A model generated the notes under the pieces. That model did no database searches. It saw only the letters and a list, made by a program, of their open reading frames with translations, and was not told the DNA's origin. Shown piece by piece: positions 1-64,000 of a stretch of DNA of 64,000 nucleotides (within the stretch, counting starts at the first letter, position 1; each line of letters starts with the position of its first letter). Source of the stretch: Gemmatimonas sp. (GTDB lineage: Bacteria > Gemmatimonadota > Gemmatimonadetes > Gemmatimonadales > Gemmatimonadaceae); assembly GCA_011390805.1 (NCBI GenBank), contig JAABRT010000007.1:20387-84386 (forward strand), read 5' to 3'. Both the position numbers and the translations under genes were made by a program.

Positions 1-2
1 TG

Positions 3-185
3 CCGTCGGGCGCCCCGCAGGTTTTTTTCGCCGGCGTTTTGAGCTTGCTCCCAGGCTCGCTCAGTGTATCGATACATGACAACATCATCGCCGTTCACGT
101 GCTTGACGATTCGTCGGACACAATGAGCGACCTGCAACAGGTCGAGCAGCGCATTGCAGCAATCTTCGGAGTGGCGAACGCATGA
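3..185 (+). CDS. mnhE: Mrp/Mnh antiporter subunit E, C-terminal fragment (gene begins left of window)
   Basis: Open frame from the window edge ...SVSIHDNIIAVHVLDDSSDTMSDLQQVEQRIAAIFG, typical MnhE C-terminus; stop overlaps the mnhF start (ATGA). Confidence 0.75.
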   Translation, partial: PSGAPQVFFAGVLSLLPGSLSVSIHDNIIAVHVLDDSSDTMSDLQQVEQRIAAIFGVANA

Positions 186-493
186 GCAACGCTTTCGGCA
201 CAGTTGGCGCGTTGATCGCTCTCGTTTTGCTGATCACCCTGGTGGTGGGACTGTTGCGGGTGTGGCGCGGACCCGAAGCCGAAGATCGCATGCTCGCGGC
301 ACAGCTCTTCGGTACTACCGGTGTGGGCATCATGCTGGTGCTTTCGCAGCTGCTGCAGTCGCCGGCCATCAGGAATGTGGCGTTGGTACTGGCGGTGCTG
401 GCCGTGCTCGCCATCGTGGCATTTGTTGGTCGCGTTGGCGCCGAACCGGCCAACGCCGTGCACGATCACGAGGAGCGCGATGACGTGGATTGA
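182..493 (+). CDS. mnhF: Mrp/Mnh antiporter subunit F
   Basis: 103 aa, membrane helices, VWRGPEAEDRMLAAQLFGTTGVGIMLVLSQ; operon position E-F-G. Confidence 0.85.
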   Translation: MSNAFGTVGALIALVLLITLVVGLLRVWRGPEAEDRMLAAQLFGTTGVGIMLVLSQLLQSPAIRNVALVLAVLAVLAIVAFVGRVGAEPANAVHDHEERDDVD

Positions 494-791
494 GTGGGGG
501 CAGACACTGCTGCTCGTCGCAGGCGCATCGTTCTACGTAATCGGAACAATCGGCGTGTTGCGATTCCCCGACGTATTCACTCGCGTTCATGCACTCACAA
601 AAGCGGACAACATCGGACTCGGTTTGTTGGTGATCGGCCTGCTGCCGTCGGCCGGCAGCGTGAGTGAGGGCTTCAAGCTGCTGCTTATCTGGACGGTTGT
701 ATTAGCCGGAAGCGCCACATCGGGTCAGCTCATTGCACGGCGCGCCCGCGAGCGCGGCGTTGTGCCATGGTCTGCCAGGGACAAGCGATGA
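480..791 (+). CDS. mnhG: Mrp/Mnh antiporter subunit G
   Basis: ATG at 480 inside the 321..791 ORF; GVLRFPDVFTRVHALTKADNIGLGLLVIG is a typical MnhG signature. Confidence 0.9.
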   Translation: MTWIEWGQTLLLVAGASFYVIGTIGVLRFPDVFTRVHALTKADNIGLGLLVIGLLPSAGSVSEGFKLLLIWTVVLAGSATSGQLIARRARERGVVPWSARDKR

Positions 792-1075
792 TTCACCTGG
801 CCTTTGACGGACTGCTTGGGCTGGTGCTCGTCGCCACTGCGGCCGGTGCGATGTTCTCACGCGACTTGTTCCGTGGTGTGGTGCTCTTTGTGGTGTTCGG
901 ATTGCTCATGGCGCTGGCATGGACTCGCCTGCAGGCGCCCGATCTGGCGCTGGCCGAAGCGGCCATCGGCGCGGGATTAACCGGTGCACTACTGCTCGAC
1001 GCCATTGGACATCTCCGGCGACGCAGACGCAGTGAGCCGGACGACAGCAGCGTGTCTCCGGATACATCTGCATGA
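788..1075 (+). CDS. DUF4040 / MbhD-like subunit of Na+/H+ antiporter module
   Basis: MIHLAFDGLLGLVLVATAAGAMFSRDLFRGVVLFVVFGLLMALAWTRLQAPDLALAEAAIGAGLTGALL; start overlaps previous stop. Confidence 0.8.
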   Translation: MIHLAFDGLLGLVLVATAAGAMFSRDLFRGVVLFVVFGLLMALAWTRLQAPDLALAEAAIGAGLTGALLLDAIGHLRRRRRSEPDDSSVSPDTSA

Positions 1076-1770
1076 AGCGCCGGTACAGACATCTCAGTGC
1101 CGGCGCAGTCAGCGTGGCGCTCGGTGCAGCGCTTTGGCACGTCGTGCGCGTACGCCCAACGCCCTCAGTGTCAGTTGCGTCACTGGTAGCAGACGCACTG
1201 CCCGCGAGTGGTGTGTCGCACAACGTCACGGCCGTATTACTCAACTTCCGGAGCTACGACACGCTGCTGGAGGTAGCCGTGCTATTGGCCGCAGCGGTTG
1301 TGGCGCTCGCGCTGCGCGACGAGCCCTCGGCGCGTTCACCGGCTCACGTGATGTACGTGGCGCTCGACGCATTCGTGTGGCGCCTCGCGCCGTTACTCGT
1401 GCTGGTCGCGGCGTATCTGCTCTGGGCCGGCAGTACGCGGCCGGGGGGTGCATTCCAGGCAGGTTCCGTGCTGGCCGGTGCCGCCGTCCTGCTGCGGCTG
1501 TCGGGGCTCAAAGTCACTGCGGTTGATCATCGCCTCGCTTCACGTGGTGCGATGACGTTCGGGCTCGTGATGTTTTTGTGCGTCGCCATCGGCACACTGC
1601 TCGCCGGTCAGGCACTGCTCGAATATCCAGCCAAATGGGCAGGAGCTCTGATACTGCTCATCGAGGCTGCGCTCACGATATCAATCGGTGTGGTGTTGTA
1701 CAGCCTCTTTGACAACGCACCGCAGGCACGGGTGAGCGATCGTGAATCGGAGCGCCAACGTGAGCGCTGA
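1072..1770 (+). CDS. MnhB-related subunit (MbhE-like N-terminus plus MnhB domain)
   Basis: HNVTAVLLNFRSYDTLLEVAVLL plus LAPLLVLVAAYLLWAGSTRPGGAFQAGSVLAGAAVLL; ATGA overlap. Confidence 0.8.
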   Translation: MKRRYRHLSAGAVSVALGAALWHVVRVRPTPSVSVASLVADALPASGVSHNVTAVLLNFRSYDTLLEVAVLLAAAVVALALRDEPSARSPAHVMYVALDAFVWRLAPLLVLVAAYLLWAGSTRPGGAFQAGSVLAGAAVLLRLSGLKVTAVDHRLASRGAMTFGLVMFLCVAIGTLLAGQALLEYPAKWAGALILLIEAALTISIGVVLYSLFDNAPQARVSDRESERQRER

Positions 1771-2062
1771 TCGGCTATACGCGTACGTGGGCGCCGTGCT
1801 CGTTGCCTTGGCGCTCTACGCGTTTCTGGTGCATACGCACGTGCTGCGACGCTTGCTCGCTTTCAATGTGATGGGCGGCGGGACATTTCTCATTCTCGTT
1901 GGACTTGCGCAGGACGGACGCGGCCCCGATCCCGTGCCCCAGGCGCTGGTGCTCACCGGGATTGTTGTCGCGGTGTCGGCCACCGCGTTGGCCATCATTC
2001 TGCTGCGTCGTTGGTTTGCCACAAGTCAGACCACATCACTGCCGGAAGACGGGTCGTCATGA
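1742..2062 (+). CDS. mnhC: Mrp/Mnh subunit C (NuoK-like)
   Basis: LLAFNVMGGGTFLILVGLAQDGRGPDPVPQALVLTGIVVAVSATALAIILLRR, NuoK/MnhC signature. Confidence 0.85.
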   Translation: MNRSANVSADRLYAYVGAVLVALALYAFLVHTHVLRRLLAFNVMGGGTFLILVGLAQDGRGPDPVPQALVLTGIVVAVSATALAIILLRRWFATSQTTSLPEDGSS

Positions 2063-2090
2063 CCGTGCCCGCCATCAAGCGCTGCGACGA

Positions 2091-3581
2091 ATGAGCGCGC
2101 AGTCACTGCTTCCGTGGATGCTCATGGTGCCACTCTCGTGGGCCACCCTCATGGTCTTGCTCGCGCAACAGCGCGACGCGATCACACGCGTGGTGAACGT
2201 GGTGGGTGCGCTGGTGCTCGTGGGACTCAGCGTTGCACTGTACGCAGGCGTGGCACAGGAAGGGCTGGCCGTACATGCACTGGGCGGATGGAGTGCACCG
2301 CTGGGCATTGCGCTGCGCGCCGACGGACTGGCCGCCACACTGGTAGTGCTCACAGCGGTTGTTTCGTCTGCGTGTGGTCTGTACGCGATGACCAGCGAGC
2401 GTGCTGCGCGCACAAACGGCAAAAGCGCGCCGCGATATTTCTGGCCGCTGTTCTGGTTGCTTATCACTGCACTCAATGGCATCTGGCTGGCCGGTGACCT
2501 GTTCAACCTGTACGTCGGATTGGAACTGCTCGGCCTGTCGGCGGTGGGACTCGTGGCACTCGGAGGAAGCGAGGCGTCGCTTTCGTCGGCGCTGCGTTAC
2601 TTGATGGCTGCGTTGCTCGGCTCACTCGCCTATCTGCTTGGTGTGGCTCTCATGTATGCGGCCTATGGAACGCTCGCGCTGCCTGAGCTGGCCGAGTTGA
2701 TCACACGCGAACCCATGACGCAACTCGCCATCGCGTTGATGACGGTGGGACTGTGTCTCAAGACAGCGCTCTTTCCGCTGCATGGCTGGCTGCCGCCTGC
2801 GCACGGTGTCGCACTGACGCCGGTCAGTGCCATGCTGTCAGCGCTGGTGGTGAAAGGTTCGTTCTACATTCTCTTCCGACTGTGGTTTGAGGTCGCGCCA
2901 GACGTTGTCACGCCGTTGGCGGCACAGGGCCTGGGGATTCTGGGCGCGGGCGCCGTGCTGTGGGGCGGATGGCAAGCATTGCGTGAATCATCGCTCAAAA
3001 TGCTGGTCGCGCATTCGACCGTCGCGCAGCTGGGCTACTTGTTCATTTTCTTTCCGCTGGCTGTTGGTACCGGTGCGACTGCCGCGGCGCTGGCGACGCA
3101 GGGCATGTTGCTGCATGTGGTGGCGCACGCACTGGCAAAGTCCGCCATGTTCCTCGCCAGCGGAACGCTCATTGCTTCAGTAGGACGCGGCGGTGTGGCC
3201 GATCTGGCAGGGGTTGGTCGCCACATGCCAATGTCCTTGTTCGCCTTTGGGCTGGCGGGCGTGAGTCTCATGGGGCTGCCGCCCAGCGGTGGGTTTAACG
3301 CCAAATGGCTGTTGCTACAGAGCGCCCTGGCAAGCGGACAATGGTTCTGGTTGCTGGTGCTTCTTGGCGGTGGATTGCTCACCGCCGGATATGTCTTCCG
3401 CGTGTTTCGTGAATCATTTCTCGAGTCGCCTGACGACGCGGGACAGTTCACGAAAACACCGCGTGCCTACGACCTTTTTGCACTGACGTTGGCCGCGATG
3501 TCTGTTGCACTCGGGCTCGCGAGTCGCGCACCGCTGCGCTTCATGACCAACGGTTTAGCGGTCATGGCGGGTGTGCAATGA
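2091..3581 (+). CDS. Proton-conducting antiporter-like subunit (NuoL/M/N, MnhD family), copy 1
   Basis: FNLYVGLELLGLSAVGLVALGG, KTALFPLHGWLPPAHGVALTPVSAMLSALVVKGSFYILFRLW, HALAKSAMFLASG; start at ATG 2091. Confidence 0.9.
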   Translation: MSAQSLLPWMLMVPLSWATLMVLLAQQRDAITRVVNVVGALVLVGLSVALYAGVAQEGLAVHALGGWSAPLGIALRADGLAATLVVLTAVVSSACGLYAMTSERAARTNGKSAPRYFWPLFWLLITALNGIWLAGDLFNLYVGLELLGLSAVGLVALGGSEASLSSALRYLMAALLGSLAYLLGVALMYAAYGTLALPELAELITREPMTQLAIALMTVGLCLKTALFPLHGWLPPAHGVALTPVSAMLSALVVKGSFYILFRLWFEVAPDVVTPLAAQGLGILGAGAVLWGGWQALRESSLKMLVAHSTVAQLGYLFIFFPLAVGTGATAAALATQGMLLHVVAHALAKSAMFLASGTLIASVGRGGVADLAGVGRHMPMSLFAFGLAGVSLMGLPPSGGFNAKWLLLQSALASGQWFWLLVLLGGGLLTAGYVFRVFRESFLESPDDAGQFTKTPRAYDLFALTLAAMSVALGLASRAPLRFMTNGLAVMAGVQ

Positions 3582-5089
3582 ATACTTTCGCAACCGGCAG
3601 TGGATGGTGGTTGCCGTTGGCAGTACTTGGCAGCTCGCTGGTGCCGGCTCTGGTCATCATGTTGCTGTCGGAGCAACGCCAACGTACGCGCACCGCACTC
3701 AACCTGAGCGCCGCGCTGATCAAGTTGTCGCTGGTCGCCTACATGACATGGAGCGTGGCGCGCGGCAACAGCTACGAACTGCGCTTTGGTATGCTGCCGG
3801 GCGTGGATTTTGTGTTGCGCGCCGACGCCATGGCCATGCTCTTTGCCGGATTGTCGGCCGTGCTCTGGCTCTTTACCACCATCTACGCCATCGGCTACCT
3901 CGAAGGTTCACCAAACCGAAGTCGTTTTTTCGGATTCTTCAGCCTCTGCGTAGCCAGCACCATGGGCATTGCGCTGGCCGGCAATCTGGTCACGTTCCTG
4001 GTATTCTATGAGTTGCTGACGTTGTCAACGTATCCGCTGGTTGTGCATCGCGGCACGCCCAAGGCGCTCAAGGCGGGACGCACGTATCTGCGCTACACGA
4101 TCGGCGGTGGAGCGGTACTGCTTACGGGTGTCGCGTTGCTCAGCATGATCGCCGGTGATGTGTCGTTTGCCGACACCGGTGCGCTCGTCAACCTGATCGC
4201 GCAGGACTCAGCGCTGTTGCGGGTGGCGTTCTGGCTGCTGATTGCCGGACTGGGCGTCAAGGCAGCGTTGGTTCCGTTGCATGGCTGGCTACCGGTTGCC
4301 ATGGTCGCGCCGGCACCAGTGAGCGCGCTCTTGCACGCGGTCGCGGTGGTCAAAGCCGGCGCATTCGGTATCGTGCGTGTGGTTTACAACGTGTACGGCG
4401 TTGAGACGGCGCAGCTGCTCGGCTTGTTGTTCCCACTCGCAGTATTGGCTAGCACAACCATCGTCTGGGGCTCTATGCGTGCGCTGTTCCAGACGGAAAT
4501 CAAAAAGCGACTGGCGTATTCTACGGTGAGCCAGGTGTCGTACATCGCACTGGGCATCGCGCTCTTTGGCCCGTGGGGCACCATTGGTGGACTGGCCCAT
4601 CTGCTGCATCAGGGGCTCATGAAGATCACCCTCTTCTTCTGCGCCGGTAACTACGCCGAAACATTAGGCATTCACGACATTGATGAACTTGACGGTGCAG
4701 GTCGTCGTATGCCCGCGACAAGCGTCGCGTTTACCATCGGCGCATTCGGTATGATAGGTGTACCACCGCTCGCAGGTTTTGTGAGCAAGTGGTATTTGGG
4801 GCTGGGCGCTTTGGAAGCCGGCATGCCATGGGTGCTTGGTGTACTCGTATTAAGCAGTCTGCTCAACGCGGCGTACTTTCTGCCCATTGTGCATCGGCTG
4901 TGGTTCCGTCCCCAGGCCGGCCCGTGGCCCGACGAACGGTCATTCGGCAAACATGAAACCAGCCGGTGGCTTCTCATGCCGGCAGTTGCCACAGCCGTCT
5001 TTACTGTTGGCGCGGGCGTGCTGGCCAACCTGCCCTACAGTCCCTTGCGCTGGGCCATGCTGGTTTCCGTGCGCGTGTACACACAATGA
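3578..5089 (+). CDS. Proton-conducting antiporter-like subunit (MnhD/NuoN family), copy 2
   Basis: FYELLTLSTYPLVVHRGTPKALKAGRTYLRYTIGG, VKAALVPLHGWLPVAMVAPAPVSALLHAVAVVKAGAFGI; ATGA overlap with previous gene. Confidence 0.9.
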   Translation: MNTFATGSGWWLPLAVLGSSLVPALVIMLLSEQRQRTRTALNLSAALIKLSLVAYMTWSVARGNSYELRFGMLPGVDFVLRADAMAMLFAGLSAVLWLFTTIYAIGYLEGSPNRSRFFGFFSLCVASTMGIALAGNLVTFLVFYELLTLSTYPLVVHRGTPKALKAGRTYLRYTIGGGAVLLTGVALLSMIAGDVSFADTGALVNLIAQDSALLRVAFWLLIAGLGVKAALVPLHGWLPVAMVAPAPVSALLHAVAVVKAGAFGIVRVVYNVYGVETAQLLGLLFPLAVLASTTIVWGSMRALFQTEIKKRLAYSTVSQVSYIALGIALFGPWGTIGGLAHLLHQGLMKITLFFCAGNYAETLGIHDIDELDGAGRRMPATSVAFTIGAFGMIGVPPLAGFVSKWYLGLGALEAGMPWVLGVLVLSSLLNAAYFLPIVHRLWFRPQAGPWPDERSFGKHETSRWLLMPAVATAVFTVGAGVLANLPYSPLRWAMLVSVRVYTQ

Positions 5090-6864
5090 TGAGCGAGCTG
5101 TTGGTGCTCCTGGCCGTAGCGTGGCCACTCACTCTGGCCGCTACCGTGGCGCTGCGTCGCTCAATCTCCGCGACGCCGGCGTGGTCGTGGGTTGTATGTC
5201 TCGCACCGATTCCCGCACTCGTAGCGGCCATTGGCGTGCCGGACGCAGTCAGTGTAGAGCTGCCATGGCTACTGCTCGGCAGTCGATGGGAAATCGACAG
5301 TACACGTCGGGCTTTGCTTATCGCGGCTGCACTGGTGTGGTTGCTGGCCGGTTGGCAAATGCGCGCACGTTTCACGCACGACACGCATCGCACCTCGCTG
5401 CAAATCGGTTGGTTGCTCGCACTTACCGGAAACTTTGGTGTGATGCTCGTGCACGATGTCGCCGGATTGTACGCGTTTTTCGCACTGATGTCATTCAGTG
5501 CGTATCCGCTGGTCGTGCTCTCGCGTTCGGCCAAGGCGCTGGCAGCAGGCCGGGTGTACCTGGCGATGACGGTATTGGGTGAGGTGCTCATTCTGAGCGG
5601 CCTGCTTATCGCCAGTCGTGGTCTGACCAGTCCGCAGCTGGCTGATTTGTCCATCACGCTCGGTGACTCGCCATATGCCGCTTACGCAAGTTTGTGCTTG
5701 TGGACCGGTTTCGGTGTGAAAACAGCGGTTGTCGGTTTGCACATGTGGCTTCCGGGCGCGTATACGCACGCACCACCGCCGGTGAGCGCGGTGCTGGGTG
5801 GTGCGATGATCAACGCCGGCGTGCTGGGATTGCTGGTCACGCTGCCTTTGGGTGCCATGTCCTTCACAAAGCTTGGCACTGTGATGATAGGCGCAGGATT
5901 GCTGGGTGCTTTTGGTGCCGCAGTCGTTGGTGTGACGCAGCGATCAAGTGCCACCGTGCTCGGCTACTCGAGCATCAGCCAAATGGGACTGCTTATGATT
6001 CCGCTTGGTGCGGCGCTGCACACACCTTCTATCGCACCGGCCGCGATTGCCGCAATAACGCTGTTCGCCGTGCACCACGGGTTGGTGAAAGCGTCGTTCT
6101 TTCTTGGAGTTGATGTAGCCCGTCAATCGAACGCGGTATCGCGCAGATTAGTGCTTGTGTTGCTGCTGCTGGTTGGTGCATCGCTGGCCGGCGCGCCGCT
6201 CACCAGTGGTGCGGCTGCAAAACTTGCCACCAAGTACGCGCTGGCAGATGTGGCAACCACCTGGCCTTGGTTGATAAACGCACTTTCGCTCGCGGCGGCT
6301 GGTACCACGGTACTCGTGCTGCGTGCCGTGTGGTGTCTGTCCAAGGAACCAACAAACCCCGAGGCGGCAGAAGCCGGTGTTGAGTGGCCGGCCGGTTGGT
6401 TGTTGTCTTTGGTGCTGGTTCTGACGGGCGTGTGGTGGTTACCGCTGCCTGAAGTTGCGCGTGCGTGGCCCGGTGCATCGGCTGGCGACGCCGTTTCTCT
6501 GCTGTGGCCAATCGCGTTGGGCGTTGCGCTCGCAGGCGCGGCGATGTGGGCATCTACGCAACGTTTGCTCCCGCGCTGGCAGGTACCTGTGGGCGACGTG
6601 CTCGCTCCGCTCAGCGTACTCGGGAGCGGTATGCACGCAATGGTACTTCGCGTAGCACAAATAGCGGAAAGCTTCATGCCGGGCGGGGCGGCGCAAGGCA
6701 ATCAACCCGGCTCGCCGAGAACTGGCGTTGTCATTGCCCAAACATGGCGGGACATAAGGAGCCGTTTACGCGTTGATCAGCCCGGCAAAGCCGACGCCAC
6801 ACTGCGCAGCGTTGCACCAATTGTATTTGCAGCGTTGATCATTGTGGTGCTCATACTGCTTTAG
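5086..6864 (+). CDS. Proton-conducting antiporter-like subunit, copy 3
   Basis: FALMSFSAYPLVVLSRSAKALAAGRVYLAMTVLGE, VKTAVVGLHMWLPGAYTHAPPPVSAVLGGAMINAGVLG; ATGA overlap with previous gene. Confidence 0.85.
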   Translation: MMSELLVLLAVAWPLTLAATVALRRSISATPAWSWVVCLAPIPALVAAIGVPDAVSVELPWLLLGSRWEIDSTRRALLIAAALVWLLAGWQMRARFTHDTHRTSLQIGWLLALTGNFGVMLVHDVAGLYAFFALMSFSAYPLVVLSRSAKALAAGRVYLAMTVLGEVLILSGLLIASRGLTSPQLADLSITLGDSPYAAYASLCLWTGFGVKTAVVGLHMWLPGAYTHAPPPVSAVLGGAMINAGVLGLLVTLPLGAMSFTKLGTVMIGAGLLGAFGAAVVGVTQRSSATVLGYSSISQMGLLMIPLGAALHTPSIAPAAIAAITLFAVHHGLVKASFFLGVDVARQSNAVSRRLVLVLLLLVGASLAGAPLTSGAAAKLATKYALADVATTWPWLINALSLAAAGTTVLVLRAVWCLSKEPTNPEAAEAGVEWPAGWLLSLVLVLTGVWWLPLPEVARAWPGASAGDAVSLLWPIALGVALAGAAMWASTQRLLPRWQVPVGDVLAPLSVLGSGMHAMVLRVAQIAESFMPGGAAQGNQPGSPRTGVVIAQTWRDIRSRLRVDQPGKADATLRSVAPIVFAALIIVVLILL

Positions 6865-6973
6865 TGTGTTTTGCGAACAAATAAAGAAATCCGAGTACTG
6901 GGCGCAGCCTGAGAACTATAATGATGTTGACGTGGGAAGACTGGTTGATGTGTTGCGAGGGAATGACTGGCAA

Positions 6974-7543
6974 CTACGGCACGCCGCCGTCCTGATCGGC
7001 GTACCGCAACACCCACTGATCGCGAATGCGCGTGTGCGCAATGCGCCAGCGATCAGCCTCGCGGCGCAGCACGTACACGTTCAGCATTGGCCGGTCTGCC
7101 AGGCGGCGACCGGCGATGTTCTGACCGCGCAACGTGGTTGAGACGTCGGCAATAGCCACGTCGCGCGTCACGAACCGTATCTGCACCTCCCAGTCGTCGT
7201 AACGTGCGCCACGCATGGTCGCGGCGACCCTCTCATTAAATGCGCGGATGCTATCGCGCCCCACGTAGCGATCGCCGAGGGCATTCTCCCACACCGCACT
7301 GTCGGCGAGGTGCGACGCGTAGCGCGTGGCATCGAGTGCGAGCAGCGCATCGTACTGATCGCGTAGCATTCGCTCTATAACTGCCTTCGCATTGGCATCG
7401 TCGTTCTGTGCAATCAGCGCGCGCGGAGCAAGCAATAACGATGCACTCACAACGCACATCGCTACGACGAACCGCGTTCGGATCGGGTGGAGTGAAACGT
7501 CCACGATCGTCCTCCGGAAAAGATTGTGTGCACACAAACGCAT
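6974..7543 (-). CDS. Exported SnoaL/NTF2-like (DUF4440-type) protein
   Basis: Signal-like N-terminus, then AVIERMLRDQYDALLALDATRYASHLADSAVWENALGDRYVGRDSIRAFNERV, NTF2-like pattern. Confidence 0.65.
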   Translation of the reverse strand: MRLCAHNLFRRTIVDVSLHPIRTRFVVAMCVVSASLLLAPRALIAQNDDANAKAVIERMLRDQYDALLALDATRYASHLADSAVWENALGDRYVGRDSIRAFNERVAATMRGARYDDWEVQIRFVTRDVAIADVSTTLRGQNIAGRRLADRPMLNVYVLRREADRWRIAHTRIRDQWVLRYADQDGGVP

Positions 7544-7706
7544 GGGAAGTCATGATCTCGGGTCCGCGAGAAGGGCCCCATGCACCACGACGTGATACCC
7601 GTGCCAGCGATGTAACTACAATCCTCACAGTGCGTTACGGCCTGTCAAGCGCACTCGTAGATTACTTGGAGCAGTCATTCCCTTCCTTTTGTACTGAGAG
7701 TTCCCT

Positions 7707-8177
7707 TTGCGAACTACGCGCCGCGGCTTCACCCTGGTGGAGGTCTTGCTCGTCACAGTAGTGATGGCGCTGATCATGGCCTTGGCGCTGCCCAAGTTCA
7801 TGTTGATGCGCGAGCAGTCGACCGCCCGTTCGTCCCGTTTGATGCTGGCGTCAGCCTTCGCCGCCGCGCGCGCCTCGGCGGTACAGAAGGGGCAGCCGGC
7901 TACGCTCACCATCGAGGATGGCGCGGTCAGCGTGACGGTGCTCTCGGGGCTCAACGAGCAGGAAGTGCGCGTGCTCGGACCGATGGCGTTTAACGGTTCC
8001 ACCACCGCAACGCTCAAATCGCTCGACAACGTCTCGAAGGTGACCTACGACCCGCGCGGACTGATCAAGCCGTTGTTACCGGGCATCACACGCTATGAGC
8101 TCATCTACGGCGAGGAATCAGACACGCTCTGTATTTCGGCCAGTGGTCTTATTCTTCCGAGGGATTGCCGTTTATGA
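7707..8177 (+). CDS. GspH/FimT-type minor pseudopilin
   Basis: Prepilin motif RRGFTLVEVLLVTVVMALIMALALPKF; TTG start. Confidence 0.85.
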   Translation: MRTTRRGFTLVEVLLVTVVMALIMALALPKFMLMREQSTARSSRLMLASAFAAARASAVQKGQPATLTIEDGAVSVTVLSGLNEQEVRVLGPMAFNGSTTATLKSLDNVSKVTYDPRGLIKPLLPGITRYELIYGEESDTLCISASGLILPRDCRL

Positions 8178-8614
8178 CGATCGAACGCATGGCTCATACA
8201 CCGTCGCGCATCGCGAGAGCTCGCGCATCGCGTCACGCTGGCGCACTACGCATTCTCGCGCCACGCCGAGGCGCTACACTCGTTGAACTGATTGTTGCCA
8301 TGGTGCTCCTGAGCATCGGGCTTTTCAGCGTTGTTGGCTCGTCGGGCAGTGTTGTGAAACAGCTCGGCGGCGGACGGAATCAGACGGTGGCCGCCTCTAT
8401 TGCGCAGGCCCGACTCGATTCGCTCACCAGTATTGGCTGTCAGTCGCTCACGCCTGGTGGTGCCACCACCAGCGGCACATCCACCAGTCGCAGCATCAAG
8501 GAAACGTGGACTGTGATTGATGGTTTCAACGTGAAGAACATCCGGATCACGATGACGGTACCGGGCCGTAACGTGCCCATCATCTACGAGACGATTATTC
8601 CATGCCGCGACTGA
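8174..8614 (+). CDS. PilV-like minor pseudopilin
   Basis: Prepilin motif RRGATLVELIVAMVLLSIGLFSVVGSS; start ATG 8174 overlaps previous stop. Confidence 0.75.
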   Translation: MTIERMAHTPSRIARARASRHAGALRILAPRRGATLVELIVAMVLLSIGLFSVVGSSGSVVKQLGGGRNQTVAASIAQARLDSLTSIGCQSLTPGGATTSGTSTSRSIKETWTVIDGFNVKNIRITMTVPGRNVPIIYETIIPCRD

Positions 8615-9525
8615 GCCGCCGATTGCGCAATCGACGGGGGCTCACGCTCGTCGAACTGCTGATTTCCATGACGATTCTTGGTGTGGTGAGCGCGATTGTC
8701 GCGGCCGTCATGCTGGGACAACAGCGCGTTTTTCAGCAGACCTATGAAATGGTGGGGGTGCGCCGTGAACTGCGCACCGCGATGAGTCTGGTGCCGTCCG
8801 ATGTGCGCGGCTTGTCGTCGATTGGCGGTGATGTGTCCAACTTCACCGAGTCATCGCTCACCTTTCGGGCAACGATCGGCGCGTCGATCGTTTGTGAACG
8901 TGCCGGTGCAAACACAATCTTTTTGCCGCCGCTGAATCTGGCGCACAATACACTCACCAGCTGGGTAAGCCGGCCGATTGTGGGTGACACCGTCTTTGCG
9001 TTTGACGAGGGCGCGTTGCGCGGTGCCGAAGATGATTCGTGGGTTCCACTCACCATCTCGTCAGTGACGCCTGTACTCACCGCCTGCGCCGCCTCGCCAT
9101 TCATTGACGCGGTAGCGGATGCCGGCAAGGTTCGTTGGGCGATTGATGTGACCGAAGCCATTCCGGCCACCGTGCTGATTGGCGCCGGCGTGCGTTTCAC
9201 TCGGCATGTGGAATACGCGTTGCAGGAATCACCAACATCGGGACGCTGGTATCTCACGCAGCAATCGCGTCGCGGCGGGGCGTGGGAAACACCGTTGGTG
9301 GTAAGTGGACCGTACGAAGTACCCGCTGATGGCGGATTGCGCCTGGTCTATTTCGACAGCACGGGTGCCGAAGTCGCGCCTGGTGGACCAGGTAACTCAC
9401 TGGCCCGTGTTGACCTCACGATGCGCGCCAAGGGTCTGCCATCATCCGGCGCTCTCTACAAAGGTGGAGACGCCATTCCGCGTGACTCCATCGCGCTCAG
9501 AATCGCCATCCGGAATCGCCAATGA
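8602..9525 (+). CDS. PilW-like minor pseudopilin
   Basis: Prepilin motif RRGLTLVELLISMTILGVVSAIVAAVM. Confidence 0.75.
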   Translation: MPRLSRRLRNRRGLTLVELLISMTILGVVSAIVAAVMLGQQRVFQQTYEMVGVRRELRTAMSLVPSDVRGLSSIGGDVSNFTESSLTFRATIGASIVCERAGANTIFLPPLNLAHNTLTSWVSRPIVGDTVFAFDEGALRGAEDDSWVPLTISSVTPVLTACAASPFIDAVADAGKVRWAIDVTEAIPATVLIGAGVRFTRHVEYALQESPTSGRWYLTQQSRRGGAWETPLVVSGPYEVPADGGLRLVYFDSTGAEVAPGGPGNSLARVDLTMRAKGLPSSGALYKGGDAIPRDSIALRIAIRNRQ

Positions 9526-10427
9526 TGCACTCTTCAGAATCCGCGCAGACGTCAGCAGTCAGTGAGACGCAAACTGCGCCCGTCACCCGTGAACGTCGCG
9601 GTACGGCATTGCTATTGGCGCTGTTTGCCATGGTGGTGCTGCTGTTGCTGTCGCAGGGTGCATTCGTGGCGTCGCTGCATGAATACCGCGCTGGCCGCAA
9701 TACGCTTGTTGAACAGCGTGCTTTTGCGGTCGCCGAGTTCGGCATCAACCGTGAGATCGCAGCGTGGCCGCGTTCGCGGAACCTGCCGCCACCTACCGGT
9801 CTCGCATTTGGCGCGATCGATTCGAACTCGGTGTTCGTTTCGCAGGGCGACACGGCACGGGTAAAGGTGACGCGGTTGAACGACAATACGTTCTGGGTGG
9901 TGTCAACCGGACGCGCATCAATCGGCAACGACGCATTGGAATCGCAGCGAATGACGCACATGCTGGTGCGCATTGCCTATCCCTCGATCTCCCCCGGCGG
10001 CGCGATTGTTACGGCCGGTGACATCACGGTACGAGGCAATGCGTTTGTGACCGGTAAAAATACTGATCCAGCGGGCTGGACGCAGTGCGCCGAGATTGCC
10101 GGTCGCGATACGTTTGCCATTTCGTACGCGCCGGGTGTCAAGGTGAGCATTCAGAAAACAAACTCGGTAGAGAACGGCACAAACGCTGACCCGGCGGCCG
10201 CCGACTCCAACACCTACGTTCGATTTGGTACAGAAAGCTGGAACTCACTGGTGGCCAATGCGAACGTCAGGATTGCGGGTGGAACGTATCAGCCGTTTCC
10301 CGTGGGCAACGCCACTGCGTGCACCACGTCTCAACTGCTGAATTGGGGTGAGCCCTTCCGCGGCGGCGGCAGCATAGTCGGCTGCATGGACTACTACCCG
10401 ATCAGGACGGTGCAACGGCGCGTTTGA
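9522..10427 (+). CDS. PilX-like pilus assembly protein, possibly 3'-truncated
   Basis: RRGTALLLALFAMVVLLLLSQGAFVASLHEYRAGRNTLVEQRAFAVAEFGINREI; frame ends in ...CMDYYPIRTVQRRV with the stop inside a tandem repeat. Confidence 0.65.
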   Translation: MMHSSESAQTSAVSETQTAPVTRERRGTALLLALFAMVVLLLLSQGAFVASLHEYRAGRNTLVEQRAFAVAEFGINREIAAWPRSRNLPPPTGLAFGAIDSNSVFVSQGDTARVKVTRLNDNTFWVVSTGRASIGNDALESQRMTHMLVRIAYPSISPGGAIVTAGDITVRGNAFVTGKNTDPAGWTQCAEIAGRDTFAISYAPGVKVSIQKTNSVENGTNADPAAADSNTYVRFGTESWNSLVANANVRIAGGTYQPFPVGNATACTTSQLLNWGEPFRGGGSIVGCMDYYPIRTVQRRV

Positions 10428-10529
10428 CGGCGTTGTTGGTTTAGGTAAACCGTGAACGGTTAACGGTGGAACTGCGCGTTTGACGGCGTGGTCGGTCAGG
10501 GTAAACCGTGAACGGTTGGCGGTGGAACA
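10407..10529. repeat. Tandem repeat, period 56 bp, two full copies plus a 5' partial, with palindromic core AACCGTGAACGGTT
   Basis: 10418-10473 and 10474-10529 align without gaps (GCGCGTTTGACGGCG...TAAACCGTGAACGGTT...CGGTGGAAC); ACGGTG(C/G)AAC at 10407 is a partial third copy. Confidence 0.85.
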
Positions 10530-10535
10530 GGTCGC

Positions 10536-11666
10536 TTAGAGCGACAGTGAGAACTCGGCGCGCGCAACGGCCGCGCCGTTTACCAAGATTTCTACCGCCT
10601 GCAGGCCGGCATGGTAGCGTCGTGTTGTCACTGGCTTGAGCGGGTGTCGTTTTACCAGCGAGCGGTGTTCATGTGGCGCGAGTTCAAGTGACCACCCCTT
10701 GAACACCTTGGGCGAAAGGCGGCCGTCGGCTTTGCGGAAGTGCACGGCGTAGTCCACCACCAGTTGCTGTGTTGCACGCGAGGTTGAACGCAGCTCGAGC
10801 TGAAGCTGCACGTGACCGCCGAGCTTTACCCGCTTCGGTGAGAGGCTGAGTGTTGCGTCGCCCGCGAATGACTTACCCGTCCCCCATGCCGTGAGGACGC
10901 GCGCATCGCCACGCTTGATCAGTGTCCGACTGGCGTGCTTGAGCATCGCGCGACGCTGCGCACTGGCCGTTGGCAAATGCGTTTCCAGCCACTCAGCCAC
11001 AAGCGCTGGATGATCCTTGGCAATATCGTTGAGATGATTCGCGACACTGCGCCGCACGTACTCGCTCTCATCATCCTGGAGCGCCAGCAATAGCGGCAGC
11101 GTAGGTGATGGATCAGCAATCAACTGGCGCAGCTGCAGGCCCCACGGCAAGCGCGGCCGACTTCCTTCGCTCACCAATCGTCGCACATGCGCACTCGGAT
11201 CGTGCACCCAACGGTGCAGTGTGTGAAACACGACGTCACCGTGCGCCACGATAAACGGCCGGATCGCAAACTCGGCCGTGAACCGTTGCGTGATCGCGTG
11301 CAGCGCCTGCAGTGAGCGTTCAGGTGACTGCATGCCGCGCCGCACCACGAACTCTCCAACAGGCCAGAGAATCCAGCCCGCCAGCCCGTCATGTTCACCG
11401 CTGTGATGCGACAGCTGGTCATCGGCAAACGGCGGTGCCAGGGCACGCTCCACTCCGTCGGCAGCACGCGCGAAGTCTGAAGGCAGCGTGGCCTCGAGCG
11501 CCGAAGCCACGTGCATCGCGCGCGCTTTGAGTTCCAGCGTTTCAAGATCGGTGGTAGCCAGCCGGACAAACCGCCGCGCATCGAATGCCGGCATGCTTTG
11601 CGCAAGCTGCTCGCCTGCTGAGTGTACCAGCGCAGGATTGATGAAGTTCTTGAAGGGTTCGGCCAC
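10536..11666 (-). CDS. DNA alkylation repair (AlkD-like HEAT-repeat) protein
   Basis: 376 aa; LLALQDDESEYVRRSVANHLNDIAKDHPALVAEWLETHLPTASAQRRAMLKHASRTLIKRG is typical of the AlkD-like family. Confidence 0.8.
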   Translation of the reverse strand: MAEPFKNFINPALVHSAGEQLAQSMPAFDARRFVRLATTDLETLELKARAMHVASALEATLPSDFARAADGVERALAPPFADDQLSHHSGEHDGLAGWILWPVGEFVVRRGMQSPERSLQALHAITQRFTAEFAIRPFIVAHGDVVFHTLHRWVHDPSAHVRRLVSEGSRPRLPWGLQLRQLIADPSPTLPLLLALQDDESEYVRRSVANHLNDIAKDHPALVAEWLETHLPTASAQRRAMLKHASRTLIKRGDARVLTAWGTGKSFAGDATLSLSPKRVKLGGHVQLQLELRSTSRATQQLVVDYAVHFRKADGRLSPKVFKGWSLELAPHEHRSLVKRHPLKPVTTRRYHAGLQAVEILVNGAAVARAEFSLSL

Positions 11667-11691
11667 AACGGTCTCAGCGTGCTGAAGTCAT

Positions 11692-12066
11692 CTACCGCTT
11701 CTCTTCCATCAACCCCACCAGATTGCCGTCAGGATCGCGAACGAAGGCCAACCACAACTCGTGATCAAGCATTTGGGCTGCGCGCTGTGGCTCGCGCTCA
11801 TTGGCCGCACCACGCGACACAATCGCGGCGTGGGCGCTCTCGATGTCGCTCACGGTGAAATACAGCACGGAGTTGGCGCCCACCGCACCCGCGCCCTGCG
11901 GAGTTGAGAGCATCAAACGCACCGGGCCGCAGGCCAGGAAAGCCAGGTCAGGCCCGGCGTTGAACAAAAACTGCAGGCCCAGCACATCACGGTAAAACAC
12001 CGTCGAGGTCTCAACATCGCGTACCGTGACGGCGACCTGCCCAATGCCCGTTGGTCGATTCAGCAT
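11692..12066 (-). CDS. VOC (glyoxalase-like) family protein
   Basis: IGQVAVTVRDVETSTVFYRDVLGLQFLFNAGPDLAFL...FVRDPDGNLVGLMEE. Confidence 0.9.
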   Translation of the reverse strand: MLNRPTGIGQVAVTVRDVETSTVFYRDVLGLQFLFNAGPDLAFLACGPVRLMLSTPQGAGAVGANSVLYFTVSDIESAHAAIVSRGAANEREPQRAAQMLDHELWLAFVRDPDGNLVGLMEEKR

Positions 12067-12121
12067 GTCACGAATATGTGCCGCGAAACGGCTCCTGTCG
12101 AAGGGCGATTAGATTGAACGC

Positions 12122-13171
12122 ATGCCTTCTTTTCTATCTCTTGCCTATCTGCTCGCGATGTCGCCCATCACGGTGCCCGCGAATCCTGCTCCATCGACAA
12201 CCGGCGCTGTAGCCATCGCTGCAGCCAACGTACCGGCCAACACGTCAGCGCGTCGCTGGGACGCCATCGGCCACCGCGCCATGGCGGCCATGGCGTACGA
12301 TCGCCTCAGCCAGCCTGTGCGCGCACGCGTGAATGCGCTGTTGCGCGAACATCCCGACCTCGAGAGCCTGAGCGAAGGCATTGATGTACAAACACCGGCC
12401 GGTGTGCGAGAAGTGTTTATTCGCGCATCAGTGTGGCCCGATCGCATTCGCAGTGATGCGCGGTTCTACCGTGAATCGGACCCCAACGCGACGCCCACGC
12501 CGTTGCTGCCCGGCTATCCAACCATGGCCCGTCGTGATGGCTGGCACTATCTCACGCGTTCTTTTTCAACCGACGGCACGACACCGATTGTGCTCACCGA
12601 GCCGAACGTGGCGTCGGAGCTTCCGCGAATGGCCGACGCGCTTGCTGACAATGCCATCCCGGCGAGTGTGCGCGCATACCATCTGGGTTGGATCATTCAT
12701 GTAGTAGGCGACTTGCACCAGCCGTTGCACGGCACGTCCCGCTCTACCAAAGATTCGCCCGATGGCGATGCCGGCGGTAATCGCATGTGGGTGCGCACAC
12801 CGATCCGCGAACGTGATTCCACCAATCTGCATGGCACATGGGATGGCATGGTGGGACGTGTCTCGCGTGATATCCCGATCGACAGCGTGGCGGAGTTACT
12901 GGCCGCCGGCCTTCCGCTCTCTGACACGCCGGGTGACGATCTGAACATTCCCGACGGCGCCGCGCTCGCGCAGACGGTAAAATCGTGGGCCGACGAAAGT
13001 GCGACGCTCGCCCGCTATTTCGCGTATAACATTCCGGCACGTGAAGGTGATTTGCCACCAATGCTATCGGACGACTACATGGCTCGCGGCGAATACATCG
13101 CCCGCCAGCGACTCGCACTCTCCGCATACCGACTCGTTGCACTGCTCGAAGCGCGACTGGGTGACAAGTAA
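12122..13171 (+). CDS. S1/P1 nuclease
   Basis: RRWDAIGHRAMAAMAYDRL, WHYLT, HLGWIIHVVGDLHQPLHGTSR, GDAGGN, NLHGTWDG motifs. Confidence 0.9.
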   Translation: MPSFLSLAYLLAMSPITVPANPAPSTTGAVAIAAANVPANTSARRWDAIGHRAMAAMAYDRLSQPVRARVNALLREHPDLESLSEGIDVQTPAGVREVFIRASVWPDRIRSDARFYRESDPNATPTPLLPGYPTMARRDGWHYLTRSFSTDGTTPIVLTEPNVASELPRMADALADNAIPASVRAYHLGWIIHVVGDLHQPLHGTSRSTKDSPDGDAGGNRMWVRTPIRERDSTNLHGTWDGMVGRVSRDIPIDSVAELLAAGLPLSDTPGDDLNIPDGAALAQTVKSWADESATLARYFAYNIPAREGDLPPMLSDDYMARGEYIARQRLALSAYRLVALLEARLGDK

Positions 13172-13187
13172 GTGTGACGGTTATCAC

Positions 13188-13227
13188 GCCTGCCGCGCGC
13201 ACTCAATTGCACAGCGCGCAGGCAGGC
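13188..13227 (+). terminator. Strong stem-loop after the nuclease gene, without a T-tract
   Basis: GCCTGCCGCGCGC...GCGCGCaGGCAGGC, 13-bp stem with one bulge. Confidence 0.4.
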
Positions 13228-13308
13228 TGATCGTTTGCCATCACATGACGCACGTGATAGGGTGTTTATGAAGCTTCTTGCTCCAGAACCTTTATCACAA
13301 ACGTCATC

Positions 13309-14166
13309 ATGCAAGATTCTGCTGCAATACAATCAGATCTGACAATCGCTGAACGTGCGCTCGCCTACCTCACGGAATACGGCCTGAAGGTTGTCGCGGC
13401 GATTGTCATTCTTGTTGTCGGCCTCTGGCTGGCCAAAAAACTCGCCTCGCTCTTTTCTGCAGCGCTCAACAAGCGCAACGTCGATGCCACGCTCGTCGGC
13501 TTTTCGTCAAGTCTGGTGCGCGGCGCACTCGTCGTCTTTGTAGTGATCGCCGCGGTCGGCAAGCTCGGTGTGCAGACCACCTCTTTTGTTGCTGTTATTG
13601 GTGCGGCCGGGCTCGCCGTGGGGCTCGCACTGCAGGGCTCGCTCTCAAACTTCGCGTCGGGCGTGCTGCTCATTCTGTTCAAGCCGTTCAAGGCGGGCGA
13701 CTTCATCAAAGCCGGCGGCGAAGCGGGTACCGTAGTTCAGGTCGGCATGCTCACCACCGAGCTCAAAACGCCCGACAATGTGCAGATCATCATGCCCAAC
13801 TCGGAAATCATGGGCGGCTCGATCACCAACGTCTCGGCGCATCCCACCCGCCGCGTGGATATGACCGTGGGAGTGGGTTACGGTGACGACCTCAACAAGG
13901 CCAAGCGGATCATGGAAGAGCTTCTCGCAAACGACGAGCGCATTCTCAGCGATCCTCCGGTCACTATTGCCGTGTCAAATCTCGGTGACAGCAGCGTTGA
14001 CTTTGTGGTCAGACCGTGGGTCAACAGCGGCGACTACTGGAGCGTGAAGTTCGACTTCACCAAGGCTGTAAAGGAAGCATTTGACGCCGAAGGTATCAGT
14101 ATTCCCTTCCCGCAGCGCGATGTACATCTCTTCCAGACGGGCAAAGATACCTCTCAGGTTGCATAG
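13309..14166 (+). CDS. Small-conductance mechanosensitive channel, MscS family
   Basis: AAGLAVGLALQGSLSNFASGVLLILFKPFKAGDFIKAGGEAGTVVQVGMLTTELKTPDNVQIIMPNSEIMGGSITN. Confidence 0.92.
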   Translation: MQDSAAIQSDLTIAERALAYLTEYGLKVVAAIVILVVGLWLAKKLASLFSAALNKRNVDATLVGFSSSLVRGALVVFVVIAAVGKLGVQTTSFVAVIGAAGLAVGLALQGSLSNFASGVLLILFKPFKAGDFIKAGGEAGTVVQVGMLTTELKTPDNVQIIMPNSEIMGGSITNVSAHPTRRVDMTVGVGYGDDLNKAKRIMEELLANDERILSDPPVTIAVSNLGDSSVDFVVRPWVNSGDYWSVKFDFTKAVKEAFDAEGISIPFPQRDVHLFQTGKDTSQVA

Positions 14167-14251
14167 CGCCCGGTCACCGGTCTCCCGACATTGATAGGGA
14201 CGCGTGAGCCAAGTCTAAATCACGCGCCGATCATCTTTCGGGAGATTCAAC

Positions 14252-14401
14252 ATGATCATGACAATTGCCATCATCCTCATCGTGCTCTGGTTGCTGGGCA
14301 TGGTGACTGCGTACACGCTCGGTGGCTTCATTCACGTATTGCTCGTTATCGCCATCATCGTGGTGCTGTTCCGGGTGATTTCGGGACGCAAACCTCTGTA
14401 G
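14252..14401 (+). CDS. Small lmo0937/DUF5670-like membrane protein (49 aa)
   Basis: MIMTIAIILIVLWLLGMVTAYTLGGFIHVLLVIAIIVVLFRVISGRKPL read directly from 14252; preceded by GGGAG. Confidence 0.75.
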   Translation: MIMTIAIILIVLWLLGMVTAYTLGGFIHVLLVIAIIVVLFRVISGRKPL

Positions 14402-14409
14402 CAAAAAGC

Positions 14410-14448
14410 AAAACGTGGCGTTTCGATATTCTCGAAACGCCACGTTTT
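14410..14448. terminator. Bidirectional terminator hairpin between the small membrane protein gene and katG
   Basis: Perfect 17-bp stem AAAACGTGGCGTTTCGA/TCGAAACGCCACGTTTT, 5-nt loop, flanking A/T tracts. Confidence 0.9.
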
Positions 14449-14484
14449 TGCAGTGCAACACACCCGCAGCACTAACTGCGTGGA

Positions 14485-16770
<2,286 letters not shown>

Positions 16771-16931
16771 CTAATGGTAATCTAGCCCGAAGGCCAGATG
16801 GTCGCTTGTCACAAAGGCTCAAAAATGCTCAAAAATTCACAGGTCATTGGTGACCAGATGCGTGTAGAGCGAATCGAGCAGCGAAAAAAATAAAGATGCT
16901 TTTTCGTTACCTCAGTTGTAGAATGCTTCGC

Positions 16932-16950
16932 GCGACGCATGGGGCGTCGC
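16932..16950 (+). promoter_or_regulatory. Short 5'-leader hairpin upstream of susC
   Basis: GCGACGC-atggg-GCGTCGC perfect 7-bp stem about 60 nt before the susC start. Confidence 0.35.
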
Positions 16951-17010
16951 AGTAAGGGACCGGTTTTCCCGCCTGCCGGTTCACTTCCTCGACTCTGAAG
17001 GAGACACTAT

Positions 17011-20000
17011 ATGATGCATCTCTGGCGCCGTAGTTGGGCGCTGAGCGGGCTGCTGGCACTGACTGCCAGTCTCGCCTCCGCACAGACCAGAACGGGTACG
17101 GTTACCGGCCGAGTCCTTGAGGCCGCCGGTTCCACACCCGTCGCCAACGCCACGATCACAGTGGCCGGCACAACGATTCGTGCTCTTAGTGGTGAAGATG
17201 GTCGTTATACGCTTCGCGATGTGCCAGCAGGAAACGCGACGGTGCGTGCAGTGCGGTTGGGGTATGCAGAGTTTTCCAGACAGGTAGTCATTACGGCCGG
17301 TCAGGCCACGGCGCTCGACGTCACGCTCGACAAGGTTGCACTCAACCTGACGGCCGTTGTGACAACAGCCACCGGCGACCAGCGTCGTCTTGAAGTACCC
17401 AATCAGATTGCGCAAATCGATGCCAACAAGGCCATTGAGTCGGCGCAGATCAGCAACGTGGGCGACCTGCTCGTCGGCAAAGCGGCCGGCGTTCAGATTC
17501 TTCCGGGTTCCGGTGTAAACTCCGCCAGCCGCATTCGTATTCGCGGCACGTCGTCCATCTCGTTGAGCAACGACCCGATCGTCTTTGTTGACGGCGTGCG
17601 TATCAACAGCTCCGCGTCGGGCTTTGGCAACGGTGGCGCACCCACCAGCCGCCTGAACGACATCAATCCGGAAGACATCGAAACGATTGACGTGATCCGT
17701 GGTCCGGCAGCGTCGGCCACGTACGGTACCGACGCCGCCACCGGCGTAATCGTGATCACCACCAAGCGTGGACGCGCAGGCGCCGCGCGCTGGAATGTGT
17801 ACACGGAACAGGGCGTCACACGGGATCGTAATACGTACCCCGATGCGTACACCGCGTGGGGCCGTTTGCAGAACCAGTCCAACCCCAACAACAACGGGCG
17901 TGCGGCTGACTGCAACATCAACACGATTTCAGCGGGCACCTGCGTGGTGGACTCCATCACCACGTTCAACCTGTGGAAGGATCCGCGCGCCAGCCCCCTG
18001 CAGACCGGCAGTCGTACGCAGTACGGCGTGAGCGTAGCCGGCGGCAGCGATGCCGTGACGTACTTTGTGGCACTCGAGCAGGAATCAACCATTGGTGTGC
18101 TGGGCCTGCCGCAGTTTGAGCGCGACCGCTTCAACCGCCAGGGCATTCCGATTCGCGAAGAGTGGGAAAACCCCAACACCTTCCAGCGCTTTGGCTTGCG
18201 CACCAATCTTGATCTGCGCGTAAACCCGCAGCTGCAGATTCCGATCCGCAGCTACTTCACCAGCAGCCAGCAGCGCGCTCCGGAAGACGGCAACAACACG
18301 GTTGGTTTGGGATCGCACGCGTTTGGTGGTCCCGGTACACCGAACCGCCTTGCTGGCGGCGACTCGCTGTACGGTTACCGGCTCTTCACACCCGGCGACA
18401 TCTTCCAGGAAAGCAACCAGATCGATCTGCAGCGCTGGATCGGTTCCATTTCGCCCACGTGGACGCCCACGTCGTGGCTCACGATGCGTGGTAACGCCGG
18501 CCTCGACTACAGCATTGAAGCGTACGACGGTGCCTGCCTGCTCAACGAGTGCACCAACTTTGGCCAGCGCCGCCTGGGCTTCAAGAACACGCAGCGCAGC
18601 CGCACCTTCCAGTGGACGGCCGACTGGTCGGCTACCGGCAGCTTCCGTCCCACCGATTGGTTGTCCACGCGCACCACGGCTGGCTTCCAGTTTGTAGACC
18701 GCTATGACGACGGCTACAGCGCCAACGTGGCGCAGCTGCCACCGGGCGGCAACACGCTGTCACAGGGTGCGGTTCCCTCGGTCGCCGAAGGAACGACTGT
18801 CAGCAAGACGGCTGGTATTTTCATTGAACAGAACGCACAGCTCTTCGACCGCCTCGATCTCGTGGCCTCTGTACGCGGCGACCAGAACAGCGCCTTCGGT
18901 CAGAACTTTGGTGTTGCGTACTACCCGCGCGCCGGCGCGTCGTACCGCATGTCAGAGGAGTCGTGGTTCCCGTTCCAGGACCAGGTGAACCTGTTCCGCG
19001 TTCGTACGTCGTGGGGACAGGCAGGTATCCGTCCCGGCACCACGGCGGCACTGCAGTTCTTTGCCTCCAACGTGTACCGCGACAACAACTCCGACGTGCC
19101 GGGTCTCATTTACCAGACGTTGGGTAACGCCAACCTGCGTCCGGAAACAGTCACCGAAGTTGAAGGTGGCTTTGACCTCGGCTTGTTCGGCGATCGCATC
19201 ACGACGTCTGTGACGTACTACGACAAGAAGTCCAGCGACGCCATTATCAACCAGACGCTTCCGCCGTCACTCGGCACCGGTACCACGACGCGTGCCGCCA
19301 ACATCGGCGCTGTTCGCAACTGGGGCTGGGAGTATCTCGTGACTGCCGTGCCGGTGGCCTACGATCGCTTCTCGTGGGACTTCACAGTAAACGGTTCGTA
19401 CAACTCCAACGAAGTGCTTGATCTGGGCGGGCTGCCGGCCGGTACGGGCGCTACGCGTAATGCAGAAGGCTTCCCGATCAACTCATTGTGGGACCGTCCG
19501 TACACGTTTGAAGACCTCAACGGCGACGGCATGATCACTCCCAATGAAGTGACCGTGCAGGAAGATCAGGTGTTCGTGGGCTACAGCACACCTCGCGCCG
19601 AGCTCTCGATTCAGAACGGCTTCGACCTGCTCGATCAGGGGCAGCTGCGTGTCACCTTCCTGGTGGACGGCAAGTTCGGTGGTTTGCTCAACAACGTGAC
19701 GGAACGCTTCCGTTGCGCCACGCGACTGAACTCGCAGGAACGTGTTGATCCGAGCGCTCCGCTTGATCGGCAGGCCCGTTGCTCCGCCTTCCAGAAGCCC
19801 GGTGTACAGCAGTCCAACTTCGGCTTCCTCGAGCCCACCGACTACTGGCGCCTGCGCGAAATCGCCGCCACCTGGCGCGTGCCGCAGTCGTGGATCACCG
19901 CGCTGCCGCGCGTGCAGTCGGGCACGATCACGCTCGCCGGCCGTAACCTCGCGCTGTGGAGCGACTTCACGGGTGTTGATCCGGAGACCACATCCGGTGT

Positions 20001-20076
20001 CGGTGACATCCAGGCTGAGTTCCAGACCACTCCGCCGCTCCAGACCTGGACGCTGCGCTTCAACTTCGGCTTCTAA
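17011..20076 (+). CDS. SusC/RagA-family TonB-linked outer membrane protein
   Basis: Carboxypeptidase-like domain then plug (VGDLLVGKAAGVQILPGSGVNSASRIRIRGTSSISLSNDPIVFVDGVRI...INPEDIETIDVIRGPAASATYGTDAATGVIVITTKRG) and C-terminal LRFNFGF. Confidence 0.95.
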   Translation: MMHLWRRSWALSGLLALTASLASAQTRTGTVTGRVLEAAGSTPVANATITVAGTTIRALSGEDGRYTLRDVPAGNATVRAVRLGYAEFSRQVVITAGQATALDVTLDKVALNLTAVVTTATGDQRRLEVPNQIAQIDANKAIESAQISNVGDLLVGKAAGVQILPGSGVNSASRIRIRGTSSISLSNDPIVFVDGVRINSSASGFGNGGAPTSRLNDINPEDIETIDVIRGPAASATYGTDAATGVIVITTKRGRAGAARWNVYTEQGVTRDRNTYPDAYTAWGRLQNQSNPNNNGRAADCNINTISAGTCVVDSITTFNLWKDPRASPLQTGSRTQYGVSVAGGSDAVTYFVALEQESTIGVLGLPQFERDRFNRQGIPIREEWENPNTFQRFGLRTNLDLRVNPQLQIPIRSYFTSSQQRAPEDGNNTVGLGSHAFGGPGTPNRLAGGDSLYGYRLFTPGDIFQESNQIDLQRWIGSISPTWTPTSWLTMRGNAGLDYSIEAYDGACLLNECTNFGQRRLGFKNTQRSRTFQWTADWSATGSFRPTDWLSTRTTAGFQFVDRYDDGYSANVAQLPPGGNTLSQGAVPSVAEGTTVSKTAGIFIEQNAQLFDRLDLVASVRGDQNSAFGQNFGVAYYPRAGASYRMSEESWFPFQDQVNLFRVRTSWGQAGIRPGTTAALQFFASNVYRDNNSDVPGLIYQTLGNANLRPETVTEVEGGFDLGLFGDRITTSVTYYDKKSSDAIINQTLPPSLGTGTTTRAANIGAVRNWGWEYLVTAVPVAYDRFSWDFTVNGSYNSNEVLDLGGLPAGTGATRNAEGFPINSLWDRPYTFEDLNGDGMITPNEVTVQEDQVFVGYSTPRAELSIQNGFDLLDQGQLRVTFLVDGKFGGLLNNVTERFRCATRLNSQERVDPSAPLDRQARCSAFQKPGVQQSNFGFLEPTDYWRLREIAATWRVPQSWITALPRVQSGTITLAGRNLALWSDFTGVDPETTSGVGDIQAEFQTTPPLQTWTLRFNFGF

Positions 20077-20087
20077 ATCACAATCAT

Positions 20088-21500
20088 ATGCCCAAGATGA
20101 CAAACAGCTGGTCGCGCTACACCGTCATTGCCCTCGCGGCAGTGTCGGTGTCGGCCTGCGACCTTGATACGCTCGTACGGGCCACCGACCCGGACATTAT
20201 CGGTGTCGATGCCATCAATAATCCCACCGCCGCCAACGCCGTGCGCGTTGGTACGCTGGGTCGCTTCAACGCCGCCACCACCGGCGGTGAATCCATGTTC
20301 CTGTACGGTGGACTCTTCGGTGACGAGTTCCAGACGGGTGACACGTTCACCCAGCGCGTGGAAACCGATCAGCGGGCACTGACCCCGGAAAACGGAAACA
20401 TCACCGGAGCGTTCCGCGGATTGCATCTGCCACGCATCGGCGCCATCCAGGCGCGCGAAGCATTGGCTGAGTTCTCTCCCAACGCACCGAACTGGAATTA
20501 CAGCGAGATGTTTTTCGTTGAGGCGTACATGCTCAACCTGCTCGCTGAATATTTCTGCAACGGGCAGGCCATCAGCGCCATTAACGATGGCGTTGAAGAG
20601 TACCGGGCGCCAATTCCCAACACCGAGATCTTCTCCCTGGCGCTCGCCAAGGTTGACTCGGGTTTGGCGCGGCTCGGCAGTGCTTCAACTGCCAACGACA
20701 CGCGCGTGCGTAACGCGTTGTCAGTGCTGAAGGGCCGCATCCTGCTCAACCAGGGCAACTTCACCGCCGTAGAGGCCGCCGTGTCCGGCGTTCCAACCTC
20801 GTACGGTTGGCTGCAGGAACATGCACTCACCGCAAATACGCCGGGTGTCTGGTCGTTGGTCAACAACCAGCGCCGCTACATGTTGTCGGAAAACGAAGGT
20901 CCGCTCAACATGAACTGGCTCTCGGCCAATGATCCGCGCGTTCCGGCATGCACGGTTGGCAGCCCTGGCTGCGTGGCGGCCGGTCTGACGACGCGTCGTC
21001 CGTTCGACAGCGGCAACTCGGCCGTGCCAGACATGATCTATCAGCTCATCTGGCCGACCGATGCATCATCGGTTGCCCTCATGAGCGGTCTGCAGGCACG
21101 CCTGTACCAGGCCGAGGCGCTCAACCGTGCCGACCGTTTTGGTGAGGCGCTGGCTATCCTTAATGCGTTGCGTGCATCACCGCCGGGTTATGGTCGCACC
21201 ATTGCAGCCATGCCGCCGCTCACCGATCCGGGCACGGCCAATGGTCGTCGCGATCTGATCTTCCGTGAGAAAGGCTTCTGGCTGTTTGGCACAGGCCACC
21301 GTTATCCGGACATGCGCCGCATGATGCGTCAGTACGGCATGACGCAGAACGAGGTGTTCCCCAACGGCACGTGGCAGATCAACCGTTCACCGGGCTTCGG
21401 CACAGATGTCGTGTTCCGTACGCCCACGGCGGAAAGCTTCAATCCGTTGCAGCCAACCGATCCGAACGGCGCGCCAACCTGCATCGACTTCAACCCGTAA
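20088..21500 (+). CDS. SusD/RagB-family lipoprotein
   Basis: Lipobox-like VSACDLDTL; RLYQAEALNRADRFGEALAILNALRASPPGYG; directly follows susC. Confidence 0.88.
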   Translation: MPKMTNSWSRYTVIALAAVSVSACDLDTLVRATDPDIIGVDAINNPTAANAVRVGTLGRFNAATTGGESMFLYGGLFGDEFQTGDTFTQRVETDQRALTPENGNITGAFRGLHLPRIGAIQAREALAEFSPNAPNWNYSEMFFVEAYMLNLLAEYFCNGQAISAINDGVEEYRAPIPNTEIFSLALAKVDSGLARLGSASTANDTRVRNALSVLKGRILLNQGNFTAVEAAVSGVPTSYGWLQEHALTANTPGVWSLVNNQRRYMLSENEGPLNMNWLSANDPRVPACTVGSPGCVAAGLTTRRPFDSGNSAVPDMIYQLIWPTDASSVALMSGLQARLYQAEALNRADRFGEALAILNALRASPPGYGRTIAAMPPLTDPGTANGRRDLIFREKGFWLFGTGHRYPDMRRMMRQYGMTQNEVFPNGTWQINRSPGFGTDVVFRTPTAESFNPLQPTDPNGAPTCIDFNP

Positions 21501-21532
21501 GCACTGGGTGCAGTTTGCAGCTGCACGATGTA

Positions 21533-21573
21533 ACTGCGGGGACATGCCAGATGGCGTGTCCCCGCAGTTTTTT
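21533..21573 (+). terminator. Rho-independent terminator of the susCD operon
   Basis: ACTGCGGGGACA-N12-TGTCCCCGCAGT followed by T-run. Confidence 0.9.
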
Positions 21574-21641
21574 GTGCTGGCACGCGTACGCAGCCGCTTA
21601 ACTGTGCCTTACGCTCGCCACTGGATTGTTAGCGGGATCGG

Positions 21642-22097
21642 TTATCGGGCACGTGTGACCACGATGATCGCACCGGCACCCGATGAAGACATGCCAAACT
21701 TCTGGGTGGCGTCGGTGGGCGACAGAAACTCAATGCGCTCAATCTCGGCCGCGCGGATACGGCGCAACATGTCGAAACCGTTCATCATCGTTCCGTCAAT
21801 CATCAGCACGGGCGTGTCGGCCGCACGATTCACGAAGCTCGAACGGCCGCGCGACTGCCGCACCGAAACCTCACCGCGGTCGTTGCCCACCAGCATGTAC
21901 CCGCCGGTGCGCTCCACCACATCGAACGCATCAATCACGTTCCAGTTGGCAATCATGGCGCTGGTCACCACACGGCTCCCCGATGCGCTGCGCTCCGGAC
22001 CAAGCTCCGGAGACGAGTAGCGACTGCCGCAGCCGCTGAGCACGCCGCACAGCAGCGCAGTGGTTAGGAGCGGACGGAACAACGGTGAGCTCGACAT
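21642..22097 (-). CDS. Lipoprotein consisting of a standalone TonB-receptor plug-like domain
   Basis: Lipobox LSGCGS; TPVLMIDGTMMNGFDMLRRIRAAEIERIEFLSPTDATQKFGMSSSGAGAIIVVTRAR; no beta-barrel. Confidence 0.7.
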   Translation of the reverse strand: MSSSPLFRPLLTTALLCGVLSGCGSRYSSPELGPERSASGSRVVTSAMIANWNVIDAFDVVERTGGYMLVGNDRGEVSVRQSRGRSSFVNRAADTPVLMIDGTMMNGFDMLRRIRAAEIERIEFLSPTDATQKFGMSSSGAGAIIVVTRAR

Positions 22098-22244
22098 GGA
22101 AGGTCCTCTGTTGCAGATGACGCCTGACCCCGGCGACGGTCAGATGCTCATACCCTGAAGCCTACCGTTTGGTCGGGGGCGCGGCAACCACCGTTCAGAT
22201 TACCCGGCAACTGCCCCTGCTGGCGCAGCGCCAGACAGTCACGT

Positions 22245-24428
22245 ATGTCTTTGCCCATGACATACACACACCTGTCCCGATTAGTCGCAGTCATCGCTGC
22301 GGTCACTGTCCTCGCGGCCGCATCGGCGGTGCCATTGTGGTCACAGTCTGCCGTAACAGCCGCCCCACAACCGCCAGCAAATGCCACTGCTGCAGCAGTT
22401 GCCTCGTGGATCTCGCTGGCCGCACCGCCCGGCGCAGAGCAGCGAGCCGCGGAGGCCGTGACACGCGCATTTCCCGGCTGGACCTCCGACCGGTGGGGAA
22501 ATGTGATGCGTCGCCTTGGCTCGGGTACACCACGCCGCGTGGTGGCCTGCGCCACCGACGCATCGGCGTATGTGGTGTCTCAGATTACGGATCAAGGATA
22601 CGTGCGCCTGCGTCGCACCGGCGTCGCTCGTCATCCGTTGTGGGATCAGTTTCACGAAGCACAGCGTGTGCAGATTTTTTCGGAAAACGGCACGCATCCG
22701 GCGGTTGTTGCGGTGCCCAATGGACACTTTGCGCGACAGCACATTGCCGACACCACAGCGCTCACCTTCAATGATCTGTGGGTAGACGTTGGCGCTTCAT
22801 CACGTGCGCAGGTCGAATCGATGGGCATCGCGTTCATGGATCCTGTGGCGCTTGACCGACCGGCGTGGTCGTTTGGCGAATACGCAGCGGGGCCGAATGC
22901 TGGTGCCCTGGCCAGTTGTGCGGCAGTGTTTGCAGCCGGTGAAGCGGCGGCGCGGAATGGTGTATCGAGCGGCGAAACGATATTTGTACTCAGTACGCAG
23001 CGCATATTCGGATGGGTAGGACTCTCCACCGCGTTGGTGCAGCTGCCGGCTATCGATGCGCTCTATCTGGCCGACGAAGGGCGCGACGCGCGCGCCACAT
23101 CAACTGTCGCCAGTTCGGCGTTACCACGTGCATTGCGCGCGCTCGCCACGCGCGTCACAGCAGACAGTGTGCACACCTTTGCGCCGGCCGTGCGTTATGT
23201 CGCCTCCGCGGTTGAGACAGTGAGCGCGACAGAAGCAGATGCACTGCTCGATTGGGTCATGCGGGGCGCTGCTGTGCGTGGCGTTGCAAACTTCATCGCA
23301 ATCAATGACACAGCGGCCGCACGCGCACCCATGCATGCGGCCAACACGCAACACGCCGCGCTCGCGCAGTCGTTCATGCAACTGGCCGATTTGCCCGGTG
23401 TGTCGGGACACGAAACGCTCGTACGCGATGCGCTGCTCGACGGCATGCCGCAGTGGGCCCGCAATCGCGCAGTGATTGACAGCGCGGGCAACGTTGTGCT
23501 GGCTACGGGCCCCGAGCACGATGCTCCCGCGAACAATGCCATTGCGTTTGTCGCGCACATGGACGAAGTGGGTTTTGAAGTGGATCGCATTCTTGCCGAT
23601 GGCCAGGTGACACTGCGACGCCTCGGTGGCGTGGTCACCAGTTCGTGGGAAGGCGTACCGGCGCTGCTACATTTCGAGCGCAGTGCAACAGGCCAGACAC
23701 CAGAGCCATTGCGCGGTGTCTTCGTACCGCGCAGTGCGGGACGTGTAAAAACGCCCGACCGGCTGACCGCCTGGTTCGGGTACGACTCGGCACAACTCGT
23801 CGCGCTTGGCGTAACACGCGGACTCGGCATCACCGCCTACAAGCGCGCTGAACGGTTGGCCGGTGCTCGGGTTACGGCACGCGGCACAGACGATCGTGCA
23901 GGCAGCGCGGCGCTGCTGGCCGCCTTGAACGCACTCGATACCACCAAACTCTCGCGCCGTGTGTACTTCGTGTGGACAGTGGCCGAAGAGGTTGGACTGC
24001 TTGGTGCAGCCGCGTTTGGCGACACGCCGCTGGGTAGGAGCGATCCGTTCGCTACGATTGGTCGCACCCTCTCATGCGTCTATTCCGTTGACACCTTTGT
24101 CTCGTCAGATACACCGCTCGAGTCGCCGCACTTCGCTTTCGCACCGCTCGGCGCCGGCCCCGTGTTGCGCGCGCTTGATGATTCCAACATCGTGCCGCGT
24201 CGCGAGCGCACGCGCTTGCTGGAACTCGCCAGACGCGCGGGTATTCCTCTCCAGGTGGGCACCACGCAAGGCGGTACTGACGGTGGAGCAATCTCGCCGT
24301 GGGGACCGTTCAACATCGGGTTGAGCTGGCCGGGGCGCTATTCGCATGGGCCCGCCGAGATTCTGGACCTCAACGATGTTCACGCGTTGGCAAGACTTAT
24401 CCGTGTGGTAGCTGAGGAGCGGCCGTAA
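22245..24428 (+). CDS. Exported M20/M28/M42-like zinc peptidase
   Basis: Signal peptide; NAIAFVAHMDEVGFEVDRI, GTDDRAGSAALLAALN, WTVAEEVGLLGA, TTQGGTDGGAIS metal/active-site motifs. Confidence 0.8.
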   Translation: MSLPMTYTHLSRLVAVIAAVTVLAAASAVPLWSQSAVTAAPQPPANATAAAVASWISLAAPPGAEQRAAEAVTRAFPGWTSDRWGNVMRRLGSGTPRRVVACATDASAYVVSQITDQGYVRLRRTGVARHPLWDQFHEAQRVQIFSENGTHPAVVAVPNGHFARQHIADTTALTFNDLWVDVGASSRAQVESMGIAFMDPVALDRPAWSFGEYAAGPNAGALASCAAVFAAGEAAARNGVSSGETIFVLSTQRIFGWVGLSTALVQLPAIDALYLADEGRDARATSTVASSALPRALRALATRVTADSVHTFAPAVRYVASAVETVSATEADALLDWVMRGAAVRGVANFIAINDTAAARAPMHAANTQHAALAQSFMQLADLPGVSGHETLVRDALLDGMPQWARNRAVIDSAGNVVLATGPEHDAPANNAIAFVAHMDEVGFEVDRILADGQVTLRRLGGVVTSSWEGVPALLHFERSATGQTPEPLRGVFVPRSAGRVKTPDRLTAWFGYDSAQLVALGVTRGLGITAYKRAERLAGARVTARGTDDRAGSAALLAALNALDTTKLSRRVYFVWTVAEEVGLLGAAAFGDTPLGRSDPFATIGRTLSCVYSVDTFVSSDTPLESPHFAFAPLGAGPVLRALDDSNIVPRRERTRLLELARRAGIPLQVGTTQGGTDGGAISPWGPFNIGLSWPGRYSHGPAEILDLNDVHALARLIRVVAEERP

Positions 24429-25331
24429 ATGCAGCGCACGATAGACCAGACAATTGGCAACACACCGCTTGTGCGGTTGCAACGCCTTCCCGACCCCGCA
24501 ACTGCGGCAACCGGCACGGTGATTCTGGGCAAACTCGAGGGCAACAATCCAGGCGGTTCGGTGAAAGACCGGCCGGTGCTGTCGATGATTCGCGGCGCCG
24601 AAGCGCGCGGCGAGATCAAGCCCGGTGATCGTCTCATTGAAGCCACCAGTGGTAACACCGGTATTGCACTGGCCATGATTGCCGCCATGACGGGCTATCG
24701 CATGACGCTCATCATGCCCGACAATCTGAGCGCCGAACGTCGTGCATCGATGACGGCGTACGGCGCCGAGCTGATTCTCACGCCTGCGTCCAAGGGTGGC
24801 ATGGAGTACGCGCGTGATCTAGCCGCGGAAATGCAAGCACGCGGTGAGGGACGGGTGCTCGATCAGTTTGCCAATCCTGACAATCCACGCGCGCACTACG
24901 AAACGACGGGACCGGAAATCTGGAATGATACGGGCGGTGGCATCACGCACTTTGTAAGTGCAATGGGCACCACGGGCACGATCATGGGCGCTGGTCGGTA
25001 TTTGCGCGAGCGCAATCCTGACATCGTCATTGTCGGCGCGCAGCCATCTGAGGGCTCGCAGATCGCGGGTATCCGGAAGTGGTCGCCAGCGTATCAGCCG
25101 CGCATTTACAATGCGACCGGTGTTGATCGCATTGAGCAGGTATCGCAGGCCGACGCGGAAAACATGGCGCGTCGCATGGCCGCTGAGGAGGGGATTTTTT
25201 GCGGGCCGTCAGCGGCGGGCGCGTGCGTGATTGCGCTGCGTGTGGCGGCGGAGGTGGCTAACGCTACCGTAGTGTTTATTGTGTGCGACCGTGGGGATCG
25301 GTATTTGAGTACGGGGTTGTTTCCCGCGTAA
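24429..25331 (+). CDS. cysM: Cysteine synthase B (O-acetylserine sulfhydrylase)
   Basis: LEGNNPGGSVKDRPVLSMI, EATSGNTGIALAM, SAMGTTGTIMGAGRYLRE, EEGIFCGPSAAGA. Confidence 0.93.
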   Translation: MQRTIDQTIGNTPLVRLQRLPDPATAATGTVILGKLEGNNPGGSVKDRPVLSMIRGAEARGEIKPGDRLIEATSGNTGIALAMIAAMTGYRMTLIMPDNLSAERRASMTAYGAELILTPASKGGMEYARDLAAEMQARGEGRVLDQFANPDNPRAHYETTGPEIWNDTGGGITHFVSAMGTTGTIMGAGRYLRERNPDIVIVGAQPSEGSQIAGIRKWSPAYQPRIYNATGVDRIEQVSQADAENMARRMAAEEGIFCGPSAAGACVIALRVAAEVANATVVFIVCDRGDRYLSTGLFPA

Positions 25332-25377
25332 CTCGTGTGGCGGTTGTGCGTATTCGAGATCCTCAGGGCACCGGTGG

Positions 25378-25590
25378 TGCTCTGTTCGTCGTGCGAAGGC
25401 ATCGAAGCCACAACGCCGTGAAGCCTCACGGCACGGTCTCGCCGGAAAGACGAATCTGAACTGCCCGTACCCCAACCCAAACGCTCAACCGAAAACGCTG
25501 TTGCAGTGCTGATTCGGTCTTACGGCCACAAAGTGCCCTGAGGCCTTACGGCCTTAAAGCCTCGCCATTTTCGTAAGCCGAACAGAGCAC
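25378..25590. repeat. Large imperfect inverted repeat (arms about 88 nt, loop about 37 nt)
   Basis: GTGCTCTGTTCG (25378-25389) is the exact reverse complement of CGAACAGAGCAC (25579-25590); arms align inward without gaps at about 70% identity by hand. Confidence 0.8.
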
Positions 25591-25634
25591 AAACGCGTGC
25601 CGTGCGTCTGCCAACACATCAGCCCACAGCCGAG

Positions 25635-25985
25635 CTACCGCCCCAACCGCAGCCACGCCTCATACGCAATCATCGCATTGAGGATCATCAACACCAACGC
25701 CGGCATGGTCAGCAGCACACTATCCCGCATACGCAGCCGCACGCCAAGGCCCAGCAGCATCAGCAACGCCAATCCCGCCGCCGAAAAACACAACAGCGGC
25801 AGATACAGAAAGCCGAGCAGCAACCCTGCTCCACCCAGCAGTTCGAGCACGCCAGTGAGCACACGGAACCTGGCCAACCCGAAGCGCTCAAACTCTTCCA
25901 CCATCGCGTTGCTGAACACCACGCTCGCCCCGTACACCAGAAACGCGACACCTGAAAGCGCGGTGAGCTCTGTAAAGAGAGTCAT
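25635..25985 (-). CDS. DoxX-like membrane protein
   Basis: 116 aa four-helix pattern with ERFGLARFRVLTGVLELLGGAGLLLGF. Confidence 0.65.
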   Translation of the reverse strand: MTLFTELTALSGVAFLVYGASVVFSNAMVEEFERFGLARFRVLTGVLELLGGAGLLLGFLYLPLLCFSAAGLALLMLLGLGVRLRMRDSVLLTMPALVLMILNAMIAYEAWLRLGR

Positions 25986-26333
25986 CTACGCAACAGCACT
26001 GCGGGACGCGTAGGCGACATACAGCGACAGTAGCAACAGCACAAACGACGGCACATACTTGACCATCGGATGCCGCACTTTGAAATGAAAGTACTGTGCG
26101 CACACCATGAAGAAGGTCATGACCGCCGCGGCCGGAAACACCAGCCCCTCGTACCACAAGCCTGCCAACAGCAGCGCCGACGCCGAAATCTTCGTTGCCC
26201 CCACCAGGTTGCGTACCACGTCGGACAGTGCGTACTCCTTGAACTCCCGCTCCACATTCGGGAGGCGCACCACCCATACAAAAATGACGGATACCGCAAT
26301 AATGACCTGAGCGACTGCAACGATGGTTTCCAT
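25986..26333 (-). CDS. DoxX-like membrane protein
   Basis: METIVAVAQVIIAVSVIFVWVVRLPNVEREFKEYALSDVVRNLVGATKISASALLLAGLWYEGLVFPAAAVMTFFMVCAQYFHF; ATG at 26333. Confidence 0.65.
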   Translation of the reverse strand: METIVAVAQVIIAVSVIFVWVVRLPNVEREFKEYALSDVVRNLVGATKISASALLLAGLWYEGLVFPAAAVMTFFMVCAQYFHFKVRHPMVKYVPSFVLLLLSLYVAYASRSAVA

Positions 26334-26431
26334 CAGCTTGCCTCCTGAGTTGCGTGTGTAGTGCGACCGGCGCGAGTCCGGACTCAGGTAGGTAAGTGCA
26401 TAAACCTTACGTTTCGTGCCGACAGCGCATG

Positions 26432-28138
26432 TCAAATGCCCTTTTTTGACTCCTTCGCCCACGAATCACGCAGACTCACAATGCGATTAAACACCAGCTT
26501 CTCAGGCGTGCTGTCTTCCGGCTCACTCATGAAATAGCCGGTGCGCTCAAACTGGTACCGGCTGCCAATCGGATCCGACGCAACGCTCGGCTCAATCTTC
26601 GCATTGGGAATCACCACGAGTGACGTGGGATTGAGCGTGCTCAGAAAGTCTTCGCCCTCCGGTACGTCGTCAGGATCGGGCTGCGTAAACAACCGGTCGT
26701 ACAAACGCACTTCGCAATCAAGCGCGTGCTGCGCACTCACCCAATGGATTGTGCCCTGCACTTTGCGTCCGTCAGGCGCGTTGCCACTGCGCGTTTCAGG
26801 ATCGTAGGTGCAGTGCAACTCCGTCACATTGCCATCTGCGTCCTTAATGACGTCGGTGCACGTGATGAAGTACGCAAAGCGCAAGCGCACTTCGCGCCCT
26901 GGCGACAGGCGATAAAACTTCTTGGGCGGATCTTCCATGAAGTCGTCGCGATCAACCCACAGCTCGCGCGAGAACGGGACCTCACGCGTGCCCGTCTTGG
27001 GCACATCGTGCGGATAGTTCTGCCCCTCCAGCATGTCGACCTGGCCTTCGGGGTAGTTGGTAATCACCACCTTGAGCGGGTTGAGCACGCACAGCACACG
27101 CGGTACTTCCATGTTGAGATCATTGCGCACCGTGTGTTCAAACGATGCGATCTCAACACGTGCGTCTTTGCGCGCTACGCCGATTGTATCGGCAAACGCA
27201 CGGATTGCTTCGGGACGCACACCACGACGGCGCAAACCGGCAATGGTGGGCATACGGGGATCATCCCAGCCGTTCACGTGCCCTTCGTTCACCAGACGCA
27301 GCAGCTTTCGTTTGCTGAGCACGGTGTAGTCGAGTTCAAGTCTCGCAAACTCAATCTGCGTGGGCGGATTGTTGTAACCCGCAGCTTCCACCAGCCAGTC
27401 GTAGATATCGCGGCTGTCCTTGAACTCGAGCGTGCACAGCGAACGCGTGATGCCTTCTATGGCATCACTCAGTCCGTGTGCAAAATCATACAGCGGATAA
27501 ATCTTCCACTCGGTGCCGCGACGATAATGATGCGCGTCGCGACGAATGCGCATGAGCAGCGGATCGCGCATTATCATATTGGGGTGCGCCAGATCGATCT
27601 TGGCGCGCAGCACATGTGCACCGTCGGCAAACTCGCCGGCTTTCATGCGGCGCAGCAGATCAAGATTCTCCTCGGGCGACCGATCACGATACGGACCCGG
27701 AATACCGGGTGTAGTTACCGTGCCGCGGTTGGTGCGAATCTCTTCTTCGGACTGCGAGTCAACGTACGCTTTGCCCTGCTCCACCAGCCGTTCGGCGATC
27801 TCGTACAGCTTTTCGAAATAATCGGACGCGAAGTACTCACCGTCCCAGTCAAAGCCCAACCAGCGGATATCCCGCTTGATGGCCTCCACATATTTCATGT
27901 CTTCGGTAAGCGGGTTCGTATCGTCGAAACGCAGATTGCACGTGCCACCAAACTCGCGCGCAATGCCAAAGTTGAGACAAATCGACTTGGCGTGCCCCAT
28001 GTGCAGAAACCCGTTCGGTTCCGGCGGGAAGCGCGTGGCCGGCGCCCGGCCAAAGCGGCCGGTCGCGATGTCATCAATCACCAGTTCGCGAATGAAGTCG
28101 CGGCGTGGTGCGGTATCGTTGGGATTGGTATCAGACAC
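26432..28138 (-). CDS. glnS: Glutaminyl-tRNA synthetase
   Basis: RFPPEPNGFLHMGHAKSICLNFGIA, LRFDDTNPLTED, VLSKRKLLRLVNEGHVNGWDDPRMPTIAGLRRRG; GTG start. Confidence 0.97.
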   Translation of the reverse strand: MSDTNPNDTAPRRDFIRELVIDDIATGRFGRAPATRFPPEPNGFLHMGHAKSICLNFGIAREFGGTCNLRFDDTNPLTEDMKYVEAIKRDIRWLGFDWDGEYFASDYFEKLYEIAERLVEQGKAYVDSQSEEEIRTNRGTVTTPGIPGPYRDRSPEENLDLLRRMKAGEFADGAHVLRAKIDLAHPNMIMRDPLLMRIRRDAHHYRRGTEWKIYPLYDFAHGLSDAIEGITRSLCTLEFKDSRDIYDWLVEAAGYNNPPTQIEFARLELDYTVLSKRKLLRLVNEGHVNGWDDPRMPTIAGLRRRGVRPEAIRAFADTIGVARKDARVEIASFEHTVRNDLNMEVPRVLCVLNPLKVVITNYPEGQVDMLEGQNYPHDVPKTGTREVPFSRELWVDRDDFMEDPPKKFYRLSPGREVRLRFAYFITCTDVIKDADGNVTELHCTYDPETRSGNAPDGRKVQGTIHWVSAQHALDCEVRLYDRLFTQPDPDDVPEGEDFLSTLNPTSLVVIPNAKIEPSVASDPIGSRYQFERTGYFMSEPEDSTPEKLVFNRIVSLRDSWAKESKKGI

Positions 28139-28232
28139 GGGAATCGGGACCGAGAATCAGAACCGGTAATCAGACGCGAATAACGGTGGTGTACGAGGGA
28201 CAATCTGGTAATCTACTGCTCCGCCAACTTCC

Positions 28233-30593
28233 CTACACAATGCGCGCCGACCGCAGTCGCAGCGAGTTGGTTACCACACTCACCGAACTGAACGCCATGG
28301 CGGCGCTGGCGAGAATGGGGCTCAGCAACAGCCCTGTGGCCGGATACAACACACCCGCCGCAATCGGAATGCCAATCACGTTGTAAATAAAGGCCCAGAA
28401 CAGATTCTGCTTCATGGTGCGCATCGTGCGACGTGACAGCGCCACAGCGTGCGCAGCACTCTGCAAGTCGCCTCGCATGAGCACAATGTCGGCCGCTTCC
28501 ACGGCGATATCCGTGCCCGTTCCAATGCCAATACCAACGTCGGCCTGCGCAATGGCCGGACCATCGTTAATGCCATCACCCACCATGGCCACCACCTTGC
28601 CCTCACCCTGAAGGCGCACAATCTCGGCCACCTTGCCCGCCGGCATTACCCCGGCCACAACACGATCAATTCCCGCCTCCCGCGCGATGGCCTGGGCCGT
28701 ACGCTCATTGTCTCCGGTGAGCATCACGACCTCCAGCCCCATTTCATGGAAGCGCGCAATGGCCTGTCGAGAGGTGTCCTTGATGGGATCTGCTACAGCT
28801 ATGAGTCCGGACAGTGCGCCGTCCACGGCAATGAACATTGGCGTTCGACCGTTGTCAGCCAGCTGCTGCGCTGCCTCCTGCAGCGATGCAACATCAACCG
28901 CCCAATCACTCATAAACGCGGCGTTGCCCACGGCCACACCAGCGCCGTCCACCACCCCCTGCGCCCCCCGTCCGCTCACAGCCTCAAACCCCTCGGGGGT
29001 GACGAGTGACAGCTCACGTGTTTTTGCCTCGCGCACTACCGCCTCGGCCAGCGGATGCTCACTCGACGTTTCGAGCGATGCGACAAGCCGCAGCAGCCCA
29101 TTTTCATTGTCTGCGTAGCCACCCACGGCCGTGAAGTCGGTGACCGTGGGCCGTCCTTCAGTGACCGTACCGGTTTTGTCGAGCACCATGGTGGTAATGC
29201 CACCCGCCTGCTGCAGCGCGCCGCCCCCCTTGATGAGCACGCCCAGCTCAGCGCCTTTGCCCGTCGCCACCATCACCGCCGTCGGTACGGCCAGCCCCAT
29301 GGCGCACGGGCAGGCAATAATCAGCACCGCCACCGCGGCCGCGAATCCGCGCACCGCCGGAGCCTGATCAGCCATCACAAACCACACCACAAACGTGGCA
29401 ATGGCCAGCGACATGACAATCGGTACAAACACTCCGCTGATCTGATCGGCCAACCGTTGAATGGGCGCACGACTGCCCTGTGCATCACGCATAAGGCGCA
29501 CGATCTGTGCGAGCATGCTGTGCTGGCCGAGCGTGGTGGCAGTGAAGCGAAAGGCACCGGTGCGATTGATCGTACCACCAATCACGCGATCACCCACTCG
29601 CTTGGTTACTGGAAGTGACTCACCGGTGAGCATCGACTCGTCTACAGCGCTTTCACCCTGCGTCACATCGCCGTCTACCGGAATGCGTTCGCCCGGACGC
29701 ACGATCACGGTCTCACCTGCTTCGAGCGTGTCAACGGGCGCGTCCACCTCTTCGCCAAATCGCAGCACACGCGCCGTCTTGGGCTGCAACTGCACCAGAG
29801 CACGCAGTGCGCTTGACGTCTGTTTCTTGGCACGCGCCTCGAACATGTTGCCGGTAAGAATGAGCGCAATGATAATGATCACCGCCTCGTAGTACACATC
29901 CGGCGCGAGTCCACGTGACACAAAAAACTGCGGGGCGAGCGTGGCAATGAGTGAATACACAAACGCCGCACCGGTGCCTACTGCGACGAGGGTATTCATG
30001 TCGGCCGCATGATGACGGAATGCCGCCCAGGCACGTGTATAGAAGTGGCGACCGGCCCACAGCATCACGAACAGCGTGGCCACAAGCAATGCGCCCGTGA
30101 GCACGACCGGCGGTACATCGTAGAGCCACGGCATCACGGAGCGCAACGGCGGATCGAGCACACGCATGGACCACTGCATGAACGGATCGCCGCCTACGCT
30201 GTGTGCATGTGAGGCCCCACCCGCGGCGGGCATGGCCAGCATGCTCATGAGCGGCATGGAGACGATCATCGCAATAATGCCAATCACGCCGCTGACAATC
30301 GCCTTGCGCTTGAACTCATGATACTCCGCATCCTGCGCACGGTCGCGCGCCTCCTGCTCGTCAAATGCGGTCTGATCAGGATTGGACAGCTCGGCGCCAT
30401 AGCCGGTATCGCGAATCACATCCACCAATGCTTCCGGCGTCACGGTATCCGGATCAAAGGTGATCGTGGCGCTCTTCATCATGAGATTGACGCTCGCGTC
30501 TTCAACACCCGTCTGCTTTTGCAGTGTGCGCTGTACACGCGACTGGCAGGCAGCGCAGGTCATGCCGCTCACGGGAATGCGAATAGTGCTCAT
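28233..30593 (-). CDS. copA: Copper-type heavy-metal P1B ATPase
   Basis: [65 protein letters not shown]. Confidence 0.93.
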
Positions 30594-30603
30594 CGTGGCA
30601 TCC

Positions 30604-31086
30604 TCACGCGTCAGCAATGATGGCGCCGCGCAGCATGCTCATGCCGCACATGAACTCGTAGCGACCGGCTGAGGGCGGCGTGATCTCGATCGTGGTGGTC
30701 TGGCCGGTAGGCAGGTATCGCTTGATGCCGAAGTCCGGCAGCACCACTTCTTCAGAACACCCTGACGTGTCGCGCCGGTCAAAGTGCAGCTGCACCGGCT
30801 CTCCGGCTTTCACCCGGATGAGGGCGGGCTTGTAGCCGCCGTCCACCACGATCGTCACCTGCGCCAGACCAGCAGCGGGCCCACCGCTGTCGGTCCCAGC
30901 GCCGTCCGAGCCGGCCGCCTGCCCACGCAACTCACCAGGTACTCCAGTCGCTGCAACAGCCGCTGTAACAGCCGAGGTGGCCGAAGCCACGCTCCGCCCT
31001 GCGAAAAAGAAATACCAGTTCACCCACGCTATGGCGCTGATGCCACCGGCAATGACCAACCACTCCGCCGTCGATAGTTCGGACAT
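30604..31086 (-). CDS. Membrane-anchored cupredoxin-domain protein
   Basis: N-terminal [78 protein letters not shown]. Confidence 0.85.
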
Positions 31087-31113
31087 CTGAAAACCAGTAA
31101 GAGGAGAGTGATA

Positions 31114-31141
31114 GTTATATACCCCCTCCCCCTATTGTCAA
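31114..31141 (-). promoter_or_regulatory. Candidate sigma70-type promoter of the cupredoxin-copA pair with G-tract spacer
   Basis: Minus strand TTGACA-N16(atagggggagggggta)-TATAAC just upstream of the cupredoxin ATG. Confidence 0.45.
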
Positions 31142-31189
31142 ATGCCCAGCGCCGAGCTCAACGGCGCGCCCAGCGTCCCCTATCAGCGA

Positions 31190-31621
31190 CTACACCGGAC
31201 TCAGCGGCTTGCCCTCATGATCGGAAATCAGCACCCACACCGTGCGCGTGCGCTTGGAAAAAAAGAGCCGCACCGTCACGTCCCGAGGCGACTGCTTGAA
31301 GGCAAAGTGAAAGGTGAACGAGGTATCCAGCATCTCGCGGATCACCCCTTCCTTGAAGCGGCCGTAGAACTCCTGCACACGGGTGCACGGCGCGACTTCG
31401 GTGAAGAACTGCTTGCCAATCGCGTCTTCCGGAGCCAGTGAAGCCAGACGCGATTCCACCGCGTTGTACTTGAGAATGCGCCCGGTGCGATCGAGCTGAA
31501 TCACACCGTAGGGCAAGCCATCGAGCTCGCCCGGCGACATGGCGTCAACAATCTCAAGGACGTCGTCAACTTTTGGAGCGGGACTGGGTGGTCCGCTGGA
31601 TTGGCCGTTGGGATCAGTCAT
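31190..31621 (-). CDS. pyp: Photoactive yellow protein (PYP, xanthopsin) homologue, PAS fold
   Basis: LDGLPYGVIQLDRTGRILKYNAVESRLASLAPEDAIGKQFFTEVAPCTRVQEFYGRFKEGVIREMLDTSFTFHF aligns without gaps to remembered Halorhodospira halophila PYP; equivalents of Tyr42, Glu46, Cys69 present. Confidence 0.88.
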   Translation of the reverse strand: MTDPNGQSSGPPSPAPKVDDVLEIVDAMSPGELDGLPYGVIQLDRTGRILKYNAVESRLASLAPEDAIGKQFFTEVAPCTRVQEFYGRFKEGVIREMLDTSFTFHFAFKQSPRDVTVRLFFSKRTRTVWVLISDHEGKPLSPV

Positions 31622-31647
31622 GGCCGAATAATATGACGCGGCAACGC

Positions 31648-31664
31648 CACTGTGCCGTACAGTG
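31648..31664. promoter_or_regulatory. Candidate operator dyad between pyp and dnaE2
   Basis: CACTGT-gccgt-ACAGTG, perfect 6+6 inverted repeat in the divergent intergenic region. Confidence 0.35.
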
Positions 31665-31754
31665 CACTACGAAATGCGGCGGCGGCTCATCGGGGGGCGG
31701 CGATGGACACCATATTTCGGCTTTTATTCGGTTCGCTGCTATATTCCACCTCCC

Positions 31755-32417
31755 ATGCCGCACCCGAACACACCGCAGTATGCCGAACTTCACTGTCATT
31801 CGGCCTTTTCTCTTCTCGACGGCGCCTCGCTCCCCGAGACCCTCGTAGAACGCGCGCATACGCTTGGCTACCCGGCGCTCGCCCTCACCGATCACGATGA
31901 ACTCGGCGGCATCGTACGCTTTGCGCAGGCCGCGGCCAGTGTCAAAATGGGCGGCATTCTGGGCGTTGAGCTCACGGTAGACGTTGACGATTCGCAGCTG
32001 CTGCCGGCGCTGCGCCGCAATTCGGAGCCACCGGCACCCCGACGCACGCATTTGACGCTGCTGGCCGAATCACGCGAAGGGTACGGCAATATCTCGCAGC
32101 TGGTCACGCGCGCTCGCATGGATCGCATGCGCGGTGAACCGGCGGTATCGCTCGATCTGCTGGCGCAACACACCACCGGAGTGTTTGCACTCACCGGCTG
32201 TCCGCGTGGATGGGTGCCGCAACTCGCGCGCAGCGGACGACTGCGTGATGCACGACGTGCGCTTGGCGTACTCAGCGATCTCTTCCCCGATCGCCTCGCG
32301 GTAGAAGTGTGGAATCACGGCTTACCTGAAGAGCGCAAACTGGTGCGACGGTTGCTGCCGCTGGCGCAGGCGCTTGGTGTGCCGTGGGTAGTCACCAACA
32401 ACGTGCATTACGCCTAG
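31755..32417 (+). pseudogene. dnaE2: Error-prone DNA polymerase DnaE2, N-terminal PHP-domain part, terminated by in-frame TAG
   Basis: MPHPNTPQYAELHCHSAFSLLDGASLPETLVERAHTLGYPALALTDHDELGG...PWVVTNNVHYA-TAG; same frame continues as DnaE2. Confidence 0.8.
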
Positions 32418-32432
32418 CCACACGGGCGCATT

Positions 32433-35400
32433 GTGCATGATGTGCTCACCGCGTTGCGTCACGAGCGCACGCTCGATGACATGGGCACACGTTTGCGTCC
32501 CAACGCCGAGTGGTATCTCAAGAGTGCCGAGCAACTCGCGGTGACATGGCAAGGGCATGAAGAAGGCATCAGACAATCGTTGGTGATTGCCGAACGCTGT
32601 GCGTTTCGCCTTGAACATTTGCGTCCCACGCTGCCGGCGTTTCCGTTACCGCCGGCTGTGAGTGCCGACATGTACCTCGCTCAACTCATTGAGCAGGGTG
32701 CCACCGAACGTTGGGGCCCGCCCGGCACCGAGCGTCGCACGCCCAAACATGAAGCGCAGCTGGCGCATGAACTCGCACTTATTGCGAAGCTTGGACTGGC
32801 CGGATTTTTTCTCATCGTGTGGGACATTGTGCGCTTCGCCCGTCGCGAAGGCATTCTGTGTCAGGGACGCGGATCGGCGGCCAACAGTGCGGTGTGTTAT
32901 TGCCTTGGGATTACGGCCGTTGATCCCATTCGCATGGAGCTGTTGTTTGAACGGTTTTTGAGTGAAGAGCGACAGGAACCACCCGACATTGATATTGATT
33001 TTGCGCACCGCGACCGCGAGCGTGTGTTGCAGTATGTGTACGAGCGCTACGGGCGCGAGCATGCGGCCATGGTGTGCGAACAGATCACCTATCGCGGTCG
33101 CAGTGCAGTGCGCGATGTCGCGCGTGTACTAGGCTTCAGCGTGCAGCAGGGCGACGCACTTGCATCGGTAGCCGATCGTTTCAGCGCCAAGGCTACGGCT
33201 GAGTCGTTGCGTGTGCATAGCGCGTCTGCAGAGCATGATGAAGCGAATGAAGCAAAGCAGTTGCAGGCGGCAGCACATCTGCTGGCCCCCGATCCGCGCC
33301 TGGCGTCAGAGAGCACCACCAGTCAGCACGCGCCTGATGTACGCGATACCGAACGCGACATTGCACGCGCGGCATTGCGCGTCGACACGTGGCACTGGCG
33401 GGACAACACACCGGAGAACCGTGCAGCCACGCCCAACGGCGATGGACTCAAACCGCATCAACAGCGCGATGCGGCCAAGCGGGCGCTCAAGCTGGTGGCC
33501 GAGTCAACTTCGGCGAAGTCAGCGCACGTGCAGTCGCGGCAGGTTGAACCGAAACGAACGCAATCACGAGTCGCCGAATCAGCACCGGCCGATCCGTACG
33601 CACCCGACCGTGCATCGAGCGTTGGACCGGCGGGTGGACCGAGTGCGCGCGACCTGCTCGTGCAGCGATTGGGACAGCGCTGGATTGGCGGGACGGAAGC
33701 GGGGCGTCTGGCCAACGAAGCGGCGGTACCGGAGGCGTTGAAGGTGCGCCAACCAGCGGCGGCAATAGACCCCGCCGAGGGCGCCGCAAAAGCAGAACCA
33801 ACAGCGGGCACCACAGACAATGCGTCCCCCCCCCAAACCGGCAACGCCCTGCTCGAATCTGTAGGCCTCGACCCATCAGACCCGCGCGTTGGCGTACTGG
33901 CCGATGTCATTGCCGGTCTGCATCAACTACCGCGACACCGCTCCATTCACGTGGGCGGCTTTGTACTCAGTCGTGAACCGCTGGGCAGCGTGGTACCCAT
34001 TGAACCGGCCAGCATGCCGGGACGCACGGTCATTCACTGGGAAAAGGACGACCTCGATCCCGTTGGGTTTGTCAAAATCGATTTGCTCGGACTCGGCATG
34101 CTCACCGTGGTGCAGGATTGTCTGCTGTATCTCAAGCACACACGCGGCATTGATATTGATCTGGCGCAGCTCGACATGACCGACCAGGCCGTGTACGACC
34201 AACTGTGCGCCGCTGATACCGTGGGTGTATTTCAGGTGGAAAGTCGCGCGCAGATGAACACGCTGCCGCGTTTGCAGCCGCGCTGTTTTTACGATCTGGT
34301 GGTTGAAGTTGCACTCATCAGACCCGGTCCCATTCAGGGCGACATGGTGCATCCCTATTTGCGTCGCCGTGCGGGCACGGAACCCATCACCTATCCGCAT
34401 CCGGCTGTGGAGCATGTGCTCAAGCGTACGCTGGGCATTCCGCTCTTTCAGGAGCAGGGCATGCAGGTGGCGATTGCCGCCGCCGGATTCACGCCGGGCC
34501 AGGCCGATGTGCTGCGACGCGCCATGGGACACAAGCGCAGCCGGGAGCGCATGGCGGAAATTGGTGAGCAACTCATTGCCGGCATGGCCAAAAACGGAAT
34601 TGAAGAAGACATTGCCCGCCGCATTTACAATCAGATCAATGCGTTTGCCGATTACGGATTTCCCGAAAGTCATGCGGCGAGTTTTGCATTGATCGTTTAC
34701 GCCACGGCGTATCTGCGCCACTACTACGGGCCCGAGTTCACGGCGTCCATTCTCAACGCGCAGCCCATGGGCTTTTACGCACCCGGCACGCTCGTGGAAG
34801 ACGCCAAACGACATGGTGTGGAAGTGCGCGCGATTGACATCACAAAGAGCGCGTGGGATCACACATTGGAACTCACCGACGGACGCACGCTCGTGCCCAG
34901 CGACGGCACCGTGCAGTGGCGGCGGGAGCACGTCAACCCGCAGAACGTCACGCGTACTGACAGTGTGTCGCCCGAACAACCAACCAGCACGTCACCCGGG
35001 CTTCCCCCCCAAAAACCGCCCGCTGTACGGCTGGGCTTTCGCCTCATCCGTGGGCTCGGCGCAAAAGCGCGTGCACATCTTGAACGCGCGTTGGCCGATG
35101 GTCCGTTTACGAGCGTCCCGGATTTTGTGCAGCGTGTGCCGTTGGACCGCGCGTCGCTCACGCACATGGCCGAAAGCGGTGCGTTTGATGCGCTGTTTAC
35201 GCACGAGCCGCCTTCGCGTCGGCGTCGCGTGGCACTGTGGCAACTGTTGGCAGCACAGCGTGGTGATGCCGGTCCGCTTGCACCCACGGCAATCACCGCT
35301 GCTCCAACCGCAGTACGCGCATTGAGTGGTGTAGAACTCACCGCCGCCGATTATCGCATGACCGGCTTGTCGCTGGCCGGGCATCCCATGAAACATGTGC

Positions 35401-35747
35401 GTGAGGCGCTGGCCATGAATAACGTGCGCACCGCGTCACAGCTGCTGCGCGACGGTCGTGATGGTGAACCGGTGGGCACGGCCGGACTGGTGATCTGTCG
35501 TCAGCGTCCGGGCACGGCCAAGGGGTTTGTCTTTCTCACCCTCGAAGACGAAACCGGCATGATCAACGTGGTTGTCACGCCCAAGCGCTTTGAGCGTGAT
35601 GCCAAAATCATTTCCGGCTCACCGCTGCTGCTCGTGCGCGGTGTACTGCAGGTGGAGGGGCGTGTTGTAAACGTGCGCGCCCGGTCGTTCCGCGCGCTCA
35701 GAGCCAACAGCGGCGAGGGGTTTGTCAAAGCACACAACTACCGCTAG
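32433..35747 (+). CDS. dnaE2: Error-prone DNA polymerase DnaE2, remainder after the amber codon
   Basis: Frame identical to 31755..32417; ILCQGRGSAANSAVCYCLGITAVDPI, FERFLSEERQEPPDIDIDFAHRDRERVLQYVYERYG, RPGPIQGDMVHPYLRRR, FPESHAASFALIVYATAYLRHYYGPEF. Confidence 0.9.
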   Translation: MHDVLTALRHERTLDDMGTRLRPNAEWYLKSAEQLAVTWQGHEEGIRQSLVIAERCAFRLEHLRPTLPAFPLPPAVSADMYLAQLIEQGATERWGPPGTERRTPKHEAQLAHELALIAKLGLAGFFLIVWDIVRFARREGILCQGRGSAANSAVCYCLGITAVDPIRMELLFERFLSEERQEPPDIDIDFAHRDRERVLQYVYERYGREHAAMVCEQITYRGRSAVRDVARVLGFSVQQGDALASVADRFSAKATAESLRVHSASAEHDEANEAKQLQAAAHLLAPDPRLASESTTSQHAPDVRDTERDIARAALRVDTWHWRDNTPENRAATPNGDGLKPHQQRDAAKRALKLVAESTSAKSAHVQSRQVEPKRTQSRVAESAPADPYAPDRASSVGPAGGPSARDLLVQRLGQRWIGGTEAGRLANEAAVPEALKVRQPAAAIDPAEGAAKAEPTAGTTDNASPPQTGNALLESVGLDPSDPRVGVLADVIAGLHQLPRHRSIHVGGFVLSREPLGSVVPIEPASMPGRTVIHWEKDDLDPVGFVKIDLLGLGMLTVVQDCLLYLKHTRGIDIDLAQLDMTDQAVYDQLCAADTVGVFQVESRAQMNTLPRLQPRCFYDLVVEVALIRPGPIQGDMVHPYLRRRAGTEPITYPHPAVEHVLKRTLGIPLFQEQGMQVAIAAAGFTPGQADVLRRAMGHKRSRERMAEIGEQLIAGMAKNGIEEDIARRIYNQINAFADYGFPESHAASFALIVYATAYLRHYYGPEFTASILNAQPMGFYAPGTLVEDAKRHGVEVRAIDITKSAWDHTLELTDGRTLVPSDGTVQWRREHVNPQNVTRTDSVSPEQPTSTSPGLPPQKPPAVRLGFRLIRGLGAKARAHLERALADGPFTSVPDFVQRVPLDRASLTHMAESGAFDALFTHEPPSRRRRVALWQLLAAQRGDAGPLAPTAITAAPTAVRALSGVELTAADYRMTGLSLAGHPMKHVREALAMNNVRTASQLLRDGRDGEPVGTAGLVICRQRPGTAKGFVFLTLEDETGMINVVVTPKRFERDAKIISGSPLLLVRGVLQVEGRVVNVRARSFRALRANSGEGFVKAHNYR

Positions 35748-35752
35748 CGGGC

Positions 35753-35780
35753 GTGAATCAGCAACCGTGAATCATCAACC
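35753..35780. repeat. Two tandem 14-bp repeats in the dnaE2/lipoprotein convergent gap
   Basis: GTGAATCAGCAACC GTGAATCATCAACC, flanked by CGGGC...GCCCG. Confidence 0.6.
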
Positions 35781-35792
35781 ACTGCCCGAGCT

Positions 35793-36206
35793 TCACTCAA
35801 CAGCAGCACCGCTACGTTCTGACGACTGCTCATTCCGCACCGCGCGCAACGCCCACATGGCGCGTCCATCGGGTAAGGCGCGCACTTCCGGCGAGCCCTG
35901 CAGTTCGGTAAAGCGAACCGAACAGCGCGCGCGGACTTCTGGTGCTGCACCGCGCTCGTCAATCACCGAGAGTTGCACACCGGCACTGTCGGCCCCCGCG
36001 TACGACAGGCGTCGGTTTTCCGGACAGCCGGTGGGACCGGTGGAGCCTGACGGAAAAAAGAAATACGGATCTTCCCCGAACTGTCGACGCTCAAACCACT
36101 GCCGCCAACGTTCGGCCGTTGTATCGGCGACTGCATCTGTAGAGCCACAGCTGGCGGCGACCAGCACGAGAAGCCACGTCGTTTTGCTGAAAATAGACCA
36201 AAGCAT
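35793..36206 (-). CDS. Small lipoprotein of unknown function
   Basis: MLWSIFSKTTWLLVLVAASCGSTDAVAD: signal peptide plus lipobox. Confidence 0.55.
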   Translation of the reverse strand: MLWSIFSKTTWLLVLVAASCGSTDAVADTTAERWRQWFERRQFGEDPYFFFPSGSTGPTGCPENRRLSYAGADSAGVQLSVIDERGAAPEVRARCSVRFTELQGSPEVRALPDGRAMWALRAVRNEQSSERSGAAVE

Positions 36207-36377
36207 GTACGGTTCCGGAATAGGGGACGCCACACATGATGGCGATTCCGGATGATTTCGCATATTGGATAAATGCCCTATAGACGCGGGCACGTCACCG
36301 ATGTAAGGTCGGGGTTGTGCATTTTCTGAGCACGTGGTGTCGTGCCATGTGTCCCACCTGATACCGACAAGTCCGCC

Positions 36378-36857
36378 ATGACAAACGATCAGCCGCCGGT
36401 CCCGGCACACGTCCTACGACTGCTCGCAGAAAAAGCCGATGGGCGCCGCGGCGTTGACCAGAGCATCGTTCGCGTGGGCGAAGGTAGCAACGCGGAATAC
36501 GACGTACTCACCGCTGCCGAAATCGATGCACGACGCGCCAAAGGCGAAAAGATTGAGCCGCTCATTGCAGTGGCGGCAACATATCAGAACACACGGCGCG
36601 CCGAACGCGAACGCGAAACAGTTGTCACCATCAAGGTGCCGGGCGCCAAACTCCGCACGTACAACGCCAGCGAAGTGGATGCACTCTTTCTCACCGAGGC
36701 TGCGGTGGAAAAGTTTGTGTTGCCGTACTACGCGCGCACCCTGCCGCGCAGCGAATACGATGCACTCATCAAGCGCTACTACTCGGAAGATCAGATCGCC
36801 TGGGCGCTTATTCACTACCCCACGTCGCTGTACGACGTGATCGAAGGGGACGGTTGA
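36378..36857 (+). CDS. Conserved-looking hypothetical protein
   Basis: Intact 159-aa ORF from ATG 36378, coding-like composition. Confidence 0.55.
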   Translation: MTNDQPPVPAHVLRLLAEKADGRRGVDQSIVRVGEGSNAEYDVLTAAEIDARRAKGEKIEPLIAVAATYQNTRRAERERETVVTIKVPGAKLRTYNASEVDALFLTEAAVEKFVLPYYARTLPRSEYDALIKRYYSEDQIAWALIHYPTSLYDVIEGDG

Positions 36858-36886
36858 TCGCCCGCATCACGCACGCTGCACACTGA

Positions 36887-39391
36887 CTACCGATTGATCG
36901 GGACCGGTGTCCCGACGCCTTCGCCGTTCGCCGAACGGTTGTCGGCGGCAATGTCGTTGGCAAAGGTGCGCAGAATCGGATCGCTCGCCACAAACCGCGA
37001 CAGCAACGGGCGTCGCGAGAGCGCCCAGCGCAATCGATCGAGCGCTTCCTCACGTTCGCCGAACAACAGCAGCAGCGTGATCTCGTCGGGGATCATGTCC
37101 AGCGCCAACGATGAGTCAGTGGCAGCGGCCGTGCGTTGCTCCTGGAGCACGGCGCGTGCTCGCGTCAGATCACCTGCGCGTGCACTCACCGCCGCCGCCA
37201 GCAGGCGGCGATAACCAGGCGCGTAGCGATGGCCCGCCTCCGCAGCCAGCGCCGGTGGATCAAGCGAATCAAGCTTCGCCACAATGCGCCACGCCTCCTC
37301 CGGATCGTACCCCGATCGCGCGTCGTACTTCATCACGGTGAGCTGACACTCATGGAACCACCACTCGCCGGGATACTCCCGACGCCCCCGCGAACACCAC
37401 GCGGCGGCACTGTCGGCAGCATTGCTGAACAAGGCTGCTGACACAAGACCACGGTAAATGGAGATCGCCTCTTCGATATAGGCGTCGGCTTCCAGCGCAC
37501 GACGCCCCATCACCGAGGCCCGCTCCACCTCACCAAGCATGAAGTACAGATTGCTCAACGTCGCTAACGCACGCGCGCGGGTTGCATCGGCGCCCACAAC
37601 CGCTTCAAGGTCTTGTGCAATGGGACCGATCGCCGCGGTATCCAGCGGCGGCGGCATCAGCTTGAGCCGCGCCCACCGCAGCGCGCTTCGGACTTCGACG
37701 GCTTCCGGATGCGTCGCGAACTGCGGCGCCAGCGAGTCGGAAAGCGCGAGTCCCCGCTCCAGCGTATCCAAACGTGCAGGACCGTCCACCCAGGAGGCCG
37801 CGGACAGTACCGTCCAGATGCGCTCCACCGGTGGACGCACCCAGTCCGGGTCCTCGATCTGCGCCTGCCGGTACAGCGAATCAGCCCGTCGCAGTCCGTC
37901 CTGCGCAGCCGCAAAAGTAGAACTTTCACGACGGGCCTTCAGCCGCGACACGTCCTCGCGCTCGCGATTCGCACGTGCGACAAGTTGCCACGCACGCACA
38001 TTGTTCGACTCGCGCTGGAGCTGTGTGAGGCGCACCTCCTGTCCGATGCGTTGGCGGATTCCAATCGCCAGCTCACTCGCGACATCGTCTTCCAACGCGA
38101 ACAGTTCGTATAACCCGCGCTCCGTTCCGCTCGACCACACAACGGCACCCGTTTCCGCATCAATCATGCGCACGCGCACCACCACGTTCTCGCCGCGTCG
38201 CAGCACACTGCCCTCCACCACAGTCCCCACGCGGAATCGCCGCGCAACGCTGTCCAGGCCCACGGGGCCATCACGCAACTGACGCACGCCGCTCACGGGA
38301 ATCACCTCGAACGTCCGGGAGCCGGCGAGCTGCTCAATCACTGATTCGGTGACCAGGTCGGCCACCGAGCCCAGATCCCCCTCGGGGCTGGCATCGCGCA
38401 AGTACGTCACCGCGATGCGCCGAGGATCGTAGCCGCTCGACACCGGAGCCTCCGCCCGCAACCAGAAGATTCCGCTTGCGATCCCGGCGAGCAAGACGGC
38501 GAACAACACACCATAGCGCCGCTTGCCTGTGGGTACTGCGGCTTCCTGTGGCGGCGGCAACTCCACCCGCTCCAGAGCCGAAGCCATGAACACCGCACCG
38601 TCGCTGCTTCGTGAGGGTGCGATGCGCCTCGGCGTTGCAGACGGCACAGCGCGCTCGCCTGGCGCACGCCCGGCGCGCAGCCGCTGGGCCAGCTCGAGGA
38701 CTTCGGGCTCGGGCGCCACATCCAGCTCCCGGCGCAGGCGGTCCTCATATGAGGACAGCACCTGGAGAGCAGCTGGCAGCTCGGCGCCGGAGGCAAGCGC
38801 CTGCGCCGCACCCAGCGCGAATCGCGAGCTCAGCGGTTCATCATGCAACAACCGCTGCCAAGCCTGGGCCGCGTCTATCCATGCCCCTTGTCGCTCCGCC
38901 GACGCGGCCAGCTGCAACAAGGCACCCTGCCGATCGTGGGCAATTCGCCGACGCTCACCCTCCAGCCATCGCTCAAACTCTTCCGCCTCGTCAAGAAACA
39001 CACCGTCAAGGAACGGTGCCTCACTCAGATCGGCCGCGGTGACCAGGTCGCCGTCTTCAACGGCCTGCGCGAACTGCCAGAGATCACAATGAATCTCTGA
39101 AGCGTTCAGCTGCACCATGTCACCGTTTGCTGTGTCGAGCACCGACTCACCCAGCTCACGCCGGATCACATACAGCGCCTCCGAGAGCAGCTTCCGGGCC
39201 TGTGATGCATCCCGTTCCGGCCAGATCACGCCAACCAGACGGTCACGCGACAGCGTACGCGAAGGCGCCGTGGCCAACAACGCCAGCAGCGCGAGCCGTC
39301 TGCGCTGCGTGGCCTTGCCGTGCAACGACACGCCGTCACGCAGTACCTGCGGGGCGCCGAACAACTTGATTTTCAAAGAGTTGGCAGACAC
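36887..39391 (-). CDS. SARP/BTAD-domain transcriptional regulator with TolB-like and TPR regions
   Basis: LKIKLFGAPQVLRDGVSLHGKATQRRRLALLALLATAPSRTLSRDRLVGVIWPERDASQARKLLSEALYVIRRELGE; YDPRRIAVTYLRDASPEGDLGSVADLVTESVIEQLAG. Start uncertain (GTG near 39391 preferred; ORF opens at 39481). Confidence 0.8.
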   Translation of the reverse strand: MSANSLKIKLFGAPQVLRDGVSLHGKATQRRRLALLALLATAPSRTLSRDRLVGVIWPERDASQARKLLSEALYVIRRELGESVLDTANGDMVQLNASEIHCDLWQFAQAVEDGDLVTAADLSEAPFLDGVFLDEAEEFERWLEGERRRIAHDRQGALLQLAASAERQGAWIDAAQAWQRLLHDEPLSSRFALGAAQALASGAELPAALQVLSSYEDRLRRELDVAPEPEVLELAQRLRAGRAPGERAVPSATPRRIAPSRSSDGAVFMASALERVELPPPQEAAVPTGKRRYGVLFAVLLAGIASGIFWLRAEAPVSSGYDPRRIAVTYLRDASPEGDLGSVADLVTESVIEQLAGSRTFEVIPVSGVRQLRDGPVGLDSVARRFRVGTVVEGSVLRRGENVVVRVRMIDAETGAVVWSSGTERGLYELFALEDDVASELAIGIRQRIGQEVRLTQLQRESNNVRAWQLVARANREREDVSRLKARRESSTFAAAQDGLRRADSLYRQAQIEDPDWVRPPVERIWTVLSAASWVDGPARLDTLERGLALSDSLAPQFATHPEAVEVRSALRWARLKLMPPPLDTAAIGPIAQDLEAVVGADATRARALATLSNLYFMLGEVERASVMGRRALEADAYIEEAISIYRGLVSAALFSNAADSAAAWCSRGRREYPGEWWFHECQLTVMKYDARSGYDPEEAWRIVAKLDSLDPPALAAEAGHRYAPGYRRLLAAAVSARAGDLTRARAVLQEQRTAAATDSSLALDMIPDEITLLLLFGEREEALDRLRWALSRRPLLSRFVASDPILRTFANDIAADNRSANGEGVGTPVPINR

Positions 39392-39543
39392 ACGCAGAAA
39401 ATTGATAGGCCAGTTGATAGCGGCAGGAAAGCGAGTTGACCTGTGCGGATTACGGTAAGGGCATGACACGCGTGCGGCCACCCATCATGCAAAACGTGCT
39501 GGCCGGTCGCTCTCCCACCAAGCCCCCCCCAGCGAGGTTTTCA

Positions 39544-40272
39544 ATGTCCGATTCCAGCCGTTTCGAGTCACTCAGTGTAAAGACGGCGGCCGATATCGAG
39601 TCGTGGCATCCCGATCTGGCCATGCTCGTGCGCTACGATCTGCCATTCGTGTGTTTCGACAGGGAAGGATCGGCGGTTCACATTTCGCGTGAGGCCACAA
39701 TGCTACTGGCCCGCCACCGGCATCTGGACGCGGTGTTCTGGTCCATCCGCAAGGCGGCCGCCGACCAGCTCGCGGCATTTCATGCCCAGGCCGAGGGCGC
39801 CACACCGGGTACACCAGACGCGCCTGATGCGGGCGGCACACCCGGCGCACCCGCGACGCCCGCGACGCCAGCAGCTGCCACGAGCGCCCCGCGCGGTGGC
39901 GTTCGCGTCAGCGACCCGGGCGATGGTGCCAGCTGGTCGATTCACGTTGTCCGGACACGTCATGATTGGCCCATCGCGATCGCCGTGTGCGATGGGGCGC
40001 GCACGTCCCACTCCGAATCACCGCTGCGGGAGCGTCTGACACGTCGCGAGCTGGAAGTCGCCTCGCTGGTGGCGGAAGGGGCCCCGGCCAAAAACGTGGC
40101 CGCTGCACTGTCCATCACGGTGCACACGGCGCGTCGCCACACCGAGCAGGTGTTTCGCAAGCTCGGGGTACACTCGCGCGCCGAGTTGACGCGGGTGGTG
40201 CTGCGCGGCGGTGAGGTCCGGATGTCGGGGCCAGCGTATACCACAGAGTTGCGGCTGAGCGGTGCCGCCTGA
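39544..40272 (+). CDS. LuxR-family transcriptional regulator with N-terminal sensor-like region
   Basis: C-terminal LTRRELEVASLVAEGAPAKNVAAALSITVHTARRHTEQVFRKLGVHSRAELTRVVL. Confidence 0.85.
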   Translation: MSDSSRFESLSVKTAADIESWHPDLAMLVRYDLPFVCFDREGSAVHISREATMLLARHRHLDAVFWSIRKAAADQLAAFHAQAEGATPGTPDAPDAGGTPGAPATPATPAAATSAPRGGVRVSDPGDGASWSIHVVRTRHDWPIAIAVCDGARTSHSESPLRERLTRRELEVASLVAEGAPAKNVAAALSITVHTARRHTEQVFRKLGVHSRAELTRVVLRGGEVRMSGPAYTTELRLSGAA

Positions 40273-40325
40273 TCCACGACGGTAGCGGCGTGAGCGCCGC
40301 GGAGGGGCGCGGAGAACGGCGGGTA

Positions 40326-40463
40326 CCACGGAGCCACGGAGACACGGAGAACTGCAACAGATTTTTTGGTGGGTCCGTTGCAGTTCCACCCTTAAAATCA
40401 TTGCCGCAATGCTCCAGCATCTGACGACAGGGAGGTGTTCTCTGCGACTCTGTGGCTCTGTGG
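40326..40463. repeat. CCACAGAG-type hairpin repeat element
   Basis: Arms 40326-40352 and 40437-40463 are reverse complements at 22/27; inner AACTGCAAC/GTTGCAGTT stem. Confidence 0.8.
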
Positions 40464-40487
40464 TAAAGCTGGCCGGTGACGCCGTGA

Positions 40488-41510
40488 CTACGGCGCCCTC
40501 ACCACGAAGGGCGTGTACACCACCCCGTCAGGTGTCTCGCCCGCCGAGAGGTAGCCGAGCACTTTGCGGTCGGGCATGGCGATTACGGCGATACGCGCCT
40601 CGCTGCTGAGCGAGAGCAGAATGTGTTTGCCGTCGGGCGTGTACGTGATGCCCTGCGGGCCGCCGTCGGTGAACGTCAGCTTGCCCTGCTCTTCCCGGCT
40701 GCGACGCGCGAAGAAGCGCACCACTTCGGCGCGGTAGTCAGGAATCACAACGGTTTCTGCATCGGGTGAAAAGAGCACACGGTACGGCCATTGAAAACCT
40801 TCGGCCGCGGTGTTCACCGCCCCGGTGTAGCCGTCAATCACGCTGATCTTTCCCGTGCTGTTGCTCCCCACCCAGACTTCGCTGCCATCGGTGGTGACGT
40901 TGATGGCTTCAGGGCGTTCCGGCACGTCAATACTGCGAACCGCCCGACCGGTTTTCATGTCGAGTTCGGTGATGGTATTGCTGCCCATGTCGCCGGTCCA
41001 ACCAATGCCACCGTCGGCCGAAACGCCAACCATGTGTGAACCCTGCTTGTTGGTCCGGGCTGCACGCACCACGGCGCCGGTACGCACGTCAACCGTGATC
41101 ACGGCCTGACTCGCTTCAACGGTCACCGCCACCATTGTATCGCCCGGCAAAAACACGATGCCGTGCGGACGTGAGTACGGTGCGATGTCAATCGTACGCA
41201 CAACGCGCAGCCCCGCCACATCAATCACGGTCAGTGATTGGCCCGGCGCCGGACCTGTCCCGTAGTCTGTGACCACGGCGGTTTGCCCGTCTTTCGAGAT
41301 CACCACTTCGTGCGGTCCGTTACCGGTGGGCAGCGTGGCCAGAGTACGTCCCGACCCCACATCCACAATCGTGGCGGTGGACGGCGTCTTGTTGGTGATC
41401 ACTACCGTACCGGTGAGCCCCGGCACCTGGGCAGCGGCTTCCGTCCCACACAACAGTGTCGAGACCACAAGCGCCGACGCCAGCAACATCACACGTGAGG
41501 ACACAGACAC
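40488..41510 (-). CDS. Exported YncE/YVTN-type beta-propeller protein
   Basis: GTVVITNKTPSTATIVDVGSGRTLATLPTGNGPHEVVISKDGQTAVVTDYGTG repeats. Confidence 0.85.
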   Translation of the reverse strand: MSVSSRVMLLASALVVSTLLCGTEAAAQVPGLTGTVVITNKTPSTATIVDVGSGRTLATLPTGNGPHEVVISKDGQTAVVTDYGTGPAPGQSLTVIDVAGLRVVRTIDIAPYSRPHGIVFLPGDTMVAVTVEASQAVITVDVRTGAVVRAARTNKQGSHMVGVSADGGIGWTGDMGSNTITELDMKTGRAVRSIDVPERPEAINVTTDGSEVWVGSNSTGKISVIDGYTGAVNTAAEGFQWPYRVLFSPDAETVVIPDYRAEVVRFFARRSREEQGKLTFTDGGPQGITYTPDGKHILLSLSSEARIAVIAMPDRKVLGYLSAGETPDGVVYTPFVVRAP

Positions 41511-41515
41511 TCCGG

Positions 41516-43267
41516 TCAGGGTTCGATGAACTTCCAGCTCGCGCGATAATCGCGCGTGAGCGGCGCTCCTGTAAGTCGGGCTCGCACCATTTCAATCGGC
41601 ATGCGGCCACCCTGCAAAATAGCATCGTGGAACTGCTTGTTCGTCATGCGACCGGTGCCCACGAGGTCTCGATGCAGCGCTCTGATCTGCAGCCCGCCCA
41701 GCATGTAGGCGGCCTGATACAGCGGCGAATAGGAACCGTTAAACGATCGACGCACCTCAGCCTCGGCGTTCGCGCGCTCGTGCCCGACACGATCCACCAG
41801 CATATCCACCGCTTCCTGCGGCGTCATGCGACCCAGGTGCACCTGCAGAGAGAAGATGATGCGTGCCAATCGATGTGATCGCCAGAACAGCATCCCCATG
41901 CGATCCTGCGGTGACTGCGCAAAGCCTTCGTCCCACAACAGCATCTCCCACCACAACGCCCACCCTTCACCCCAGAACGGCGTATTGAACGCACTGCGAT
42001 GCGTGTTGTAGCGGGAGGTCATGAAACCCTGCAGGTGATGTCCCGGAATCAACTCATGATGCACCGTGGCCAGTGCAAAATGCGGATTGTTTCCGCGCAG
42101 ACTCATCAGCTTGTCATCGTGCGCCATGGAGTCGGTGGGATACGCCACCTGAATGACTTCGCCACCCAGAAAAAAGGGCGACACAAGCTGCTGACGCGGC
42201 GACATCATCTCCATGCGCCACACTTCATTGGCCAGCGCTGGTACCGTGACGAGGTCACGCGAGGTGATGAACGCGAGCGCCTCTTCCGCCAGTTTGCGCA
42301 CGAGCGCCGGCTGTTCGCCCGGCGCTACGTAGGCCTGCTTTACCGACTCCAGCGCTTTGCGCCAGTCATCGCCAAAACCCATCTCGAGCGCCGCGCGTTT
42401 CTGCTCCTGCTCAATCCACGTGAACTCACGCTCGGCCAGCGCAATAAGCTCGTCCGGCGTGTACGCAATCATCTCTGCATCAAGATCCTCGGCCAGACCG
42501 TCTTCACCAATAGGATCACCAATGATCGGTTCTTCTTCGCCCTCACGCTGACCCACCAACGATTCGCGGATGGCTTTGCTGTACTTCGTGATCGATTCAT
42601 TGGCACGGCGGTACGGATCACGTGTCCACCAGGTAAACACCGGATCGTAGCCGCCATAAAACCGGTTCCAATCTCGCAGTGACGATTGCAGCGAGCCGAG
42701 CCATGCTACGGTGCGCAGCGCCACAATGCGCTCTGCACGAGTCACGGAATCTGTGCGTTTGGCCTTTACACGCTTGGTGAGCGTATCGGCTTCGGCTGCC
42801 ATGAGCGAGAGAATCTTGCCGGCGGCTGGCCCGTCAACGGGTTCAAAACGCCGACGCGCTTCTTCGAATGCGGTGATCTGACCGGCAAACGGCACCAGCT
42901 CAGCCATTTCACCAGCCAGCTTGTCTTCACGCGCAAGCTTGGCCAGCTCCGACCGCAACCGATGATCAAGCAGCACGTAGTCAATGCGCCCTTCCTGACT
43001 GAGCGCGTCAAAATCAATGCGCGCAAGCCGTTCGCGCCAGTGTGTGTAAAACTCCCGGAAACGTTCGCGTCGCTGCGTGCTGTAGTTCACCGCCCATCGC
43101 CGCGACAGCGCTGCGCGATCGGTGGTGAATACCTCCACCGAATCGCGCAGCTCACTGTTTCCAACTGCAATGTTTGTTGAAGACAACTGGGCAGCCAACG
43201 CCACGGGCAACACGCACAAACCAACAACGAGTGTGCCGCAACGAGCGGCGCTGGCCTTCCATGTCAT
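41516..43267 (-). CDS. DUF885-family exported protein (metal-dependent peptidase-like)
   Basis: ATVHHELIPGHHLQGFMTSRYNTHRSAFNTPFWGEGWALWWEMLLWDEGFAQSPQDRMGMLFWRSHRLARII. Confidence 0.85.
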   Translation of the reverse strand: MTWKASAARCGTLVVGLCVLPVALAAQLSSTNIAVGNSELRDSVEVFTTDRAALSRRWAVNYSTQRRERFREFYTHWRERLARIDFDALSQEGRIDYVLLDHRLRSELAKLAREDKLAGEMAELVPFAGQITAFEEARRRFEPVDGPAAGKILSLMAAEADTLTKRVKAKRTDSVTRAERIVALRTVAWLGSLQSSLRDWNRFYGGYDPVFTWWTRDPYRRANESITKYSKAIRESLVGQREGEEEPIIGDPIGEDGLAEDLDAEMIAYTPDELIALAEREFTWIEQEQKRAALEMGFGDDWRKALESVKQAYVAPGEQPALVRKLAEEALAFITSRDLVTVPALANEVWRMEMMSPRQQLVSPFFLGGEVIQVAYPTDSMAHDDKLMSLRGNNPHFALATVHHELIPGHHLQGFMTSRYNTHRSAFNTPFWGEGWALWWEMLLWDEGFAQSPQDRMGMLFWRSHRLARIIFSLQVHLGRMTPQEAVDMLVDRVGHERANAEAEVRRSFNGSYSPLYQAAYMLGGLQIRALHRDLVGTGRMTNKQFHDAILQGGRMPIEMVRARLTGAPLTRDYRASWKFIEP

Positions 43268-45762
43268 CAGTTGGCAGGCTCCAGAATGCGGGCGATCTCC
43301 GTGCGCAGGTCGCGCAGGTGTACGCGCGTCATCGCATCGGCGGCCCGTGGCAACGCCCGCGCAACCAGCCGATCAATATCCTGCAGTTCGGCACGCAGCA
43401 GTCCACGCACATCCGACGACGCCGGATTGGGCGCCGGGTTGTTGCTGCGCGTGAGCGCCGCCTCACTTGGATTCAAGCGGCTGTCGGCGGCTGCAATGAA
43501 CGTACGCTGCAGATTGCGACGGTACACGTTTACCGCAACACGCGACTGACTCAGTTCACCGAAAATACCGGCGCGCAGATCTTCCATGAGATCAGCCAGC
43601 GTGTACACCTCCGACGGACTGTCGGCAAGCGCCTCAAACTCCACGAGGCGATCGAGACGCGACTGACTCATGAGCGCACCGATCACCGACGCCTGACGCG
43701 AACGGAAGCGGTCAACGGCACCTTCGTTTTCAATGCGACGCAACAGCGACGCATCGAGGAACATCTCCGGCACCTGGAACGCCGCTTCATTCAGGTAGCG
43801 CACCGCTTCACGCTGACGCGCCTTTTCCACAGGGCGGAAGCGCTCGCCGGTGCCGTACTTCTGCTGCGTGTAGGCGCCACCAACCACTGCGGCGACATGC
43901 CCCATGTAGCGCCCCCACTGCCCAACCGCCTGCTCGTACAGCGTGCGCACTTCGTCATAGCTCTCGCCCGGCTTTTCAGCGGCGGCGGGAATCATCGCGA
44001 CAACGCGGGCAAGATTTTTCATGCCGAGTGTTGTGGCGCGAACCGCGTCGGCATCACCAACGGCTTCGGTATTGTTCTCGGGATCTGACGTGGCATCCGC
44101 AGTCGAAAAACGAAGCCACGGAAACTGATCCTGCACACGCGCCCACTGATCGAGCGTCGGCTTTTCTTCGTCAGGAGTGCGTGCACTCGGAATGGGCGTG
44201 TAGCCCCACTTCACGGCAAAAATGTCGTACGGGCCGACTTTCGGAATGAGCAGATCGGGCGGAATGCTGTCTTCAGGCTGCGCGACGTAGTTGAAGCGCG
44301 AATAATCCATGAGCGTCGCCACATGACCGTTCATGCGCTCTAGGAACGCCCGGCTGCGGATGCTGTCCACCGGATACTGTGCCGACGCCTTCATGTTGTG
44401 CGGAAAGCCGATGGAGTGACCGATCTCGTGCGTGACGACGTATTCAACAAGACGGCCCATGAGCGAATCGGGCATCGGCAACGTTTGCGCGCGCTTGTCG
44501 AGCGGTGAGACCTGAATGAAATACCAGTTCTTCTGCAGCTCCATGATGTTGTGATACATGTTCACTTCACCCTTCAGGATCTGCCCCGAGCGCGGATCGA
44601 CAATCTGTCCACCGGTGGCATTGGCCACGGTGCTTGGACGCCAGTAAATCACCGAGTGACGCGCGTCATACAGCGAGAAGTCGGGATCCTCTTCGGGCGT
44701 TGGTGCAACGCGACCAAAGATTGCGTTGCTGAAGCCCGCCTCACTGAACGCCGGCTGCCACTTGTTCACACCTTCAACAATCCACGGCTTGAGCCAGTCG
44801 GGTGTGGCCGGATCGATCCAGTAAATGATCGGCTCCACCGGATCGGACACGGCCGCGTTCGGATTTTTCTTTTCAAGCTTGAAGCGGTGAATGAAGCGCA
44901 CCTGTTCAGCCTTGTGCACATCGCGTGACATGTCGTACGTACGGCTTGAGTTGAATCCAACCCGTTCGTCATGCCAGCGCGGCATCATTACCTGGTCGGG
45001 CAGCTTCATCATGCTGAACTGCACCTTGGCCGTCTGTGAGCGCAGCGGAGGCTGACCGCCGCCGCCACCGCCACCGGCTGCCGCGCGCGACTGGCCGGTC
45101 TGCGTGACTTCAATATTCACATTCTCCGGGAATGCCCAGGTGCGGTCAATCCAGCTGCGATTGCGCTGAATACCGTCAACGGGATCCATTTCCGGGATGT
45201 TGGAGAGAAACAGGTCGGACACATCGATTACGGCAGCGCTGTCAGCGCCGTACGACGCCACATCGTACCGTGCCAACACCGGTCCCTTACGGAACCCTGA
45301 CACCTGCCGCCAGATCGGCGACGTGCTGTCGGCGGTGAGATCGTGCTCCTTGGCCCGCAGCACAACGTGGTTGCCGTCGCGCTCCCACTGCACGATTGCA
45401 CGCATGCCGCCGCCAAAAAATCCGGCCGGATTCTGCAGCGTGGATTCCACAGGACGGCTGATCAGCAGCATTTCCTTCATGAGCTGCTCACGCGGGATTT
45501 CAAAAAACAGCTTCTCACCCACGCGGTGAACGCGCAGCAAGCCGTCTTGCGTTTTTGCGCTTGACGTGATCACCTGACGGTATGGCTTGGGTGCGCCGGC
45601 GCCACCACCTCCACCACCGCTTCGTCCTGAATCCTGGCCGGCTGCGGCGGTTGGCCGAGCCGGTGTGCCTGAAGGTGCTGGAGTAGGCGCGGGCGATAGC
45701 GCGCAGGCTGACAGGCCGGCCATCAAGCCAGCGGACAGCAACAAGTTGGTACGGTGGGTCAT
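43267..45762 (-). CDS. Zinc metalloprotease of the DUF5117/DUF5118 type
   Basis: VVTHEIGHSIGFPHNMKASAQYPVDSIRS; lipobox LSACALSP; 831 aa. Confidence 0.88.
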   Translation of the reverse strand: MTHRTNLLLSAGLMAGLSACALSPAPTPAPSGTPARPTAAAGQDSGRSGGGGGGAGAPKPYRQVITSSAKTQDGLLRVHRVGEKLFFEIPREQLMKEMLLISRPVESTLQNPAGFFGGGMRAIVQWERDGNHVVLRAKEHDLTADSTSPIWRQVSGFRKGPVLARYDVASYGADSAAVIDVSDLFLSNIPEMDPVDGIQRNRSWIDRTWAFPENVNIEVTQTGQSRAAAGGGGGGGQPPLRSQTAKVQFSMMKLPDQVMMPRWHDERVGFNSSRTYDMSRDVHKAEQVRFIHRFKLEKKNPNAAVSDPVEPIIYWIDPATPDWLKPWIVEGVNKWQPAFSEAGFSNAIFGRVAPTPEEDPDFSLYDARHSVIYWRPSTVANATGGQIVDPRSGQILKGEVNMYHNIMELQKNWYFIQVSPLDKRAQTLPMPDSLMGRLVEYVVTHEIGHSIGFPHNMKASAQYPVDSIRSRAFLERMNGHVATLMDYSRFNYVAQPEDSIPPDLLIPKVGPYDIFAVKWGYTPIPSARTPDEEKPTLDQWARVQDQFPWLRFSTADATSDPENNTEAVGDADAVRATTLGMKNLARVVAMIPAAAEKPGESYDEVRTLYEQAVGQWGRYMGHVAAVVGGAYTQQKYGTGERFRPVEKARQREAVRYLNEAAFQVPEMFLDASLLRRIENEGAVDRFRSRQASVIGALMSQSRLDRLVEFEALADSPSEVYTLADLMEDLRAGIFGELSQSRVAVNVYRRNLQRTFIAAADSRLNPSEAALTRSNNPAPNPASSDVRGLLRAELQDIDRLVARALPRAADAMTRVHLRDLRTEIARILEPAN

Positions 45763-45928
45763 CGGTTCCGGAGCTGAAATGAAGGCAGGAATCGTCGCGC
45801 ACAGCCGCGCTGCGCGCTCAACATATAGATACGCACGAGCAGCAACGAGCGTTCAGTGCATCCGAAGTAATACCGAACAAAGCACCCGCAGCTTGCGCCG
45901 CAGGCAGGCACCGTCCCAGCGTTGCTGC

Positions 45929-46621
45929 ATGCCAACCGCGCCAACTGCCGAAGCCGCACATCCCTGTCCACTCTGCGAGGGAAGCAGGACGCGCAACGTG
46001 CATCGACAGCGCATTGGTGGCCCCGAACCGATCGAGCGACCGTTCTATCAATGCGCGACCTGTGAACTGGTGTTCGTACCCGCGTCATATCATTTGTCGC
46101 GAGCTCAGGAACGCGCCGTGTACGACCAGCATCAGAACCATCCCGGCGACGCAGGCTATCGCGGGTTTTTGTCTCGACTGGTTACACCGCTGCTCAGCCG
46201 ACTCGCGCCGGGCGATCGCGGGCTCGATTTCGGTTGCGGACCCGGACCAACGCTCTCGGTCATGCTGCGTGAAGTGGGCATCGAGTGCGCCGACTTTGAT
46301 CCGTTCTACTTTAATGACCGCTCACTGCTGGACGGCAGCTATGACTTCATCACAAGCAGCGAAGTGTTCGAACATCTGGCGGCACCGGCACAGGTAATGC
46401 ACCAACTCTGTGGCATGCTCGCACCGGCCGGCTGGTTGGGCGTGATGAGTAAACGACTCGTGTCGGTAGACGCGCTGGCGAACTGGCACTACATCCGCGA
46501 TCCCACACATGTGTCATTCTTTGGCGACGCGACCTTTGAGTGGATCGGCCAATCGTTCGGTTTGGAAATACACCTTGTTTCGCCCGACGTGGTGCTGATG
46601 CAGCGCGACAGTCACCGCTGA
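45929..46621 (+). CDS. Class I SAM-dependent methyltransferase with N-terminal zinc-binding motif
   Basis: CPLCEG...FYQCATCELVFV; RGLDFGCGPGPTLSVMLREVG; YDFITSSEVFEHL. Confidence 0.82.
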   Translation: MPTAPTAEAAHPCPLCEGSRTRNVHRQRIGGPEPIERPFYQCATCELVFVPASYHLSRAQERAVYDQHQNHPGDAGYRGFLSRLVTPLLSRLAPGDRGLDFGCGPGPTLSVMLREVGIECADFDPFYFNDRSLLDGSYDFITSSEVFEHLAAPAQVMHQLCGMLAPAGWLGVMSKRLVSVDALANWHYIRDPTHVSFFGDATFEWIGQSFGLEIHLVSPDVVLMQRDSHR

Positions 46622-47976
46622 TCGTGCGTGCTGCGCGGCGCAGACCGGCGACCGAGCAATGTGCGCACATGATCGCGCTGCAGGTGGTACAGCCATCCGC
46701 CAAAGAGCGACGCACCAACACCAAGCAGGCCAAGCGCTCCGCTCGCTCCCTGCATCGTGTGCCAGCCGCGCGCCACCTCAATGAGCACCACGACTGTCAC
46801 CGCAGGCAACAACACCCGCGCCACCATTCCCGACCACGGCGCGTTTGATCGACCGTACAACTCGGCCGTTACGTATCCCACAACGGTAAGCGCTGCCAGG
46901 TATTCAATGGCGCGCATAAGCAGTGCCCGCGACAAATCGGCGCGTGCCGGCGAGAGCGCGAACGCGGCACGCCACTCACCATCCACTGCATCCAGCGGCC
47001 ACAGCGCCGACAACACCAGATACACGGCGAACAGCGGCAACACGAGTCGCAGCGTGGGCAGTTCTACACGCTGCGCCCCATCCCGCATGCGGGCACGCGA
47101 CGCGGAGTAGCTGCGCAACCACGCGGTGCCAACCGCCAGCGTCGCACCAGCCAGCAACACATCCCACTGCCCCGATGCACCGGGAAGCGCGGCCACCACA
47201 AACCACAGCGCGCTGGCCAGCAACATGAGCGAGCGACGCACACGTCCGGTATGATCCAGATATGCACCGTGCACCGCACCCAGCAGCCCGCCACCGAATG
47301 CCGCCACGGGCAACATTAACCACACACGTGAACTTCCTTCGCTGCCAAAGCCCGACGCCCAGAGCAGCGGAATGAGCAGGATCACCAATCCCGTCAGTGG
47401 CAGATCCAGTGCGAGCACCGAAACCGTTCCGGCGCCAAGTGATATGCGGGGACGCAATGCGACATAGGTTCTCGCGCCGATCGCGGCACCCACTCCGTTG
47501 GTGATCACATCAAACAGCGAGGTAAACCGATCGGGCAAAAACAGCTGTCCTGCCTCAATGCCCGCGCTGAACGCCGCGCCCGCCACACCAACCATCCACC
47601 ACGGCGTGCGTTTCTCGCGCCATACCACCGACTGGCAAAACAATCCCAGCGGCACGAACATCACCACATTGAGAATGAGGTCCGACCATGTCCAGATGCT
47701 GGTCACCCCATGCTGCGGGTGCGATGCAAAGTTGAACGGTGCCCACGTGACCATGAGCGTGGTAACGGCCAGGTAAAGCAGCACCGCACTGCCCAGCAGA
47801 CGGCCTGTTCGCGAGCCCGCGCTGTCTTCAGGAACAACAACGCCATACGCGTCGTCCACGTGCGCGCGTGCTGAGTCATCAACAGCACTTGTGGCTGCTG
47901 ACGGTCCCCGGGAGAGAGTCTGCATGGCGAGGAGTATCGGCAGCACACTGCAGATCGTGAGCCACGGTATCTTCAT
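46612..47976 (-). CDS. VanZ-like family membrane protein
   Basis: WSDLILNVVMFVPLGLFCQSVV...GIEAGQLFLPDRFTSLFDVITNGVGAAIGA. Confidence 0.82.
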   Translation of the reverse strand: MKIPWLTICSVLPILLAMQTLSRGPSAATSAVDDSARAHVDDAYGVVVPEDSAGSRTGRLLGSAVLLYLAVTTLMVTWAPFNFASHPQHGVTSIWTWSDLILNVVMFVPLGLFCQSVVWREKRTPWWMVGVAGAAFSAGIEAGQLFLPDRFTSLFDVITNGVGAAIGARTYVALRPRISLGAGTVSVLALDLPLTGLVILLIPLLWASGFGSEGSSRVWLMLPVAAFGGGLLGAVHGAYLDHTGRVRRSLMLLASALWFVVAALPGASGQWDVLLAGATLAVGTAWLRSYSASRARMRDGAQRVELPTLRLVLPLFAVYLVLSALWPLDAVDGEWRAAFALSPARADLSRALLMRAIEYLAALTVVGYVTAELYGRSNAPWSGMVARVLLPAVTVVVLIEVARGWHTMQGASGALGLLGVGASLFGGWLYHLQRDHVRTLLGRRSAPRSTHDQR

Positions 47977-48024
47977 CACGGCAGCGTGACTCGTGCCTCT
48001 GATCACCATCACCGGGGGAGTTTT

Positions 48025-49176
48025 GTGACCGCATTTCGTTCGTCAGCTGCTCGATTGCTCGGCGTGGCACTGCTGGCGGTAACATCGCTGGGCGCGTGTA
48101 CTTCCGACGTCGCCAACGACAACTCCGGCTCCTCCAACGCGGCTCCGGGCACGGTACAACCGGCCACCGCCGCCCGCGACTTGCACGCGCTGCCCGCCGC
48201 CGCCAGCTGGCGCGGCACAATTCCCTGTGCCGACTGCGCGGGCATCAGTACCACGCTCACCCTGTACCCGGAGGGCACCTACCGTCGGGAGGGTGCTTAC
48301 CTGGGCACCAACGGCGGCGGTGATACGATCGCCGCCGAGTTCGGTGCGTGGACATATGATCACGCGTCGAGGCGCCTTCGCCTTGCAGGCAGCATGGAGG
48401 CGCCGGCGCTCCTGGCTCATCATGACAACGGAGCCCTGCGCATGCTCGATCTGCGCGGTGACAGCATTGACTCCAACCTGAACTACTCCCTGTCCGCACT
48501 GGCTGAGCCTGTGGTGCTCACGCATCCGGCCCGCATTGCCGGTGCCTTCACCTACCTCGCCGATGCCGCCATTCTCGTCGAGTGCCGCAGCGGACTGCAA
48601 TTTCCGGTCGACATGAGCGCCGGATTTCTCACCCTCCAGAAGGCCTATGCCGACGCCGGCGGCAACGGTCAGCCACGCGTGGTTCGCCTCAGCGCGCACC
48701 TCGACAACCGGCCGGCCATGGAAGGAAGTGGCACGGTGGTCGCGCTGGTGATTGATTCGCTGCACGGCGTGACGGCCGACGACGGATGCGCCGCCCTGCG
48801 AACGCAGGACAGTCTGGCGAATGCCACCTGGCGCCTGATTGCCCTGCGCGGCGCAGACGCTGCAGCACTGCCAGTCGGCGCAAACAGCGAGGCCGGATTC
48901 CGCTGGGACAGCTCGCAGAACCAGCTGTCGGGCTCAGGCGGTTGCAACCGGTTTAGCGCGCGCGGCGTGCTCAGAGGCACAACGCTCGTTGGCACCGCTG
49001 TGGCGTCTACCAAACGTCTGTGCAATGCCGCTGGCGTCATGGAAATCGAACAACGCCTGTTCGAGCTGCTCTCAACCGATCTTTCCCTGCGATTGCAATC
49101 CGATACGCTGGTCTGGAACCAGGGACCGCGCGAAGTCGCCCGCTTTGTGCGCGATGACGCCGGCACAGCCGGCTGA
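48025..49176 (+). CDS. Lipoprotein with NlpE-like and META/HslJ-like domains
   Basis: GTG 48025 after GGGGGAG; GACTS lipobox; PCADCAGISTTLTLYPEGTYRREGAYLG; C-terminal FRWDSSQNQLSGSGGCNRFSARGVL...MEIEQRLFELL. Confidence 0.75.
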   Translation: MTAFRSSAARLLGVALLAVTSLGACTSDVANDNSGSSNAAPGTVQPATAARDLHALPAAASWRGTIPCADCAGISTTLTLYPEGTYRREGAYLGTNGGGDTIAAEFGAWTYDHASRRLRLAGSMEAPALLAHHDNGALRMLDLRGDSIDSNLNYSLSALAEPVVLTHPARIAGAFTYLADAAILVECRSGLQFPVDMSAGFLTLQKAYADAGGNGQPRVVRLSAHLDNRPAMEGSGTVVALVIDSLHGVTADDGCAALRTQDSLANATWRLIALRGADAAALPVGANSEAGFRWDSSQNQLSGSGGCNRFSARGVLRGTTLVGTAVASTKRLCNAAGVMEIEQRLFELLSTDLSLRLQSDTLVWNQGPREVARFVRDDAGTAG

Positions 49177-49234
49177 CGTCCAACATGACCCGGTCCTTTG
49201 CGTAGTTTGAGAGTTGCACTCTCCTCCTACACGA

Positions 49235-52200
49235 ATGCTTATGCCTGTGTCTCTTCGTCCCTTCGGCGCTCTGTTGCTCGGCCTGCTGCTGAGCCTTCCT
49301 GTTCACGCCCAATCAGGTCGCGATGGCGCCAGGCCATCGGCCGACACGGCCGCCAACGGTGATTCAGCCGGCGGCCGGCTGCCACTCGGTAGCCTGCGCT
49401 TTCGCAGCATCGGCCCCGGCAGCACCTCCGGGCGCATCAGCGATCTGGCCATTCATCCGCGCAAACCTTCGCATTGGTATGTGGCCACCGCGTCGGGTGG
49501 ATTGTGGAAGACGGAAAACTCCGGTGTCACGTTTGCACCGATTTTTGACAACCAAGGGTCGTTCTCGATTGGAGCGATCACCCTCGACCCCAACATGCCA
49601 AGCACGCTGTGGGTCGGTACCGGCGAGAACAATTCGCTGCGTTCGGTGGCTTACGGCGACGGCGTGTACAAGTCAATCGACGACGGCCGCACGTTTCAGA
49701 ATGTCGGCCTGAAAAACAGCGAACACATTGGTCGCATTCTCGTCGATCCGCGCAACAGCGACGTGGTGTACGTGGCGGCGATCGGGCCGCTCTGGTCGGG
49801 CGGCGGTGATCGCGGTCTTTACAAAACAGTAGATGGCGGCAAGAACTGGGAGCGCATCCTTGGTGACACCGCGTGGGTTGGTGTGAACGATGTGCAAATG
49901 GACCCGCGCAATCCGGACCTGCTCATTGCATCAACGTTTCAGCGGCAGCGTCGTGTGTGGGGACAGATCCACGGCGGGCCCGGCTCCGCCATACATCGCT
50001 CTCTGGACGGCGGTAAAACGTGGACCCGCGTGCGTACCGGTTTGCCGGGCGGTGACCTCGGCCGCATCGGACTGGCCAACTCGCCCGCCAATCCCGATGT
50101 CTTTTACGCCGTGATTGAAGCCAACGGCAACAGCGGCGGCTTCTATCGCTCCACCAACAGTGGTGCCAGCTGGGAACGCATGAGTTCGCAGACGGGTCTT
50201 GGCCTGTTCTATCTCGAGATTTTCCCCGATCCCACCAATGTGGATCGCGTTTATCTCGTGGAAACCAACACCTCGGTAAGCAATGACGGCGGTGCAACCT
50301 GGAGCCGCGTTCCTGCACGCGACAAACACGTAGACGATCATGCAGTCTGGATCGATCCCGCCAACGCCGATCACATCATGATTGGCTCAGACGGCGGATT
50401 GTACGAATCGTTTGACCGCGGCGACAACTGGCGTTGGTTCAGCAATCTGCCACTCACGCAGTTCTACACGGTATCGCTGGACAACGCACTGCCGTTTTAC
50501 AACGTGTACGGTGGCACGCAGGACAACAACACAGTGGGAGGTCCGTCGCGCACCACGAATGCCGCAGGCATTCAGAACTCCGACTGGACCACCATTGTGG
50601 GCGGCGACGGATTCCGTGCACAAATCGATCCCACCGATCCGAACATTGTGTACGCCGAGTCGCAAAATGGCGGCATGGTGCGCCACGACCGTCGTACCGG
50701 CGAAAATATTTCCATTCGTCCGCAGCCGGCGCCGGGCGAGCCGGCATCACGCTGGTACTGGGACACCCCGATCCTTATCTCACCGCACAACAATGAGCGG
50801 TTGTACGTGGGTTCACAGGTGCTCTGGCGCAGCGACGACCGCGGTGATTCATGGCGCGCCGTCAGCGGTGACCTCACGCAGGCGATTGACCGCAATCAGC
50901 TCAAGATGATGGGGCGCGTATGGGGCTCCGACGCAATCGGCAAGTGGGCCTCGACATCGTATTACGGCACCATCCTCACAATCAGCGAGTCACCGCGTCA
51001 GGAAGGGCTGATTTACGTAGGCACCGACGACGGACTGGTGCAGATCACCGAAGATGGCGGCACCACGTGGCGTAAAGTCTCCAGCTTTCCCGGCGTACCC
51101 GATACCACGTACGTGCAGCGTGTGTTTGCATCGCATCACGACGCCAACGTCGCGTATGCCGTGTTCAACAATCACCGCTCGGGTGATTTCAAGCCGTACA
51201 TTGTGAAGACCAGTGACCGCGGACGCACGTGGCGCAACATCAGCAGCAACCTGCCGCAACGCGGTTCGGTATACGGCTTTGTTGAAGATCCCAAAGAACC
51301 GCGCCTGCTCTTTGCCGGCACAGAGTTCGCAATGTTTGTCAGCACCAACGGCGGCGAATCGTGGACGCGACTGCGCGGTGGCTTGCCAACCATCCAGATG
51401 CGTGATCTGGCCATTCATGCGCGTGACGACGATCTCGTGGTGGCAACGTTTGGTCGCGGCTTTTACATCCTCGATGACCTCGCGCCGCTACGCACACTCG
51501 TGCAGCAACCTGCCCTGCTACAGGCCGAAGGCACACTGCTGCCGGTTACACGCGTTGCCATGCACATGACGGCGCGCGCCAGCAACACGGGCTCATGGGG
51601 CGCCACGCATTACAGCGCGCCCAACCCGCCAACCGGTGCAACCATCTCGTATCTGCTGCGCAGCACGCCGCGTTCAAAGCGCGCCGAACGGACGCGCCGT
51701 GAGCAGGCCGCCGCGCGACGCAATGAAGATGTGCCGCAGCCCACGATTGACGAGCTGCGAGCTGAAGACCTTGAGGTCCCAGCCGTTGCGATGCTCACCA
51801 TAACAGACGCAGCAGGACGCATCGTACGACGTCTTGAAGGTCCGGCCAGCGCCGGCATGCACCGCGTCCAGTGGGACCTGCGTTACAGCGGTATGGCACC
51901 GGTATCGGGCACCGGCAGTGGCAGCAGCCGCGGACCGCTGGTTATTCCCGGCACCTACACCGTGGCGCTGTCCGTGCGACACCCCGATGGCTCGATGCAT
52001 GACTACGGCACCACCAGCATCGTTGCCGAACCCACGGTTGGCATGACCAGCACCGTTGCCACATCGCAAGAGGTGCTCAACTTCCGTCTGGCCACCGCCG
52101 AGCTGCAGCGCTCGGTGATGGGCACCGTCGCATTGCTTGGCGACATTACATCTCGTGCGCGCGCACTTGAAACAGCGCTTGAACAAACCCGCGTCCCCAG

Positions 52201-52531
52201 CGATAGCGCGCAGCGTGATGCACGTGCGCTGCTGCGCAAACTGGACAGTCTGCGCGTGGACATGACCGGTGACAACATCAACTCACGCGTTTCCGAGGCG
52301 TCGCCACAGGGGTTGGTGGGACGACTCAATGATGTGGTCGGGGGACATTGGGGTACCTACAATGCACCCACGGGTACCATGCGTCAGCAGTTCGATATCG
52401 TGGCGCGCGACTTCCCACCGTTGCTGGCCCGACTGCGCGCCATCATTGACGGAGACCTCAAGGCACTCGAAGCAAAAGCAGACGCACTGGGCGCACCGTG
52501 GACGCCCGGTCGTATTCCCGGCACACCATAA
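49235..52531 (+). CDS. VPS10/BNR-repeat exported protein
   Basis: Repeated Asp-box patterns (GLWKTENSGVTFAPI, YKTVDGGKNWERI, YRSTNSGASWERM, TEDGGTTWRKV). Confidence 0.88.
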   Translation: MLMPVSLRPFGALLLGLLLSLPVHAQSGRDGARPSADTAANGDSAGGRLPLGSLRFRSIGPGSTSGRISDLAIHPRKPSHWYVATASGGLWKTENSGVTFAPIFDNQGSFSIGAITLDPNMPSTLWVGTGENNSLRSVAYGDGVYKSIDDGRTFQNVGLKNSEHIGRILVDPRNSDVVYVAAIGPLWSGGGDRGLYKTVDGGKNWERILGDTAWVGVNDVQMDPRNPDLLIASTFQRQRRVWGQIHGGPGSAIHRSLDGGKTWTRVRTGLPGGDLGRIGLANSPANPDVFYAVIEANGNSGGFYRSTNSGASWERMSSQTGLGLFYLEIFPDPTNVDRVYLVETNTSVSNDGGATWSRVPARDKHVDDHAVWIDPANADHIMIGSDGGLYESFDRGDNWRWFSNLPLTQFYTVSLDNALPFYNVYGGTQDNNTVGGPSRTTNAAGIQNSDWTTIVGGDGFRAQIDPTDPNIVYAESQNGGMVRHDRRTGENISIRPQPAPGEPASRWYWDTPILISPHNNERLYVGSQVLWRSDDRGDSWRAVSGDLTQAIDRNQLKMMGRVWGSDAIGKWASTSYYGTILTISESPRQEGLIYVGTDDGLVQITEDGGTTWRKVSSFPGVPDTTYVQRVFASHHDANVAYAVFNNHRSGDFKPYIVKTSDRGRTWRNISSNLPQRGSVYGFVEDPKEPRLLFAGTEFAMFVSTNGGESWTRLRGGLPTIQMRDLAIHARDDDLVVATFGRGFYILDDLAPLRTLVQQPALLQAEGTLLPVTRVAMHMTARASNTGSWGATHYSAPNPPTGATISYLLRSTPRSKRAERTRREQAAARRNEDVPQPTIDELRAEDLEVPAVAMLTITDAAGRIVRRLEGPASAGMHRVQWDLRYSGMAPVSGTGSGSSRGPLVIPGTYTVALSVRHPDGSMHDYGTTSIVAEPTVGMTSTVATSQEVLNFRLATAELQRSVMGTVALLGDITSRARALETALEQTRVPSDSAQRDARALLRKLDSLRVDMTGDNINSRVSEASPQGLVGRLNDVVGGHWGTYNAPTGTMRQQFDIVARDFPPLLARLRAIIDGDLKALEAKADALGAPWTPGRIPGTP

Positions 52532-52539
52532 CACCGAGC

Positions 52540-53184
52540 ATGCGCGACTATCGATTTCAGGCCGACGAAGACAGCATTGAAGTCTTCCGGCGTTTACGTG
52601 GCGCCTGGCGCGACGTGCAGGCAACCGAACGTACCGTCACGGTGCGGCTGGCCGACGGCTCGGCTGTGCAGATCAACGTAGAGCTGCATGACATTGAGCC
52701 GGGGTTTGCGGCCACCTGCATTGTGGCCGACAGCATTACCGGACAACAGGCGCACCGTGAAATCGCCAACGCCAAACGTGCCGAGACACCGGACCTTGGC
52801 CTGGGGGGAAATGACGTCGCACTGTTCACCGGCGCCACCTGGTTGTCTTCTGCGGCCGTGGAGTCTTCTGACGCACGCGTGGACGTGAGCGGCATGGAGG
52901 CCGTTGTGCAGCAGGTTGGCACGCCGGCCGACATTCCCGCCAATGCGGAAGCCGTGTGCATTACGCACGACGCAATCGTGATCGCTTCGCCGGTTGGAAC
53001 GGGTTGCCTCATCCGCATCGCGTCGGTCGCGGGCAAGCTGGAGGTGATTACCGATCGCGCTGTCATTGCCGCCTTTCTGACAACGCGATCGTACAGCAGT
53101 GATGCTCCCGACGGCGAGGGTGATGCAAATAACACAGACGATGCAGCCAGCGAGGGCGACGCAACACCGCCTGCCGACGGATGA
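52540..53184 (+). CDS. Hypothetical protein
   Basis: Intact ORF in a co-directional gene run, MRDYRFQADEDSIEVFRRLRGAW. Confidence 0.5.
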   Translation: MRDYRFQADEDSIEVFRRLRGAWRDVQATERTVTVRLADGSAVQINVELHDIEPGFAATCIVADSITGQQAHREIANAKRAETPDLGLGGNDVALFTGATWLSSAAVESSDARVDVSGMEAVVQQVGTPADIPANAEAVCITHDAIVIASPVGTGCLIRIASVAGKLEVITDRAVIAAFLTTRSYSSDAPDGEGDANNTDDAASEGDATPPADG

Positions 53185-53237
53185 ACCGGCGCTGCACTAC
53201 AGCACAACGCATTCACACAACTCCACCGGCCTCTGAC

Positions 53238-54545
53238 ATGATTTTCCCATTGTTCACCGCGAAACCGCTGCAGCGACTGGCGCTCGTTGCCGCGCTCTTT
53301 TCGCTCGGCATCAGCAGCACCCGGCTATCGGCTCAGGTCGTTGCCGCAGCGCCAGCCAGGCAGCGCACCCCACTCGTCTGGTCCGTCCCGGCCAACGCCT
53401 ATTTCCCCTCGGAGGGAAACAACTGGGAAAAACGCTCGGCGAGCGCCGCTGGTTTTGACTCCGCGAAACTCGCGGCGGCTGTACAGTTCGCGGTGACCAA
53501 CGAAAGCGCCGCCGCACGCGATCTGGAGTTGGCACATTATCAGTCCTTTGGACGCGAACCCTTTGGCGATGCCGTTGGAGAGTTTGCGCCGCGTGGCGAT
53601 CCGGCCGGCATGGTCGTGCGTGGCGGCTACATCGTGGCCGAGTGGGGAGATGTGCACCGCGTTGACATGACGTTCAGCGTGTCCAAGAGCTTTCTCTCAA
53701 GCACCGTTGGGTTGGCCGTGGATCGCGGCATGATTCACGACGTGAATGACCGCGTGGCGCCGTACGTACCGTTTGTTGTTTCGCAGCATCCCTTGAGCGC
53801 GGGGCTGGGGGCCGATCGACCAATGCGCGGCCACCAGCTCACGCCCTTTACCGGTCCGCACAACAGCACCATTCGCTGGGATGATTTGCTCCGTCAGACG
53901 AGCGATTGGGACGGTGTCTTGTGGGGCAAGCCGGAATGGGCCGACCGCCCCGATCGGGACAACAGCACCTGGCTTACGCGTGAACGCAAAACGCCGGGCT
54001 CGGCGTACGAATACAACGACACGCGCGTGAATCTGCTTGCGCTGGCAGCCACCAACGTATGGCGTCGTCCGCTGCCGGAAGTGTTGCGCGAGCACATTAT
54101 GGATCCCATCGGTGCGTCAAACACATGGCGATGGATGGGGTACAAAACGTCGTATGTGTTGATTGACGGTCGGTCGGTTGAGGTAGTGAGCGGAGGCGGC
54201 CACTGGGGCGGCGGCATGTTCATCAGTGCGCGCGATCAGGCGCGCTTTGGCCTGCTCACGCTTCGCCGCGGGCAGTGGAACGGCGAGCAGTTGCTGAGTG
54301 AGGCATGGGTGCGCATGGCCACAACACCAACGGCACCACAGCCCACCTACGGCTACATGAACTGGTTTCTGAACACCGACGGCAAATATCTGGCCAGTGC
54401 CACGCCCATGACGTTTGCACACGTTGGCAATGGCACGAACATCATTATCGGCATTCCGGAGCACGATCTGCTCATCGTGGCGCGTTGGATCAATAACGGC
54501 TCCGTTGATGGTCTCGTGCAGCGGGTCCTGGCAGCACTGCAGTAG
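53238..54545 (+). CDS. Serine hydrolase, class C beta-lactamase family
   Basis: FSVSKSFLSSTVGLAVDRGMIHDVNDRV (SxxK), YEYND (YxN-like), GGGHWGGGMFISARDQARFGLL. Confidence 0.88.
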   Translation: MIFPLFTAKPLQRLALVAALFSLGISSTRLSAQVVAAAPARQRTPLVWSVPANAYFPSEGNNWEKRSASAAGFDSAKLAAAVQFAVTNESAAARDLELAHYQSFGREPFGDAVGEFAPRGDPAGMVVRGGYIVAEWGDVHRVDMTFSVSKSFLSSTVGLAVDRGMIHDVNDRVAPYVPFVVSQHPLSAGLGADRPMRGHQLTPFTGPHNSTIRWDDLLRQTSDWDGVLWGKPEWADRPDRDNSTWLTRERKTPGSAYEYNDTRVNLLALAATNVWRRPLPEVLREHIMDPIGASNTWRWMGYKTSYVLIDGRSVEVVSGGGHWGGGMFISARDQARFGLLTLRRGQWNGEQLLSEAWVRMATTPTAPQPTYGYMNWFLNTDGKYLASATPMTFAHVGNGTNIIIGIPEHDLLIVARWINNGSVDGLVQRVLAALQ

Positions 54546-54602
54546 CCGGCGGTTACGCGTTCGCGATTGAGCACTGACCCAACATTCTACCCTGAGCGCA
54601 TC

Positions 54603-55169
54603 ATGCCAACTACACGGCAATCTTCTACGCTGTTCGCGTTTGTGACATTATGTCTGTTGTCCGTGCCCTTGGCTGCCCAGCCGAGCACGGGCCCGGTCAT
54701 CAAGTCGGGAGGGGCAGTGTTTGATGTACCCAATCCGACCTTCGCGACGCCACTCGATATCGACTACCGCGTGGTCTTTGAAATCAACCGCGGCGCAATC
54801 GAAGCACCAGCGGGTGGTCAGGCCACGGCCAACGACCAGCTCAACACCGTGGCGCGCTTTCTGAACATGCACGCGCGGGCCGGTGTATCGCCGGAGCGCA
54901 TTCACCTGGCCGCTGTGGTGCATGGCACGGCCGGTAAAGACCTGCTCGACGACGAGACCTATCGCGCGCGCTACGGCACGGCCAATCCCAGCGCGGCGCT
55001 CATCAAGGAGCTGCTCGCGGCGGGTGTGCAAATCATTCTGTGTGGACAAACATCAATGGGCCGCGACGTACCGCGCGACCACCTGATCCCCGGCGTTCAG
55101 CTGGCATTGTCGGCAATGACGGCATTGTCGGCGCTGCAGTCCAACGGGTATGCACTCAACCCATGGTGA
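54603..55169 (+). CDS. DsrE/DsrF-like exported protein
   Basis: Signal peptide; LNTVARFLNMHARAGVSPERIHLAAVVHGTA...LIKELLAAGVQIILCGQTSMGRD. Confidence 0.8.
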   Translation: MPTTRQSSTLFAFVTLCLLSVPLAAQPSTGPVIKSGGAVFDVPNPTFATPLDIDYRVVFEINRGAIEAPAGGQATANDQLNTVARFLNMHARAGVSPERIHLAAVVHGTAGKDLLDDETYRARYGTANPSAALIKELLAAGVQIILCGQTSMGRDVPRDHLIPGVQLALSAMTALSALQSNGYALNPW

Positions 55170-55188
55170 TGTGAAGGAGTCGTTTGCA

Positions 55189-56370
55189 ATGCGTGTACGT
55201 GTGGTGCTGGTGTTGTTGGCGGCGTCGGCGCTGCTGAATGCATGCGCCGGTGTATCGCGTCCGAATGTGAGCATGGCCGATATCCGGAGCGACGCAGCGA
55301 TAGCGAGGCAGGAGCACGCGGTTGTTCGTGATTCCATGCTCACCCGCCTGGTGAGGCGGGCGCAGTCCCGCGCTGACAGTACGCTCGACATTCTCCTGCT
55401 CTCCGGTGGCGGACAGCACGGCGCCTACGGTGTGGGATACCTGCGTGGATGGTCTTCGCGTGAATCCGATCCCATGCCACGGTTTGATCTTGTCAGCGGC
55501 ATCAGCACCGGCGCCTTGCAGGCGCCGTTTGCATTGCTTGGCACACCAGCCGCGCTCGATACCATTGCGTCGCTGTACCGGGCCGCTGCCGATCGCATTG
55601 CGCCAACACTCGACTGGTGGTTCTGGCTGCGGCGTACCGGCGGATTTGTGAACACCGAACGATACGAACGCTCGCTGGCGTCGGTGTTGAACGAACGCCT
55701 GCAGGCGCAGCTGCAAGCGGAGTTCGCCCAAGGTCGTCAACTGCTGTTCTCCACGGCAGACATGGATCTGGGCATTGGTCGTATCTGGGATCTCGAAGCT
55801 GCGCTGCGCCGCGATTCCGCTCCGCTCGAGCGTGCGCGCTTGCTGCTCTACACGGCCACTGCGATTCCCGGCATTTTCCCACCGCGCGTGATTGACGGCC
55901 ACGTTCACAATGACGGAGGTGTGATTTCCAATATTCTCCCGCTGTTGTCCCTCGAAGATTTCCGCGATCTCTCGGCACGCCTCCGTGCAGCCGGTGTGCG
56001 TGGTGAGGTGAACATCCGGCTGTGGGTGATCATGAATATCTGGACGCATGCGCCGGTGCGCGTGATGAAACCGTCCAACCGCGGCGATCTCAGCGACCGC
56101 GCCAACGAAATGTTGTTCTGGGCCGCACAACCACACGCGCTGCAGCGTTTGCAGGAGTTGGCTCGCGCTGTCTCCGCCGACGTCCCGGGTTTGAGCATGC
56201 AGGTGCGCATTGCACAACCGCAGGCGTCGTTGGCCAGCGAACCCGGTGCAGACAAACTGTTTGACCGGCAATGGATGCAACGATTAGAGCAGATCGGTTA
56301 CGAACAGGCGCGCAGTAGTTCACCTTGGGATAGTGTCACGTCGTCGTACCTACGACCTGTTCGGCCCTGA
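55189..56370 (+). CDS. Patatin-like phospholipase lipoprotein
   Basis: DILLLSGGGQHGAYGVGYLRGW, LVSGISTGALQAPF (GxSxG), DGGV. Confidence 0.88.
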   Translation: MRVRVVLVLLAASALLNACAGVSRPNVSMADIRSDAAIARQEHAVVRDSMLTRLVRRAQSRADSTLDILLLSGGGQHGAYGVGYLRGWSSRESDPMPRFDLVSGISTGALQAPFALLGTPAALDTIASLYRAAADRIAPTLDWWFWLRRTGGFVNTERYERSLASVLNERLQAQLQAEFAQGRQLLFSTADMDLGIGRIWDLEAALRRDSAPLERARLLLYTATAIPGIFPPRVIDGHVHNDGGVISNILPLLSLEDFRDLSARLRAAGVRGEVNIRLWVIMNIWTHAPVRVMKPSNRGDLSDRANEMLFWAAQPHALQRLQELARAVSADVPGLSMQVRIAQPQASLASEPGADKLFDRQWMQRLEQIGYEQARSSSPWDSVTSSYLRPVRP

Positions 56371-56406
56371 TGCGCCGACTCTGACTGTCTATTCCTGATC
56401 TGGTCC

Positions 56407-57468
56407 ATGAACACTCCTGTCGCCGGAAACACCGTCGCCGAGTGGCTGATTGCGCTCGGCATTGCCGTGGCGGTTGTCTTTGCTCTGCTTGTAGTGCGAA
56501 GCTTTGCCGTCACGCGAATCAAGTCACTGGCCGATCGCACGAGTACGCGCGTTGACGATCTGCTCGCCGAGGTGCTCGCTCGCACACGTACGTTTTTTTT
56601 GATCGCCGTCGGCATTGCCGTGGCCAAAGCGTGGGTGGAAATCGTACCCGACTGGAGTGGACGACTCCGTACCGTGCTGGTGGTGGCGTTCTTTGCACAG
56701 GTCGGCATTTGGGGCACCGCCGCGGCCCGATTCGTTCTTGACAACTACCGCCGCGACAAACTCGAAAGCGACCGCGGTGCAGCGACCATGGTGGGACTGC
56801 TGCAGTTCCTCGTCATACTGCTGGTCTGGTCGGTGGTGCTGCTGCTAGCCCTCGACAATCTGGGTGTCAACATCACCGCGCTCGTTGCCGGTCTGGGTGT
56901 GGGTGGTATTGCCATTGCGCTGGCGGTGCAGAACATCCTCGGCGATTTGTTTGCGTCGCTCGCGATCATCCTCGACAAGCCCTTTGTCGTGGGCGATTTC
57001 ATCAAAGTCGGTGAAGAAGTTGGAACGGTTGAGCACATCGGTCTTAAAACCACGCGTGTATCAAGCATCTCGGGTGAACAGCTCATATTCTCCAACGCTG
57101 ACCTGCTCAGCGCACGCATTCGCAATTTCGGGCGCATGCAGGAGCGGCGTATCGTGTTCACACTTGGCGTGACATACCAGACACCACGCTCCGATCTGCA
57201 ACGCATTCCACAGTTCATTCGAGAAGCGATCGAAGCCGAGCCCGACGTACGCTTTGATCGCAGCCATTTCAGTGCGTATGGTGCGTTTTCGATTGATTTT
57301 GAGTCGGTCTATTTTGTGAAGTCGCCGGCCTACGATGTGTACATGAACGCGCAGCAGGCAATTTATCTGCGTATCCACGATGCCTTTGAGACAAACGGCA
57401 TCGAGTTCGCCTACCCCACCCAGACGCTCTTTCTCACGCGCGGTGCGTCGGAGAGCGAACAGAAGTAG
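56407..57468 (+). CDS. Mechanosensitive channel, MscS family
   Basis: ALVAGLGVGGIAIALAVQNILGDLFASLAIILDKPFVVGDFIKVGEEVGTVEHIGLKTTRVSSISGEQLIFSNADLL. Confidence 0.93.
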   Translation: MNTPVAGNTVAEWLIALGIAVAVVFALLVVRSFAVTRIKSLADRTSTRVDDLLAEVLARTRTFFLIAVGIAVAKAWVEIVPDWSGRLRTVLVVAFFAQVGIWGTAAARFVLDNYRRDKLESDRGAATMVGLLQFLVILLVWSVVLLLALDNLGVNITALVAGLGVGGIAIALAVQNILGDLFASLAIILDKPFVVGDFIKVGEEVGTVEHIGLKTTRVSSISGEQLIFSNADLLSARIRNFGRMQERRIVFTLGVTYQTPRSDLQRIPQFIREAIEAEPDVRFDRSHFSAYGAFSIDFESVYFVKSPAYDVYMNAQQAIYLRIHDAFETNGIEFAYPTQTLFLTRGASESEQK

Positions 57469-57552
57469 CGCTACTGCGTATCGGAGAGCGAACAGCAGGA
57501 ATGCCGCGGCGCGTCTGAGGCCAAACAGAAGTAGCGCTGCGGCGCGTCGGCT
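57448..57552. repeat. 33-bp tandem repeat spanning the 3' end of the mscS gene (three full copies plus partial)
   Basis: Copies start at 57448, 57481, 57514, 57547; TCGGAGAGCGAACAG(A/C)AG... and GAGGCCAAACAGAAGTAGCGCT. Confidence 0.85.
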
Positions 57553-57622
57553 ACTGCAGCTCCTTCACGTGCTTCAGTTTTTCCGTGGCTTCCGCCGCCA
57601 GCGCCCCTACAGATATCGGCCG

Positions 57623-59368
57623 CTAACCCAACAGGACGCGCGTTCCCAGCCAGAGCGCCAATACTGCGGTTGCGGCAATGCCAACTGTTGCCGCAGCGGC
57701 GCGCAGCAGCTCACCGCGCGCCGCCTCGCTGCTGCGATCACCGGTCGCGGGCCACACACCCAACGGCGATACGGCGCGCACAAACGTTGCAGTCGATTCG
57801 GCCGTTGGCGCGGGTACCAGCGCGATGGCAATGAGCATGACCACCGTACTCGACGCCGCAATCACAATCAGCTGCAACTCGTAGCTGCCCCAATCGGCCT
57901 GCCACATGATCGCGGCCGCGACCAGACCGGCAACCGCACCCGCCAGCTCCGCTTCGGCGGTCATGCGCCACCACAGCCAGCGCAACATTGTAGGCACACC
58001 AAGTGCGGCACCAAGCGCCGCCACCCAGCGCCAGGCCTGCTCGATGCGCTCAATCTGAAACGCCACCAACACAGCGCCGATCGCGAACACCACCACCGCC
58101 GTGCGCGCAATAACCACCTGGGCTGTGCTCGAGAGTTCGGGCTTCATGCGCAGCGCCACATCACTCACCACGTAAGACGCGCCCCAGTTGAAGTGCGTGT
58201 CGATGGTGCTCATGAACGCGGCCAACAAACTCACCACCAGCAAACCGAACACGCCGGGGGGCAGCAAATGAATCATGAGTGCGGGATACGCCATCTCGCG
58301 GTCACCGGCCACCAGCGTGCCAAGCGGCTCGCCGAGCACAGCCTGCTCGCTTCCCACAGGCAAAATCACCAGTGCCGCCAACGCCACCATGAGCCACGGC
58401 CAGATGCGAACACCGTACTGCAGCACAAAAAACAATCCGGCTGCCTTTTGTGCATCGTCTTCCGAACGTGCGGTGTTCAATCGCTGTTGCAGATAGCCAC
58501 CGCCGTCGGCGGGCACGTTGGCGTACGACTGCACCAGCAGATACGCGCCAAGTCCGAAGGCGCCCATCCCGATCGCCGATACCCACTCTGATTGCATCGT
58601 GGGAAACAGCTGCGTAAAGCTCAACGCATCGTTGCCGTAGGCATCACGCAAGCCGCTCAGCACACCGCGCTTCCCACCCGCGTGCGACCATGCCAGCACC
58701 GCCAGCCAGATACTGCCCACGAGGCCGAGCACAAACTGCAGCAGGTCGGTGCGGATCACGCCGCGGATACCGCCTAACGCCGAATACACCGCGACCAGCA
58801 GCACCAGCAGAATGACCGTTACCGCTTCCGACGGACCACCGAGTGCCGATTGGGCGGGTACGACGGTGCCAACCGCTGCAACAAGCCACGGCGCCCACTC
58901 ATCCCAGCGCACCAGCGGCTGCACAATTTTGCCCATGGCGCGCAGCACCCAGCCAAGAATGATCACGTTGTAAATGAGTCCGTACAGTCCCGCGCGAAAT
59001 GATCGCAGGTATCCCGATGCGCGTCCGGTGTAGCGCAGCGCAATGAACTCGGCGTCGGTGACTACGCCGGCACGCCACCAGCGGCGCGCAAAGATCATCA
59101 CAACACCGGCGTGCACCAGCAACCAGGACAGCCATAACCAGTTGCCCGACAATCCGCGCGCGGCCACGATGCCCGTGATCGCGAGTGGGGTGTCCGCAGC
59201 GAAAGTTGTCGCGGCAATCGACGTACCCGCCCACCACCACGGCAGTGAGCGATCGGCCAGAAAATAGCTTTCACGGCTCTGTCCCGCCCGTTCCCTCGCT
59301 GCAAGACCAACGCCAAGTGCGAACAGCAGATACCCGCCGATCACCAACCAGTCGAGTGTCTCTAACAC
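57623..59368 (-). CDS. Sodium:solute symporter (SSS) family transporter
   Basis: LVIGGYLLFALGVGLAARERAGQSRESYFLADRSLPWWWAGTSIAATTFAADTPLAITGIVAARG; about 13 TM segments. Confidence 0.88.
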   Translation of the reverse strand: MLETLDWLVIGGYLLFALGVGLAARERAGQSRESYFLADRSLPWWWAGTSIAATTFAADTPLAITGIVAARGLSGNWLWLSWLLVHAGVVMIFARRWWRAGVVTDAEFIALRYTGRASGYLRSFRAGLYGLIYNVIILGWVLRAMGKIVQPLVRWDEWAPWLVAAVGTVVPAQSALGGPSEAVTVILLVLLVAVYSALGGIRGVIRTDLLQFVLGLVGSIWLAVLAWSHAGGKRGVLSGLRDAYGNDALSFTQLFPTMQSEWVSAIGMGAFGLGAYLLVQSYANVPADGGGYLQQRLNTARSEDDAQKAAGLFFVLQYGVRIWPWLMVALAALVILPVGSEQAVLGEPLGTLVAGDREMAYPALMIHLLPPGVFGLLVVSLLAAFMSTIDTHFNWGASYVVSDVALRMKPELSSTAQVVIARTAVVVFAIGAVLVAFQIERIEQAWRWVAALGAALGVPTMLRWLWWRMTAEAELAGAVAGLVAAAIMWQADWGSYELQLIVIAASSTVVMLIAIALVPAPTAESTATFVRAVSPLGVWPATGDRSSEAARGELLRAAAATVGIAATAVLALWLGTRVLLG

Positions 59369-59371
59369 GCC

Positions 59372-61615
59372 TCAGCCGATGTATTCGGAGTCAGGCGCCG
59401 CCATCGCATCGAGAAACTCGCGACTCCATGCATCGACATCGTACTGCTCAACCAGCGTGGCCAGTCGTTTGATGTGCAGCGCACGCGCTTCCTGCGGCAA
59501 CACCAGCGCGTCGTGCAGGTCACGTGCCATTCCTTCCACGTCGTACGGATTGGTAAGCACCGCACCGTGCATCTCAACAGCCGCACCGGCAAACTCCGAC
59601 AACACCAACACACCCTCTCCACCGGTCACGTACTGCGCGGTGACGAACTCCTTGGCCACCAAATTCAGTCCGTCGCGCAGCGGCGTAATCCACGCGACAT
59701 CGGCAGCCGCGCTGTACGTTACCACCTCTTCAAACGGCAGCGCGCGGAAGAGATAGTGTACCGGTGTCCATTCCAACGTACCAAACCGGCCGTTGATGCG
59801 GCCTACCACCTGATCTACTGCCTCTCGCACCTCTTCGTACACTTCCATACCGGGTGCGGGAGGTGTGGTCACCATGAGCAGTGTCACCTGCTCACGCATG
59901 TCAGGGTGCGCGTCGAGCATGCGCTCAAATGCTTCAAGTTTTTGCAACGGACCTTTCACGTAGTCCAGTCGCTCCACCGATAACACAAGACGCGTGCTCT
60001 GAAAGCGCGCGCGAATGGCTTCCACCTGTACCAGCCGGTCCGGGTCGGCAAGTATGCGGTGGATGGCGCGTACGTTCACGCCCACCGGATGTGCGCCAAG
60101 CCGGATGATTCGATCGCCGCTGCGCACAACAGATGGCATGCGCGGAATCGCCAGCGCACCACCGTGCACGCGGAAACGCGGCGCACACTGCATGGTCTCC
60201 AGCACTTCGGTTGGCGCGTGCGAGCGCAGCACGTCAAGGAAGTTGGCGGCGTATCGCGGGATGTGAAATCCGATGTAGTCACACTGCGCAAGCGAGCCGA
60301 CGATCTGTCGTGCCCACGGAATCACGTTGAACACATCAGCCGGCGGAAACGACGTATGATGGAAAAATCCGATCTTCACGTCCGGACGCAGCTGCCGCAG
60401 AAACGCCGGCACCATCCAGAGGTTGTAATCGTGAATCCAGACTGTCGCGCCTACATCCGATTCGGCAGCGGCCGTTTCAGCAAAGCGTCTGTTAATCTCG
60501 AGAAAATGTTTCCAGTCGGCGTCAACAAACTTGGCGCGATCAACAAACGAAAAGATCACCGGCCAGAAGGCCTCCTTGGAGAACTTCTTGTAAAAGCGCT
60601 GCACATCATCCTGACTCAGCGGCACCTTGGCCGCCACGAGATTCGCAAAACGCTCTTCGTCAACGAGATCGTGTGACGTTGCACCCGAACCATCGTGGAA
60701 GGTGGTCCAGGCTACCCACGACCCGTGTCGGCCCGACTCAAAGCAACCAAGCAACGTTGGCACAATGCCGTTGGGGCTCGTGTGTCGACGGCGGGATACC
60801 ACGCCGTCGTGCATCTGCTCTTCGTACGGCAGGCGATGATACACCACCACGAGTTGCGCGTCGCCCGACGGACTTTCCACGGTAGGCGCGATCTTGACGC
60901 CCATCTGTTCCATGGCTTCTACAATGCCGCCAGCGCCCGGCGATGTGGCGATGTGCACGTGCTCACGCTCGCGCGTGGCTTCAATCAGCGCCGTCTCCGC
61001 CTGCCCAACCACGACACCGCGGTAACCGGTGTCGTAAAGCGAGAGATCGTTGAGCGTATCGCCGGCAACGAGCACCTGCGACTCGTCCACGCCCAGGTGG
61101 GCAACCAGCCGCTTGAGTGTATCGCCTTTGGAAACACCACGCGGCAGGACATCGAGATAACGGTCGGCACTGAGCAATACATCGACATCGAGATGAGCGA
61201 CACGCTCGGCGATCTCATCCACCTTTGCGGTGTCTTCAAGAAAGAACGAGCAGCGTCGTTCCTGCGGCACACGCTGTCGGACGAGCCCGGGCATGTCGGC
61301 CAGCGCCTGCAAAATGGGTTCCGTACCAATCCACTTGGCACTCAGCTCCCACTGCAGCGGTGTAACCGGCGAGTGGCCGTCGCCATGCAGCACGGTAGCA
61401 CCCACGTCTGCGATGATGAACTCCGGATCAGGCACCAACGGGTCGGCGAGCAATGGCAGCACGCTTTCAGCGCCGCGTCCAGTCACGTACACCAGGCGGA
61501 TCTGGTCGGTGGCGCGGATGGTGCGATATAACGTCAGCCGGTCGGCCTGGCGGCCGCCCAGGAAAGTACCGTCGAGATCGGTTGCGAGTAATAAGATGAG
61601 AACAGCCCTCTGCAA
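59372..61615 (-). CDS. HAD phosphatase - GT20 fusion, probable bifunctional glucosylglycerol-phosphate synthase/phosphatase
   Basis: N-terminal LLLATDLDGTFLGG...GDTLNDLSLY (HAD/SPP-like); C-terminal GT20 motifs VWIHDYNLWMVPAFLRQL, GFFHHTSFPPADVF, VLSVERLDYVKG, PLRDGLNLVAKEFV. Confidence 0.75.
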   Translation of the reverse strand: MQRAVLILLLATDLDGTFLGGRQADRLTLYRTIRATDQIRLVYVTGRGAESVLPLLADPLVPDPEFIIADVGATVLHGDGHSPVTPLQWELSAKWIGTEPILQALADMPGLVRQRVPQERRCSFFLEDTAKVDEIAERVAHLDVDVLLSADRYLDVLPRGVSKGDTLKRLVAHLGVDESQVLVAGDTLNDLSLYDTGYRGVVVGQAETALIEATREREHVHIATSPGAGGIVEAMEQMGVKIAPTVESPSGDAQLVVVYHRLPYEEQMHDGVVSRRRHTSPNGIVPTLLGCFESGRHGSWVAWTTFHDGSGATSHDLVDEERFANLVAAKVPLSQDDVQRFYKKFSKEAFWPVIFSFVDRAKFVDADWKHFLEINRRFAETAAAESDVGATVWIHDYNLWMVPAFLRQLRPDVKIGFFHHTSFPPADVFNVIPWARQIVGSLAQCDYIGFHIPRYAANFLDVLRSHAPTEVLETMQCAPRFRVHGGALAIPRMPSVVRSGDRIIRLGAHPVGVNVRAIHRILADPDRLVQVEAIRARFQSTRLVLSVERLDYVKGPLQKLEAFERMLDAHPDMREQVTLLMVTTPPAPGMEVYEEVREAVDQVVGRINGRFGTLEWTPVHYLFRALPFEEVVTYSAAADVAWITPLRDGLNLVAKEFVTAQYVTGGEGVLVLSEFAGAAVEMHGAVLTNPYDVEGMARDLHDALVLPQEARALHIKRLATLVEQYDVDAWSREFLDAMAAPDSEYIG

Positions 61616-61784
61616 AGGTTACGGGGCGCTCACGCCCCAACCCTTGAACGTATACAACACGACCGTTCAGGCAACCGATCAGAAACCGCTGTGAGGAAAA
61701 TCCGCCGCTTCGTGACGCGATTCTGACCTTATTTGAGCACGCGCGGTAACTTGTTGCCCACTTCCCCTCACCTGACGGTACGCC

Positions 61785-62420
61785 ATGACCCGTACTCGCC
61801 CGCTGCTGCTTGCTTCGTGCCTCACATTCGCCATGATGCTGTCTGCGGCCTGCAGCGGCGAGGAATCACCGGTTACAGATGAGCTTGCAAACGACGGCGC
61901 GGGCGCGGTTCCGTCAACTGCATCGGACAGTTTGTTTGCGAATCTTCAAACACTCTGTGGCAACGCGTATGAAGGGGAAGTGATTGAAGATTCATCGGCC
62001 GACAGTGCGTTTGCGGTGTCAACGCTCGTGATGCATGTGCGCGAATGCAACGACTCGGTGTTGCGGATTCCGTTTCACGTTGGGGAGAATCGCTCACGCA
62101 CTTGGGTGGTGAGCCGAACCGCATCGGGTTTGCGACTCAAGCACGACCACCGTCACGAAGACGGCACCGAAGATAGCGTGACGCAGTACGGTGGTGATAC
62201 GCGAACAGCGGGAACGTCGGTGTCGCAGGAGTTTCCGGCTGACGCATTCACCGCAGCACTGTTGCCTGCGGCCAGCACCAATGTCTGGACGATCGAGCTG
62301 CAGCCTGGCGCGTCGTTTGTGTACGCGCTACGCCGCGAGGGAACGGACCGTCGCTTCCGGGTGCAATTCGATCTGCGGCGCCCGGTGGCTGCTCCACCGG
62401 CGCCTTGGGGACAGCCGTAA
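61785..62420 (+). CDS. Lipoprotein of unknown function
   Basis: MTRTRPLLLASCLTFAMMLSAACSGEES: signal peptide with lipobox. Confidence 0.6.
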   Translation: MTRTRPLLLASCLTFAMMLSAACSGEESPVTDELANDGAGAVPSTASDSLFANLQTLCGNAYEGEVIEDSSADSAFAVSTLVMHVRECNDSVLRIPFHVGENRSRTWVVSRTASGLRLKHDHRHEDGTEDSVTQYGGDTRTAGTSVSQEFPADAFTAALLPAASTNVWTIELQPGASFVYALRREGTDRRFRVQFDLRRPVAAPPAPWGQP

Positions 62421-62460
62421 CCGGCGTCGCGGTAGCTCCTGGGTTGCGCAACGGATTTCA

Positions 62461-62855
62461 CCACAGAGTCTCGGAGACGCAGAGACTGCTGAGCAGTGCA
62501 CGTCCCAGCATTCCGTGTTTCCTCTGTGCCTCGGTGTCTCTGTGGTATGCAGCGACTGCATCAACCACAGAGTCGCGAAGTCGCAGAGACTGCTGAGCAG
62601 TGCACGTCCCAGCATTCCGTGTTTCCTCTGTGCCTCGGTGTCTCTGTGGTCTGTAGTCACGACATCAACCACAGAGTCTCGGAGACGCAGAGATTGCTGA
62701 GCAGTGCACGTCCATCACTCCGCGTTTCCTCTGTGTCTCGGTGTCTCTGTGGTATGTAGTGACGACATCAAACTCAGAGGCGCCGAGTCACAGAGGAACA
62801 GCACAGATGTTCGGGGAATGCAGTGCCGCTCACGCTTTTCTCTGACTCTCCGTGG
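62461..62855. repeat. Tandem array of CCACAGAG-type hairpin units, period about 104 bp, three close copies plus a divergent fourth
   Basis: Units start at 62461, 62565, 62669, about 62772; each begins CCACAGAG(T)... and ends ...CTCTGTGCCTCGGTGTCTCTGTGG. Confidence 0.9.
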
Positions 62856-62864
62856 TTAACGCGG

Positions 62865-63299
62865 TTATTCCACGACGTCGGTATCGATCTGCCCACTGAT
62901 CCGTCGCGACACAAAGGACCACGACACACCCGCAGCGAGACAGAGCGCCAGACTGATCAGCGCCACGTTGGCAATACCGCGCGAGCTGCGTGCACTCACG
63001 AGGTTGTACGTGATCAGCAGCCAGATCACACCACCGGTGAGCGCCAACGCGAGCAGTGCTCCCCACAGCCCCAACGAACGTCGCGTGGCGGTGAGGAAAA
63101 TTGCCCAGCCCACCACCAGCAGCACACCGACCAGAAACTTGAGCGCGGCCGGACCATCGGTGGCGGGCCCGCCGAACAGCGGCTCGATGGCCCAATCAAC
63201 GAAGGAGTATCCGAACGGATTCCAGGTCCCGTACACCAGGGCCAACGCGGCCAGCACTCGCATGAGCACGCCGCCCAGAGAAATCGCTTCACGTTGCAT
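62865..63299 (-). CDS. DUF6524-like membrane protein
   Basis: MQREAISLGGVLMRVLAALALVYGTWNPFGYSFVDWAIEPLFGGPATDGPAALKFLVGVLLVVGWAIFLTATRRSLG; ATG at 63299. Confidence 0.65.
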   Translation of the reverse strand: MQREAISLGGVLMRVLAALALVYGTWNPFGYSFVDWAIEPLFGGPATDGPAALKFLVGVLLVVGWAIFLTATRRSLGLWGALLALALTGGVIWLLITYNLVSARSSRGIANVALISLALCLAAGVSWSFVSRRISGQIDTDVVE

Positions 63300-63348
63300 G
63301 GCAGCAATATGTGGGTCTGGTGGCAGGCGCGCGAAGAGAGGGGGCGAA

Positions 63349-64000
63349 ATCGGGATAGGGAGTCGGGGAGGATGTTCCCCGACTTCCCTCCCACACCACC
63401 GGACATGCGGGACCGCATCCGGCGGTTCGGTGAGTTGAGGTTCAAGAGGGACCGAGAAGCGGGACTCCACGGGTGAGGAAGTATGCTCTCGGGAAAGCCG
63501 TGTTCAGCGCACCGTGCGCCGCGATGGCCCACCAGCGCCTACAGTGCGCCGCCGCTGCAGCGGCCAATCGGGTCGGGATACCCTTCCGTTTCAGCACGCG
63601 GAACAGCGTCGTGCCCCGTTTGCACTGTTTGACGATCAGCAGGCGTAACCGACGGTGGAGCCATTGGTCCACGTGGGCAAAGATCCCCGGCGTGTCCGCG
63701 AGACGAAAGTACGCCTTCCATCCCGTGAGATAGCCCCGCAGTTCCGCCACGACGCGCGCGAAACTGCGGCCACCGTTCCGGGAGGTGATCTCCCGGATGC
63801 GCGTCTTCAGCTTCGACAAGGCTTTCGGTGATACACGGCGTTTGACGGTGCCACCCTTGGCATACCAGAAACTGTAGCCAAGAAACTGACGCGTACCCAC
63901 CGGTGCCACCGCACTCTTCTCGACATTGATTCGCAGTTTGAGCCGTGCGTAGAGCTTGATGAGGTGTTGCATCACCCGCTCTCCGGCGCGCTTCGACCGC
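63349..64000 (-). mobile_element. Group II intron, 3' portion; continues beyond the right window edge
   Basis: Maturase ORF followed on the minus strand by domain V-like GAACCGCCGGATGCGGTCCCGCATGTCCGGTGGTGT (63393-63427) and domain VI-like hairpin GGGAAGTCGGGGAACATCCTCCCCGACTCCCTATCCCGAT. Confidence 0.85.
63442..64000 (-). CDS. ltrA: Group II intron reverse transcriptase/maturase, C-terminal part
   Basis: INVEKSAVAPVGTRQFLGYSFWYAKGGTVKRRVSPKALSKLKTRIREITSRNGGRSFARVVAELRGYLTGWKAYFRLADTPGIFAHVDQWLHRRLRLLIVKQCKRGTTLFRVLKRKGI; frame open to the window edge. Confidence 0.92.
   Translation of the reverse strand, partial: RSKRAGERVMQHLIKLYARLKLRINVEKSAVAPVGTRQFLGYSFWYAKGGTVKRRVSPKALSKLKTRIREITSRNGGRSFARVVAELRGYLTGWKAYFRLADTPGIFAHVDQWLHRRLRLLIVKQCKRGTTLFRVLKRKGIPTRLAAAAAAHCRRWWAIAAHGALNTAFPRAYFLTRGVPLLGPS

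Follow-up and report, generated by a model that had tools for sequence, protein, structure and literature searches.

A photoactive yellow protein gene conserved head to head with dnaE2 suggests a link between light sensing and error-prone DNA repair in Gemmatimonadaceae

The photoactive yellow protein (PYP) of Halorhodospira halophila (PDB 2phy) is encoded by a gene that is paired with those for p-coumaryl ligase (pCL) and tyrosine ammonia lyase (TAL). Gemmatimonadota have been listed among the carriers of PYP (Xing et al. 2022, PMC9664959; Dohmen et al. 2025, PMC12826048), and which proteins single-domain PYPs signal to is a question of long standing (PMC9664959, PMC12826048). A second described system close to the present locus is the ImuA-ImuB-DnaE2 mutasome of Caulobacter, mycobacteria and Pseudomonas, which Gemmatimonadaceae resemble in having the same three genes, often ordered imuA-imuB-dnaE2, and an upstream box common to them. 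The cassette of Gemmatimonadaceae differs from these mutasomes in that a photoreceptor gene lies in reverse orientation between imuB and dnaE2. Here we describe such a gene, pyp, which in a freshwater photosynthetic bacterium is paired not with pCL and TAL, as in H. halophila, but with dnaE2; it lies in a 64-kb window, i.e., the whole stretch of DNA that was analysed.

The pyp gene (31190..31621) is read on the minus strand, from 31621 to 31190, an orientation absent from the original prediction, and encodes a protein of 143 aa (P0001) that was identified from its open reading frame, phmmer searches, a tree and the predicted fold. As had been predicted, it aligns without gaps to H. halophila PYP: residues 19-132 match residues 9-122 of the latter over 114 residues (about 41% identity over the compared proteins), and H. 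halophila PYP and its mutants were the best solved relatives in a phmmer search of the PDB (E about 1e-26, best 5e-27). Pfam returned a generic PAS fold, and the only NCBIfam match was TIGR02373 (photo_yellow) at 115.5 bits, below the curated cut-off of 143.05; none of the 400 genomes of the phylum passed this cut-off and P0001 is not assigned to the TIGR02373 equivalog, a model that recovers only about 20% of PYPs (PMC9664959). A quick tree, in which eight PAS domains from the window genome were included, set all PYPs apart from the PAS domains (SH-aLRT 99) and placed P0001 within a clade of Gemmatimonadaceae PYPs, named type A here, its exact position being unsure because of long outgroup branches. 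The phylogeny proposed as a check on the original prediction thus places the protein among PYPs and apart from generic PAS domains. The AlphaFold2 model (pLDDT 86.2) retrieved PYP or PYP-derived FAST structures at all Foldseek ranks from 1 to 40 (best E 4.8e-13), with TM of 0.82-0.89 by target length against full PYP chains. The gene is under purifying selection, its dN/dS against nine orthologues being 0.07-0.19. The agreement of phmmer, tree, Foldseek and dN/dS argues against a chance resemblance, and sequence, tree and predicted fold all identify P0001 as a PYP. The scan of viral contigs revealed no relative, and in the promoter of pyp itself only a weak CGTTA element was recognised.

The claim of an intact chromophore site was upheld by the residue alignment, in which the equivalents of Tyr42, Glu46 and the chromophore-binding Cys69 are Tyr52 (codon 31466..31468, minus strand), Glu56 (31454..31456, minus strand) and Cys79 (31385..31387, minus strand), and residues 42, 43, 46, 69, 70, 75, 77, 96 and 119 are identical in P0001 and H. 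halophila PYP. Besides these three residues the two proteins share the fold, the single-domain architecture, Phe96 and Trp119, and P0001 carries the residues that define the PYP family (PMC9664959, PMC12826048); it differs from H. halophila PYP by Ala50, Leu52, Phe94, Phe98 and Gln100 and by a conserved C-terminal ISDxEG tail. Within type A, Cys69 and Glu46 are present in every sequence, position 42 is Tyr or, in a few, Phe, and Ile31, Phe62, Ala67, Pro68, Phe92, Phe96 and Trp119 are retained as well. The original prediction had expected altered tuning from Ala, Leu, Phe and Gln at positions 50, 52, 94 and 100; the alignment confirmed all four differences, but Ala50 and Leu52 are the consensus of the PYP family (PMC12826048), and it is likely that only Phe94 and Gln100, which are unusual, matter for the tuning of P0001. 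Characterised PYPs absorb at 435-465 nm (PMC12826048), and Ala50 in P0001 allows no firm prediction of colour. Phe94 and Gln100 are common to most type-A proteins, some of which have Tyr94, or Met or Lys at position 100. P0001 would bind p-coumarate as a thioester on Cys79 and absorb blue light; since changes at position 100 slow the recovery of H. halophila PYP, its photocycle is expected to be slow.

Photosynthetic reaction-centre genes (pufL and pufM) are present in the window genome, and across the phylum PYP goes with phototrophy: in tallies made by hand over 400 genomes, a strong PYP match was found in 35 of 46 reaction-centre genomes vs 20 of 354 others (p-value 1.5e-26, uncorrected for kinship). 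Within the family (141 genomes) type A occurs in 25 of 36 reaction-centre genomes vs 8 of 105 lacking one; counted by genus (35 in total), the figures are 7 of 8 and 3 of 27 (p-value 1.3e-4). Outside the family, too, PYP goes with reaction-centre genes: under family code f5, most genomes with a reaction centre have their own, more divergent PYP type. A third PYP paralogue, monophyletic with SH-aLRT 100, was observed in the Gemmatimonas-like genus g23 (loci L216, L220, L225, L228-L231, L234, L235, L238, L240-L243), where Cys69 is lost (Ser or Gly) and Glu46 kept; genome G026 has only this type. A Thermoanaerobaculia MAG contains three PYP genes within 2 kb (L143:1549-3392).

Matches to aromatic lyases or AMP-ligases were absent from the 64-kb window, as the original prediction had stated for TAL and pCL, and a chromophore operon at the pyp locus was rejected on this ground. 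The search of the whole genome that had been proposed revealed candidates of both enzymes outside the window. One of the two aromatic lyases in the genome is of histidine type with the motif LVLSHA. The other (G000:C83:9412-11067), distinct from this HAL copy, carries the motif NLVYHL and shows both the His-Leu selectivity motif and the closest kin of a TAL; its best PDB match (E 4e-132) is 2o6y, which we take to be the R. sphaeroides tyrosine ammonia lyase. The 2o6y entry is deposited as a putative histidine ammonia-lyase (PDB). The best PDB matches of a ligase encoded at C83:151956 are plant 4-coumarate:CoA ligases (E 4e-122). Judged by sequence, the two are candidates for a tyrosine-ammonia-lyase-like and a 4-coumarate:CoA-ligase-like enzyme, which would probably supply and activate p-coumarate. 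Close orthologues of the lyase (77% and 69%) occur in only two others of the 400 genomes (G075 and G294), in both at a distance of a few kb from another type of PYP (type B), and with the NLVYHL lyase in only 3 of 400 genomes most PYP carriers must get p-coumarate otherwise. TAL is found in 5% of pyp operons, and its absence from them is common in the PYP family (PMC12826048). The type-B PYP has 124 aa and Met100, and its conserved cluster (L092:10008-15996 and L093:11991-16334) comprises the tyrosine-ammonia-lyase-like gene, an HDOD-like protein, so read from sequence, and several small helical proteins; one small protein of the cluster was looked for in the window genome and not found.

That most type-A genomes are without the lyase, that Phe94 and Gln100 differ from the model PYP and that a sister paralogue in a Gemmatimonas-like genus is without Cys69 would fit a PYP-fold protein that in this lineage has lost light sensing and works for the mutasome as an unliganded or redox PAS module. 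We consider such a loss improbable, given that the chromophore pocket is retained throughout type A, with the variation at position 42 described above, that pyp follows phototrophy, and that p-coumarate may be taken up, as has been suggested (PMC12826048).

Across an intergenic region of 133 bp (31622..31754) pyp faces dnaE2 (31755..35747, plus strand), coding for the error-prone DNA polymerase, and gene coordinates and strands bear out the predicted divergent arrangement. In the assembly dnaE2 is split into 31755-32417 and 32433-35747 by an in-frame TAG at 32415-32417, which separates the PHP region from the polymerase and is either a nonsense change or an assembly error; at this position the congener G001 has a Glu codon. 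The scan of named genomes revealed 22 type-A loci, all Gemmatimonadaceae-like and some with mislabelled titles, and dnaE2 faces PYP in 22 of 22. A type-A PYP-dnaE2 pair was also seen at L120, titled Candidatus Kuenenia stuttgartiensis, which we read as a mislabelled Gemmatimonadota contig. The comparison of gene order in relatives, proposed as a further check, covered 37 non-redundant orthologues from nine genus codes of Gemmatimonadaceae. In 36 of them dnaE2 is near pyp, the two genes invariably being on opposite strands with facing starts; G035 is the lone locus without it. Matched segments are for the most part about 80-230 bp apart, and 3.3-4.4 kb apart in four loci (G001, G002, G004 and G402). 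The imuB gene lies on the far side of pyp in 17 of the 37 loci (11 of the 23 with a flank of at least 3.5 kb) and never on the dnaE2 side, and in seven loci imuA follows beyond it, giving the order imuA-imuB-(pyp reversed)-dnaE2; pyp is thereby often part of the full cassette. All three mutasome genes are present in the window genome, dnaE2 in the window and imuA and imuB on contig C94, whose ImuA matches NF033429 (E 3e-17, below the model cut-off) and whose ImuB-like protein belongs to the IMS family. No other gene family near the 37 pyp loci approaches the conservation of dnaE2, the other flanking genes having turned over. No dnaE2 was found beside other PYP types, the single match (L213) being a divergent type-A locus. 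The linkage is inherited within one family and was not seen with PYPs of Acidobacteriota or Myxococcota, and hence reflects few independent events. A link between light sensing and translesion synthesis had been called speculative in the original prediction; this holds for its function, but the dnaE2 neighbour is not incidental, and the conserved head-to-head pair suggests a tie between light sensing and error-prone DNA repair in the family.

A mutasome box, TTCGGCTTTTATTCGGT (31716..31732, plus strand), of the form TTCGG-N6-TTCGG, lies between pyp and dnaE2, 22 bp before the dnaE2 ATG, adjoining dnaE2 and not pyp; the alignment of intergenic regions places TTCGGTGTATATTCGGT directly upstream of dnaE2, and the same box precedes imuA and imuB on C94. 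In the 3.96-Mb genome the pattern TTCGG-N6-TTCGGT is matched exactly three times, before dnaE2, the imuB-like gene and imuA, a count near chance (2 for the control), and it is the identity of the three genes that carries weight. A stricter pattern gave six matches in five relatives (control: none), of which four lie in the PYP-dnaE2 gap, one is beside imuA and one is unrelated. Of 7 cassette loci, 6 have the box upstream of imuA, among them some with a boxless PYP-dnaE2 gap, and a full box score was reached in 19 of 31 pyp-dnaE2 gaps vs 0.06% of shuffles, about a third of the gaps being without a box. The 11-bp spacing of the direct repeats resembles that of alphaproteobacterial LexA sites, lexA is present in the genome (truncated at a contig end), and the box is a candidate SOS/LexA operator. 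In both genera, at L247 and L255, imuA and a pterin-4a-carbinolamine-dehydratase-like gene point away from each other, and mutasome boxes lie between them.

We lean, if only slightly, towards a functional PYP that is accessory to the ImuA-ImuB-DnaE2 cassette and gives light information to damage tolerance. In Gemmatimonadaceae the pyp gene would be an accessory part of the cassette, lying reversed between imuB and dnaE2, and in the window genome a rearrangement would have moved imuA and imuB away while pyp stayed with dnaE2, the box between them. In a sunlit phototroph, sunlight would bring both the photons for PYP and the lesions bypassed by DnaE2, and a light sensor serving translesion synthesis seems the most economical reading. 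Light may affect the mutasome through action of PYP on its proteins or via the shared divergent promoter region. As P0001 lacks an output domain and the targets of single-domain PYPs are thought to be encoded by genes nearby (PMC9664959), we favour direct contact with ImuA, ImuB or DnaE2 over control of transcription; few transcripts of G. phototrophica change on a dark-light shift (PMC11406998), which speaks mildly for an effect at the protein level or for action after damage. That PYP, in its lit or dark state, has direct control over how ImuA-ImuB-DnaE2 assembles or works, or over dnaE2 expression, and so tunes error-prone replication to sunlight, is a tentative proposal with somewhat less than an even chance of being right.

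Against a mutasome role stand the linkage in one family, the long gaps in four loci, the dnaE2-less G035, the box that adjoins dnaE2 instead of pyp and is missing from about a third of the gaps, the rarity of the lyase, the small transcriptional response of G. phototrophica to light (PMC11406998) and the premature stop in dnaE2. Linkage confined to one family would also be expected if a genuine PYP controlled something else, such as photosynthesis, motility or biofilm, and had entered the cassette by chance, the pairing being kept by descent; PYP follows reaction-centre genes, and single-domain PYPs elsewhere act via signalling proteins (PMC9664959, PMC12826048). We regard this as a serious but rather doubtful alternative, as imuB linkage was lost in 12 of 23 loci with adequate flanks vs 1 of 37 for dnaE2 (Fisher p-value 1e-5, uncorrected for kinship and, among related genomes, indicative), other flanking genes turned over, and no signalling gene recurs beside pyp.

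Downstream of pyp, in agreement with the original prediction, lies a cupredoxin/copA pair; it is on the same strand, 103 bp from pyp, and this proximity would fit a copper-handling unit formed by pyp with the cupredoxin and CopA genes. Such a unit is very improbable: a sigma-70-like TTGACA / TATAAC promoter (minus strand, 31087-31140) lies in the gap just upstream of cupredoxin-copA, which is probably its own unit, and among the loci examined these genes flank pyp only in the window genome (G000) and the congener G001, on which ground a copper link was rejected. The neighbourhood had been called unfamiliar for characterised PYPs; its copper genes proved incidental, and what stands is the dnaE2 neighbour. 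DNA polymerases, repair or SOS genes are absent as PYP neighbours from the main text of two family surveys (PMC9664959, PMC12826048), whose supplementary table could list the pair. The literature search for PYP with dnaE2, imuB or SOS, most subscription journals lying outside it, returned only a review naming them separately. We know of no earlier photoreceptor tied to translesion synthesis, and the link, if true, would be the first such tie; it is open to test in cultured phototrophic Gemmatimonadota. Gene order points to ImuA, ImuB and DnaE2 as three concrete candidates for PYP partners, and on the side of PYP a candidate partner surface is formed by Glu96, His105, Ala107, Arg126, Asp134 and Gly137 (window numbering), residues that are conserved to at least 94% within type A and seldom seen outside it.
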